Origin: Brachionus koreanus
Taxonomy: Eukaryota; Rotifera; Eurotatoria; Ploima; Brachionidae
Direction: 5' to 3'
Assembly: GCA_016987375.1 (NCBI GenBank)
Contig: PJRA01000048.1
Location: 2,250,440 to 2,314,439 of the forward strand
DNA length: 64,000 nucleotides
Within the stretch, counting starts at the first letter, position 1. The number at the start of each line of letters is the position of its first letter. The position numbers and the translations under genes were made by a program. The notes beneath the pieces are model-generated. The model did not search any database. It was given only the letters and a program-made list of their open reading frames with translations, and was not told the DNA's origin. Below are positions 1 to 64,000 of this stretch, in pieces.

Positions 1-731
1 ATATTTTTTATCTAAATATTACTTAATCATTATCTTTGGCCTTTGAGCAGTAATAAAACTAGAAAAATATTGTTTAGAAGTTTGTGAAATGTTGATAACT
101 AGCATTTTATTTTAAATTGTTCAAATGAACCTTGAAAATTATAAATTTTATCTTAAATATTTTTAAAATAATTCATTTGAAAATTTTCGATTTAAAATGG
201 CTTTTAAAAAAGAGAGAGCAAATACTTTATCACGAATGTTATGACCTTTTGGTCGATTTAAAGTGAAAAAATTCATATAAAAATCAGAGCATAAAAAATT
301 TAACATATTAAATTTTTATTAAAATAGATTAATAGAATAACCTATAATTATCAGGTTAGTGTAATAAAAATATACAAAAATCAAAAATTATAATTTTTTT
401 GTAATTTAATTACATAATAATTGAACAAAAACATTTTATTTATATAATTAGATTTTTGTTTACTTTATTTCATTTTTGGTTTAACTTGTTAAATAAAAAT
501 TTTAGATCTCGATAAGATTAGAGTTGACTGCCTTGCTTTAAATCATGTGATTCTATTATAAATGTAAAATATAGCTTTTTAAGGACATGTTGACTTATTT
601 AAGATAGCATTTTTGAAAAGCCTTATTTTTAAGATATTTTATTAGGAAAAAATTCAAATGCCAATAATTATAAAACATTTTCATCTTAAACCAGACGTTT
701 ATAAATTTAAAAATTTAGAAAAGTAACAAGA
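1..731. other. Upstream non-coding sequence
   Basis: AT-rich sequence with homopolymer runs and stops in all frames. I see no coding exon, RNA gene or repeat that I can name. The last part is the presumed 5' UTR/promoter of the choline kinase gene, whose ATG lies at 732. Confidence 0.5.
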
Positions 732-3129
<2,398 letters not shown>

Positions 3130-3596
3130 AAACTTGCAAAATTTTTAAGCTAATTTTCTTGTAAATAAAATTTTAAACAGTTTTTTTAATTTTTTTCAAT
3201 TTTAGAGAATTTTATTCTTTAAACTTCTAGTAAAAATGCTAACATAATTTTGAAAACATATAATTATCACAAATTTTATCATTTAAAGCATTCATAAGCA
3301 AGTTTTTAGTTAGCAAAAAAAAATAAACAAATTCTAGATAAAAATATAACCAACCTTTGAGCATGCTAGAAATACTCTTGTTTTAATAAAAAAAAAAAGC
3401 GTGTTTTAAAGCGTAGTATAAGCTGTAATTTGTTATAAAAGCGTTTTTTTTCAATGAATAAAAAAAATTTTTTATTTTCAAAAAATTTTTGAAATTTTTG
3501 CTAGCAACTTAGTTACTATTTTTTGCTTTTATTGCTTGCTGTTAATCTTGATATCTTATTCAAAGCTTTTAGAGCCCAAAAAAATTTTATTCTAAA
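3130..3596. other. Non-coding spacer
   Basis: AT-rich spacer between two + strand genes, presumably choline kinase 3' UTR and the bZIP promoter. I see nothing else in it. Confidence 0.5.
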
Positions 3597-4055
3597 ATGA
3601 CTTCGCCAACGATGACGATGAAGTTTAAATCAGTTCTTGGTTCTTTATTTCAAGCTCAGAACACATTTTTTATTTCAAAATCAGTGAAAAGTATGGATAC
3701 ATCATCAATTGCCTCGTCGTCATCGAATGAAGAGTCAAACGATTACAGGATTAAACGTGAACGAAACAATGAATCGGTTCGCAAAAGTCGAGCTAAGAAT
3801 AGAATGAAACTTCAGGAATGTGCCAATCAAGTAAATGAATTGAAACAAGAGAATGTTCAGCTAAACTGCAAACTGGAAAGTCTGCAAAAAGAACTTAATA
3901 CTCTGAGAACCCTTTTTCAGCATTGTTATTCCCTTAATTCGGAGAATTTGTCGTTTAAGCCCAATGAGATTCCGACTTCTACTCTCTACAAGCTTATTAT
4001 GAATCAAGACACGAAGAACAAGACCCAAGCCGTCGACTCCATATCAAACGCATAA
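3597..4055 (+). CDS. C/EBP-family bZIP transcription factor
   Basis: Intronless 152-residue protein with one bZIP domain. The basic region (about residues 50-70) reads YRIKRERNNESVRKSRAKNR, which matches the C/EBP signature RxRRERNNxAVxKSRxK. It is followed by a leucine zipper of about five heptads (residues 72-107, ...VNELKQENVQL...LQKELNTL...LF). The N-terminus has a Ser-rich patch (about 34-47) and no recognisable activation domain. The small size and single zipper are most like C/EBP-gamma, so it may act mainly as a dimerisation partner; that is inference. A nuclear DNA-binding role is known for the family. The start is the first ATG in frame; a second ATG at codon 6 and others at 8 and 33 are possible. 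Base composition is clearly less AT-rich than the flanks, consistent with a real exon. Confidence 0.88.
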   Translation: MTSPTMTMKFKSVLGSLFQAQNTFFISKSVKSMDTSSIASSSSNEESNDYRIKRERNNESVRKSRAKNRMKLQECANQVNELKQENVQLNCKLESLQKELNTLRTLFQHCYSLNSENLSFKPNEIPTSTLYKLIMNQDTKNKTQAVDSISNA

Positions 4056-4676
4056 TTTTATTCGAATCAACCGAAATAGGTAAATTAATTGGTTAGATTC
4101 TGCTTAAAATTATCAAAACATCTTATGAAATGCTTGAGTCAGAGATCGAACAGCAAACATTATGGAATTCAGTTATTTAAAAAATATCTAAAAGCAGAAA
4201 TTTTTTGTTTAACAATTATTTTAATTTAATATTTTTTAACAAAATTATCCCAGAGAGCATCTTCGGTTGATGCTTTAAATAAAATATTTTTTTAATTTAC
4301 TATTTTTTTTATTTGAGTTTTTGAAAATTTTCTCCTCTTCTCAGTCTTCATCAGATAAATATAACAATTATTTATACAATAAATCAAATGAATGTCTAAA
4401 AAATAGAATCTAAAATTATTCGTCATTAAAAAATTAATGGGAGTTGACTACTTTATTTTTACTTAGTTTTAAAATTATTAAATAAAAATATAAAAATAAA
4501 TAAAAATAAAAGCAAAATGGCGTCAAGTTTCTACTTGATTAATTTTTAGTTATAAAAAATTTAAGTATTTTTATAGAATGATTCTGAATTTCGGCAATCA
4601 ACCATTAAATAATTTTTCCCAACAAAATTGAATATAAGAGCAACCTCTTGAAAGAAAATAAAAAATAAAAGTAATT
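4056..4676. other. Non-coding spacer
   Basis: AT-rich spacer with short A/T-only stretches (for example 4483-4511). Probably 3' UTR of the bZIP gene and 5' region of the lipid-transfer gene. No other feature seen. Confidence 0.5.
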
Positions 4677-5361
4677 ATGTCTGATCAATACAATGTAAAG
4701 AGAGCTTTGAATGCACTTAAAGATTCTTTTGTCAATAATGAGACCACTCTTGACCTAGCAAAATTTTTGGCTGCTTATAAAGAACTCATGAAGTAGATAA
4801 AAATAATATTTTATTTTTTAGAAAGCTAATGTTCCTTTAAGATTTTTTGATCATTTGGGAAAAGTTTTTGGATTTGTTGTACATGATATTACTGACAAAT
4901 TTCATAAAATAGAAAAAGCAATTGCCAAAGATGCACCAAATAACAATTATTCTACTGTTCACTCATCTATTGAATATGAAAAGGCTGCTGGAATATACAT
5001 GAAAGAAAAAAAAGTTACTTTGTCTCTACTGCGCTTGATGAGAGGTCTGGATTTTTTAAGAAAATTCATTGAAGCTATTTATCAAAATCAGAAAACTGAG
5101 AAAAAGTCGCATGAATTAGCCTGGGAAGTTTATCAACAAACGTTAGCTTTTAGGCATAAGCACATGGTTCGAAATCTTGTCAAAACTGGTGTACATTTGT
5201 TGCCAAAAAAACAAGAATTGTATCTAAAATTAAGCACTGGTGCCGAAGGAGCAAATTTTGACGAATTGTTCAACGATTTTTCGTCTACTTTGGAAAAAGC
5301 TTACTCAATTTTGTACAAACTTTATGAAGAAAATAATTTTCTTGAGCTTGTCTTGGCATAA
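4677..5361 (+). CDS. GLTP-domain lipid transfer protein (CPTP-like)
   Basis: Predicted 211-residue glycolipid-transfer-protein fold, a cytosolic carrier that moves single-headgroup sphingolipids between membranes. Exons are 4677-4792 and 4842-5361, joined by a 49-base GT-AG intron. The join gives AAYKELMKFFDHLGKVFGF, matching the family pattern W/Y-KEL-x-x-F-x-x-LG-x-x-FGF. The GLTP landmarks follow: LLRLMRGLDFL (lipid headgroup and hydrophobic pocket helix) and a later AWEVYQQTLAFRHKHMVR segment carrying the conserved His region, then LLPKKQEL. Length equals the usual 205-215. The pattern resembles ceramide-1-phosphate transfer protein (CPTP/GLTPD1) rather than classical GLTP, but I cannot separate substrate class with certainty. 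A nearer acceptor at 4820-4821 gives a 29-base intron and a frameshift, so it was not used. Confidence 0.87.
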
Positions 5362-6563
5362 ATTAAAAATTAAATTTTCATAGTAACAAAATGTAAAAAA
5401 AAACATTTTAACAATTAGCATTCTGTCAAAATACAAAAATAAAATCCAGTCAAAAAAATTCTTCTAAACGATTCTTTCTGAAGAAAAATTATGCATCCAC
5501 TTCAATTCATTATATGGTCTTTTAGTTTAAAAAAATTCTTTAATAAATATAGCAATTATTTTATTTTTTTAATTATTTATTAAATGAACTCCTTTTAGTT
5601 AAGTTTAGTTTATTGAATAAATATAAATGGCACAATTGATGACATACACTGTTGTTTACAGCACTATGTCTGTGAATTACTTTATACGCGGACGCTTTGG
5701 TTCTTAATTTTCTAAGTATACACCTTTCGGAATGCATTTTGTTTTTAGCTCTTGTTCTTTGTCTTTTTTCGTCAATTTGTCTTTCTCTAATGTCCCATGC
5801 AATCAATTTTAGTCGATGTAATAGACAAAGGAAGAGTATCATCCGATTATTTTAATTTTAAATATTAAAATTTTTAATCATTTTTTTAATTTCATTAATT
5901 ATTTTTCAAGTTAGTATTTTTTTTTCAATATTTATCTATATATTTAATTTGAATAATATTTCTAGAAATTGAATGTAAAGAAAAAAATAAAATATAACAA
6001 TTCAATAAATACAAATATGTAAAAAAAAATATTAAAAATTTCTTTTTCAAATTAGAATTACAATTCTCAACACTTTAATATCAGAAGAATTATTAATTTT
6101 TTCTGTTTTTAACCGGTTCAAAAGATATGAGAAAGATATTTAAATTTTTTTAAACTAGTTAAATGACTAGCTTGGTGCCTTATTAAAAAAGGTTTTAAAT
6201 AAAATAATATGCTATCACTTTATTTTTAAAAAAATTTTTATAAAAAATAAAATTATTTTTTTATTTAAAATTTTAACGTTAACTTATATTTATTTATTTT
6301 ACTTGATTTTATGTCAATTTCCTTCGTAAAGTTCAATCAATTTAGAAAGATCGCTAAATCTTTAATTAAATGCAACTTTTCCACTTATTTTTACAACTTT
6401 AATTTAAAAACACTGTTCTTAAAAGCATTTAAATTTTTTATTATTTTATATATCGGCTTTAAAAAATATATTTAATAGTAATATTTCGACTTTTTCATCA
6501 AATAAATTTTTGTTTAAAAAAAATTAAATTTTTTTTTATTTTTTTTTTGAAAAATTAAAAAAA
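5362..6563. other. Non-coding stretch with one doubtful ORF
   Basis: Mostly AT-rich DNA between convergent genes. It contains a doubtful minus-strand ORF at 5573-5842, listed separately. The rest (5843-6563) is homopolymer-rich with nothing recognisable. Confidence 0.45.
5573..5842 (-). CDS. Hypothetical small ORF, unrecognised
   Basis: An 89-codon ORF starting with ATG on the minus strand. It is Lys/Arg-rich in the middle (about residues 19-50, WDIRERQIDEKRQRTRAKNK) with a hydrophobic first dozen residues. The underlying DNA (about 5620-5840) is visibly less AT-rich than its surroundings, which is why I list it. I recognise no family and find no convincing flanking exon. It could be an exon of an unseen gene, a decayed coding fragment or chance. 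Confidence 0.22.
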   Translation of the reverse strand: MILFLCLLHRLKLIAWDIRERQIDEKRQRTRAKNKMHSERCILRKLRTKASAYKVIHRHSAVNNSVCHQLCHLYLFNKLNLTKRSSFNK

Positions 6564-8709
6564 TCAGTAATTTTCTGAATTAAGCACTCCTGCATCAATA
6601 GCTTCTTTCTGTAGTTCCAGTAATTCACTTTCAAATTAAAGCGTGAATTTAAGCTTGAAGCAATAGGAAAAAATTAATTACTTTCTTAGCTTTTCTACTT
6701 TAATTTTGACTTGTAAATTTGTTTCAACTAGTTTGACAATTTCCTTCTTGGCTTCATCATTTGGTTTTGAATTTATCTGAAATCTTAGAAACAAGTTTGA
6801 CCATAATGACAAAGATTGAGTAAAAATTGACGGCCATATAACATCGTCGTTAATTTTATACAATGGATTGATGAATTTTTTGATATTTTCTTCATTTTTA
6901 ACATAGGTCCTTAGAAAAAATAGGAATAAAATTGATGTATTAATGAGTATTAATTTTTTACTACCATAGTGAGACTGTTCTACTAGAAACAAGCAGCTGT
7001 TCTCTTTCATTTTGATTATTTCCCAAAAAAGTCCCATATTCAGAGGTATACAAATTATCAAATAACATTATCAAAAAGTCTTCATTAAACTCGAATGACA
7101 GACAAAACTGTTCGCAAAGCTAAAGCATAAGATATAGTTATAAAGCTAAAGACAGAAAAAAATGTGCTTACTTGACGAACACAATCCAAAAATAGGACAA
7201 ATACAGGACCTTCTTGTTTTTGAGGAGTTATTCCAAATGCTGATTTAAAGTATCGCTTGGAAAATGGATGACCAGCATGTAGCCATTCTCTTTCTATCAA
7301 ATCAATAAACCCATTTAAAGTTCTTGATTCTGGATCAAGTAAAATTTGTGTTAAAGATGAAATCAATAAAGTATTATCTAGACCATCCCATCCATGAATT
7401 AGAAAGCATCCATTTTTATTATGAATTTCGTCAGCTATTAGAAATGAAAGATAAAGAGCTTGTCTAATATTATAGAACCAAGCAGATGTGTCTAGTTTGT
7501 AGAAGAATTGGGTAGAAGAATTTACGCAAGCGTCTATTAATTTTGAATAGGAAATATGAAGCTGATCAAACCGGTCCATGTGTTTATTGATTCGTTTCCA
7601 TAGCGGATAATTGACTTCAGTTTCATAACCACCACCTTTTGATACAGCAGTTTTAAGTATACTAGCATCTCTCAAGTCATATACATAGCCCTGTTTTCCT
7701 TTCGGCAAAGCACATTTGAGAATCAGCTCGTCTTCTTTGCATCGTTTATTATTGGATCCTAAAAGTGGCTGACTGGATCTTAATATGAAAGACTAATTTC
7801 TATTAAGTATTATTTAAAATTCAAAAATATCAAGATTGTTCAAAAATGCAAATTTTAGCTCTTTAATTTTAAATAAAATTAAATTTTAAAATTTAAATTT
7901 AAACAACCTGAATAAAATTAAATTTTTACATTTGTTTTTTTATGATAATAGCTCAAAATAGGAAATCTTCCCATTGATCTAAATTGGCTTGATTTAATCA
8001 AGGCTTGATCATCAATGTTTTTTGGTACTATTACTTTTTTTGGATATGAAGGGCTTATCTTGATCAAAATTAAGCAATTAGTAATTCAATAGTTAATAAT
8101 TCTTACTTTAAAATCATTGTTTATTTCACTTATTCTCCACTCACTAGAGTCTTCATTAGGAAAAAATCTTTTGTAACTTTTTTCGATTGAGTAAAAATTC
8201 CAATCTTCTTGATTAATCTTAGAAATTGTTTGACAGAAGAACGGTAATTTCATATTTTCGGTAGCTATTTAATTAAAATTTTTAAATTTAATTTTAATTA
8301 TCAATATTTATCTCACTAAGATTTGATAAAGATTCCAGTGATTTGTGAATAGAATTGCAACAATATGCAGTTGGAAAATCAACAAAGTAAATTTGAAAGT
8401 TTTTGCACTTAATCATCAATTGAAATTTTGCTTCAGTGACATTTTTTTCCAAAGAATCAATAGATGAATGAACTATCTGATTTATTATAAATAAAAATAT
8501 GTAAAATAATTCTAATTTTTAGGTACCCAAATTTCTTCTCTGGGTTTTTGCAAGTCTGTTTGAGTGATAAATATTAGGTGATGACTTGTTAAGTTTAAGG
8601 AGCCAAACAATTTTTGAGTAACTAGTTGATTTAATTCGTAATTTTGAATTTGCCGATAAACTTTAACGTGGTCAACTCGAGGCATCTCAATCAAATCCAT
8701 AAAATCCAT
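6564..8709 (-). CDS. MTMR9: Myotubularin-related protein 9 (inactive phosphatase)
   Basis: Predicted 565-residue MTMR9-like pseudophosphatase. Exons in transcript order: 8709-8527, 8476-8317, 8264-8107, 8058-7930, 7792-7172, 7119-6965, 6909-6682, 6627-6564; all phases agree. The PH-GRAM domain opens with MDFMDLIEMPRVDHV, very close to the vertebrate MTMR9 N-terminus. The phosphatase-like domain shows VPKNIDDQAL, GRFPILSYYHKK, SSQPLLGSN, and LIEREWLHAGHPFSKR with FVLFLDCV. At the active-site position (about residues 343-351) it has HGWDGLDNT in place of catalytic HCSDGWDRT. Both the nucleophilic Cys and the Arg are missing, as in known MTMR9. A short C-terminal coiled coil follows the NPLY...WPS block. 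Known MTMR9 binds MTMR6/7/8 and boosts their 3-phosphatase activity on PI3P and PI(3,5)P2, so a regulatory role on endomembranes is likely. Confidence 0.94.
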
Positions 8710-11221
8710 TTTTGTCTAATATTGAATATTTACACAAATTATGTATTACTGAGTAAATCAAATTTTCAAAATATTTTTTCTTGATTTATAATAATTTTTT
8801 TAATGACTAAAAATCTTTGCGTTCAGTCTTTCACGTGATCATTCACTTTTTAAGTAGATTGTTTTGAAAAAAAGATAATTAATTCAAAAGTTTTAAACAT
8901 TAAATAATAAACTAAATTAAAATTTAAAATCTAGTTGAATACATTTAATAAGCTAGACTGAATCCTAAGATTATTTAGAATTCACCAATTCTTTCCTTTA
9001 GTATTCACGATATTTTTAAAATTTTGTGAAAAGAAAAGCAAAGTGTATTGGTGTTAAAAGTAAAAAATTTATTTGCAGTAATTATGGTTTGTTTGATTTT
9101 AAAATAAATTTGGCCAATTTTGGGGTAATTAATGAAATTTATGGGGCTAATTGCATTGATATTATTTAGGTTTTAATGGGTTTAACCCTTATTAAATCAA
9201 AAATTTTTTATTTTGTCAAGAAGTATCATTTTAATTCAAATTTATGTCTTGGCTAGATTTAGCTACTTAGATTATTTGATTGAAAATTGTATAAATCACA
9301 AACATAAGCTAATTAACCTAACAAAATACTTAAATGGAAGTCATATAAATTCAAAAAGGCTTATATTTTTGCTAGTAGCAAATTTATTTCTTCTAGTAGG
9401 AAATTTTTTTTTTTGAATAGCAAATCATATAATAGATAATTTATTTTTTCTAGTAGTTTTTTTAGTTGTAAACGGAGTTAATTTTCTTTTAATAGTAGCA
9501 AAAAGTTGACAGGTGTTAATTAACAATTTAACTAATTAACAATGTTGGCAGTTGAGTAAATGTTCATGTCCGTATTGGAAGAAAAATTTTATTTGAAAAA
9601 AAATTGAAAAAAACGCTTCGAAAGGTCGCAGAAAGAAAGCATTACCAGCACTCGAACGGAATTCAACCAAACAGATTCTCCAATTACAACGGTATCTCAA
9701 ACAATTTGTTAATTTTACAAGCCGTTAATGTCAACTCAACTCAATCAGTTCAAAAAAGAGGCAGAGGACGGCCACGTAAAGCTGATTCAAATAGTAAATA
9801 ACAAACAAATTTAATTGATAAATTGATTGTTTATATATTTTTTATCCTTTTTTCACACTTTATCTTTTTTTTTTTATTCTACTGAAAAAAATATTTTTGC
9901 TACTTTTTGATATAATATTTTCTACTATTTTTTGCTACTAATAAAAAATATATTTGTTACTCCAATAATTATTTTCCATTCAAAAATACACAATCTATTA
10001 TTTTATTGAAATTTAAAAAAAAATAAATCAATTAAATAATTTCTTTTATTAATTCTCTTAATTTTTAAACTCTATCTAAAAATACGTTTTTATCTTCGAT
10101 AATTTTTTTCAAAATATTTAACAATTATGTTTAAAAAACAAGGAATTTCAATATATCAGAATCAATATATCAGAATTCCCAATATGTCATAATCTTGGAT
10201 TTTTAAAGTGAAAAAAACATCGATGTACTTCTACATCAACCAACAGAATTTATTTTTGTTAAAATCGATAGTTAAAGAAGTTGATTTACTCTGTAAAATT
10301 TCAAAAACTTTAACATATATACAATCATGACCAGACATAAAGTATTTTCCTTAACTTCACATTCATAATTTTCACGAATTATTTTCTTTCAAGGATTGTA
10401 ATTTCTAAAAAATGCATTGAAATTTAATTGCGCATTTAAGATTTTTAGATCAGATTTTGAAAATTAAATATGATCAAAATTTTTACTTTGCCAGATTCAT
10501 AACAAAATAAGAATTGAAAAATTTTTTTTGTTGAAAAAATCACCTTTTTTAAATGTTTTTCTTCTGAGAAAGATAATCTTACTTTTTCTATAAATTATTA
10601 AAAAAGATGAAAAACAAATATCAATAATAAAAAATTCATTGTTTTTTTATTTTTATGAAAATCTCAATTTTAAATTTTCAATATTTCATCTAAATTAAAT
10701 AAATGAAGTGTTAATCAGTCGACTATGGTAAGGGCACTTGTCTGTTGATTAACCTATGAGATCCTATAAATTATGAGATCTGAATAAAAAATTAATAACC
10801 ATAATCATATCATAATAGTTATTTCAAAAAATAAAATATTTTTGAAAAACTAAATTAAACTTAGAATTTAAGACCAAATTTTTTACTTTTAATTTTTATC
10901 AATTTAACTAAAACAATTTATTAACCAAATTTTAAGATATTTCTGTCATTTAATTTAATTATGCACGTTAAATTTTGATATATATTTTTTTTTAAATTAG
11001 ATTTTTTAGAGTTGTTGAATATTTTTTCCAAAGTACGTGCATTCAGTTAAATTGTTTTTTGTTAAAAGCTGAATAATTTGAAATTTTTTTTTGCAATTTG
11101 AATAGCGTTGGTTGCATTTAGACTAAGTTTGATATTATTTAAAATTTCAATTTTCTAATAAAATTATTTTATCAATAAATGTTGATTCTTATTAATAAGT
11201 TTAGATTTTAATCACCAAAAT
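8710..11221. other. Long non-coding region with possible AT-hook exon
   Basis: About 2.5 kb between the divergently transcribed MTMR9-like and ATP synthase g genes. It holds a possible AT-hook coding fragment (9556-9801, listed separately), a short direct repeat around 10148-10190 (CAATATATCAGAAT twice) and a possible inverted repeat at 10712-10760. ORFs around 9213-9416 are low-complexity and not supported. Confidence 0.45.
9556..9801 (+). CDS. Possible AT-hook protein fragment
   Basis: Open frame of about 80 codons with no in-frame ATG, ending KRGRGRPRKADSNSK-stop. The RGRGRPRK core (9751-9780) is a canonical AT-hook, a minor-groove binding motif of HMGA-type and many chromatin or transposase-linked proteins. 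The preceding residues are basic and Asn-rich, without other recognisable domains. An in-frame stop at 9553 and the missing ATG mean that an upstream exon is required, or that this is a relic. Other-frame ATGs at 9560 and 9566 run into a stop. Only the motif is seen; expression and gene structure are unsupported. Confidence 0.3.
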   Translation, partial: VNVHVRIGRKILFEKKLKKTLRKVAERKHYQHSNGIQPNRFSNYNGISNNLLILQAVNVNSTQSVQKRGRGRPRKADSNSK

Positions 11222-11657
11222 ATGGCCAAATTAGTGAGTCAATTGCCCAAACTTGCAAACGGTATTTTTCAAATTTTAAACTAAAATTAGTATCAGAAAT
11301 TGATTTGTTTAGGGGTTGCTGAGTTTTCACAGCCACGCTTAAGAACATTTTGGCGTTATGCAAAAGTTGAACTAAGACCGCCAACTCCGGGTGAAATTCC
11401 AGAAGTCACTAAAGGATTGACTGAATTGTTAAACTCAGCTAAAACTGGCAAATGGAAACAATTAACTGTTAAGGTATCAAATTTTCATTTTAATTATTTG
11501 CAAGCATAAAATGATTTATTTTATTTAGCAAGCGACTATTAATACAATGGTTGGGTTAGAGCTTTTAATGTGGTTTTTCGTTGGTGAAATAATTGGACGT
11601 GGTACATTAGTTGGATATGACGTATCCAGAGTTCAACCAAAATTCCCCCTATTTTAA
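11222..11657 (+). CDS. ATP5MG: Mitochondrial ATP synthase subunit g
   Basis: Predicted 109-residue subunit g of mitochondrial F1Fo ATP synthase, an inner-membrane accessory subunit involved in dimer and cristae formation. Exons are 11222-11261, 11313-11473 and 11529-11657. The protein starts MAKLVSQLPKLANG, then FSQPRLRTFWRYAKVELRPP and a single C-terminal membrane helix. The helix is LELLMWFFVGEIIGRG, with the GxxxG (GEIIG) packing motif, followed by LVGYDV; this is almost the animal consensus. Length is slightly above the human 103 because of the tail VSRVQPKFPLF. XLF starts 245 bases downstream on the same strand. Subunit g lacks a cleaved presequence in the family, consistent with this N-terminus. 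Confidence 0.95.
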
Positions 11658-11902
11658 TTTGATTATTTAATAAAACCACAGAAAAATGAAAAAAAAAAAG
11701 ATTTTCGATATTAGAATAAAAATTTAAGTGATTTTATCATTGTAATTAAATTTTATTTCTATCGATTGAACAACATTTATGAATAAAGTGATCGAAATTA
11801 CTGCCAATATTTAGAAACTTTTAGGATAATCTATTATCATCGTTTAAATTACGATGAGATAAGAATTTTTTAAAGTTTAGCTATTTTTTATTTCAACATA
11901 AG

Positions 11903-14731
11903 ATGGATAAGATTCCTGATTTGGCAAAGAATTTGATAAATGTTGGCTGGACTCAGATAAATATATGTCAAAAAATGTTTTCTTTGAAACTTTATTTAGG
12001 AAATTTAGACTTTTTTGAAATGATGCTTTTTGATATAGATGCATTTCAATTATTTTATTTAAGTCAAAATTGTGAACAAATTGAAAAGCAATTAAAGGTA
12101 AATTTTTCTTTTTCTTACAATAATTTATCCCTTTGACAGCGATTTTTAAAAAATATCCTTTATTTATTTTTTTTATATTTTAAATAAAATTTAAATTAAA
12201 AAAAAAACAAAAGGAAAAGATTACAATAGATATTATTAAATAATCTAAATGACAGTTATTTGATAATATGTTTATAAGGTAGATGATAATTAAATTAAAT
12301 TTTTCCAAATATAAAAGTTTATATTCTATTAATTTCTTGAAACAATGTCTGGTTAGTTAAAAAAAGATGGAAAAATTATGTGATTTCAAATTTTGTGATT
12401 CGGCCTGTTGCACGTGAGTCTCTCAATTCTTTGTGTTGAATATTTTTTCAAAAGATAAAATATAAAATTAAATTTTCATCATAAATAAGATTTTAATCTA
12501 TTTTAAAAAAAATACATTTTCTCAAAAATTTGTAATAATATAAATCCTTGAGCAGCAGTCCGTTCCCAAAGGATTGATGGTTCAAAGCCCTTATTAAAAA
12601 AAGTCACATTACATTTGATATCTTATTCAGATAATTAATTAAAAATATTTGCTTTTCAAACACTCAAAGTATTAATAGAATTTTATTTTTGATGATTTTT
12701 TTTCTCTATGGAAAAAATCTTAAAAATACAAAATTTTATTATCAATGTTTAAATAATGACTTTTAAAAGTAGATTTTTTTCGGCAAGAGAATTTTCGTAA
12801 AAAAAAAATTTCAAAAATTAATGCAAAGTCAGTTACTTTAAAATGCATGTGTTATTCTAAGAGAATCTAAGATTAAAACTTCGCTAAGAGAGAAAACTAG
12901 ATAACTAAATAATAAGTGAGGTAAAGATGATTAACTCGATGCGCAAACTTCTTCATCAGATAGAAGCGGTTGCCCAAAAAGTACTCGAAAAGGAGATAAG
13001 ATAAACTTTATTATCGGAAATAGAGTTGTTCAAAAGTCATAAAATCAAAGTCAAGTCAAGTCTTTAGACTTGACTTTAAATTTTTTGGAAGCCAAGTCAC
13101 TGACTTGACTTTTAAAAGACTTTAAAACAACTTTTTTTTGAGTTTTCTACAANNNNNNNNNNNNNNNNNNNNNNNNNNNNNNNNNNNNNNNNNNNNNNNN
13201 NNNNNNNNNNNNNNNNNNNNNNNNNNNNNNNNNNNNNNNNNNNNNNNNNNNNNNNNNNNNNNNNNNNNNNNNNNNNNNNNNNNNNNNNNNNNNNNNNNNN
13301 NNNNNNNNNNNNNNNNNNNNNNNNNNNNNNNNNNNNNNNNNNNNNNNNNNNNNNNNNNNNNNNNNNNNNNNNNNNNNNNAGTCTGATCGGAAAGCATTGA
13401 AAAGGGACAAATTATTAAAACTATTAATTTTAAAATTTAAATTTCGGATTTTTTCATTTCGGAATTTTAAAAATTGATATAAATTTGACTTATTCAAAGA
13501 TACTTTTTTCGAATGCTTCTTTTGTTATCAATTAATTAAAATACTAAACATTCTTAGAAAATTCTTTAGTTCAATTTATTTCGTCAATAAAAAAATTTGC
13601 TTATAGGTTGCATAAATGGTTTTAATAAAAAAATTTAGGTTTTTTTTTTAAACACAGCTTGATCTATCTAATTGATTAAATTATTTTTCAATACTCAAAG
13701 GAACAAGAGCAAAAAACTGAATGTAATAAAAGACCGAAAAAACCCCTTCGGACTTTGATTTCTAACGAATCAAGACTAAACAAAAGTTTTTATAAAAAAT
13801 TTGTCATAAGAAAGTTTTATTTTCCAGAATAATTTTCTGATAGAAATCTTGAATTAAAATCATAATTAAATTTGTGGTTATTTTTTTCAGGAATTGAATC
13901 CATCATTGGAAGCACCTGTAAAAAAAATTCTTGAGCACTTGGAAACTTGTTTAATCAACAATCCCGAAAAAAATGAATATACAACTTCGTTACATTCAGA
14001 TTTTTTATTTATTAAAATGAAATCAAAATTATCTGGAATCAAATTTAATTGGGAATTTAGACTTACTAAATTAGAGAATAGACTTTTGAATCAGCATTTT
14101 GTTATTCCACTGTTATTTAATTGTGCAGAATATCAACAAAGAGAGCTTGAATTAATAAAAATTATTCAAGCTAAAGATAAAGAAATCGATGATTACAAAT
14201 CTCAAGGAATAGAATTAACTAGGAGTAAGATAATTTGATTTTTATCTTTATAGCATAAATTTTTGTTTAAGAATACCTTGCAACAGAAACATTCGAATTG
14301 AGCCATTTTGATGATCAAATTAAATCGAAATTACAGGTTTGTAATAAATTGCTAATAAATTTTAAAATTTTTTAAAAAATTAATCTAGATTGATGATCTG
14401 ATTGAGGACCCAACAAAATGTCTAACCACTATTTTGCATCAGAAAGTTAATAAGAGTTGTATCGATAAATATATGGCTTTTCAGCAAAAATCACTGACTA
14501 AAGAGACAAATAATGATTTAAAGTCAAATGAAAATTCAAATAAAATTTTAAAAAATACTGAGAAAAACAATGATTCAGCTTTTTCATCAAAAGTAATTTT
14601 GATTAATAATTATATTTTATAAACAAAAATTTGCATTCAAGGACAAGAAACGTGAAGAAATAGACAAAGTTTTAGAGGAAGAAAACAAATCTTGTCCAAA
14701 AATGAATAAAAAGAAAAAGCTTTTCAAGTAA
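11903..14731 (+). CDS. NHEJ1: XLF / NHEJ1 (non-homologous end joining factor)
   Basis: Predicted 295-residue XLF (human 299), the nuclear XRCC4-like factor that bridges DNA ends with XRCC4-ligase IV during end joining. Exons: 11903-12097, 13891-14224, 14272-14336, 14389-14592, 14642-14731; all phases agree. The head domain includes KSKLSGIKFNWEFR (human LRVRSELSGLPFYWNF) and LLNQHFVIPLLF (human SLVSQHLIRPLM). It is followed by a coiled coil, QRELELIKIIQAKDKEIDDY. The C-terminal tail is low complexity and ends NKKKKLFK. This matches the basic-plus-LF Ku-binding motif at the human C-terminus (KKPRGLFS). Intron 1 is 1,793 bases and contains the N gap (13153-13379), so an extra small exon there cannot be excluded, although the phase and alignment across it are continuous. 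Confidence 0.92.
12098..13890. other. XLF intron 1 with repeats and assembly gap
   Basis: Long first intron of the XLF gene. It contains a tRNA B-box-like word GGTTCAAAGCC (12579-12589) and a block rich in AAGTCAAGTC / GACTTGACTT words (13048-13128). The block runs up to an N gap and may be the edge of a mobile element. No coding exon is recognised. Confidence 0.5.
13153..13379. other. Assembly gap (run of N)
   Basis: 227 undetermined bases inside XLF intron 1. The repeat-like sequence on its left side suggests that the assembler stopped at a repetitive element. Confidence 0.99.
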
Positions 14732-15851
14732 TAAATATTCAGTAGAACTTTTTTTACAGACATTTTTATATATTGTTTTTTAAATAAAAATGAATTATGA
14801 ATTTAGTTTAAAAATAATAGTTTACGACAGAGAATATTTTGCTAGCTAATCATTAAATTTAACTATCATGCTATTTAAAAAAATTTAATTAAAGCTTTAA
14901 TTGAAAAAATAAATAAAATGTAATCACTTGAGCATAAGAAAATAAAGAAAATGCTTTTTATATATAAAAAACATTTTTCAATGTTCAAGTTGCTATTTAG
15001 TAATATTTTACCTTTTTTTTTTTAAAAGGTAAAATCAAAAAAGAAAAGTTTGTATTAAACTTATTCTATAGAATCTAAAAATATATAATAATTTTTCAAA
15101 TTTATTTTGATTTCTGTTACAATGAGACTCTGTAAAATCTTTTTTAAGACAAATCAAAGAAAAAATGATTAGTACTCAAGAAAAAGGAAAATAATTTAAT
15201 CAAAATAGAATTATTCTTTAACTTAGAATTTCAAAATTTTAACAATGAGATAGTTTTTCTTAATGTTTTGAGTCAAATTTAGAAATTTTTTAAATCAGAA
15301 AAGTTGAATGTTTTTTTTTAATTAAATTCTCATTAACGCTTATGGAAAATTTTCGGTCTATTTTGTTTTTTTTTTAAAGAATTTCATAAAAAATATATTT
15401 GATAGATTCATGTTTTTTTTTTCATGAAGAGAAAATAAAATTACAAAATAAAATAACTTCAATTTGACAAGAATAAAATTTAGTTTGATTTTCAAATCAA
15501 ATTAAAATATTTTCGATACAAACATTTGAAAACAATTTACAAAAAATAAAAATGGCGTGTTAAAGATTTGTTTAATATTTGTTAGTTTTTTAAATTTTGT
15601 ATTCACATATTTCGATTCAAATTTGAAAAAATTATTAGTTAAATTATGCCTATTTTTACCATCATTTGTTTTTAACTAAGTGTGCTCTTATTTCTATAAT
15701 TCGTAATATAAATTTAGCAAAATTATAAATTGCATAACTTAAATACAAGTATTACCTGCGAATTACTTTTTTAATTACATTTTAGAATAAAAAATAAACC
15801 GATTCCGAGCTGAATGAAATACATTGATTTTTAGAAACATAAATTCGTGAT
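14732..15851. other. Non-coding spacer
   Basis: AT-rich spacer between XLF and the first TMEM272-like gene. I see no coding segment or named repeat. Confidence 0.5.
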
Positions 15852-16910
15852 ATGGAACATGAATCAAGAAGTAATTATTTAAATTTTGACGATCATCAGC
15901 CAAAGCTAACTAACATTGAGCTAAATGATTTTAAATATCAAGGTATTTCCAATTTTTTTTAAATTACATATTTATATTTGTTTAAGTATTTGAGGTTTTT
16001 TTAACATTAGCTTTACCAAACTAACAAAATTTTTATTATTTAAAAGTTTTAAACAAAAAAATTTTATTGAAGAACCTCGCTCTTTAAATGTGATCTTAAA
16101 AACAATCAAAAAAGCCAAAGATGAATCAGAAAACCCAGTGAAATTTTTTCAAAATTTATATCAATTAGCTTTTAATTCAAGTAATAACGTAACGATAAGT
16201 ATTAAAAATATACAAAATAATAATTATAAGAATTTTTCGCTTAGTTGGCTTTACGATTTCATTCATTATATTGACTTGCATCCCAATTGCAATGATTGCA
16301 ATAGGTATTTTTACTTAACAATTCAGCTGATTTATTTAATATTTTTTAAATTTTTTTAAAATTAGGATTTTATCAACGGTATGAATGTCCCATAGAATAC
16401 AGAATTCCATTATGGTTAATTGTTATGGGCATTATTGGGTTAATAACAGGAATCTCAAGAGTTTTAACCAGTCTTTTTATTTTTTTCAAGTTGTTTTTTT
16501 TTCTTTTTTATTTTAATTAAATTTTAATATTTAAAATTTATATTTAGAAAAAGAAATAATGTAATAATCAAAGAGCCTTGTATATACACTTGTTTATTTT
16601 TTATGCTTTGCTTTTTTATGTCTATTTGGTTTGTTATCGGTAATTTTTCTCTAAAACTAGTTTGTATTTTTCTAAAATAACTTAAGAATATTTTTAAAAA
16701 ATTTTAGGAAATGTTTGGGTTTTTTCCAAGTATACAGTAGTTCAGCATACTAATGACAATTTAACTAACTACTGCCACATAATTTGTTACAATTTTGCGT
16801 TTTGGTCATTAATATTTTTCTGGATTTTAGTCGGCTTTTTATTTGTTTTTTGCATGAGTATTATTTTCTATTTTGTATTTGGTTTAATTATTAACAGGTG
16901 TTGCCAATAA
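15852..16910 (+). CDS. TMEM272-like four-helix membrane protein (copy A)
   Basis: Predicted 225-residue membrane protein. Exons: 15852-15942, 16073-16180, 16245-16304, 16366-16489, 16548-16639, 16708-16910. After a cytosolic N-terminus (KKAKDESENPVKFFQNLYQL), helix 1 is GFTISFIILTCIPIAMIAIG. Then come a Cys-containing loop (YECPIEYRIP) and helix 2, IPLWLIVMGIIGLITGISR. Helices 3 (FFMLCFFMSIWFVIGNVWVF) and 4 follow, separated by a loop with NYCH. The blocks IPIAMIxIG, CPxxxxIPLWLIVxG, IWFxxGNxWV and YCHxxxYxFAFW are shared with copy B and with the TMEM272-like proteins that are abundant in aquatic invertebrates. The biochemical function is unknown. The intron at 16181-16244 was chosen because reading through it destroys helix 1, while splicing restores both helix and phase. 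Confidence 0.85.
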
Positions 16911-19900
16911 ACACTTCATTTTAAACTTTTTATATTTAAATTAAATGCAGTTTTAATCAAAAATAAAGAATTTTTTTTCCAATATATTTTCTTGTATAAA
17001 AACTTGGGAGATAAAATGGGTATTGAACTAATAATAGATTGTTTGATTTTAAAAATTTTAAAATAAAACTTCTCAAGTGAATTGGTTCCAAGATACGCCT
17101 GGTTGATTATGCTAATGAAAAAAAATATTATGAATAATTTTTTCCTTTTAAATAAATTTTTTTTTATTTTAATAATAACAACAATAATCGTAAGCTATAA
17201 TGTGGTCCGGTTCTCCTAATTCAATGGAATGTGGGCTACACATAAAGATAGCTTATCACATATATTAAAAATTTAAATAAATGAATAATTAACTCTAAAT
17301 TTAAATCAGAAATATACTTTACAAAACAACAAAAAATATAGCAAAACTCAAATGTTTTTAGTTTTTAATTTAACTATTTCAGTGTCATTTTATGCAACCT
17401 GTTCTTAAACTTATTCAACTCAAGTTTTAGAATGAACAATATCTGCGGGTAGCCTATTCCATAAGCTTTTCACATTGGTTGCACCAATCCTGTTGCTTTC
17501 CTTTGAACAGACTCCAAAACTTAAATATCTTTCTTAAGATATAGTCTCTACACTTAAATATTACATTCCAAATGCGGCTTTACCAACAACATGTGCAAAG
17601 TGCAGACTGTTTCAATCAAATGATGCTTGAATGTTTACTCAATCATACCCAATTTTAGTTAACTAGATATAACAATGTCCAAGCTACACTCGTTACTTGT
17701 CCCTACAAGTTAACGCACTCAATCGATTGCATGACCAAGATTTATTCTGTACTTATTGTGCTTCTTCTTCTTCTCAACATACATTATTCAGCACTTTTTA
17801 GCATAAACCATTTTTTATTAATCACTTTTTCGACTAATTAACAAAATTTGTGTAACCAATCGTTGCAGTACACTACTGTGAATTTCTCTCTAGAAAACTG
17901 CTTATCAACTTTTTTACAAAATCAAGCCTTTTGTGTTGAATTTTCTACTCTATTTCTCTCTCTTTATGTATTGCCTCGCTGATAAAGTTTGAGTAACTTG
18001 TGTTATAACTGATTTGTATATGCATGGATTTGGTATTTAAGTTTGGATAAGGATAACTTCTTCAAAATTTTTGAGACATTTTGAATGGCTATATCAATCA
18101 ACCTCGAAATACAAATAATAAATGGAATTAAAAAAAATTATTAAACTAAATTTTAAATTCAAATCTTTTAAACTTTTCGCTTAATATCCTTGTGAATAAG
18201 TGGTTGATTATTAAAAATTCAATCATTTTGAGAAGAAAGACTTAATTAAAATTAATAATTGAATATGAATTTTGAAATATTGAGAACATGAATAATTCCA
18301 CAATTTTAATACAACATAACAAGTACCTTTAAAAATTTCATAATTTAAGAAATTCTCAGTTTGCTATTACTTTTCTCTTTTATTCTTTCAACTAAAATTT
18401 AGACTTAAGATTTTTTATAATCACTTGACCATAATTTTAGCTAAAAATAAAAACTCAGCTCAATTTAAATTCTTTACAATTTTTTTTCTTTTTAAATAGA
18501 AAAATATGATTATTTTAGGTTAAAATTAAAAAAAAAAATTCTTTTAATAAAGTTTGTGAATGAAGCTATTTTTTGACTTTTAATGAGTAGTTGAAATCTT
18601 ATTTCAAACTTTTTCAATAAAATGAAGTAAAAAGATTTGTTTTTAGTAAATTTAGTTAAATTTTTATGATTTTGCAAATTATCAAAAATTGTGAAAAAAA
18701 TTTCTAAATCTTAAAATTTGTTTGTTTAGAAAAAAAAAAGATTTTCATTTTTTAAATAAACTTTTTTTAATTCGAATGTAGTTTTAAAAAAATAGGCTGA
18801 TCTTTCAAAAAGTTTTTTAAAAAAAAGTGAATCATCAAGAAAAAGATTGTATAAAAAAATATATTACAAAATGGAATAAACCTTGAGTTTAAAAATGAAT
18901 ATAAGAATCCATAATTTGAATATGAATTTAGATTTTGTTTTATCTAATATTAATAATAATAACGCTTTTATATCAAATAAAATTAAAGTGCTTTTATAGT
19001 GGTTTTAGTCATAATAATATTCTTTATAGTCTAAAAAAAATAAATTTTATGAATAGCATAAATTTATTTATTTGAAAGATGATATTTTAACGTGAATTTA
19101 AAAAGAGGATATTATTTTTCGCTATTATTTATTACTTAAGTTTTATGCACTAATTTAAATTTATTAATTTTAAAACATACTTAAAATATTTTTGTATTGT
19201 ATCATATTAAAAAATCATTTTATTAATTCAACATAATAATATTTTATTTTTGATAACTTGTATCACAAATGAATATTTTCTAACGATGACTTTAGTTAAA
19301 TAATATTTTTGATAATTCTCCAAATTTCAATTAGATATTAATTTGATTAAAAAGATTATTTACTACAAAAAATGATTATCTAAAGATTTAAGCTATTTTT
19401 TTAAAAAATAAATAATCTTAAATATTTGTTTTTGACGTTACACTTTAAAGTCTTGGTTTGGTGTCTCAAAAAATTGGTTAAAAAAATAAAATTAAAGTAA
19501 AGGCACTTACTAATTCGCAATTTTAATAAATTTTCTTCTTTCCTTTCTCATAAATGAGATGAGTAAGAAGGCTTTAATTAGACATTAAAAAACAAATATT
19601 TACAATACCGGTTTAAAATATTGCATAAATATGAAAGTTTGCAATGTACTTTTTGAATGAATATTTAGACAAAAATTATTATTATAGTTTTTGGTTTATT
19701 AAGAATTTTTTAGTTTAAGGCAAATTTCAATTATTTTGAGTTTGAGTTTGCACGTGGCTAATTTAAATTTATTTTTCTATACAAAGAATAATAAAAATTT
19801 TTGAACAATTAATAGTTTTGATGAAAAAAAGCTTCAAAGAGGTTTCTTTAAAAACGTTTTCTATTAGGTTTAACAAAAGCTTTTTAAAGTAAAATGTTTT

Positions 19901-20727
19901 GAAATTGAGCAATTCAAAATAATCAAAGGTGCATTTAAAAATAAATTAAATATTATTCACTAACACAAATATATATATATATACTATAAGTTTTTATTAA
20001 TTTATTTTTCTGAATATTCAAGTTTCTAAGAAAAATTATCGTCAGGGACTCTCAATATTTCAAATATTGAAAAATATTAGTATTAGTAATAAAAGTGAAT
20101 TTTTTCAAAGCTATTACTTGCAGTTGAAAATTCGATATAATTTATATGAAAAATTTTTTAATTAAAAAAAGTTTTATATACATTTTCAGGCTTAAATTGT
20201 TTTTTTTCTTATAATTAAAATTAAAAATAGTCTCGGAGAAATCTTATATTATATTTTTTAGTTTAGCTAAATTAAAGTAAGAATTTTGTTCAAAAAGCTA
20301 ATAGAAAAAAAATAGACTATTTTGGAAAATTAGCTAAAATATAGGTCAAGTTTTTTCATTCAAATTTAGAAAAAAATCGTTTTCGAATAAAAAAGTTACG
20401 TATGTTTAATGCTTCATTCAAAAACGAATATTTACTATTTAAAATAATTATAATTACTTAATAAAATATTCTTTAAAAAAAAAGTCAACATATGGTTTCT
20501 TTAAAAAATCTATATATTTTAGGCTTTATAATTTTTTTTTTAAAATTGAAATAAAATTCACGATAAATTTTTAATTAAAAAATAATATTTAAATTTATCC
20601 TGAAATAATTAATTAATCTTTTAAAAAATTTTTTCTTTAGTTGATGATAATTTTTATACTTAAATTTCTCTAAATTTTTTGTTATTTTAAAAGATCAAAA
20701 TTAAATTTGTAAAACATTTCACCTATT
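16911..20727. other. 3.8 kb spacer with LINE relic
   Basis: Region between the two TMEM272-like paralogues. It contains a decayed non-LTR retrotransposon fragment on the minus strand (17374-17715, listed separately). The rest, 18100-20700, is homopolymer-rich AT DNA with a short (AT)n tract near 19968-19982 and no gene. Confidence 0.5.
17374..17715 (-). mobile_element. Degenerate non-LTR retrotransposon (RT C-terminus)
   Basis: Read on the minus strand in shifting frames, this segment shows the ordered C-terminal blocks of a non-LTR (LINE) reverse transcriptase protein: LGMI...TF, LVKPHLE, YLKKDI, LESVQRKAT, then LWNRLPADIV and FKNRLHKMTLK followed by a stop. In intact elements these read roughly LGxIkRtF, lVRPxLEY, kkDI..LExVQRRATK, xWNxLP and FKxxLD. 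Several stops and at least one frameshift break the frame, and the part between VQRKAT and LWNRLP is shortened. It is therefore a dead relic. No poly-A tail or target-site duplication is evident. Confidence 0.7.
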
Positions 20728-21516
20728 ATGACTGAGGCACCTGTTTATGATCCAGTTTCAACTGATGAAAATGAAGAAAAGCCACCATCTTATTTCAATA
20801 TAATTAGCCAGATAAAGCATGCTAAAAGTGAAGCTAAATCTCCAGCAGAACTTGGTCTTCAAACTATAAAAATTTTGGCAGGATCATGTAAATAATTTGA
20901 TATTTTAATTTTAATTACACTAAAAAATTAATTTAATTTAGTCATTTTTTCCATTATACTCGTTATATCCTCAATTATACCAATTGCAATGCTAATTATT
21001 GGAATTTTATCACAAGAAAAATGTTCAATTCAACCAAAAATACCTTTATGGCTGATTGTAAGTGGAAGTTGTGGAGTTGTTTCTGCTTTAATGAAATTTT
21101 TAGGCAGCATGATAACTTGTATAAAGTAATTGAAAATTTAAAATTTGAGAGAAAAAATCTTAATTTTAATTGAAGAAGCCGAAAAGAAAGTGAATATTCA
21201 GAACCAAAAATCTTATCATGTTTTAATGGTCTGCTTTCTTTTTTTCTTTTTATCTGGTTTATTTTAGGTAAATTAATATTATTTTTCAATTCATTACTCA
21301 AATTTTAACAAAGGTAATTATTGGGTTTATAGCATTTATGATAAAGTACAATATGATAGCCTAATTAATCCAGAAAATTATTGTGACAAGCTTTGCTATT
21401 TATTTTCTTTTTGGGTTATAACAGCCTCGTGGATACTACTTGGATTGGTGTGTTTCTGCTCATGTGCGATTGTCTGTGTAGTTGTCGGAATATCAGCCAA
21501 GGCTCTTTCAACTTAA
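20728..21516 (+). CDS. TMEM272-like four-helix membrane protein (copy B)
   Basis: Predicted 212-residue paralogue of the gene at 15852-16910. Exons: 20728-20887, 20942-21125, 21176-21267, 21314-21516. The N-terminus is acidic and carries a PPSYFNII motif (PPxY, a possible WW-domain ligand). Helix 1 is IFSIILVISSIIPIAMLIIG. Then come KCSIQPKIPLWLIVSG, helix 3 FFLFIWFILGNYWVY, a loop with NYCDKLCYLFSFW, and helix 4, ending in a Cys-rich VCFCSCAIVC stretch. The last two exons are 92 and 203 coding bases, exactly the lengths of exons 5 and 6 of copy A. Copy A has two additional introns. The exon 3 acceptor is a tandem site (AG at 21174-21175 and 21177-21178), so one residue may be optional. Function is unknown; four-helix topology is inferred from hydrophobicity. 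Confidence 0.88.
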
Positions 21517-23151
21517 TTTTCTGAATAAACTGCAATTAGAATTTTGTTTGAATAGATAATTTTAATCAAATTTGTGAAACAAAATAGACTCTCTGGATTT
21601 TATTTTTTTCTGAATTTATAAATAAATATTTTTAAAACTCCACTAGAATAAAAATTAATTCATTGGTTTTCTTGTGAAGTGTAATATCCTTATCTATTTT
21701 CTGACTCTTGTTCATTTTTAATACCAGTAGCATCGAGATCATGAACTAAATCAATAGAACTTCTTTCTGTTTCTCAAATTGCTTTAGATTCAATCCCTTT
21801 CGCAATAATTACCTGCCTGAGTAGCTCAAAAATTTATTTTAAATAAATAAATAAAATGTTTTTAAATCAAAATTGTAATCTGAGTCAATAAATTAATGCC
21901 TGTAACAACACAACAACACAATATCAAAAAAAAAATGCTTTGATTGTGATATACTGTCAAATTATGATTTTGGTTTGAAAGCTAATTAATACAAATCCTT
22001 TTTATCCTTCTAAGCTAAAAGATAAATAAGGATTATAAAAAAATTAATTAGACAAAAATTTTATTAAAAAAATCTCTAATGCGGTTATAAAAAATTGACT
22101 ATTTAATCTTATTTTTCAAAGTTGTTTTTTCAATCTTATATAAAAAGTTTTATAATCTTATATAAAAATTTTATTTCCTATTTTAATAATTTTTCTTCAT
22201 TGCTTCAATAAATTTACCAAAAATCGACCTAAATTTCTTTCCCATTTCTAACTCATTTTTTATCAGAATATCTCATAAACCAATAAAGCAACAGACTTGA
22301 TTCAATAAAAATTAGAAAGCTTGTCAAAAACTGAGTTATAAATAGACAAAAAAATTGGATAAAATTTTGTTCCATTAATTGATGAACTAAACCATTGCAA
22401 ATTATAAAACAATAAATTTTAAAATCAATTTAATTATTTTATTCAAAATACTAATAAAAATAGATAAGACGACCTTCGTTTGCAAGCCTTTGGCTTGCTT
22501 TTCATTATGTGTGGAAAGTCATTTTGAAGTCTCTATCGAAAAATCATAGAGTAAAGAGATTAATAGAGAGCTGGTTTTTAATTTAATTAGTAAACTTTTT
22601 AAAATCAGTTTTTCTTTTTTCCAAAGACTTTTTAGAATTTTTTCGTCAAATTATTAAAAAACGGTATTTAAATACATAAATATCGATATTTAAATATTAA
22701 ATATTTTGACATGGTGAATTTTGAAACAAAAAACAAAAAAAAAATTTGTTACAATTTAGAAAGCGAATCTTAGACCTTTAGAGGAAAAGTTATTTAAATT
22801 TAAAATTTCTGTTTTTGTTATTTGTTCCAAAATTTACAATGCCAAATTTTTTTCTTTCTGAAAAATGGAAAATTTTATAGTAATGTTAAGTGATTTTTAC
22901 ATAAGGTCAATCACTTTTTTTTTCTAAAGCCTTATTTAATTATAATCCAAAGTTTACCTTATTTATGAATCGATTAATCAATCGATTAATACGTCCAAAA
23001 TTTTAAAACAAATTTGCAAATAAAGTTTATTAAAAATTACTAATTAAAGCAAAAAACTTTTATCAAATTGTATTTTTAATTTTTTTGTTAGCTTGATATT
23101 AACATATAATTTAATAGCTTAATGTAGTTTAATGTATATAATTCAAGAATT
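21517..23151. other. Spacer with possible coding relic and hairpin
   Basis: Non-coding region before the 3' end of the minus-strand kinesin. A less AT-rich block at 21660-21830 may be a coding relic on the minus strand (see findings). A perfect 7-base hairpin with a 3-base loop lies at 22482-22498. A short near-tandem repeat (AATCTTATATAAAAA) lies around 22132-22168. Nothing else recognised. Confidence 0.45.
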
Positions 23152-26100
23152 TTATAAAATAGAACAGACAGCAGTTTTGCCTTTCTTTCCACCTCCAAAG
23201 TCGAATTCTTGCCCGTTTATAGTGACAACAACTCCATCTTCATTATCATAATGTTGAGAGAATTTTTCTATTCAAAATAATTGTTAAAATTTGTTAAAGA
23301 AATATATTTTATGTTTAATTCGAAACCTTTTGACTTAGAGTAATCATCAAAAATTCGTTTAGCTTCTTGATCATTTGAACAATACAAAATTCTTTGGATA
23401 TAGCTGGCACCAATTGGTAGTCCTTCAGATATTTCCAATATTTTGTTTAAATTTACCTAAGTAATAAATATAAATAATTTTTTAGTTAAAAATTGAATAT
23501 CTTCAATATAAAAGATAAATTTATTTTAAAAGAATTCCCAAACATACGATTGTATTCTCAAGACGCATTGTTTTAATCTTGTTTAATTTCAATTCATCTC
23601 TCAATTTTTCAGATTCTGGATCAATCTAAAATTAAACTTCTTATTACTTTATCAACAAATTAATTGATTAAACGAACATTATTTGAAACTTTTCCAATTA
23701 GGTTATTTTGTGAATTTATTTTTTCTCTTTCAAAATATTCTTTAGTAGATATTTTGCTGTTATATTGCTCTGGACTAGGATGCTTTTGCTCTCCAAATAT
23801 TTGAATGTAAAAACATTGATTTAACAGAAAATTCAATATCTAAATTAAATAAATGATTTTTGTAATTAATTTATTCTCTTAAAAACCTCTTCTGTTGCCA
23901 TAAACGTAAAATTTTTGCTAAATTTGAAATCCGGTTTGTTTGTTCCTCTTATAGTGTTAGTCTTAATTTCTGTAGGTTCTTTGTACAATTTGAAAGAACA
24001 ATAGATATCCTTAGAACAATAGAATAATATAAAATAAAATTGAATTTAATAATTTTTTGTTTTTACTTCATAAATGGGATTGTAAATATTGGCAAGCCCA
24101 ATCTTGATCATAAAACTAATCGGTTTGTTTATCAAATCGGCTTTCGGATCGGATACCAGGTTACTACCAGCTTCTGAATATTCTTTCTCAGTGAACGGTT
24201 TTCCAGAAGCATTGCAGGGTAAAATTTCTATTTGAATAGTACCAGCTTCGTTACTTCTCAAATCAAGAATTTTAGTTTCTGTCACATTTGGTAACATGTA
24301 TGGCAAGGTTTTAGGAAAAATCATTGCTGTTCCTATTTGCGTTGGAGTATCTGGTGATTCATAAAATGGATCATATGACTTAAAAAAAGACATTTAAAAA
24401 AATTTAAGATAAATTAGGCACCGAATAGTAGACAGCTAATTAAATCAAGTGCAATTTTTTACGATTAAGATAAAAGCGATTTAAAAAATATAAAAACAAT
24501 TTAAGCTTATTTGGAAAACATAAATTTTTAAAAAAGCAATAAACACCTGTTTAGTATTGTTCTTTTTAATTAATAGAGGTGAAAAATTATTTTTTAATAG
24601 AGAAATTATTTAAAACAAAAAAAAATTATTTATACCTTAAACTTGTCTCGATTAATAACACCATCATCTTTGAAATCATTATACATTTCGGTCATATCTA
24701 CTTTTCTGTCTAAAAATTTGTCTTTTTTCCATAACCATTCTAAACCTGTGGCAAAATTTTTAACTGAAACAAACGCCTTAGAATAATTGTTAATCTATTA
24801 TGAATCACAATAATTTTTTTTGAATCTACCTTAACTTTTCCATCATATTCGCCTCTAGAAAAAATATTCTTTTAAAATTGAATATTAAAGAAAAAAAATT
24901 TTTAAATACCTTGCACTTGCTGAAACAGGAAGCGCAGTAAAAACAACTTTTTTGTCCAAAGCGATCGAAATAGCGTTTGCTTCTTCAATCATTGGCAACA
25001 AATCAATCAATTCAGCTTGACATTGCAACTGATCTGGAATATAAAATTCAAAATTAGATTTTTTTTTGTTTAATTCTAAATTAACCTTTAGTTAAGTGAG
25101 AATTGTTTTCTTTTGAAATAATGCCGGAAGCTTTTCCAATTTCATCTTGAGCCATCTCAAATGTATAAACCGGATCTTTGGCTGATGCTTTTGATGGATC
25201 AACAAATAAATAATATTGTGAGGCACCAAATACTGAAATATTTCTTATTTAATATTTTTTCAAATTAATCAAATGATAAAATACCAAGTCTATCAAGATG
25301 AACTAAATCAGTAGCATGGCTAAGAAGAATTCCATTATGCAAAATTTTAGAATCATTAAGTCTCTCAATGAAAAATTTTTTTTCATTCTTAGTGATGGTG
25401 CCATGCTCATCCAAAATTCTAAAGAAATGTTAAAATATTCAATAAGAAAAATAAGTAAATAAGAATACCCTATTCCTTTCAAACAAATTTCACAAGTACT
25501 CGAAAGTCCAATTTTTTTCTGTCCATCTCCATCTAACAATATTTTGATACTTCCAGAGAGAGAAGGATCCATGTTAATATTTGTAAGATGAGGAATTTTT
25601 TTGGCCTTCTCGAAAATAGCGGCTCTATCTGAATGTCCGGCCTATGAAAAATTTTAGGATAAAAATCAATTGCCAAAAGAGAATGTACCAAAGCTTTAGC
25701 CTCGGCCAATTTTTGTTCATAGGATTTTTGCATTTCTTCCATTTCTCTATCATTTTCTTCCAATTGTTTTCTCAATGCCTCTTCGTCAGCTAAAAAAAAT
25801 AAAGAAATAAGCTTATCAAAAAAAATAATTATAATTTAATTATTAAAAAGAAATATATTAACCATCGTCATCATCGCCATCTCCATTGCCTTTAAGTAAT
25901 GCAGGATCAATATTTCCACCTTCAAGAAGTTTTTTAAGTCTAGCATTTTCTTCTTTTAAGTCACGAATCAATTTTTCAGTTGGATCTTCATTTACAATTG
26001 CTTTTGTTTTTATTTGTTTAGCTCTATCAGCTAAAAAAAAAGATAAAAACATTTAAAAAAGGATAATTAAAAAAAAAAGAGATAAAAAATTTTACCATAT

Positions 26101-27691
26101 CTAAGAGTTGAAACAGATTCATCAAAATTAATATCTGCTGGACTAATTGCAGCAATCTAAATTCAAAATAATTAAAATAATAATTGAAATTTTCTAGTTA
26201 AAAAATATTGTTTGAATGTATTTACCATAACAGTTTTGGAATTTCCACCCAAAGCATTCATCAAAAGCTTGGTCAAAACTGAATCTCTGTAAGGAACTTA
26301 GTAAAAAATAAATTAAAACAAAAGAGAAATACAGGAAAGAAAATTAAGATACTTTACCTCTGACATTTTTACCAGCAGAATTATCAGCCAAAGCGCTAAT
26401 CACATTACCAAGTGAAGTTAATGACAAATTAATGGCAGCTCCTTCTTTCAATCGTTCACCAGTAGCACCAGTTGCATCAGCTCTTTCACTACCTGCCAAA
26501 TCGACCAAATTAATCAATGAAGATTTTGCCATTTCAGCACCAGCATCATTTTTATACTTTTGAATTAGATTTATTGTCACAATTGTGTGAGCTCTGCTGC
26601 TAGTTGCATTCATGTTTGTAGCAGCAATTGTTCTATTTGATGTGCCTTCATCCTTTCATTTAAAATTGCTTAAATAACTTTTGTTTTTTATTTTATAAAC
26701 GAAATTTACCATGAGTTTTGTTATATCGTCATAACTATCTACAAGAACTTTTTTTTGACCCTGTGCTTAAAAATTAATTGATTTTATTATTTTGTTAAAT
26801 TGATTCATTATTTTGATTTAAATAAAAAAAACTTTTTTTAACGATATCAAATTATATTAATGAAATAAATACCATAAAATCCATTTTTAGGATCTTGTCT
26901 AACTGGCAAACCAGATTTTCGACTTGCACCTGGTGCCAACAAATCACGCACAACTTCACTGTAAATCTCAAGCATACTAAAAGTTACCTTTATGGTAATT
27001 TTTTAAAAAATTTTTGACCAATTTTTACAAAAATTTTTTTGTCTTACTTCAATAGTTTTTCCAGATGCCTTAAGCGGTTCGGATTTTTTAAATATTTCTT
27101 CACATGTAATTGGTACAATTCCTTTATTTGGACCATAACCAACAACTGAATAACTTTTTCCAGAACCAGTTTGACCATAAGCAAATAATGTAGCATTATA
27201 GCCCTCCCACGCATTTTTTAATATTCCTTCGCCTAGATCTCCAAATACTTTTTTCTAAATTAAAGTTAAATAAATTTTTTCAAAATGTTAAAATATTTTA
27301 ATAAAAATTTAATATTTTTTAGTTTTTTTTTAATTCTTGAATCTTATTTAATCTTCCAGCATATATATACTAAATTAATTTTTTTTTAAAAATTAATAAC
27401 AAAATTTTACTTGATCTGCATAGTTCGGTTTTGTTGCAGTCAAATATCCATTTGCATCTTCTTTATAACCGTCATGACTCCTTAAAATATTTTAATAATT
27501 TTTTTTCTCTTCTTTTTAGGAGATTACCAATAAGAAAAGTCATAAGCATATTTTTTCTCTTCATTTGAACTTGGATCAGTAATTATTGTTTGATTGCCAG
27601 TCATGGATACAATTAATTTCGAGTTTGCATTTTTCTCACGACTGTTAAAAGGTCTTACTCTAACAGCTACTTTTAAGTTTTCTTCGGACAT
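23152..27691 (-). CDS. Kinesin-3 family motor, KIF28/KLP-6-like (minus copy)
   Basis: Predicted 990-residue plus-end-directed microtubule motor in 22 exons. Key exons in transcript order: 27691-27528, 27480-27411, 27254-27048, 26987-26873, 26765-26710, 26652-26358, 26296-26226, 26156-26096, 26030-25863, 25789-25689, 25641-25469, 25418-25285, 25232-25086, 25033-24910, 24854-24830, 24776-24636, 24378-24067, 24009-23887, 23839-23678, 23625-23548, 23456-23327, 23267-23152. The motor domain has the P-loop GQTGSGKS, switch I NATSSRAH and switch II DLAGSE. A charged coiled coil follows ([20 protein letters not shown]). Next is an FHA domain ([11 protein letters not shown]...[14 protein letters not shown]), then a long KIF28/KLP-6-like tail. 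It ends KTAVCSIL, a CaaX-type prenylation motif. It lies head to head with a second copy, 923 bases between start codons. The family assignment rests on the motor-FHA order and tail length. Confidence 0.9.
25689..27300 (-). repeat. Inverted repeat arm 1 (kinesin motor region)
   Basis: This segment of the minus-strand kinesin, from intron 2 to the end of exon 10, is almost identical, introns included, to 28934-30545 read on the plus strand. The two arms form a large inverted repeat of about 1.6 kb with a spacer of roughly 1.6 kb. Outside the arms the two genes differ clearly, in exons 1-2 and throughout the tail. Confidence 0.85.
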
Positions 27692-28614
27692 GTTTTGGTT
27701 TTTGTTTTAAATCTAATGTTTTTAATCTCTTTTATATTAATTTGAATTTGTTTATTTGTTGCTATTTATTTTCTTATCATAAAATTTCCTTATTCAGCTT
27801 TTTTTTTTGGTCTTAATGTTATCTCGGCTTTAATTTTTTAAAAAAGTAAAAGAAAAAATTTCTAATTTTTCAAAGTTAAATTAGAGGATAGGTTTTGCTG
27901 TTTTTAACAAGTATTTATGGAGTAAATAATTGACGCAAGCAATCATAAATAATTTTTTTGGAGTTTTTACATAGAAAAATGTTTCGTTGACTTGTCTAGG
28001 CATGCTAAAAGTATATTTAAATTTTTTAAAAAATTTCAATGTTACTCATAAAATCGATAGAAGGCAATTTTATTATGTTAAATAGAAATTTGTTTAATAT
28101 CATATTAAATGCATCTGAAGGTCAAAAAGGGAGTATATCTGTTTTTTTTTAAAGAAAGATTTCACATTTGTTTAAATCAAAGAAGAATTTGACGTCATTT
28201 ATGAATGTTACCAAAGTTACCAGATGAATTAAAAATTTTCAGAATAAAACATTGTTGCGATGAAACTTGAAAGTATTTATATTCAAAAATAATTGAAATT
28301 TTACCTAATAATTCTTTTTAACCAATCCTTCTGAATCACTTCTTACATAAATATAAACTCTGTCACAAATTCAACTAAAATAAATAAATAAAATTAAAAT
28401 TTCAAGTAATTTATTTATTACGTTTGCCTGAAAGTTTGTAAGTTACCTTAGAAACTTTATACAGAAGAGATTTGTTTTAAAGCTTTTTAAATATGAAAGT
28501 TTAAATACAAAAGATTTTTGATATTTTTAAAAAATAAAATTCGATTAATCCTAAAGGAATTATAAAAAAACATTTGTTGTAAATTGCACAAAAAATTTTA
28601 AAAAGAGTGAAAAA
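27692..28614. promoter_or_regulatory. Shared upstream region of divergent kinesins
   Basis: 923 bases between the two kinesin ATGs. It must contain the 5' UTRs and promoters of both genes and may act as a bidirectional promoter. I see no TATA-like or other element that stands out against the AT-rich background, so the regulatory call is positional inference. Confidence 0.4.
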
Positions 28615-31600
28615 ATGTCTGAAGAAAATTTAAAAGTAGCTGTTAGAGTAAGACCTTTTAACAGTCGTGAGAAAAATGCAAACTCTAAACTGATTGTGGA
28701 AATGGCTGGTAACCAAACAGTCATTAGAGAACCAAATACAAATGAAGAAAAAAAATATGCATATGACTTTTCTTATTGGTAATGAAAAAATGATTGAAAA
28801 AAATTTTCTTAAATTCTTGATAAAAGGAGCTTTGATGGATTTAAAACTGAAAATGATGGATATCTTTCACCAACTAGTCCAAAATATGCAGATCAAGTAT
28901 TAAAAAAAATTTTTAAATTTTAAAATTTTTATAAAAATATTTTAGCATTTTGAAAAAATTTATTTAACTTTAAACTTAGAAAAAAGTATTTGGAGATCTA
29001 GGCGAAGGAATATTAAAAAATGCGTGGGAGGGCTATAATGCTACATTATTTGCTTATGGTCAAACTGGTTCTGGAAAAAGTTATTCAGTTGTTGGTTATG
29101 GTCCAAATAAAGGAATTGTACCAATTACATGTGAAGAAATATTTAAAAAATCCGAACCGCTTAAGGCATCTGGAAAAACTATTGAAGTAAGACAAAAAAA
29201 TTTTTGTAAAAATTGGTCAAAAATTTTTTAAAAAATTACCATAAAGGTAACTTTTAGTATGCTTGAGATTTACAGTGAAGTTGTGCGTGATTTGTTGGCA
29301 CCAGGTGCAAGTCGAAAATCTGGTTTGCCAGTTAGACAAGATCCTAAAAATGGATTTTATGGTATTTATTTCATTAATATAATTTGATATCGTTAAAAAA
29401 AGTTTTTTTTATTTAAATCAAAATAATGAATCAATTTAACAAAATAATAAAATCAATTAATTTTTAAGCACAGGGTCAAAAAAAAGTTCTTGTAGATAGT
29501 TATGACGATATAACAAAACTCATGGTAAATTTCGTTTATAAAATAAAAAACAAAAGTTATTTAAGCAATTTTAAATGAAAGGATGAAGGCACATCAAATA
29601 GAACAATTGCTGCTACAAACATGAATGCAACTAGCAGCAGAGCTCACACAATTGTGACAATAAATCTAATTCAAAAGTATAAAAATGATGCTGGTGCTGA
29701 AATGGCAAAATCTTCATTGATTAATTTGGTCGATTTGGCAGGTAGTGAAAGAGCTGATGCAACTGGTGCTACTGGTGAACGATTGAAAGAAGGAGCTGCC
29801 ATTAATTTGTCATTAACTTCACTTGGTAATGTGATTAGCGCTTTGGCTGATAATTCTGCTGGTAAAAATGTCAGAGGTAAAGTATCTTAATTTTCTTTCC
29901 TGTATTTCTCTTTTGTTTTAATTTATTTTTTACTAAGTTCCTTACAGAGATTCAGTTTTGACCAAGCTTTTGATGAATGCTTTGGGTGGAAATTCCAAAA
30001 CTGTTATGGTAAATACATTCAAACAATATTTTTTAACTAGAAAATTTCAATTATTATTTTAATTATTTTGAATTTAGATTGCTGCAATTAGTCCAGCAGA
30101 TATTAATTTTGATGAATCTGTTTCAACTCTTAGATATGGTAAAATTTTTATCTCTTTTTTTTTTAATTATCCTTTTTTAAATGTTTTTATCTTTTTTTTT
30201 AGCTGATAGAGCTAAACAAATAAAGACAAAAGCAATTGTAAATGAAGATCCAACTGAAAAATTGATTCGTGACTTAAAAGAAGAAAATGCTAGACTTAAA
30301 AAACTTCTTGAAGGTGGAAATATTGATCCTGCATTACTTAAAGGCAATGGAGATGGCGATGATGACGATGGTTAATATATTTCTTTTTAATAATTAAATT
30401 ATAATTATTTTTTTTGATAAGCTTATTTCTTTATTTTTTTTAGCTGACGAAGAGGCATTGAGAAAACAATTGGAAGAAAATGATAGAGAAATGGAAGAAA
30501 TGCAAAAATCCTATGAACAAAAATTGGCCGAGGCTAAAGCTTTAGTATTTTCTCTTTTTGTTATTTAATTTTTTTTTTGATTTTTACTTAATTATTACTT
30601 TTATAGACTGGAAATTTTGGTTCGAACAAACAGCACGAACTTGCTAAAACAATTCCACATTTACGAAATATTAATATGGATCCTTCTCTTTCTGGAACAA
30701 TTTTTCATTTAATTCAAGATGAAGGAGTTAAAAATATTGGCATTGCATCTGATTCTGATATCATTTTAAAAGGAATTTGTATTAACGATAAGCATGCTAC
30801 TATTACAAATACAGCTGGAACTTTTACCATTGAGCGATTAAATGAATCTAAGATATTATTAAATGGCAAACCTGTCATGACACCCACTCAGTTAAGTCAC
30901 AGGGACAGATTATTGTTTGGATCCTCTCAATATTATGTTTTTGTTGATCCATCCAAAGCCACTGCGAATGAACCCCCAATTACATTCGAGACTATGCAGG
31001 ATGAAATAGCCAATGCATCTGGCTTAATATCTAAAGAAAATAGTAATATGTCACGCGAAGAAATTCTGTGCCAATCTGAATTAATCGATTTGATTCCTCA
31101 CATTGAAGAAGCAAACGCTGTTTCGATTGCTTTAGATAAAAAAGTTATCTTTACAGCTTTACCAGTTTCAGCTGATGCTAGGGGTTCATATGATGGCAAG
31201 TTCAAAGTTTTTGTGCTAGTCAAAAATTTTTCTCTTGGTTTGGAATGGATTTGGTCAAAAGAAAAATTTATGGATAGAAAAGTTGATATAGTTGAAATTT
31301 TTAACGACTTCAAGGATGACGGTATAATTAATCAAGAAAAATTCAAGGTTCTTTTTTAACTAAAAGATTTTAATTAGAAATTTCATTTTTTTCATTTAAT
31401 TAGACTTATGATCCATTCCATGAATCCCCAGATACTTCTACATTGATCGGATCAGCAATGGTCTTTCCAAAAGCGTTTGCTTATATGCTTAAAAATAAAG
31501 ATGATTACAAAATTATTAGTTTGAAAAGCAAACAAGCTGGTTCGCTAAATGTTGAAATAGTACCATGCAATGGCCAGGGCAAGCCATTGAGTGAAGGAAT

Positions 31601-32565
31601 GCAGATTAACGATCCAAGAGTAGAATTGGTTAACAAAACCGTTACTTTCTTAATCAACATTTCAGAAATTAAGAATTTAGGATCAAGATTTGAGGCAATA
31701 AGATTAATTTTTATTTATCCTAAATATTTGGAAAAATAATTTTAATTTTTAGGACATTTACTGTCAATTTGAATTACCAGGTGATCAAACAGTTTATAAA
31801 ACAACTACCATTAAAGGTGGTAAAGACAATAATTTTAAATATTCAAAGCAATTTACTTTCACTGCAACAGAACAAGTAATATAATTTTAAGAATATTTTT
31901 TTGTCATTTTAAATTCTATTTAACTTTTAAATAGTTTCTTGATTTTATTTTGAACAAATGCTTGTATATTCAAATTTGGTCAGAACAAAAACATGCTAAA
32001 CCAGATCCAAAATTATCTAAAATCTCCACTAAGGAATACTTCCACAGTCAAAAGGAATTAGTTAACACAGCTGTAACAGGAAAAGTCGTCATAAATCACG
32101 TAAAAATTAATTATTTTTTTATTATCAATTTGATTAAATAAGTTTAATTTTAGTTAATGGACCCAGAAAAACAAAAAATTAAAAATGATTTGCATATAGC
32201 ATTGATTAATAATCAAAAAAATGAAACAATTATTGTATAAATTAATTTTAAATTTGAAACCGCTTCTAAATTTTTTTTTAAATAGAGAAATCTATACAGA
32301 TTAATGCATGCAGCTGGTACTTCACCAATTAGCAGTCAAACATTAAACAGTGTTATCAATGCCAAAAATGATAACGAAATAAGAGCAATTTTAGCTGAAT
32401 TTAAAGGAAATAGAAGTAATTATGATATTAAAATTTTTCAATTTTTCTAATTTTCTAAAATTATAAGAAGCTGAAGGTAGACCAACTAGTGCAAGCAGTT
32501 ACTCATCAATTGGAAGTAATTATAGAGGAGCTCGTAACAAGAGTTCAGCTTGTAATGTTCTTTAG
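28615..32565 (+). CDS. Kinesin-3 family motor, KIF28/KLP-6-like (plus copy)
   Basis: Predicted 978-residue paralogue of the minus-strand kinesin, in 17 exons: 28615-28778, 28827-28896, 28980-29186, 29247-29361, 29469-29524, 29582-29876, 29938-30008, 30078-30138, 30203-30370, 30444-30544, 30607-31347, 31404-31694, 31753-31875, 31935-32099, 32154-32234, 32286-32415, 32468-32565. The motor is nearly identical to the other copy ([22 protein letters not shown]). The FHA domain ([11 protein letters not shown]...[15 protein letters not shown]) and tail have diverged. Exon 11 (741 bases) replaces six exons of the minus copy (744 bases). Intron 12 would be GC-AG (31695-31752), where the minus copy has GT-AG. 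The C-terminus is SSACNVL, again a CaaX-type end with Leu. All phases agree. Expected role: microtubule transport in cilia or neurites, by analogy with C. elegans KLP-6. Confidence 0.9.
28934..30545 (+). repeat. Inverted repeat arm 2 (kinesin motor region)
   Basis: Partner of the arm at 25689-27300. Compared segments such as the intron 29525-29581 are identical base for base to their counterparts. The only differences I noticed are homopolymer lengths, a few bases at the intron 2 edge, and the last exon 10 codon (TTA versus TTG). Similarity stops at the intron 10 donor. Confidence 0.85.
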
Positions 32566-32711
32566 AGAAGAATATTATCATATTTTTTTCTTCAAAACTT
32601 TGAACTTATTTTTTAAAAAATTAATTTAAAATTTTAATATAATAAAGTAAAAAAAAATTAAATTTAACCGGTCATTTAAAAAATTATCGAATTTTCTTCA
32701 ATTTTTTCTTT

Positions 32712-35700
32712 TCAAATTTCTTTACGCTGCACAATTGTTCTGTATCTGTAAGCACCAATATTTTTCTGACGCACCGACCCGTTTTCTGATCCAGGCTTCA
32801 TCATCATACTAGCTCGATTAAATTTATTACCACTTAATTTATTGCTGTTCGAGTATCTGGACATTTTAAAGTTGAGACTCAATCTAAAGGTTTTTGACAT
32901 GATACTGTAAAAAAATGGATTAAGCATGCTGCTTAAATATGTGAGAATGTGTGCAATTAATTTAAATACAAAAAATGCATCGCTTCGGAAAGGAAATTTG
33001 TCCCAAAATTTCATTGCAAGATAAATTGAGTGTATTGGAAGCCATGAAACACCGAAAAGAATGGTAACCGATCCTATCATGATAAGACTTTTTTGAATAT
33101 TTGTTGGTAGATTAGTTTCTGATTTAATCTAAAACAAAAATTTTATTTTATCTAAGTTAAACATTAAGATTTTTAATCTTACGCTATTTTTTCTTTTTGA
33201 CAATTTTATAATCATAATCATATAGCAAAAAATAATGGTAATTAATGGTAGTACATAAGAAATTAAAACAATAAAAAGTATATCAAGTTGGCCGATGCTA
33301 AGCTTAAAAAAATGAAAATCTATAATCTGGTTGATCAGTTCAAATGATGAGCAATAAGAAACATTTGAATAATTTGTTGAACTCATTTCCACACCTCTCA
33401 AAAAAACTTGGGGTATACTCAATATTATCGAAACTAAAAGTATAAAATTAAAATCAGCTTTTAGTAATAAAATAAAAATATTAATAATATTCTTAAGAAA
33501 AATTCCATTTTTAAAAGAACACATATTGTACAACTCTATTCAAAAGTTAATTTTTAATTTAGTTTAGTGTTGGGCTCTCTGATTTGCTTCTACTGGACCG
33601 TCTAAAATTGGTGTTAGCTGGTTTTATGACAGCATGAGTTTATTTAATCTTTAAACAAGAAAAAAAATTTTGGGTTTGGAGAATAACTAAGAAGTTTTTT
33701 CTTTTTGTCGGTCCATATCCCGATGTCAAACACTAATTTAGAAACTAAAAAAAATTATAATGTAATGAATGTTTAAAATTCTTTAATTAAAACTCCTGAA
33801 ATTCCGAGATTAATAGTTAGGATTTTTTATAAAACAATATTTAAATTTTTAATTTTTATGTTTTACTTTCAAATAGACCATTTATAAATTTATTTTTGAT
33901 TCCTAGCAAGTTTTGAGTTTTAGATTTATTCTGTCTAAAAAATTATTTTATACAAATTAAAATGATATATAAACTATGTGATCTGAGGTAAAATTATGTA
34001 ACTTTGCGTTAATTTATCAAAATTTTACGTATACAGTTTTACCGTATTATAAGTAAATGGGATATTTTTTTTTCATGTTTTAAAAAGTGAAAATTTTTTA
34101 GATTCAATTTTTTTTTAAAAAACGAAAAAAAATGGCTTTTTTTAGTTCAACAAATTTTTAGGTAAAAATTAATTTCCTAATTTTTTACATTGTTTTTCTG
34201 TTTTATTATCATTTTACAAAGTAAGAAAAATGAAATAAGAGTCTTAAATAATTAAAACATTATTCAAAAAATATAGACAGATATTACATACAAAATGATG
34301 TAAGCTTTCTTTTTTCCTCTCATTTTATTTTGCTAGAATTCGAGATAAGATATGGGAAGCAAAGTTGTGACGAGACGTTAACTTGATTTTTTAAATCTAA
34401 GAAAAAGTTAAGTTTATTTTGTCTAATTTAAAAATCGAAAAAATAAAACACAAAAAATTTTAAAATCTATCAAAGTTTACATCATGAATTTCCTAGAAAA
34501 AACAGTTCAATCAATTGATTTTCTACGTGTTTTTTTAACTTACTACCTCGTTCCTCGCAATCTTTAACTTGGAGCAAACTTGAACAAAATATTAAAACTA
34601 GAACCAAAACTTCTCATTGAGATCTTTAATCCTTAATCGTCTAAAGGAAATATTCCATTTATAGGTTTCAAATTTCAAAGTAAGGTGTCTATTTGATAAA
34701 TGATTAAGATAACACTTGATTGAATAGAGGGAAATAATATTAATAAACGAATAAATTTACTACATCTAAAATAAATGTTATTTTTTAATTTTTGAATTTA
34801 AATTTTAAAAAAATATAACGAGCTTATCCCTTTTAAAGTAATTCTGAATACTTATTAATTTCTCGTATCATTTAATATTACTAAAATTTTAATTTCCCTT
34901 TTTGTTCTGAACTATTTTGAGTTCCCCAGGTGTCCTGATTAAAATAAGCAAATATTCTCAAAATTTCTAAATTTTAATTATATTAAAACACTTACCAATC
35001 CATATTATAACACTTATCATGATGGCTTTATTTTTGCTTCTGTGGATAATTGCGTTTAATGGAAAAGTAATTAGGTAAAATCGATCTAAATATAGAAAAT
35101 TAATTTTTAAAAAATTGTTTAAAATTAAAAATGCTTACCAAAAGTCATAGCCATTAAAGTAAGACATGTAATGAACACACTTAACTAAAAAAAAATTTTT
35201 TTTTAAAATAAAATTAATAAAATTAGAACATTTTAAGAATAAATGATTTTTTAAAAATTTTTTAAAATCAAAAATTAAAATTAAAGTGCTGGGCGCATTG
35301 TAGAGCTTTCGGCTGGTTAATAGGCTGTGATTCTTTGTAGATAAATGCTTCTTGATTAATACATTTTTTGAATAATATAACTAGACTTAGTTTTAAAATA
35401 CTTCAATTAAAATATTTTATGAATATTTAACCACAATTTTAGAAAATTGATACCCAAAGAAGAAATAGTTGATAAATCTTGTAGATTTTTCTTTAAAAAA
35501 CTGGATCGATAAATGTAGCATAATAATTTGCATTATTAAGAATACTTCAATCGAATCTGGTAAGAATAAAAATTTGATCTTTCAATATTCATTTTATTTT
35601 TAAACTAATGGATATAACTTCAAGTCTCCTAAATTCTATAAAGTATCAATTTGTAGTTGTAGATTCATTGGTCTAGTTTAGCCGAAAGTCACAATGCTTC

Positions 35701-36592
35701 ACAATCATCAAGCACGAAATAATTGATATTTTAGATTTTTTTTACGATTTTGTATTCAAAAATTTAATGGCAACTTTTTTTTTGAAATCGGTTTTACTGG
35801 AAAAGTAAAATTTTTGATATATTTTCAATTTGCCATTTTGCTCAAATGCTTAAAATGTGTAATAAGATTGCATAACACACTTGATTTTTTTTTAATTAAA
35901 AATTTAAAGTTTAAAAAGCTAAAAGACTATGAAAATTGCAATGCAATCAAATTTCGCACTTAAAATTTTCGACCAAAATAAAAAAACTGAAAATTTATCA
36001 AAAATTTTATGTTGCCAGGTTATTGAACACTCTTGAATGATTATAAATATTTTTTGTCAAAATAAATGAAGTTTTTAGAATATTTTTAGTTGATAATTCT
36101 AAGAAAATAAAATGCTTCAATTTTTTCAAAATTTTCAAAGAATTTCTTAATTTTACCATATAAATATACTAATTAGATAACTGAACTACAAAATGTAAGA
36201 AAATAAATTCGAAATTTAATCAAATGCTTGAAAAAATCATTCAAAAATGTTTAGTTAAATTATTTTAAAAAAATTGCCAATATAATTAGGTTGATATATT
36301 TGAGTCAATTTAATTAAAATAAAATTACATAAGTCAAAAAGAAATTTAATTTGCAGATAAAATTTGATAATAAGAAAGGTAAATCATTGTAAATGAATGG
36401 TTCATTCAAAGTAATTAACAGCATTGTTGGACACACGATTAGAAATAACAAATCTGATATTGCTAGATTTAGGCAAAAATATTCAGTAGGTGACTGTTTC
36501 TTGGTTGGTAGAACAAAAACGACTGACAAATTTGCCATTATACCAATCGTAGAAATGACAATAGTAATAATATTAAAAAACTTCAAAATCAT
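32712..36592 (-). CDS. Class A GPCR, neuropeptide (galanin/allatostatin-A-like)
   Basis: Predicted 355-residue rhodopsin-type receptor. Exons in transcript order: 36592-36329, 35184-35139, 35085-34996, 33433-33183, 33128-32712. TM1 starts IITIVISTIGIMANLSVVF (the N of GxxxN), and TM2 has LNLAISDLLFLIVCP with the sodium-site Asp. TM3 begins CKLNFFLTY and ends MTFDRF, a DRF instead of DRY. TM4 spans the exon 3/4 join as VIIWIGVSIILSIP, with the usual Trp-to-Pro spacing. TM6 is FGVSWLPIHSIYL (SWLP for CWxP) and TM7 NPFFY. The TM6-TM7 segment most resembles galanin/allatostatin-A/kisspeptin receptors; ligand choice is inference. Introns 1 and 3 are long (1,144 and 1,562 bases). Its stop lies only 146 bases from the stop of the convergent kinesin. 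Confidence 0.87.
33434..34995. other. GPCR intron 3
   Basis: 1.56 kb intron interrupting TM4 of the GPCR. It is AT-rich with no recognisable nested gene or repeat. The acceptor at 33434-33435 was preferred over one about 20 bases upstream because it keeps the TM4 Trp-to-Pro distance. Confidence 0.6.
35286..35715. repeat. Possible inverted-repeat element in GPCR intron 1
   Basis: The two ends share imperfect inverted sequence. The left end starts GTGCT and contains GCATTGTAGAGCTTTCGGCT. The right end, read in reverse complement, starts GTGCT and contains GCATTGTGACTTTCGGCT. The interior of about 380 bases is AT-rich and non-coding. Size and structure would fit a MITE-like non-autonomous DNA element. 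I see no clean target-site duplication. Confidence 0.4.
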
Positions 36593-39500
36593 TATCTAAA
36601 AATATAAAATAACAATTTGATACTTTTTCTAGAATAACTTTTCGTTTGAATAGTTCATTAGTTATTGTTTAATAGACCTTAAGGGTCTGATAAAGAAACG
36701 AAAATATCAATGCTTAAATATAGATTATTTAAGTTTTTACTTCTGATAAGATAAGATATGCCAGGTTTTCCTTTAATTTCATTTTATAGAAGCAAAAGGA
36801 GCTTGAAATGCCAATTTTAAATATTCAAAAAAACAAATAAATCAAATAAAATATAATTTATTTATTTCAAATTCTTATTCCTTTGCAAAACTATTAATAA
36901 AAACTATTTAATAAAAGAACTAACTTTCAAAAAATGCCTAAAGAATCAAAAATTTTATTACTAGTCTTTTCTTTTTTTAAAATCAATATGTTAAATTTTT
37001 TTAAGTAAAAAACAATCTATCATATGCATCAAAAATTCAATCACATATTTAAAATTTAAATGATTAAAAAAATAAAATGTTAAAATTGAACTAAATAGAA
37101 AAATGTATTTGTAATAGTAAAGAACTACTAAAAAGTTTATTACAAAATAATATAAAACTTTATTGTTATTTGTGCAGAGAAAAAATTTAAATTGGATGAT
37201 AGTTTTACACTTCATTTTTAAAAACTATTAATATAAAATTTTCACAATAGCTTTATTTTAATTGATTAATTGAAGTGGAAAAATTCTTATTTGTTTTGCA
37301 TTTTATAGATCTAGACAAATTAGGAAAAACGATTTTTAAATTTATACCTTAAGGAAAAATTCTGATCAAGAATCGGTTTTATAATCTATTATCCTTTGGC
37401 ATTTAAAAAAAATCCAAGCCATTAGTTGCAAAACAAGCTAGATTTATTACTTAATTAAAGTAAATAAAACAAAATTATTCTCTATGCTACAATCGAAAAT
37501 GCAAAGTAAATTTTATTTTTTAAATTTGATTATAACATTTTAGATGCGTAATATTTCAATGTTTTCTATGAATATTACAATCCTTTTACAAAAGTTTAAA
37601 AATAAAGCTTTAAAATATTACAAAATTTGAAATGTTTGAAATTTGAAATTAGTTTGGCTTTAAAATATTTGTAAAACAACCATTTAGTATTGTATAAAAC
37701 AACCATCTAACTTAGATCTTCAGCATGTAAATACTTTTGAAGCATCAATTTTAACATTTTATGTTTTCTTGTATTAAGAATTAAAAATTTTTAAGAAGAA
37801 TATTAAACAAATTTTATATAAATATAAATATTTCGAAAGTAAATAACACAAGAGAGATGCTTAAAAATTTGGTTGAACGTTTAAAAAATCTATGTTTAAC
37901 CTCTCCTTTTCACTGAAGTGGCAATTTTGGTAACTGAAAAAAAAAACTTAAAGGATAATGTTGATTTAAAATAATCAAAAATTTATTAAAAAATTATGCT
38001 CTGAAAATGAAATATTGAAAATCTTAATTTTTGTTAATTTTGATTTTTAATCAATAAGTTTTTAGAAAAGTGATTAGATTTCGAGGTTTTTGAGATATAA
38101 TCTACCACACACAAAATCTGTGCTATTTACAATAGCTAATCAGTCATCGAAACAAAAAAAAATTATTTTAATTCGTTATTTATAAATATTTTTAGTTGCT
38201 TTTTTAATTAAGCTTTTTTTTTAATTCTGTTTAAGTTTTTTTTATAAATGTTTGTTATTTTAGAAATCAAATCATGAACGAAATACTTGCTCAATATTCG
38301 CAATTAAAATATTTTACTCTTTACAAATTTAATAAACTAAGATTACTTTAAAGCTTCCAAGTTATTAAATATTTGATTATTAGTATTCCTTTAAGCTTAT
38401 TTAAAATTTATCTTATTTAGCATAAAATAAATTTAGAAGATTATAAATAAACCATTTTAAAATAATTGTTTATTACAAAATATAATTAATCATGATTATC
38501 TTGCCTTTAAAATAAAAATGAATTTAAATATCAATCTAAACAATTTATGTCATTTTATCAAGCATTAATAAAAATTAGTAAGTTTATTTTAACAACTAAT
38601 AACTAATAAGCAATTTTTTAAAAAAGATTAATTTAAAGATTTCCATTTAAAATAATTAAATTTTTTTTTAAGAAATTTTTACTTGAACTTATATCTTTAT
38701 TAAGTATATTATAAAATATATATATATATATTTAAAATTTGAAAATAATTTTTTCGATTAGATAAATTTATCTTTAAATTAAAAAACAAAAACTTTGAGC
38801 ACAGAAACAAAAATGCTGACCAGTGGCTTGACCACGAATAAATCTTTCATTTTTTTATCTTTATTTTAGATAAAAAGCTTTGATGAATTTCAATTTATTA
38901 AATAATCTTCATAAATTTTTGTGGCTTTAAGATTAATAAATTACAGGTCCCATAGCGAAACTATAGCTTCGCTCCGAATTTAGCCAGGTATTCTGCTGTA
39001 GCTGATCACTTTTATTATTTGAAAAAAAGAATTAATTATAACTTATTTGAATTTCTTTTCGATTTTTGATGTAGCAGTAATGTTCTACAAATTTTAGTTC
39101 CGAGAATAATCAAAAATATTTTTTGTCATATTCTAATACTCGAATAAAAAAATGAAAAATTAATCTAAAAGCTTTTATTATTTCTTTATTATTAGGAATT
39201 CATCAAAATGATGCTATAAATGAAGCAATTATACCATAAAAACATATTTAATCAAAACTTGAAATGAAATTTTGCAAATTTTAAATGCTTTGATATTTTT
39301 GATTCTAGCTCTCTTGTTACTTATTACAGGGTTGGATTTTAGATAATTAATAAGATTACTTGTTTTTTTCTCTTTAAAATAATCAATTGTAGAACAAGAT
39401 GTTCGATGTCAAGAACAAGTTTTGTATAATTTAAAACACACTTTATAAAATAATATTAAAAGCTCTCCAAAAAAAAGATATAGCTTCATATTAGTATATT

Positions 39501-42016
39501 TCATTATTCAATTTTAAAATTAAAATGAAAATTATTGATAAAGATTCTGAAATAATGGTGCTGTAACGTTATAAAAATAATATAAAACAGGTCTAAACCA
39601 GTATCAGCAGCAACTCTTGAAATATGTCTAGCAGAATGGTAAAATTAACCCAAAGTAAAGACTGTTAAAAAGGCTACTGAGGGCAATCACTAGAACTGGC
39701 TAATTATTTTAAAGGCCTAACCGATTACAATAAAATTCGTATATATTTTATTTGATCAAAAAGTCGAGTTAATGAAAAAATAATTTTATTAAAATAATTT
39801 ATTTTAAATTTTGGTGCTGCACCAAAAATAAAATTAATTAAAAAGAACTTGTTTTTATTCCAATGAATTAATCACTTTTAATTTTTTCAAAAACGAATGA
39901 ATATTTTGTAGTAAGAATATTACTATGTCTTCTCTTCAAATTATTCATAGTCCCTTCTCTCTCCTTAACCTTCACTCGGATGGTGATGCCATCCATTAAG
40001 TGACTATTTATATATAATGGTAACTGAGATTCATTTCTTTTTATTAATAAACACATATTATACTAAGAAGTCTCTTTTAATAAACCTCTTAGCACGAACC
40101 CCTCAAAGCTTACGCTACAATTTCTATTAAACAGAAAGTTTGGTTTTCTTCTTCCAGAAAATACTATACACCATAAAAACGTTAAACTTTGGAATTAAAG
40201 AGCTGTATGAGATTGAATATCTTATCCATCAATCTTTCTTCTTCTGATTTCCATCTTTTTCGTCTGTTTTTTCAATTTTAAATTAGAAATTGAAACAAGC
40301 TTAGTCTCCCTTTTTCTATCAGCTGATTAAATTTCCGACCCCAACCCCAGAATTCTTAATTAGTGATTTTTAATAATTATTTGATACTGTTCAAAGTTTT
40401 TGATTAATTGAATAGATCTCAATTTGACTGAATATAATTTCTTGATTTTTGATTACATAAATATAAAATTCCATTTGACATATTTAAAATTTTTTTGAAA
40501 AAAAATTTGAAAATGTCAAAAACTGATCAAAATTCAATTCATCAAATTATTTAGATTTCGACCTACCAAGTATTATATTAAAATCCGGATACTGTTTACT
40601 GATTTAGATTAATGAAACAAAAAGTATATATATATTATTTTAGATTCAGATCCGATTATTGAAAATATAAATTTTATTAATTCCTCTTTCTGAACTTATG
40701 GTCTAATCTGAAATATGTTCATTTCAACTTAATTTTCAATTAATTGAAATTATTTAATTTTAAAGGACCATTTCGATTCTTCAGAGAATTTTTCTACTTA
40801 ATGATCTAGGATTCTAGATACATATCTTTCTAGTTCCAAATTAGATAATAATAATTATACAGAATTTTATTTTATGTCAAGAAATTTTCGTGACAAAATT
40901 TAGCAAGCCTTATCAAATGATTTAAAAATACTGTATCAATATTTATAAGCTAAATTAGCTTTTAGAATAGATATGAGAAATTAGTTGATTTATCCTAAGT
41001 CAATTATTTTTAATTAAGAATCAGGAGACAATTCATTTAATTTTGACTTTTCCTCACATGCATTTAACATATCTAGATAAAGATTTTTTTTCACTTAAGT
41101 AATCATAAAGATGAAATATTGAGAGGCATTTTTTAATCAGCATTTAAAATTTGAAATTCACATGCTATTATCACTTATAAGGTTTAGAAAATAAAACTTC
41201 TTATTTTTTTTGTTAGTCAGCTGAATTTTCAAATTTCATTAGTATCGATTTAAAAAAAAATAGAAAAAATAAAACACATAAAATATTCGAAATAAGAAAA
41301 TAAGTTGGATTTATTTAATTTTTTACGCTTCATTTAATTGATTATTTGGCTTATTTGTCAAACAAAACTAAAATATATGAAAAAAATCAACTTTAAATTC
41401 AATATTTTCGTCAGCATATGATCGAATAATTTTATAGAAAACCATAAAATTAATCTTACTATTTCATTTGGTTTTATTCAATCATTATAAAATTAGCTTT
41501 AATTAATTGAAAATTTACAACAACTGAAATCCTTATCTGAGCTAAGATACTTTAAAAAAATAATTGAAAATTCACAAATAACATAAATTTATTGGTTTTG
41601 TAAATAATAATAGCATAAATGTAAAATAAAATCTTAATTATTGAATAATAATAAAAAGCTAATTAATCCAATAAATATTTTATTTCTAAACCAGACGGCA
41701 AAGCAAAATTTTTGATCAGATTTCATTTTTCAAAAGTTAAAAAGTTAAAAAATAAAGCATGGAAATGTTACAAAAATTTTCACACAAAAAAATTTCTTGA
41801 AAGATTTAAATTTCAATAATTAATTTGCCTAGAATATTTGAAAAATATTTAGGTTTTTTTATTGTTAAATTTATTTTAAAAAATAAACACTTATATATTA
41901 ATTTTATAATTTATTTTCGAGATTAATTTATTAATTTCAAAATAAAATTATTAATTAAAAATTTCGGTTTCAGGAAGTTCAAATAATCATCAAAAAAAAG
42001 GAGCTAACAAATTTGA
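36593..42016. other. 5.4 kb gene-poor region
   Basis: No gene can be supported here. The sequence is homopolymer-rich, with an (AT)n tract at about 38717-38731. Less AT-rich blocks at 38940-39015, 39590-39720 and 39940-40360 have no coherent reading frame longer than about 60 codons. These blocks may be remnants of mobile elements, but I could not identify one. Confidence 0.45.
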
Positions 42017-42514
42017 TCAAGCTGATCTTTCTACCAGAACACCACTTGACTTAGCCTGTGTCGATTGTTCACCACTTGAATTTTGAGAATTTTCACTTTC
42101 TCCCTGAAATCGAATATTATGTTTTTCTCTAAAATCGTTTATCTCTTTTCCTTTTGTCACAATTTGACTTTGCAAACTTTCGATCAATCGAGTTATTTGA
42201 TCTCTGTTTTGTTCTAATGCTGGTAAAACTTCTCCTACTGTGCGTTCAACCAGAACACCACCAATCATTCTGAAACATTTTCTGTCTTTTTCAACTTCTT
42301 TCAGTGTTTCAATAACAAGCCTTTCACACAAAATTTAACTAAATTAAAATATCTACAGCAAAAAAAATTAAAATTACTCATGACTTTTCTGCTCTATTTG
42401 CAATTCAGCCGATTTGCTGGCAACAGCCTTTTGCTCCTCTCTTAATTTTTGAAAAGTGGCGACTATTTCTTGTTGTTCCTTTTCTTTGGATTTTTTTGAA
42501 GTAGAAGCAGACAT
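42017..42514 (-). CDS. PFDN2: Prefoldin subunit 2
   Basis: Predicted 146-residue beta-type prefoldin subunit of the hexameric cytosolic co-chaperone that passes nascent actin and tubulin to CCT. Exons are 42514-42378 and 42320-42017. The first helix is FQKLREEQKAVASKSAELQIEQKSHE. The beta-hairpin linker region is DRKCFRMIGGVLVERTV, nearly the animal consensus, and the second helix ends GKEINDFREKHNIRF. The C-terminal tail is Ser/Gln-rich and ends SGVLVERSA, recalling the GVLVS end of the human protein. Length matches the family (about 145-155). It is divergent from MRPS28, with 458 bases between start codons. Confidence 0.96.
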
Positions 42515-42972
42515 AGTTCTTATTAAATGGACCAATTTAAAATGGACAAAGTTAAAATTTTAAATTTTGATATTGGGATAGTTGAAAAAATTCAGAATTA
42601 TTCGCTTAGAAACAGTTAATTACTAAGATCATTAAAAATAAAAACACATTTTCAAATAATTTGTGAACATGTGAACTATTCATAGTTAAAAAAAATTAGA
42701 CCTGTAAAAATATACTCTTTATTAACTGAACATTACCTTAGGTTTAATTTAATAAAATTCGAAATTAAATTTAAATAAGTTTTATTAATTTTTGAAGCTA
42801 ATATTCTTAAATTTTTTCAATTATTTAATTAAATATTTAACGAAGAAAATTTGTACGAGACTTGAAAAAATTTTTATACAAATCAAATAAAAAGAGAATT
42901 TAATTTTTCAACTTAATTAAAATATTGCATTAGAAATAATTTTTGAATTTCTATTTTGAAAATAAACGCAAA
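42515..42972. promoter_or_regulatory. Divergent spacer between PFDN2 and MRPS28
   Basis: 458 AT-rich bases between opposite-facing start codons, probably containing both promoters. No specific motif stands out. Confidence 0.35.
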
Positions 42973-43523
42973 ATGCTTAAGTATTTGGGTTCGATTAAAT
43001 CTTTCAGACCAGGCTTTGCATGCTTATTAAATCAGTCGTTAAAATACTCAAATCAAGCTGATAATGCTGCCAATCAATTGACTAATCTTGTTAATGAATC
43101 AAAAGCTCAAAAAAATTTTGCCCAAATGTTCAAAGAGTCAAATTTTGTTGCTTTGGGAGATCTTGAAAACAAATATCTAATAGGCAAAATAGTTGATGTT
43201 GTAGGTGATGATTTGTACATTGATTATGGAGGAAAGTTCAACTGTGTGGTTAAAAGACCAGAAAAAGGAGCAAAGTATTTTAATTTTTATGTTTATTCTA
43301 TTTTTTAATTGATATTTAATTTAGTTATTACCTACGGAACAAAAATGTGAAAATAAAATTACACTCTTTTGAAATGGCCTCATATTTTTTGAATGCAGCT
43401 AAGCATATTACTTTATTGGAGTCAGACGCGGAACTTATTGGATTATTTCGAAAAGAAGATGAGCCTGATGAGAGAGCATTACTTTTAAATAAAGAAATAG
43501 ATGAATTGAACTCTGAGACATAA
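42973..43523 (+). CDS. MRPS28: Mitochondrial ribosomal protein bS1m (MRPS28)
   Basis: Predicted 166-residue small-subunit mitoribosomal protein. Exons are 42973-43274 and 43325-43523. The N-terminus (MLKYLGSIKSFRPGFACLL) is basic and hydrophobic with no acidic residue, consistent with a mitochondrial presequence. The conserved core is FKESNFVALGDLENKYLIGKI with DLYIDYGGKFNCVVKRP, an S1-like/OB-fold segment typical of MRPS28. The C-terminal half continues VKIKLHSFEMASYFL with ESDAELIGLFRKEDEPDERAL. The first ATG in frame is used. The next gene, ASZ1, begins 134 bases after this stop on the same strand. Confidence 0.93.
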
Positions 43524-43657
43524 AATAATTTAATTGAAATAAATTTTTATAAAAATTTTGATAATTAACACCAAATAATCTGTAATTTAAACTGCAGAGT
43601 TTGACTTAAAAATAGAAATATTCAGAATTGTTTTTATTAAATAGAAATTATACAAAG
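43524..43657 (+). promoter_or_regulatory. Short intergenic spacer, possible trans-splice site
   Basis: Only 134 bases separate the MRPS28 stop from the ASZ1 ATG. The spacer contains an AATAAA-type word and then TATTCAG, an acceptor-like site at about 43619-43625, about 33 bases before the ASZ1 ATG. This layout would fit polycistronic transcription resolved by spliced-leader trans-splicing. No SL sequence is present to prove it. Confidence 0.3.
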
Positions 43658-46403
43658 ATGATGCCTGCTGGCATGGAACCTAAGAGCTATCATTATCGAC
43701 CAGATGAAGATTTTGACTATGATGACGATGAATATGATGATGAGGGCTTCCAATTTGATTTTGGGAAAAATGAAAGCTCGAATAAAATAACAGAATTAAA
43801 TAATATAAAGATCGATAATAATGAAACAACCAGTCTGGTGTATGAAGTTAATAACAACTTTTACTGTGATGAGGCTGAATTTGCCTTAGATGACCTAAAA
43901 GATGCAATATTGAATAAAAATTTAAATTTAGTCAAAGAAATAATGGATAAGTTTGAAATAGATGTAAATTGTCCTCTAAAGTCAAACTGGATTCCAATAA
44001 TGTACGCTGTTTCATGTGGAAGTTATGAGATTACTGAATATTTCATAGAATTAGGTGCAGATGTTAATTTTGATGAAGGTAATCAAGCATTCGTAATAAA
44101 AATAAAATATTAAATTGAACTATAGATAGCTACAATGTACTTATGTGTGCATGTGGTAGTGTTGATCCAAGTGCCAGTGAAATTAATTTAGCAAAAATAA
44201 TTGATTTATTAATAAGTAAAGGCGCTGACATCAATCAATGTGACAAGTAATTCATCATGAATTTTTATAAAATTAATAAAGAAATTAAAAATTTAAGATA
44301 CTACCAGACTCCATTAATGTATGTTTGTCGTTCTGGAAACACAACTCTAATTGATTGCTTGATTAAATATGATATTGATTTGAATGCGAAAGATGATAAT
44401 GACTGGACAGTAATAAGCTTAAATTTTTAAAAAATTTGAAATTAATCATTTAAAATAGAGTTTAACTCATGCTAGTAGCAAAGGTCATTACAGATGTGTT
44501 CAAAAACTCCTAAGACTAGGAGCTGATCCATTAATTTGCTCAATCGAGTATCTTTACCCTTATGATATTGCCAAAAATTATGGTTTTCATGATGTATTTT
44601 TATTTAATCACTTGGCATATTTTAAACAAATTTTGTCATAGATTGAAGAACTTATAAAAAATTATCTGAAGGCCAAAAAAATAGAATCTTTTAAAAAAAA
44701 TGATAAACTGATCGAAATTTTTGAAAATGATTCATTTGAAGAAAGCAGCTATTTGCCAGAGTATTTTATATGATCATATAATTAAATTAGATAATAATGT
44801 TTTTTATTTTTTAAATATCTAATAGAAAATCTAAAGATGAAATCGAAATTTTTCTTGGTGCTTTAAAGTTGTCAAATTTGATTAAGAAATTTCAGCAAAA
44901 TGATGTTACTATATCAAAATTGTTGAACTTTAATGAAGATGATTTGAAAAGTGTAAATAACTATTTTTTTTGTTAAAATTTATTATAATAATTTTAAATC
45001 TAGATAGGTGTTTATGATGATTACTCAAGACAGTTAATCATATATGAAACGAGAAGATTTCACAATAAAAATTGGCTCTCTTCAAGTTTAATACCAGTTA
45101 AATATGATTCAGCACTTAAGTAAACAATTTCTCAATAATTTAAGATTCTAATTACTACTAAATGGTTCATTTTAAAGTTGTAATGATGCCATATCAATAA
45201 TTTCTAATATATCTAGACATGTTGATTTTGTCAACCAGAATATCAAGTTTTTGATGAGAGAAAGCAATGAAAATAAATATTTCTATGAGGTAAGTTATAT
45301 TTTTCTTAAATTAATTGAATAATTTAATTTGCTCCAAGGATGAATATCTGAGTGCACGATTCTTCAAAGAGACACAAAGCGCTCTATGGAATTGTAAATT
45401 TTTAACAGAGGGTTTAGATGAATTGTATAAAAATGTCAAAAAAGTATGTTGGATTCTAATTTAAAATTGATTAATTATCTGAATAAAGCACCAATTTCAC
45501 TTATAATCTATTATTTTTCTGGGGAATAACAAAAACTTCTTTGAGCATATAAAAATTAAGATTTATTTCAAAATTTAAAAAAAAATCTAATCAGACCCAA
45601 ATTTTAAAAAAATATTTTTATAATTATTTTGAATTATTTGCTAATCATGAGCCTTTTTTTTCTTCCTGGCTTGGAATTTGAACTTAAAACCGTATCATTG
45701 TATTTTCGGACTTTTATTGATTTTTAATCTAAAGCAATAACAATAATATGCTTACATATATAATTTTTTAGGTAGCCCTTACACTTTTAAATTTAAAACT
45801 TACAATCCAGTTCGTTAAAAGGAACACCTTTAATCAAATTGTTGTAATAAGCAAAACTATCAAAATTCATGTAAGATTCAAACCCACACTCGTCCTCTAT
45901 TTAGCAATTCTCTTCACATTATAATGCTTCTATATATTTCAGAAAATTTACTAGGTTTAAAAGAAAAGTATTTTAATACTGATCGAATAAAATTTCTACT
46001 CTTTTTTTTCAGAACCAAATCTAAGTCCTCCGAAAAGTTTTGAATTACTTTTTTTGCCAGAGTAGCATCAAAAACAATGGATTTTTGATATCAATAATTT
46101 TATTTTTTTTAAATAAAATTTTTTTTTCAGAAATTGAACATTAATTTTTTTTGGGATGAGTTTTTTTCTATTCTAAATAAACTGAGTGCTATATTCAGAA
46201 ATTTTAGCAAAAAAAACATAATTAACCATTTTTTAATATAAATTTTCAATTTTTTAAAGGAAGTAAAAAACTTAGATGCCGAACCGATTGATCTAGTCAA
46301 ACCAAAAAAGAAAAAATGGTCAAGAGATCCACTTAAAATAACAGCTATAGCAACTATAGCTATATCAGGAATTTTCATTATTAAAACAAAGTTTTTTAGT
46401 TAA
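43658..46403 (+). CDS. ASZ1: ASZ1/GASZ: ankyrin, SAM and membrane-anchor protein
   Basis: Predicted 503-residue GASZ orthologue (human 475), a germ-line protein of the outer mitochondrial membrane that scaffolds piRNA biogenesis. Exons: 43658-44078, 44126-44246, 44298-44409, 44459-44593, 44642-44760, 44826-44952, 45004-45119, 45178-45289, 45339-45443, 46260-46403; all phases agree. An acidic N-terminus (DEDFDYDDDEYDDEGF) leads into ankyrin repeats at about residues 85-290. Examples are NWIPIMYAVSCGSYEITEYF, TPLMYVCRSGNTTLIDCLIK and LTHASSKGHYRCVQKLLRLG. A SAM domain follows at about 305-360 (DEIEIFLGALKLSNLIKKF). The tail ends PKKKKWSRDPLKI and a hydrophobic helix (ITAIATIAISGIFII), the expected C-terminal membrane anchor. 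Intron 9 is 816 bases while the others are 47-65. ATGs at codons 1 and 2 are both possible starts. Confidence 0.92.
45444..46259. other. ASZ1 intron 9
   Basis: 816-base intron before the exon coding the membrane anchor. It contains a less AT-rich segment near 45872-45925; on the minus strand this has the word GGGTTTGAATCTTAC, loosely like a tRNA B box. No coding exon seen. Confidence 0.45.
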
Positions 46404-48507
46404 ACTAAAAATAAATTAATTGATTTTGAATACATCAAGTATATGTAATTTACTTTTGAAAATGTGTAAAATATTTAAAAATGATTGATGTTATAATTCC
46501 AGTTAATATTATGTTTTTTCCATTTTCGTAAAATTGAGACTAATTTTCCAAAAAGAAATGCACCATTTTTAAACTTTAAAAAAAATTTTGAAAATCAATA
46601 AAAATTAAAAAATAGTTTATCTTTGTTTTTAATATACTTTATTTGTTAGATTTCAGAATAAAAAAATATGAAAAACAATACGAGAATATCTCTATTCTAG
46701 GCAAACGGAGTAGCGAAGGCATTGGCCAGGTTAATCCTATTAGCTGTTTTTGTGGGTCTAGGTAATGTGACCTCATATGTTCACATCTTAAAGCTGAACA
46801 GTGATCTTAACACTCAAAGGACTATTTTTGTCAAAAAATTTGTTTAAATGTAACATTAGTTCCATAAAAGTCTGTAACATGAAAAAGACTAAATTTAAAA
46901 GACCATTTTCAAAGCTTTAAAATAAATATTAAAACATGTATATATGATTGATAGTTAATTAAAAAATTAAAATTTGAATTTTTTAAAAAGTGTCAAAATG
47001 ACACCGCCAGTACTTTGAGTGTTAACAGTTTGTAATTTTTAGCAAATTTTACTTAACATAATCTTGTGAATCAGAAAAAATTTTTTTAATCTTTATTTTT
47101 TGTTTACATAATTTTAGATCACGAAAAATGTGAACAGATTGGGTCACATAATTACCCAGACTTGTTTTTGTAATATTTTTATGATTAGGATTTCAAAGAG
47201 CATTTAGTCACTTTAAATAAAACAACGCCATTTCCATCACCATTCCGTTTGCCAGCATTAAATATTACTGAAAATAGCTATCAATATTAGTTATTTGTTA
47301 AACACTAGAAAGTCCGGTGTTGTTTTTACATTTTTTCTATCACCAAAAAGCATCATTTTTCTTAAATTTCTTGTTCCGTTCTAAAAATACTTTTGTGATA
47401 TTACAATACTTTTTTTGTCTGAAAAACTCAAGTATGGATAAAAATTCTCCTTTATAAAGAAAATTATTTCATTAGCGTATATAAACTCTTATCTTCGACC
47501 GATGATTCATTAAATTTCTTTTCGAGATCAATCATTCTTTTAAAATAATTTTAAATTCAAAAAGCATTTTTTTTAAAATGTTTTTTTTTTTTATAAAAAA
47601 AGTAAAATTAGTGATAAAATGAATTTAAAGGCGATTGAATTCAGCTAATAATTGATGTCAGCTTCTACATTTTACAGATTTAATCATTTTGATCAAAATT
47701 TCTTATTATGATTTACCCTAACAATTCAATAGATCATTTCTAGTTTAATTTGATAAGCTCTGAAAAAGCCTTTTCGTATCTCAAAAAATCCTGGAATCCT
47801 CAAAAAGCATCTTTTTGTTACAATTAAAGATAAACTGATAATCTCATTTAAATAAAAATATACAATCAAGTTTTGAGATGATCTTAAAAAATATCATTAG
47901 TTTATGGGGATGATCTTTTAGGATACTATTAGTATGAAGCAAAATAAGTGCTAATTCGAGCTAAAAAAGAAGTTCTTAAGAGACGTTTTTGTTTGAAGCA
48001 TGGAATTAAGAAAAGAAATTTAGTTAAAAAACTAACTTTAAGAACAATTTAAAAACCAAAAAATTTGATTAATTTAAAACATAATTAGCTAATAATTGAA
48101 CGCATTTCTTTTCTTTTACTAGTTTTATAGATGTTTAAATCATCAAAATGTCACAATAATGGAATTTCTGATATTTTGGCATTGTTTTATTAAAAAATAT
48201 TCCATATCATAAAAATTTTCATTATTTAAAAAAAATAGAAATTTTTCCTGATTAAACAATATCATATTTAAAAAATTAACAAATTATTGAATCAAAATTA
48301 TCTGTTTAGGATAAAAATTCAGATCTTTAGAAAAAGTTTAACTTTTCAACTAGATACAAATTCATTTCATGAAAAAAAAATATATAAATTTAATAAACAA
48401 AATTTCAAAACACAAAATTCATCTAAAAGAATAAATATTTTTTTTTAACTACACAATTATTAACTGTTCAAATGGCTTCAGTAAGAAAAATCAAATGATC
48501 AAATTGA
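46404..48507. other. Non-coding region with a small DNA transposon
   Basis: Region between the convergent ASZ1 and LRCH genes. It holds a short terminal-inverted-repeat element (46811-47021, listed separately). The remainder, 47040-48500, is AT-rich without a supported gene. Confidence 0.5.
46811..47021. mobile_element. piggyBac-like MITE with TTAA flanks
   Basis: A 211-base non-coding element. Its left end is CACTCAAAGGACT and its right end, in reverse complement, is CACTCAAAGTACT (12 of 13 bases match). It is flanked on both sides by TTAA (46807-46810 and 47022-47025), the target-site duplication typical of piggyBac-superfamily elements. There is no transposase inside, so it is a non-autonomous derivative. 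Subterminal words GTCAAAA and TGTCAAAATGACA add further symmetry. Confidence 0.75.
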
Positions 48508-48747
48508 TTAAACAGCGGTTTGTTGCTGAGCATGCTGAGACGAAATTGAATTTGAATGGTTCATAATATTTCCAATAGTGTTTGGTCTGCTGTTTTGGTT
48601 GTATATTTGATTCTCTTGGTGAATTTGTTGATGTATTTGCTGCTGTTGCTGCAAAAATTGATTATAGCCTACTAATAGAATAACTGTTCTTGCTATTCTA
48701 GACGTATTTTTAGCTTCTATTAAGTCATGAGCACAACACAAATCGTT
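48508..48747 (-). CDS. LRCH: LRCH alternative last exon (soluble tail)
   Basis: Acceptor AG at 48748-48749, 79 codons and stop. It begins NDLCCAHDLIEAKNTSRIAR and continues TVILLVGYNQFLQQQQQ. This aligns with the LRCH1/LRCH3 ending of the type ERLCLPHHILEEKGLVKV, with TVQALLEL, and has a Gln-rich end. In-phase use after exon 6 would skip the exon at 48815-49213. Both sequence and splice site support it; usage is not known. Confidence 0.78.
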   Translation of the reverse strand, partial: NDLCCAHDLIEAKNTSRIARTVILLVGYNQFLQQQQQIHQQIHQENQIYNQNSRPNTIGNIMNHSNSISSQHAQQQTAV

Positions 48748-51700
48748 CTATAAAAATAACATAAATTAATATAACAAAAACTAAACTATTTGCGTTAAAT
48801 TTTGTGGCTAAAATTTAGACCGAGATAAACGAGTCTAATTTATAGACAAATACTAAATTCAAAATGAATAACAATAAACAAATATCAGCTATTATATAAT
48901 CACACAAAGTTATGAATTGGTTATTATTTTGGCATGTATAAACAGCCCTAAAACATTTGGAACATTTAAGTTCAACACAATTCTTTTTTGGACTACTAGG
49001 ACAGCTATTTAGGCTTGTGAGTGAAATGGATCTAAACGGTTTTATGTGTTTGACTTGGTCAAATATTTCACTGTTAGATAGTAATTCTTGACTTTTCTGC
49101 TTCACTTTGACATTAATCATGCGGTGCAATTTGCTCAATAGGTTTTCAAGCTTTTTCCTAGACTTAGATGAATACGATGTAGACATCAAGTCCGTATATG
49201 TAGTTAACTCCTCCTATTTTAGATAAAATTTAAAAATTTTTTTGTATTTTTTTAAATTTTGAAGAACATTTAACTAAACATTTAACAATTTTAGCCATTT
49301 AGAGCTTTTCCAAAAATATTTACCTCAGGAAGACCAATTCTTCGACATGCATCTATGAAATTTTCAACATTTTTTCTACATTTTGCCAACGACAATTTTG
49401 GCTTGATTAAAAAAAAAATTATTTAGTAAAAAAATTTTTTTTATAAATTAAATACCATAGCTAGAGAAGGAACATGAATAATTTGTACGGCTCTTGGAAA
49501 TATTTGATTTACTAAATGACAAAGAATAACTCCATCCGAAAGCGCTACACCAATTTCGTCTACACTACTCGGTAATTGAATTTTAAGCTTTTGTTCTATG
49601 GTTTTTTTGAGCATTTCGATTTGTTTTTGATCTTCCTGAATTTGTAACAAGTGCCGCCTCATAGTAAAAGCCGAATTCAAAGGCTCGCCATTGTTTAAAT
49701 CGTCTCTTGGCACCCAGACTTGTTGTTGAGTTTGATTTTGGTACAAATAAGATTTGTATTTATCTTCATCACATTCCATTTGAAAATATTTTTCATTTTG
49801 GTTTTCCATAATGTAAGAACTTGGTATTTCATCTTGACTGGAGTCTTCGACAAAATTGTTAACTAGATAAGCTTTTGTGGTCATTTTTGCATTGTCATTC
49901 ACTTTTTTGTATTTAGAACAATCATTTAAACTTTAAATATTAAGTAAAAAAGCAATTAAAAATAAATACTATGGGATTTATAAACCAAGCTTACAAATTT
50001 TTTTGAACTAAATTATTATTTGATATTAAATCGTAGTCATTATTTGTTAATCGTTTGTTTAATCCGGAATTTAGACTCATTTTATTCGACTTGTCAACCC
50101 AAGTTTGTTGCTTTGTTGATTCATGGTTATGCTGTTGGCAGTTTTCGGCTAAGTCGTCATCATTGGTAATTATTAATTGATTTTCCGAATTGGAAATTGT
50201 TGCACGATTTATTTTAACAAAATTTTGCTGATATTGAGATGATTTTAGAGATATTAGCTCATGTATTGAGACAATTTTAGAATTAGTGGTATCGGGTATT
50301 TTATGAGTCTTAATGGATGATTTGTTTGGTATTATCAAGCCAACTCCAGAAATTGAAGAAGAACAAGAAGATGATGATGATTTAGTTGATGATGGTGAAG
50401 ATGTAATTTGCCCTTCCATGAAGTCACCAGTCTCTGAATCAGTTCTTATATTCTTCAAGAGGAAATAAATATAAATAAATCTAAAATTTTATAAATATCA
50501 TTTTTATTACTTGATTGATATTAAGCATTTGAAAGTTGTCGACTAAATACTGATTATTGTTTGTGGGAGTGGTGGTAGAAGAGGCTGAATTAGCTTGATT
50601 CGGGGATAAATCAATCAGAGATTGTTTTAGATTTTTATTATTGGAATTAAAAACAGGAGTTGATATTTGAGATGCCAAAGAAGATGATGAAACAGATGAT
50701 GAAGATGAGGTAGATGAACTGGATACGGTGGACATGGACGACGAGGGAGCTGACGAAGAGTTAAATTTTTTGCTAAGACTATTCCGCACCATCAGTCCAA
50801 GGCCTGTTGTACAGCTTAATCGCTGGTTGTGTGTACTCAAATTGTAATTAAAGCTATTTAATTGTGTATTTATTTCATATTCGGTAAGAATTCCGCGTTT
50901 TTTCTCTTCTTTAATTGCCTCGTTCAAGAGGTACTTCATTATGTGAAGCAAACCTTTGGTGCAAATATGTGCCGGCGGCAATTCTAAAGGATTATGATCG
51001 ACAACTAAGTCTATTAGTGTGACCATTTCGCGAAAGCAAAGCGGAAGTTTACTCAGCCTATTTGCCGAACAATCAAAACTGACCAATTTTAAATGCGATA
51101 TTTCTTTAGGAAGTTCGACTAGAAGATTGCGTCGGACATTCAGCGCCCTCAATGCAATCATATCACCAATTTGTACGGGCAAATGGGTTATTTCATTACA
51201 ACTTACATCCTTTGCACATAAAAATTAAATAGATGTTTGTTTATTTTTTATTTATTTATAAAATTAGATACCAATTGTATTAGTCTATCTAGGCGACCGA
51301 TTTCCTCTGGCAGCGAAACCAATTTATTGTTGTTTATGGTCAAAACTTCCAACGATGATAAATTACACAAACATGGAGGTATATATGATAAGTTATTTGA
51401 ATTTAAGTCGAGATATTTTAAGCATTTTAACTGATAAATCCCGATTTCGGGTATGCTTCGGATTAGATTCGAGTAAATTGTCAATTTTTCCAATGAATAA
51501 AATGAGCATAATTCTTTTGGAAACTCAGTGAGATGATTCTTTGACAAATCTTTTTAAAAAAAAATGATTTAATAGATATTAAACAGTGCGACTTAATAAT
51601 CAAAAATTTTATTTTGTTTTATTTAATTTAAGAACAAATTTTAATATTTTTTCTTTATAATGGAAATTTTGAAAAAAAAAAAAAGCAAAATCATTTATTC

Positions 51701-54700
51701 ATAATATTACGGATAGTTTCTTTTTCGATTTAAATTGAAAAAAGACTAAACTAAAATAAAATTAATTAAAATGAAAGTAGTAGTAGTTTTTTGAAGAAAA
51801 ATTTGTTTGGGTAACCAAGAAATTTTCTTTTAATTTTAAAATTTATTAGTTTGTTCTCGATACAAATTTTACCCCATCCTTTACATTACTCTTTACACTT
51901 CATTTAAATATATTTTTTGAAATTTTTTGAAAACTTAAATCTTTTGATTAATAATACTTAAGGTCGATTTAGATTTTTACTGTTTCGGATTAATTTTAAT
52001 TAGTAAAAAAGTCTTTTTAAAGTTGAATGAGATGAGATTTAAATTGGTGAAGTGAAATTTGATGCCAAGTACAGGTAAGAATTAAGGAAACGTGTGTAGT
52101 TGTAGTAAAAGTATTAGTAAGCTATTATCAGTCTCCTGACGGAGTGCGTAATATACATAACTCACTATAAACAGCATTTCACCACAATATAATGACTATC
52201 TACCTTTGTTTATTTATAAAATATTTAAATGAAAATTTATATAAAAAAAAAAATTAAGACAAGCAGTCTAATTAAATTATTTTTCATTTTGGTTATTAAT
52301 TAATTAAATATGTCTAAAACAAGCTCAACGACTACAATAATAATTCAACTAATTCTAAAAATTTAGAATTTTGTTTTTAATTGTTTTTAAGAAGTGTATT
52401 TTTGATGGTATTTTCTTAGAACACTAAGAATTACTCTAAGCAAACCCTTATAATTTCATTTATAAGATGTAGAACTACCCTTCGATTAGAAATTCTATGT
52501 AATTTTTCCTTTAATGACTTTATTGTTATTGAATTAAGAATAATCCGATAAATGATTGATAGCAATTTAAATGTTCAAAATCGATTTAAACATCTTTCAG
52601 TAAAATTCTCTTATGAACCTTAACGTTAATGTTAATTTTAAAATATTCAAAATTATAGAATATTGAAGTTTATGATCAAAATTAAAAAAAAATAAATTTT
52701 TTCCAAAAATTTGCAGATTAAGTTTAGCATTGAATGTTTAGTGCTATAACTATTTTTCGCTAATTTTTGAGAATGATCATTTGGTTATTACTAAAACACG
52801 GACATACTTATATCTAAAAAAAAATATGCTAGTTATCAGAGACAAAATTTTACGAGCATTTTTCACCAAAAACTAAAATCTCTTAGCTAACGTTCGCGTT
52901 CAGTTTTCATTTTGGTTTGAAATAAAAAAATCTTAATACAAATCTACAAATGCATATTTTTCTTCCAAAGAAAAACTCTGCCATTTATCCCCACCTTTAT
53001 TTTTTTTCCTTATTCATTCCTAGTGGAGCATAGGGTCATTACTTTTGATTTCCACTCAAGTCCCCACCTTTATACTTGGACAAAATTCTATGAGCTTTCA
53101 CGAAAAACTATTCAAGTTTTTTTTTTTTTTTTTTTTGCTGTTTCTAGCTATGCACGACAACTTTTCTCTGTGTCATTTGCTGATCCAAAAATTAAAAAAC
53201 ATTTTTTCTTGGTCTATAAAAATTAATATTGTTGAAATGAAAAATAAAAAAATTGACCTTAGAAGATTAAAAAAATTTTCTTTTTGCATTTAGGCGATAT
53301 TATTTTTATTTTTCGATTTTTTTTTAAATTTTTCTCATTTTCAGTCTCAATTATTACTTAAATGAACTTATTAATTATTGATATAATATACACAAATTAA
53401 TTAAAGTGGACCAGATTATTTATTCAAAATGCTATATAAGAAAAAAAAATCTTTTTTACATTTCTCTATTTTCCAAACAAATTTAAAATATAACCCTAAC
53501 ATGACAGAATTACAAGATAGTGAGCTAAATTTAAGACCAATTCAACAATATGAATATAATGAATCTGAAGCAGATGATCAAGAAAGTCTTCCAGTAATCA
53601 AACAAAAGAAAAACTGGATAAATGCAGAAACTTTCGAAAATGCAAACCAAGTTACCGAATGGTTAAAACAAAATACAACATGGTCATATAAGAGGCCATT
53701 CGAAACAAAAGCTGGAACAAAAGAAGAGTACCGTTGTAAAAAAGTTAAGAAAAGAGGCCCACAATGCAATGCAGCTATATGTTTTTTATACAATAGCCAC
53801 AATCAAGCAGTTATAATGTTCAAAACCACTAATGAACACAATCTAATACACAAGAAGTTAAAAGACAGAGAGGGAGCCCTAAGAAAACTGCTATATAGTT
53901 ATTTCATTATTTAATTTTACTCAGAAATTTCTTTTTACTTTGTTTATAAATTTCTTTATTATTTTACTTTATTCAAAATATAAAAAAAATATTAATATTT
54001 TCTGACCCTTTAGTTCGAATAGAACAATCAAGACTAAGATTGCTAGGTATTCAATTTGGCTTACAAAAAAAGACTCGCAACATTGGCCATCAAATGTACG
54101 AGTATATTTTTTTATTTTACTCAAATAATTCTTTCCTTGCTTAATAAAATTATTATTGAAATTTTATTTTTTTTATCTCATTTAAAAATAAATAAATATT
54201 AAAATAAAAATTTTTATCGTTTAAGAAATATCGTAACTCTTATTTAGTAATTTTAGAGCCCAAAAATTATTAATAAATGAGTCCAAAGTAGTAATTATAT
54301 ATCACATAATTAATTAACTATTGAGTCCAAAATAATTATGAGCCCGTTTCAGTAATAGAACGGGCCCATTTAAATTATTCCCAATGAAAATTACATTAAA
54401 AATTAGACCTTATTTAAATAAAAAATATATCTCTTTGTATGTATAAAATAATATTTTTAAATGGAAAAAATATAATCTAATAGAACTATCTATATTTGAT
54501 TTCAAGCTTAAATGGAGACCGAGCTGAATGGGCTAGAGTTTAGATTTTGATATTGGGGGATAACTGGCAGAGTTTTTCTTTGGGATATGAAAATTATTCC
54601 TTGTTTAGTTTAAAAACAGAGGGTCGAATTTTGAAATTCGATCGATTCTTTGAAAAAAATCAATTGTTATTAAAAAAAAAAGTTAATTGAAGCATTTTTT

Positions 54701-55075
54701 TAAATAAAAGTTATTGTGAATGCATTCATATTTACAATTTAAATTTAATGATACATAAAACTGATAATTTTTATTTTTTTTTGATAATGTCTTTTCTAAA
54801 TTGAACATACCTGCAGTAAGAGTGTCACTGAGATCAAAACTTGCAGCCATTTTAGACGGATATTCGGTCAGATTGCGTGCATTTAAAAGTAAGTCTCCTG
54901 TTTGGCTAGCCTCGTCTAGTAGACGCTGAACCATTTTAGTTGTCGTTTTGTTAATTATCTGTTTCGAAGACGACGTTGTGGCAACAAGACCATTCGAATT
55001 TGTTACATTGAACGATAAACTATTCGGTAAGTTTTGGCTATTAGCATTGTTCGTTAAAGCACCGGTTAACGACAT
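48508..55075 (-). CDS. LRCH: LRCH (leucine-rich repeat and calponin homology protein)
   Basis: Single LRCH-family gene. Exons in transcript order: 55075-54811, 51549-51272, 51209-50511, 50452-49995, 49930-49456, 49401-49324, then either 49213-48815 or 48747-48508. Both last exons join exon 6 in phase, giving 883 or 830 residues. The N-terminus contains LLDEASQTGDLLLNARNLTEYP and DLSDTLTA. Leucine-rich repeats span about residues 90-250, including NNKLVSLPEEIGRLDRLIQL and NVRRNLLVELPKEI. A long Ser/Asn-rich linker follows, then a CH domain from about 650 (VALSDGVILCHLVNQIFPR, IIHVPSLAMPKLSLAKCRKN). The first last exon ends in a hydrophobic helix (IIADICLLLFILNLVFVY). The other is soluble and Gln-rich. 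Drosophila and vertebrate LRCH proteins act at the cell cortex or membrane with actin and septins; LRCH4 is membrane-spanning. Confidence 0.92.
48815..49213 (-). CDS. LRCH: LRCH alternative last exon (membrane tail)
   Basis: Acceptor AG at 49214-49215, 132 codons and stop. It begins EELTTYTDLMSTSYSSKSRK, aligned to the LRCH4-type ending (ADLCSPSDLLQ...). After a Cys-containing stretch (CVELKCSKCFRAVYTC) it has one strongly hydrophobic segment of about 20 residues near the C-terminus, then KLDSFISV. This would tail-anchor the protein in a membrane. Confidence 0.78.
   Translation of the reverse strand, partial: EELTTYTDLMSTSYSSKSRKKLENLLSKLHRMINVKVKQKSQELLSNSEIFDQVKHIKPFRSISLTSLNSCPSSPKKNCVELKCSKCFRAVYTCQNNNQFITLCDYIIADICLLLFILNLVFVYKLDSFISV
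53001..53061 (+). repeat. 62-base dispersed repeat, copy 1
   Basis: Shares TTATTTTTTTTCCTTATTCA, then TGGAGCATAGGGTCATTAC and TTTTGATTTCCACTCAAGT with 57971-58033. A 7-base central block and single bases differ. Probably an end of a mobile element. Confidence 0.7.
53501..53914 (+). CDS. FLYWCH-type zinc finger protein, probably partial
   Basis: Open frame of 137 codons starting at the ATG before TELQDSELNLRP; an upstream in-frame ATG at 53429 would add 24 residues. After an acidic N-terminus the pattern is FENANQVTEWLKQNTTWSYK, then TKEEYRCKKVKKRGPQCNAA, ending in a TTNEHNLIH block. This is the W-x(n)-C-x(n)-C-x(n)-H-x-H-like arrangement of FLYWCH/WRKY-GCM1-type zinc fingers, although the last ligand is ambiguous (HNLIH). 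Such domains occur in host DNA-binding proteins and in Mutator-like transposases. It lies antisense inside LRCH intron 1. A likely continuation exon is at 54014-54107 (LLGIQFGLQKKTRN), whose sequence is duplicated at 55451. The downstream gene structure is unclear, so this may be a truncated or TE-derived gene. Confidence 0.6.
   Translation: MTELQDSELNLRPIQQYEYNESEADDQESLPVIKQKKNWINAETFENANQVTEWLKQNTTWSYKRPFETKAGTKEEYRCKKVKKRGPQCNAAICFLYNSHNQAVIMFKTTNEHNLIHKKLKDREGALRKLLYSYFII
54002..54107 (+). repeat. 106-base direct repeat, copy 1
   Basis: Begins CTGACCCTTTAGTTCGAATA and ends GTACGAGTATAT. It matches 55451-55556 with about four substitutions. It is open in one frame throughout (QSRLRLLGIQFGLQKK), contains an acceptor-like TTTAG at its start and follows the FLYWCH ORF, so it is probably an exon of that gene or element. 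Confidence 0.85.
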
Positions 55076-55450
55076 GGCTTATAATCAAACGTATTCTCTC
55101 AATATACCGCTAATCGTCTCATCTGTAGAAAAAATATCGAACAGTTGTGTCTACGTGTTCTATCTTCTTAAAATCTAAATTAGGTATTATGTGTTTTAAG
55201 CTAGTATAATTGGACTAATATTGTTTAAAAAAATCGATTTCGGCAAAACCAAAAAATACCTAAGATTTTAGTGCTTGGACATTAATTATCATAATCCGAA
55301 AATGAATTGTCGTTGTCCAAAAATTCGACTTAATTAAAATCGATTTTTCTTTCTAAACTAAAAAACTCAAAATTGGGTTATATATACATAAAATTCTATG
55401 AGCAATGGGCTTTAGAAATTTTAATGAATGAAGCAAACTCTTAGCAAACA

Positions 55451-55556
55451 CTGACCCTTTAGTTCGAATAGAACAATCAAGACTAGAATTGCTAGGTATT
55501 CAATTTGGCTTACAAAAAAAGACTCGCTACATTGACCATCAAATGTACGAGTATAT
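55451..55556 (+). repeat. 106-base direct repeat, copy 2
   Basis: Second copy of the element at 54002-54107, in the same orientation and about 375 bases upstream of the LRCH start codon. The two copies bracket LRCH exon 1. Outside the 106 bases no similarity continues. Confidence 0.85.
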
Positions 55557-57970
55557 GAGTTGATTAGTTTTTAAATGTCAATCGTCGCGTATAGGTCAGT
55601 AGCTAGGATTTTCTTATTTTTTTCATTCATAAACAAAAAATTATGACTGACTCTCTCTCTCTCTCTTAATCATTATTTGCTTGCGAACAAAACTAAAATT
55701 TCGATAGGACATGCGATTTTTTGATTAATTAATATAGGTAGCCATTGTATAGGCAAAATATTTATTTTAGATTTAAAAGGATTTTGAGGATTCTCCCACT
55801 AAATGCGTTTAATTTCTAAATAAACGTTAGAAGAAATGTTTATTAGGCTTTGAAAATATCGCCCAACAGCTGTCAGGTCACATAATTTATTTCACCGTTT
55901 TGTCGTAAAATTACCGGTTTTTGATGACTAGTACGTTTGTAAAGTAAATGACATTAAAATTAATATTGCTTGATTAATGGTATTTTGATTCGTATTTTTC
56001 TATCAATAGAATTATCGAATTTTAAAAGTTTTAGAATTTATTTGTGACTTGAACTCCTACAAAAAAATATTAAATTTCAGGTTTAATTGAATATGCATTT
56101 CCTTGTCAATGAAATACTAGCTAACAATATAATATAAAAAATTTAAGATCTTCTATTCTTATAAGTAAATAGAAAGCAAATTAGAAAAAAAAATTGACAT
56201 ATATTATTGTTTTTTAAGAAATAAAAAAAATTCCAAGCCATCATTGTTATTCAAATTTAAAATATTCGTCAATTCAAATTTAAAAATTTTTACTATTAAA
56301 AAAACAAGCAAAAAAATTTTTTTACTGAATTCAAGTTGAAAATTTGACAACTTATTTTTTTTTAGCGGTACCAAAAGTTGCAACTTTTTGTTGGGTCATT
56401 GAACAATTTACACTATTTTTATTAAAAAAAATTTAAAAAAACTTAATAAAATATCTAATTCTCACACTTTTTGATATTTTATAAAAAATTTTTTTGAACA
56501 TTGGTAAAACTAAATATTGGTCCATAATAAACTTAAAAGCTTTGATTCTTTAACAATTTTTACAAGATACCACAACAACTTACCTGGTAGGAAAATACAT
56601 TTTTGATTGAGAATAAAATTAAAATTTGTTTTTCAAAAATATAACTTGTTGAAAAGCGGATATTTCGCCATTTAAGGAATCATAAACTAAACAATAATTT
56701 ATTAAAAATATAGTAAGGATTTGTTCTATTTCTTTCATTTTTGACCTTGATTGTTGATCAAAAAATAATTTTAACTTTTGAAAGTATTTTTTTTAAATCT
56801 TCTAAAATCTGAAAATAATTAAAAGAGGAAAGAAAAATTAAAAAAAAAATATGAACAAACTTTTTTATTTATTTATTTTTGAATCGAATTTTTGCATCAA
56901 TGAAAAAGTATTCTTCCACACACAACACATATATAGTTTATACTCATTCAAATATTTTTTTAATATTGATTAAAGCCTATTAGAAAATTTTAGACAAATG
57001 GGTAGAGATCCATTGAAGCATTAATCTTGACAACTTTTATTTTTTGTAATTAATTCAACTCATAGGTGCAAAAACTTAATAAAAAAATAAATATTTTGAA
57101 TATTAAATTCTTTAGATAAATTTTTACCATTGACATCTCATACAAAAAATCAGCTTGACTTAAAAAAAACAGCTTTTATTTGCTGCATGATTAAGTCAGC
57201 AATTATTTGTTTTATTTTCAGAATAAAATTGAGCCAAAAACTTAATTCTAAATTATCAACCAAATTAAAATCTTCTTTTTTGTTTTCAAAAATTTAATTT
57301 TATATTTTTGAGACAAACTAAAAACCTATTAACACCGAATTTCAAAAAATCTCTAATTATAAAAATTAAAAAAATACTAATATGTGATCTATTTAATATT
57401 AATTAATTATATTTGTTTCTAATTAATTTGAGGAACTACCTCAATTTATTTAAAACCGATTTAAATTATTTTAAGTCTGATAAATTTGAATTTTCTAATT
57501 GAAATTCATGCTTGAAAAAATTTACTCTTCCTTTTAAATTAATCAAATTGACAAATAGACAACATTTTCAGTGATATTTTCCAGAAAATTTGCTTTAATA
57601 CAAGTCTGTTTTACTTTAAATTTCTTAATTACTTAGCTATAAAATAACTTAACATACAAATTCCAATTTATTTAATTTTTCGAATAAAACAACAAAACCA
57701 ATAATGAGCACAGAATTTAGAATATGAATTATAATAAAAAATCAAAATTTCGATCAATATAAAGTTGCCTATATTGGCTCAAAGCTAGCGCTTCATATCG
57801 TTATTCAGCTTGAAAATATGTACCTAGAGATTCACAATTAAAATTATCAAAAAAACGCTTGAATTATTTGTCATTGAATCATTGATCTGAAAAATATAAC
57901 TTTATTTGAAGTAAAATTAAAATCTTAAAATAAATCCAAAAATCAAAACAATTTTTTAAGACCGAAAATT

Positions 57971-58033
57971 TTATTTTTTCCTTATTCACTGTTTGTGGAG
58001 CATATGGTCATTACTTTTGATTTCCACTCAAGT
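57971..58033 (+). repeat. 62-base dispersed repeat, copy 2
   Basis: Second copy of the repeat at 53001-53061. It includes TGGAGCATATGGTCATTAC and TTTTGATTTCCACTCAAGT. The overlapping ORF (57993-58208) is therefore not taken as a gene. Confidence 0.7.
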
Positions 58034-61000
58034 TGATCTTTTGCCTTTAGTCTTGCAAAAACCGAAAATGAAAACAAATAATTTTTTTATTCGTATTTTC
58101 TTTAGAAGAATGTGCATTAAAAATCTTAAAGATTTTAAATTAACTGGTCTAAAAAGTTGGCTTGTTTTATTTTTAAATAACTTTATAGAACTTCATTATT
58201 TACAATAGAAATAAAAAATTTAATGCGTTGTAATATAAAATGTGAGAGTTAGATATATTTTTAACTTAAGATTTAAAAGTCTTCATTAGAATAAATTAAG
58301 TCATTTTATTCCAACTAGAATTATTTTAAGTACCGATAACTACATTAGAATAAATATGCCTAAAATAAAAATATGGACTAAAAAAAGCCTTTCTTATTGC
58401 TGTAAAATTTAAAATTTCTTTTTTTAAAAAAACAAATAAAATTGAATTGGGTTCTATTTTTTTATTCGAAAAAATGGCTTCTTTGTTTTTAAAATTTTGA
58501 AACTATGGTAAATTACTAAAAAGAATTATATTAAAACAAATAAAAAATATTTTAAACATTTTTTCAACTAAAATTACTAAACCTTATTTTTAAACATCCA
58601 TTTTGACTTAATGACCAAAGACACAAAGACTAAAAAACGAATAAAAAAATAATTAAAATTTAATCAAGTAGTAAAATGAATAATTAATATTGTTTATTTG
58701 TAAGAAAATTGTCTGTGAATGAACGAATTTTGAAGCTAATCCTTAGAATAAAAAAAAAATAATTTAAAAAAAAGCTAATCATATAAAATTAATAAAAATA
58801 AGATATTTCGGTAAATAATTCAAGTCTTTAATTACCAAAAGCCGAAACTTAGCACAAAAATAAATTACAGGTTTAAATTAAAGACAGATTATCAATACTA
58901 TAAGTAAAATAGAGCTAGACTATTGTCTCTTTTTTATATACTTAAGAAATATACAGCTAAACAAAAACAAGCTAGTTTTATTTAAAAACCACATTAATTA
59001 TCAGTTTTCACTGAAATTGAATAAATTGATGATTATTGAATGAAAGAATAAATAGTTTATCTAAATAAAAATTTAAATAAAAATCTTATTAATCTATTAT
59101 TATTATTATTCATGTCCCAGTTAAAAGATTGTCCTAATTCTGAATTCTTAATTTATCTTTGATCATTTTTCTTTGTTTTGCCCATTTTGCTCACTTGTAT
59201 TTATTGCTTAGTTCGAGCCATTTAGACTGAAATTCAATCGAATATCAAAAACAAAAACAAAAAAAAACGGTTCAACAAAGTTAAGAACAGCTTGATAAAG
59301 TTTAATCCTTTAAATGATTAAAATAATCAATAGATAACTTGTAAGCTCACAGTACGATGTATATATTTATTTTTTAATTTTTTTAGACTAACATCGTTTT
59401 ATTTTTGTCTCGAATAGATATTTAAATTATTCTTTAAAACTCTTAGCTAAAAAATTAATAAAATCATTTATTTATTTATTTAAATGATGAATATTTAAAA
59501 ATTTAGATAATTTTTTTTTATTTATATTCATTAAACATTTATAATTTTATACAATCAGGGATAAAATAAAATCTGCCTTTGAAAGTTTTTGTTTAATAAA
59601 TTATTTTTAACCCATTCAACACTTAAGTATAATTTTTTATTTCCTATTTTTGAACAATACTCGATTATTGAAGACAAAATTAAATGTTCTAATTAATTTT
59701 GTTGTTTCCAAAAAACCAATTCAAAGCATATTAAAATAAAAAATGATGCACATAGTTCAAATATGCAAAGTGGGCTAAAAGAAAAAAACAATTACTTTTA
59801 ATTTATTGGTTTATTTTAATAAAAATAAGGTAGAAAAAGTACTTATTTTTTTGAAACTTGACTTTAAAGTATTTATGAGCTTTTAAAATCAACAATAGTT
59901 AATTCTGAAATTTTAATATCCATTCAATTAATTGAGTGCTTATTGTTAACTACAAGCGTTCTTGAATTCCAGTTAAAACCCAAATTAATATATAAAACAA
60001 CAAATAGAAGAATAAATTCAAATAAATAAAGTTTATACAAAAACATACTTGTGTAAAAACTTCATTTATTTCCCTTAAAAAAGTTGAATTAAAAGACTTA
60101 AAACTTCAAAAAAACGAACATTTAATTTTTAAATTTAGAAATTTTGTCTATTAAAAAAAATCTAGTCTTACAGATCAAGATTTTTAATAATTTATTAATT
60201 CAAGTTCTTATTTATTTAACAAGTCATAGAAAAAGTTCCTTTACAAATGGTATTTACAAAAAGTAAGATTTTTTTTATTGCCATTTAATTAGCCTAGTTG
60301 TTCAATGGTATTTTATTGATTTTGTTTATTAATTGACTTATCATATGATATATTCTCATAACAAGTTCATAACAACTTTATTGGTATATTTAGATTCTGT
60401 TATTAGAAAAAAATTCTCGAACAAGTCGAACTAGTCATTTATTTTGGATGCAAATTCATTCATACTCATGAAAATAAAATCAATATTCTTCTTGTTCTTA
60501 ATTTACGCCAAATAAAAAAAAATAAAATGAATTAATTTTTTTGTTTTATAACAAAATAAGTAATCTTTCATCTAATCCATAATTATTTTCAAAATAGATT
60601 ATATTTGAATTAGAAAGAAAAAAGTTTATTTTAGTCTAAAGATTAGGCGAATGAGAGGAGTAATTTGATTTTTGTCTTTTGACTCATTGTTAAGTATCTA
60701 ATTAGCCAATATGGTATAATAACTATTCGACTTTAGAAATTAGTCCCTTATTTATTGATTTTTTAAAGATTAGAGATGAAGATTAGGTACAATTCTGTCC
60801 CCTAATCGCTTGTCGTTTGAGAATTTTTTGCTAAAAACCAAATAAATTTTTTTTCTTAAATAATTTTGTATTAAAACTAATTTTTTAAATTTAATTAAAA
60901 ACTTAAATAAAATGTGAGACTAAGTTCCATTCGAACTCGCCTCGATAACTCCCAAATTACAGTTTACTATTACTGCTACTACTAATAATAGTAATAACTA

Positions 61001-64000
61001 TTATAAAATTTATATTAATATATTTGGATATTTTAAAATAAATATTTAAGACACTCATTAATTTATATATATTCAAATAAATTAATAAGTAAATAACTTT
61101 CAGCAAAAAAATGACACTCAATTTACGAATAAATAAATTCAAATATGCTGAATAAAAATATTGAAAAGATTTCTAAGATAATAAAACGAATTTTATTAAA
61201 ACTACTTCCATTACGAAGTTTTTAAGAGTAAATTTTAGATCTTTTTATTGCTGTACTTTGAAAATTTCGATATAAATGATGCGATTTATATATTTGTAAA
61301 GTGTACATGAAACTATTGATTTATTTTCTTAAGATAAAATTAACTTATTTGTATTTGAAGCGTACACAGCTTATTTGCTTATCAAAGCGTTTAGTAATTT
61401 ATATTTAGCAACATTGGAAGCATAAAAATCAATCTCATGATGCTTTCATAATACTCTTGAACAAACAACTTTTTACGATTTTAAATAATCTTTCCTTTAC
61501 TATATAAAAAATATGTTGATTTATTTTTCTAATTTCATGAGTCGTGATTTAACTAGACCATTAAAATTAATTTCAAAGACACAAACATTTCATTTAAACT
61601 TGAAATAGATATCGCTGTAGCAATAAAATGAAAGAAAAGGCTAGACTGTAACTAGATAGCTTGAATTGATTTTACTAGACTGTAATGACTAAAAACAAAT
61701 TGCTCAAAGTAAACACCTTGAGAAATAAAGTGTGTCTACTTGTATAAAGGTCTTATTTTTTTAACATTAAAAAAAATTTATTAACAATTGCTAATTTTTT
61801 GAGCATAAAAAATTGTTTTTTAATCTACAAAATAGCTAAAAAGTAATGCTCAGTAAACTTGAACGCTTGAATCGATTCAAATATTTTAAAGAACTGAGGA
61901 GATCAATATAGCATTGGCCTAGAAACCGAACTAAAATTCATTGTTTTAAATTATGGATTTGTTTTTTAGGACTCTCGAATTTGAATAGAGTTTATGAAAC
62001 TCTTAATCTTGAACAATTTTTATTTTAAATTAATTAAAATCAACAAAAAAATCCTCTTAAGCCTTTTTTCGACAAAAAATATTTAATTTTTGATTTGAAG
62101 TTTTAAAAATTCTAAGTACATAAGCCTAAATTTTGGATATTATTTAAGGTATAAAAAGGAATTTTTCTCATAATCCAAAATTAAATCTGGATTCTAAATA
62201 TTGCAGAATCGCTTCAAACAATTAGTAAAAATTTTTCTTCTAATTTAAATAAGGATTTGATTTTTTGAAATAAAAATAGATAAAATTTGTTATTCATCTA
62301 CATCAAATTAAAGACTAATGTCCTATTTTACCTAATTAGCTCAAATGCAATTACTAATTTAGTTTATTTTGCAAATAATGAGCTCAGATTAGCATCACTT
62401 ATTTTCATTTAAGCATACAATAATCAAGCCATTCAGACCCAAAAGGTTTGAAAACAAATTATCATTTGCATTCTTATATAATTATTGCTATTTGTAATCA
62501 TATTGTAATGCAAAAATAAATAAAAAAAATTAAAATTGACTTGAAAAAATTCTATTTTTTTACATAAAATTAAAATTAAAACACATTTGATAGGTTTTTT
62601 AACTGTAATATAACATTTAAAAATTTTAAATAAAAATTCTAAAATGAATAAATTTGATTTTAATTTTATTTAAATTTAAACTTTATTATTCATTTAACTT
62701 TTAAATTAAATAGTATATTTGGTACATTTGAAAACAGTCTTCCACGATATCTAGTTAACAATCTATAAAAATTAGCCTTGTACATTTTGTATAAAGCTAG
62801 TAAATTCTTAAGAAATTTTAATTTTCATATTTTGTAAAATTGATGATGAATTAATGCAATAATTTAACATCTTAACTTACAAATGTTGATTAGAATTTTT
62901 TGAAGGCTTTGTTCTTTTAATAATATAATATAAAAAAATTTCAAATAGTGAATTGTTAAATTTATTAATAAAGTTTATTTATTTGATTTAATTTATTAAT
63001 GAAAAGAGTAAAGATAGCTTATTGTGAAGAGCTATCAATAATTTAAAAGAAAAGATCTTAGAATAATTTTGACTATCTTAAGTTTTTAAAACTTGAGTCA
63101 AATTTAAAAAAGTTGTGTTTAAAGCTATTTGTTTGTCATGGTAAAAACATAAATTCTTAGTCAAATTTCAATTTAGTGCTTCTATCTCATGAATAATTTT
63201 TCAAATATCTTGAATTACAATTTGCTAATAAAATATTTTATTTGAAAAAAAAAATTCTTAGTATTTAATTGATTTTGCATGCTGAAATAGCTTAGGTAAT
63301 TTGTTTCCAAACGAATGGCTCAATCAGATTACTCAGCAAATATTCGGCAATATTCGCCATATATTTTAGCTAGTACAACAATGAATTTTTCAATATTCTT
63401 ACAAAAATAATTTATTCAAAATATTTATTAAAAAACATTAAATGCTGAGCACAGGATATTGAAATCGATTTAATTGTTTTATAAACCAGAGTGAGATCTT
63501 TGCAAGTTACGCAATAGAACCCATATTTCTAAGAGCAAATAAAACAGACACTTTAAAAGCAGAGTCTTGAATTTCAGCTCTTTAAAGCATATTTTTTCTT
63601 ATTTTTGACCATACCACAAATTAACTAATTTTTTAGAAATTAATTTTAGAAATATAAATTAACTAATTCATACCACAAATAAACAATTTTTTAGACTTAT
63701 TTGCAAATAAGTTACAAAAAAAAAATATTTTTTTTTGCAACAATAATGATTGTCACTACAATAATTATCATATATCGACACCTTTTTCTTTGAATAAGTT
63801 TTTTATTTTCGATCAACAAAAAATTCGACCCAATTTCAAAAATTAAATATAGAGAAAAAATGCGATTTTAATTGTTTGCTTATGCTATTAGAATTAAAAA
63901 AAAAACTGTTTTTTATCACCAAATTACATTAATCTATTTATCTTTCATTTAAAAATACTTATTTGGCCCAAAATAAAATTTTCGTATTTGAGTAGAAATA

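Follow-up and report, generated by a model that had tools for sequence, protein, structure and literature searches.

The window analyzed here is a 64,000-nucleotide stretch of the Brachionus koreanus genome (83 Mb, 92 contigs) and carries two kinesin genes in a head-to-head arrangement. These genes are referred to as the minus copy and the plus copy. Their spliced models, built by hand, and the features that matter for their arrangement are as follows.

23152..27691, minus strand: minus-copy KIF28/KLP-6-type kinesin-3 gene, 22 coding exons, 990 aa (spliced model, Pfam domains)
28615..32565, plus strand: plus-copy KIF28/KLP-6-type kinesin-3 gene, 17 coding exons, 978 aa (spliced model, phmmer to 7wrg)
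23152..23267, minus strand: terminal coding exon (minus copy), translated as ...GGGKKGKTAVCSIL-stop; acceptor ttttgaatag/AAAAA, phase 1
32468..32565, plus strand: terminal coding exon (plus copy), translated as ...RGARNKSSACNVL-stop; phase 1
26034..27344, minus strand: inverted-repeat arm with much of the motor domain, introns included, 96% complementary to 28890-30200 over 1311 nt
28890..30200, plus strand: inverted-repeat arm in the plus copy, pairing with 26034..27344

The introns of the minus copy are all GT-AG, and those of the plus copy are GT-AG apart from one GC donor. The plus copy seems to have this donor at 31694-31695 (TTGAG/gcaataag), where the minus copy has GT. At 130 nt, the penultimate coding exon has the same length in the two copies, a match that supports both splice models. 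Two further features were observed on the minus strand of the window. Just downstream of the plus kinesin, at 32712-33539, are frames resembling part of a seven-helix receptor (GPCR), and at 49441-51553 there are leucine-rich repeats and a calponin-homology-like stretch, frames that we take to resemble an LRCH-type protein.

Both window genes are KIF28/KLP-6-type kinesin-3 genes. Residues 5-923 of the plus copy align with 7wrg, the full-length structure of Caenorhabditis elegans KLP-6 (phmmer, E 3e-217). The FHA region falls within this alignment, which continues through the MBS/MATH region to residue 923. In the minus copy, Pfam identifies a kinesin motor (PF00225, residues 11-353, E 1.6e-99) and a KIF1B-type stalk (PF12423, 27.6 bits against a cut-off of 22.2). 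The window genes have the motor, MBS and MATH layout of KLP-6/KIF28P and probably its FHA domain, for which the minus copy gives a marginal match (PF00498, E 0.0011, with 19.7 bits where the cut-off is 20.7). In trees of KIF28 rows, built without an outgroup from other kinesin-3 families, they group with Brachionus, Seison and other KIF28 rows. Two more kinesin-3-like loci, L032 and L033, are present in the same genome.

In other kinesin-3 families, the C-terminus typically carries a PH, CAP-Gly or PX domain, and the PH domain of UNC-104/KIF1A binds lipid. Pfam scans of four KIF28 proteins (the minus copy, P0001, P0034 and P0058) found none of these three domains at E values as high as 0.1, a difference from KIF1A/UNC-104, which has a PH domain. 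In three of these proteins, weak C2 matches fall within the MATH region, above the cut-off only in P0058 (22.5 against 22), and leave room for another membrane contact.

The two copies differ in how alike their halves are. Residues 78-440 are 99.2% identical, the motor halves being near-identical with introns included, whereas the tails (residues 445-900) are only 56.9% identical. Further paired stretches of the two copies lie at 25643-26092 and 30141-30590. Among the matches listed, the closest proteins to both are from Brachionus calyciflorus. Their tails pair by copy, the plus copy with P0001 (73.3%) and the minus copy with P0002 (73.0%), which suggests that the kinesin genes duplicated before the lineage parted from B. 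calyciflorus. In the window pair, the motor halves look homogenized, putatively through gene conversion.

Despite their divergent tails, both proteins end in the same kind of motif.

23155..23166, minus strand: CaaX box CSIL of the minus copy, followed by the stop at 23152-23154; conserved in the family
32551..32562, plus strand: CaaX box CNVL of the plus copy, followed by the stop at 32563-32565; the ortholog P0001 ends CNIL

A preliminary description of this DNA had proposed that the minus kinesin ends KTAVCSIL-stop and the plus copy SSACNVL-stop, with the box kept although the neighboring tail has diverged. All of this is borne out. In the frame set by the last exon, positions 23175-23152 give T-A-V-C-S-I-L-stop, 32542-32565 in the last exon of the plus copy read as proposed, and the last 30 residues align poorly between the copies except at the very end. 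CSIL and CNVL each have Cys at -4, an aliphatic residue at -2 and a permitted X, and each is C-terminal. The box is also present in P0001, P0003, P0004, P0007 and the Seison protein P0043. P0004 (984 aa, 3,173-base contig), P0007 (979 aa, 2,993-base contig) and P0003 (827 aa without the N-terminus, 2,577-base contig) all end CNIL, and their contigs are too short for introns, which gives transcript-like support for the CaaX end in relatives. In the structure model of P0001 (mean pLDDT 74.5, pTM 0.42), a helical stretch at 878-944 is followed by residues 945-980 with pLDDT below 50. This predicted disorder of the tail suggests that the box could reach both enzyme and membrane.

Relatives were collected by profile searches from two alignments, A1 and A2 (the best 120 of 7,973 proteins and the best 120 of 7,991), together with a tail search, giving 175 distinct proteins. 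The tail-only search returned 6 relatives, and the family was reached through the profile searches. The proposed test of the box was its conservation in other species. Among the matches listed, 131 of the 175 KIF28/KLP-6 relatives end Cys-x-aliphatic-X, in a set where boxed rows may be slightly favored, the query alignments having contained boxed C-termini. With nematodes set aside, the count is 131 of 156. The last residue of the 131 is Gln in 66, Leu in 43, Met in 17, Ile in 2, and Ser, Phe and Val in 1 each.

Within the same matches, Cys occupies offset -4 in 131 of 175 proteins; at each of the remaining offsets among the final 60, the count is between 0 and 5. The pattern C.[ILVM][LMQ] is terminal in 126 of 175 and is absent from the 100 residues before the end (0 times in 16,975 positions). 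By these counts, the box is not due to chance. When the window pair is added, Cys is at -4 in 133 of 177 proteins; in every one of these, position -2 is occupied by I, L, V or M (background 0.197) and X is limited to Q, L, M, I, S, F and V. Among the matches listed, the Cys has an information content of 4.3 bits and the residue three before it one of 4.2 bits, against 0.4-1.3 bits at offsets 9-30. That residue, -3 from the Cys, is Ser in 129 of the 131 boxed relatives. Clustering was done to allow for close relatives, and clusters with a CaaX member number 76 of 103, 47 of 60 and 13 of 16 at 80, 70 and 60% identity, again among the matches listed. At least one CaaX protein is found for 74 of the 86 non-nematode labels in these matches (mostly species, with three EukProt tags), and 34 of 43 unlabeled rows have the box. 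Vertebrate KIF28 was not noticed by name among them. Judged by these ends, the putative prenylation box is a widespread KIF28 feature and is not confined to the rotifer lineage. The argument of the preliminary description that conservation of the box points to function is supported at the level of sequence, with lipid attachment as its predicted consequence.

The box is missing in 44 of the 175 relatives listed: 19 nematode proteins, 3 from the branch of a third rotifer paralog, and 22 others. It is therefore dispensable in some lineages. None of the 19 nematode KLP-6 proteins listed has it, those of C. brenneri and C. nigoni included, which end in Lys-rich tails. For C. elegans KLP-6, the aligned part reaches chain residue 921 of 928, and the very end of the protein falls outside it. 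The third rotifer paralog branch lacks the box in all three of its listed members, P0006 (partial), P0056 and P0107. The window genome has a third KIF28-type gene of its own, L031 (G000:C4:2843000-2849500, minus strand), which is diverged, ends ...LVNKMNDKD and has no box; the end of B. calyciflorus P0056, also without one, resembles it. Beside this third gene, on the plus strand at 428-889 of L031, MTYRYGKR units recur in what is likely a neuropeptide precursor, presumably RYamide-like.

By a reading of their ends, eight mollusc or annelid-side proteins stop just past a conserved stretch like ...IP.EKG, and three crustacean proteins, at least two of them named isoforms, have no box. Eleven more are boxless: P0002, P0005, P0062, P0074, P0091, P0112, P0144, P0147, P0163, P0166 and P0169. 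Several of these are partial or doubtful, and two are on the sponge branch. In the rotifer branch, Seison included, 5 of the 10 listed rows have the box. P0002, annotated in B. calyciflorus and corresponding to the minus copy, has an end that is not CaaX. Because this end reads like the hydrophobic leader of a second gene, we think that the P0002 model is probably fused to the gene downstream.

The last residue of the box falls into two classes, Gln on the one hand and Leu or Met on the other. The trees omitted the C-terminal part, their alignment columns ending at residue 760 of the plus copy, and were made from KIF28/KLP-6 rows of the matches listed, unrooted and without an outgroup. On a FastTree tree of 178 rows, Gln versus Leu/Met-type ends take 4 changes (Styela left out), and presence versus absence of the box takes 20. 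On an IQ-TREE tree of 47 rows hand-picked from the 178, the Gln ends are all set apart from the others by one branch (SH-aLRT 100), and 2 changes suffice for the class, one of which is the tunicate Styela (CTIS, scored Leu/Met). The window genes are on the Leu/Met side of this split and nematode KLP-6 is on the Gln side. Both classes are held by 18 labels, among them coral, nemertean, brachiopod, annelid, molluscs, echinoderms, hemichordates and amphioxus. The class of the last residue tracks a deep split in the gene tree, probably the product of an ancient duplication; as the trees have no outgroup, we infer where the root lies, that a duplication took place and in which direction the class changed. 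On the Gln side there is also the EukProt protein P0100 (CNIQ), with the tag Nk52_evm. This tag belongs to the ichthyosporean Chromosphaera perkinsii (PMC6981761, in excerpt), and P0100 as a C. perkinsii protein would take the box back before animals.

The identity of X is the basis for assigning the lipid. Under the CaaX rule, as given in an excerpt of PMC9857354, Leu at X specifies geranylgeranyl, and Met or Gln specifies farnesyl. X is Leu in both copies, so the suggested geranylgeranyl type agrees with the rule, and the genome has a gene for the beta subunit of GGTase-I. Three prenyltransferase beta loci are present; at one of these (C25), the best match is GGTase-I (E 5.7e-58), as against GGTase-II (8.9e-30) and FTase (4.6e-20). 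Genes for ICMT, an Rce1-like protease and a prenyltransferase alpha subunit are present as well. Taken together, the CaaX boxes of the window are, with high probability, working prenylation signals kept by selection on KIF28/KLP-6-type motors.

Four other accounts of these ends were weighed against that reading. The box Cys may be S-palmitoylated or free instead of prenylated, since a single C-terminal Cys could be acylated and prenylation is predicted from sequence. This is very unlikely. An aliphatic residue at -2 in 133 of 133 proteins and an X limited to seven residues are constraints of the prenyltransferase type that palmitoylation does not need, and the class of X follows the gene tree. 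The C-terminus could also act as a PDZ-binding ligand in which the Cys is incidental. Class I PDZ ligands have the pattern S/T-x-hydrophobic, and CSIL and several CTIL, CTIM and CSIM ends fit it. Among the matches listed, however, the Cys is fixed in 131 of 131 boxed proteins while the residue after it varies (S35, V30, T29, I16, N9, others), and the commonest last residue, Gln (66 of 131), is not a PDZ ligand end, which makes this account slightly less likely still.

That the box is an ancestral leftover with little present function in rotifers would agree with the persistence of the genes without it in nematodes and in the third rotifer paralog branch. The adjoining tail has diverged, yet the box is kept in the window pair, in P0001, P0003, P0004 and P0007 and in Seison P0043, and we give this explanation as little credence as palmitoylation. 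Misprediction of the last exon, with transcripts ending elsewhere, for example through retention of the last intron (minus ...SKSKGFELNIKYISLTNFNNYFE, plus ...KGNRSNYDIKIFQFF), is the least probable of the four and in our view extremely so. The CaaX end is carried by P0003, P0004 and P0007, on contigs too short for introns, and exon lengths and phases match between the copies. On the other side, both last introns run into in-frame stops, and 11 mollusc, annelid-side or crustacean proteins end near the same point without a box, by a reading of their ends; boxless isoforms may thus be real.

With prenylation as the preferred reading, the proposed pathway begins with GGTase-I, which would add geranylgeranyl to the Cys of the box where X is Leu. 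RCE1 would then trim and ICMT would methylate the prenylated end. The prenyl lipid would most likely anchor the PH-less KIF28 motor to membrane cargo, and the conservation of the box suggests that KIF28 is held to membranes in this way. In KIF28, the lipid would take the part that the PH domain plays in UNC-104/KIF1A, such that motors concentrate on the membrane, dimerize and move. UNC-104 is thought to be activated through concentration and dimerization at PIP2 domains of the cargo membrane (PMC10945585, in excerpt), and KIF1A/UNC-104 resembles the proposed case as a kinesin-3 thought to be activated by concentration on its cargo membrane. The UNC-104/KIF1A PH domain is named in the title of a reference cited in the available part of PMC12646758.

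Prenylated kinesins are known outside this family. The preliminary description had given CENP-E as the kinesin for which prenylation is known. CENP-E is indeed farnesylated but is not the sole case, because KinesinCaaX of Trypanosoma brucei is farnesylated too (PMC3206815, in excerpt). CENP-E, a kinesin-7, shares with the window genes a C-terminal CaaX box that is prenylated in CENP-E (same excerpt); it differs in belonging to another kinesin family, in being mitotic and in carrying farnesyl, where the window KIF28 is predicted to be of the geranylgeranyl type. KinesinCaaX likewise has a farnesylated CaaX box (CVIM), the deletion of which results in a more diffuse localization, but it is found in kinetoplastids only and is not KIF28 (excerpt of PMC3206815). 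The nearest studied relative, nematode KLP-6, differs in having the box in 0 of 19 proteins among the matches listed and in its place on the Gln side of the tree, against the Leu/Met side for the window genes.

The preliminary description knew of no report of KIF28/KLP-6 prenylation, and none was found in the open literature either, outside of which most subscription papers lie. In the passages available, co-mentions of KIF28 with prenylation or CaaX concern INF2 and Rab6A, with no link. The full texts of the two KLP-6 papers that were checked do not mention prenylation, farnesylation or CaaX, and a full-text term check of a review of C. elegans kinesins (PMC12646758) returned no mention of prenylation. 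The prenylation papers that were checked do not mention KIF or kinesin, though CENPE was tested in one. From the excerpts available, KLP-6 is called invertebrate specific (PMC10945585), human KIF28P is classed as a pseudogene (PMC12646758), and work on KLP6/KIF28P in mitochondrial transport is cited (PMC8077471).

The residues before the box point to a possible carrier. In excerpts of PMC5512577 and PMC9857354, the rule for high-affinity PDE6-delta cargo and ciliary sorting includes Ser at -3 of the prenylated Cys, and Ser-to-Lys mutants of two PDE6-delta cargos still entered cilia (PMC9857354). Loci of the PF05351 family (PDE6-delta or UNC119) are present in the genome. The near-invariant Ser at -3 fits the rule, and prenylated KIF28 may thus be a PDE6-delta cargo. 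For the window pair the fit is partial: position -3 is Ser in the plus copy and Thr in the minus copy, and position -1, where a high-affinity cargo would have a hydrophobic residue, is Ala in the plus copy and Val in the minus copy. Ala is at -1 in 81 of the 131 boxed relatives listed and in 57 of the 66 of the Gln class. INPP5E is similar to most boxed KIF28 proteins in having Ser at -3 of its prenylated Cys; it differs in being a phosphatase with Ile at -1, where KIF28 has mostly Ala and is a predicted cargo. KLP-6 works in cilia of C. elegans (PMC12646758, in excerpt), and this role together with the Ser rule makes ciliary loading a testable lead; the entry of the Ser-to-Lys mutants into cilia, the Thr of the minus copy and the prevalence of Ala at -1 count against it. 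As a more speculative step, PDE6-delta would carry prenylated KIF28 and ARL3 would release the motor at cilia.

A broader reading is offered tentatively, and we lean somewhat against it. KIF28 would be an ancient class of lipid-anchored kinesins with a two-class prenyl code, in which a duplication before the cnidarian-bilaterian split gave Leu/Met-box and Gln-box paralogs that largely kept their class. Ser at -3 would make both PDE6-delta/ARL3 cargo, and the motor would be delivered to cilia as a prenylated passenger, there carrying receptors such as polycystins. In this scheme, loss of the box from nematode KLP-6 and the classing of the human gene as a pseudogene would explain why the feature had escaped attention.

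For the family, the implications are conditional on the box being prenylated. Nematode KLP-6, the studied form, may be derived in cargo binding, and caution is called for in taking it as a guide. If the reading is true, kinesin-3 gains another hold on membranes, with a covalent lipid in the place of a PH or PX domain, and the prenyl tail would suggest how the little-studied KIF28 finds its cargo.
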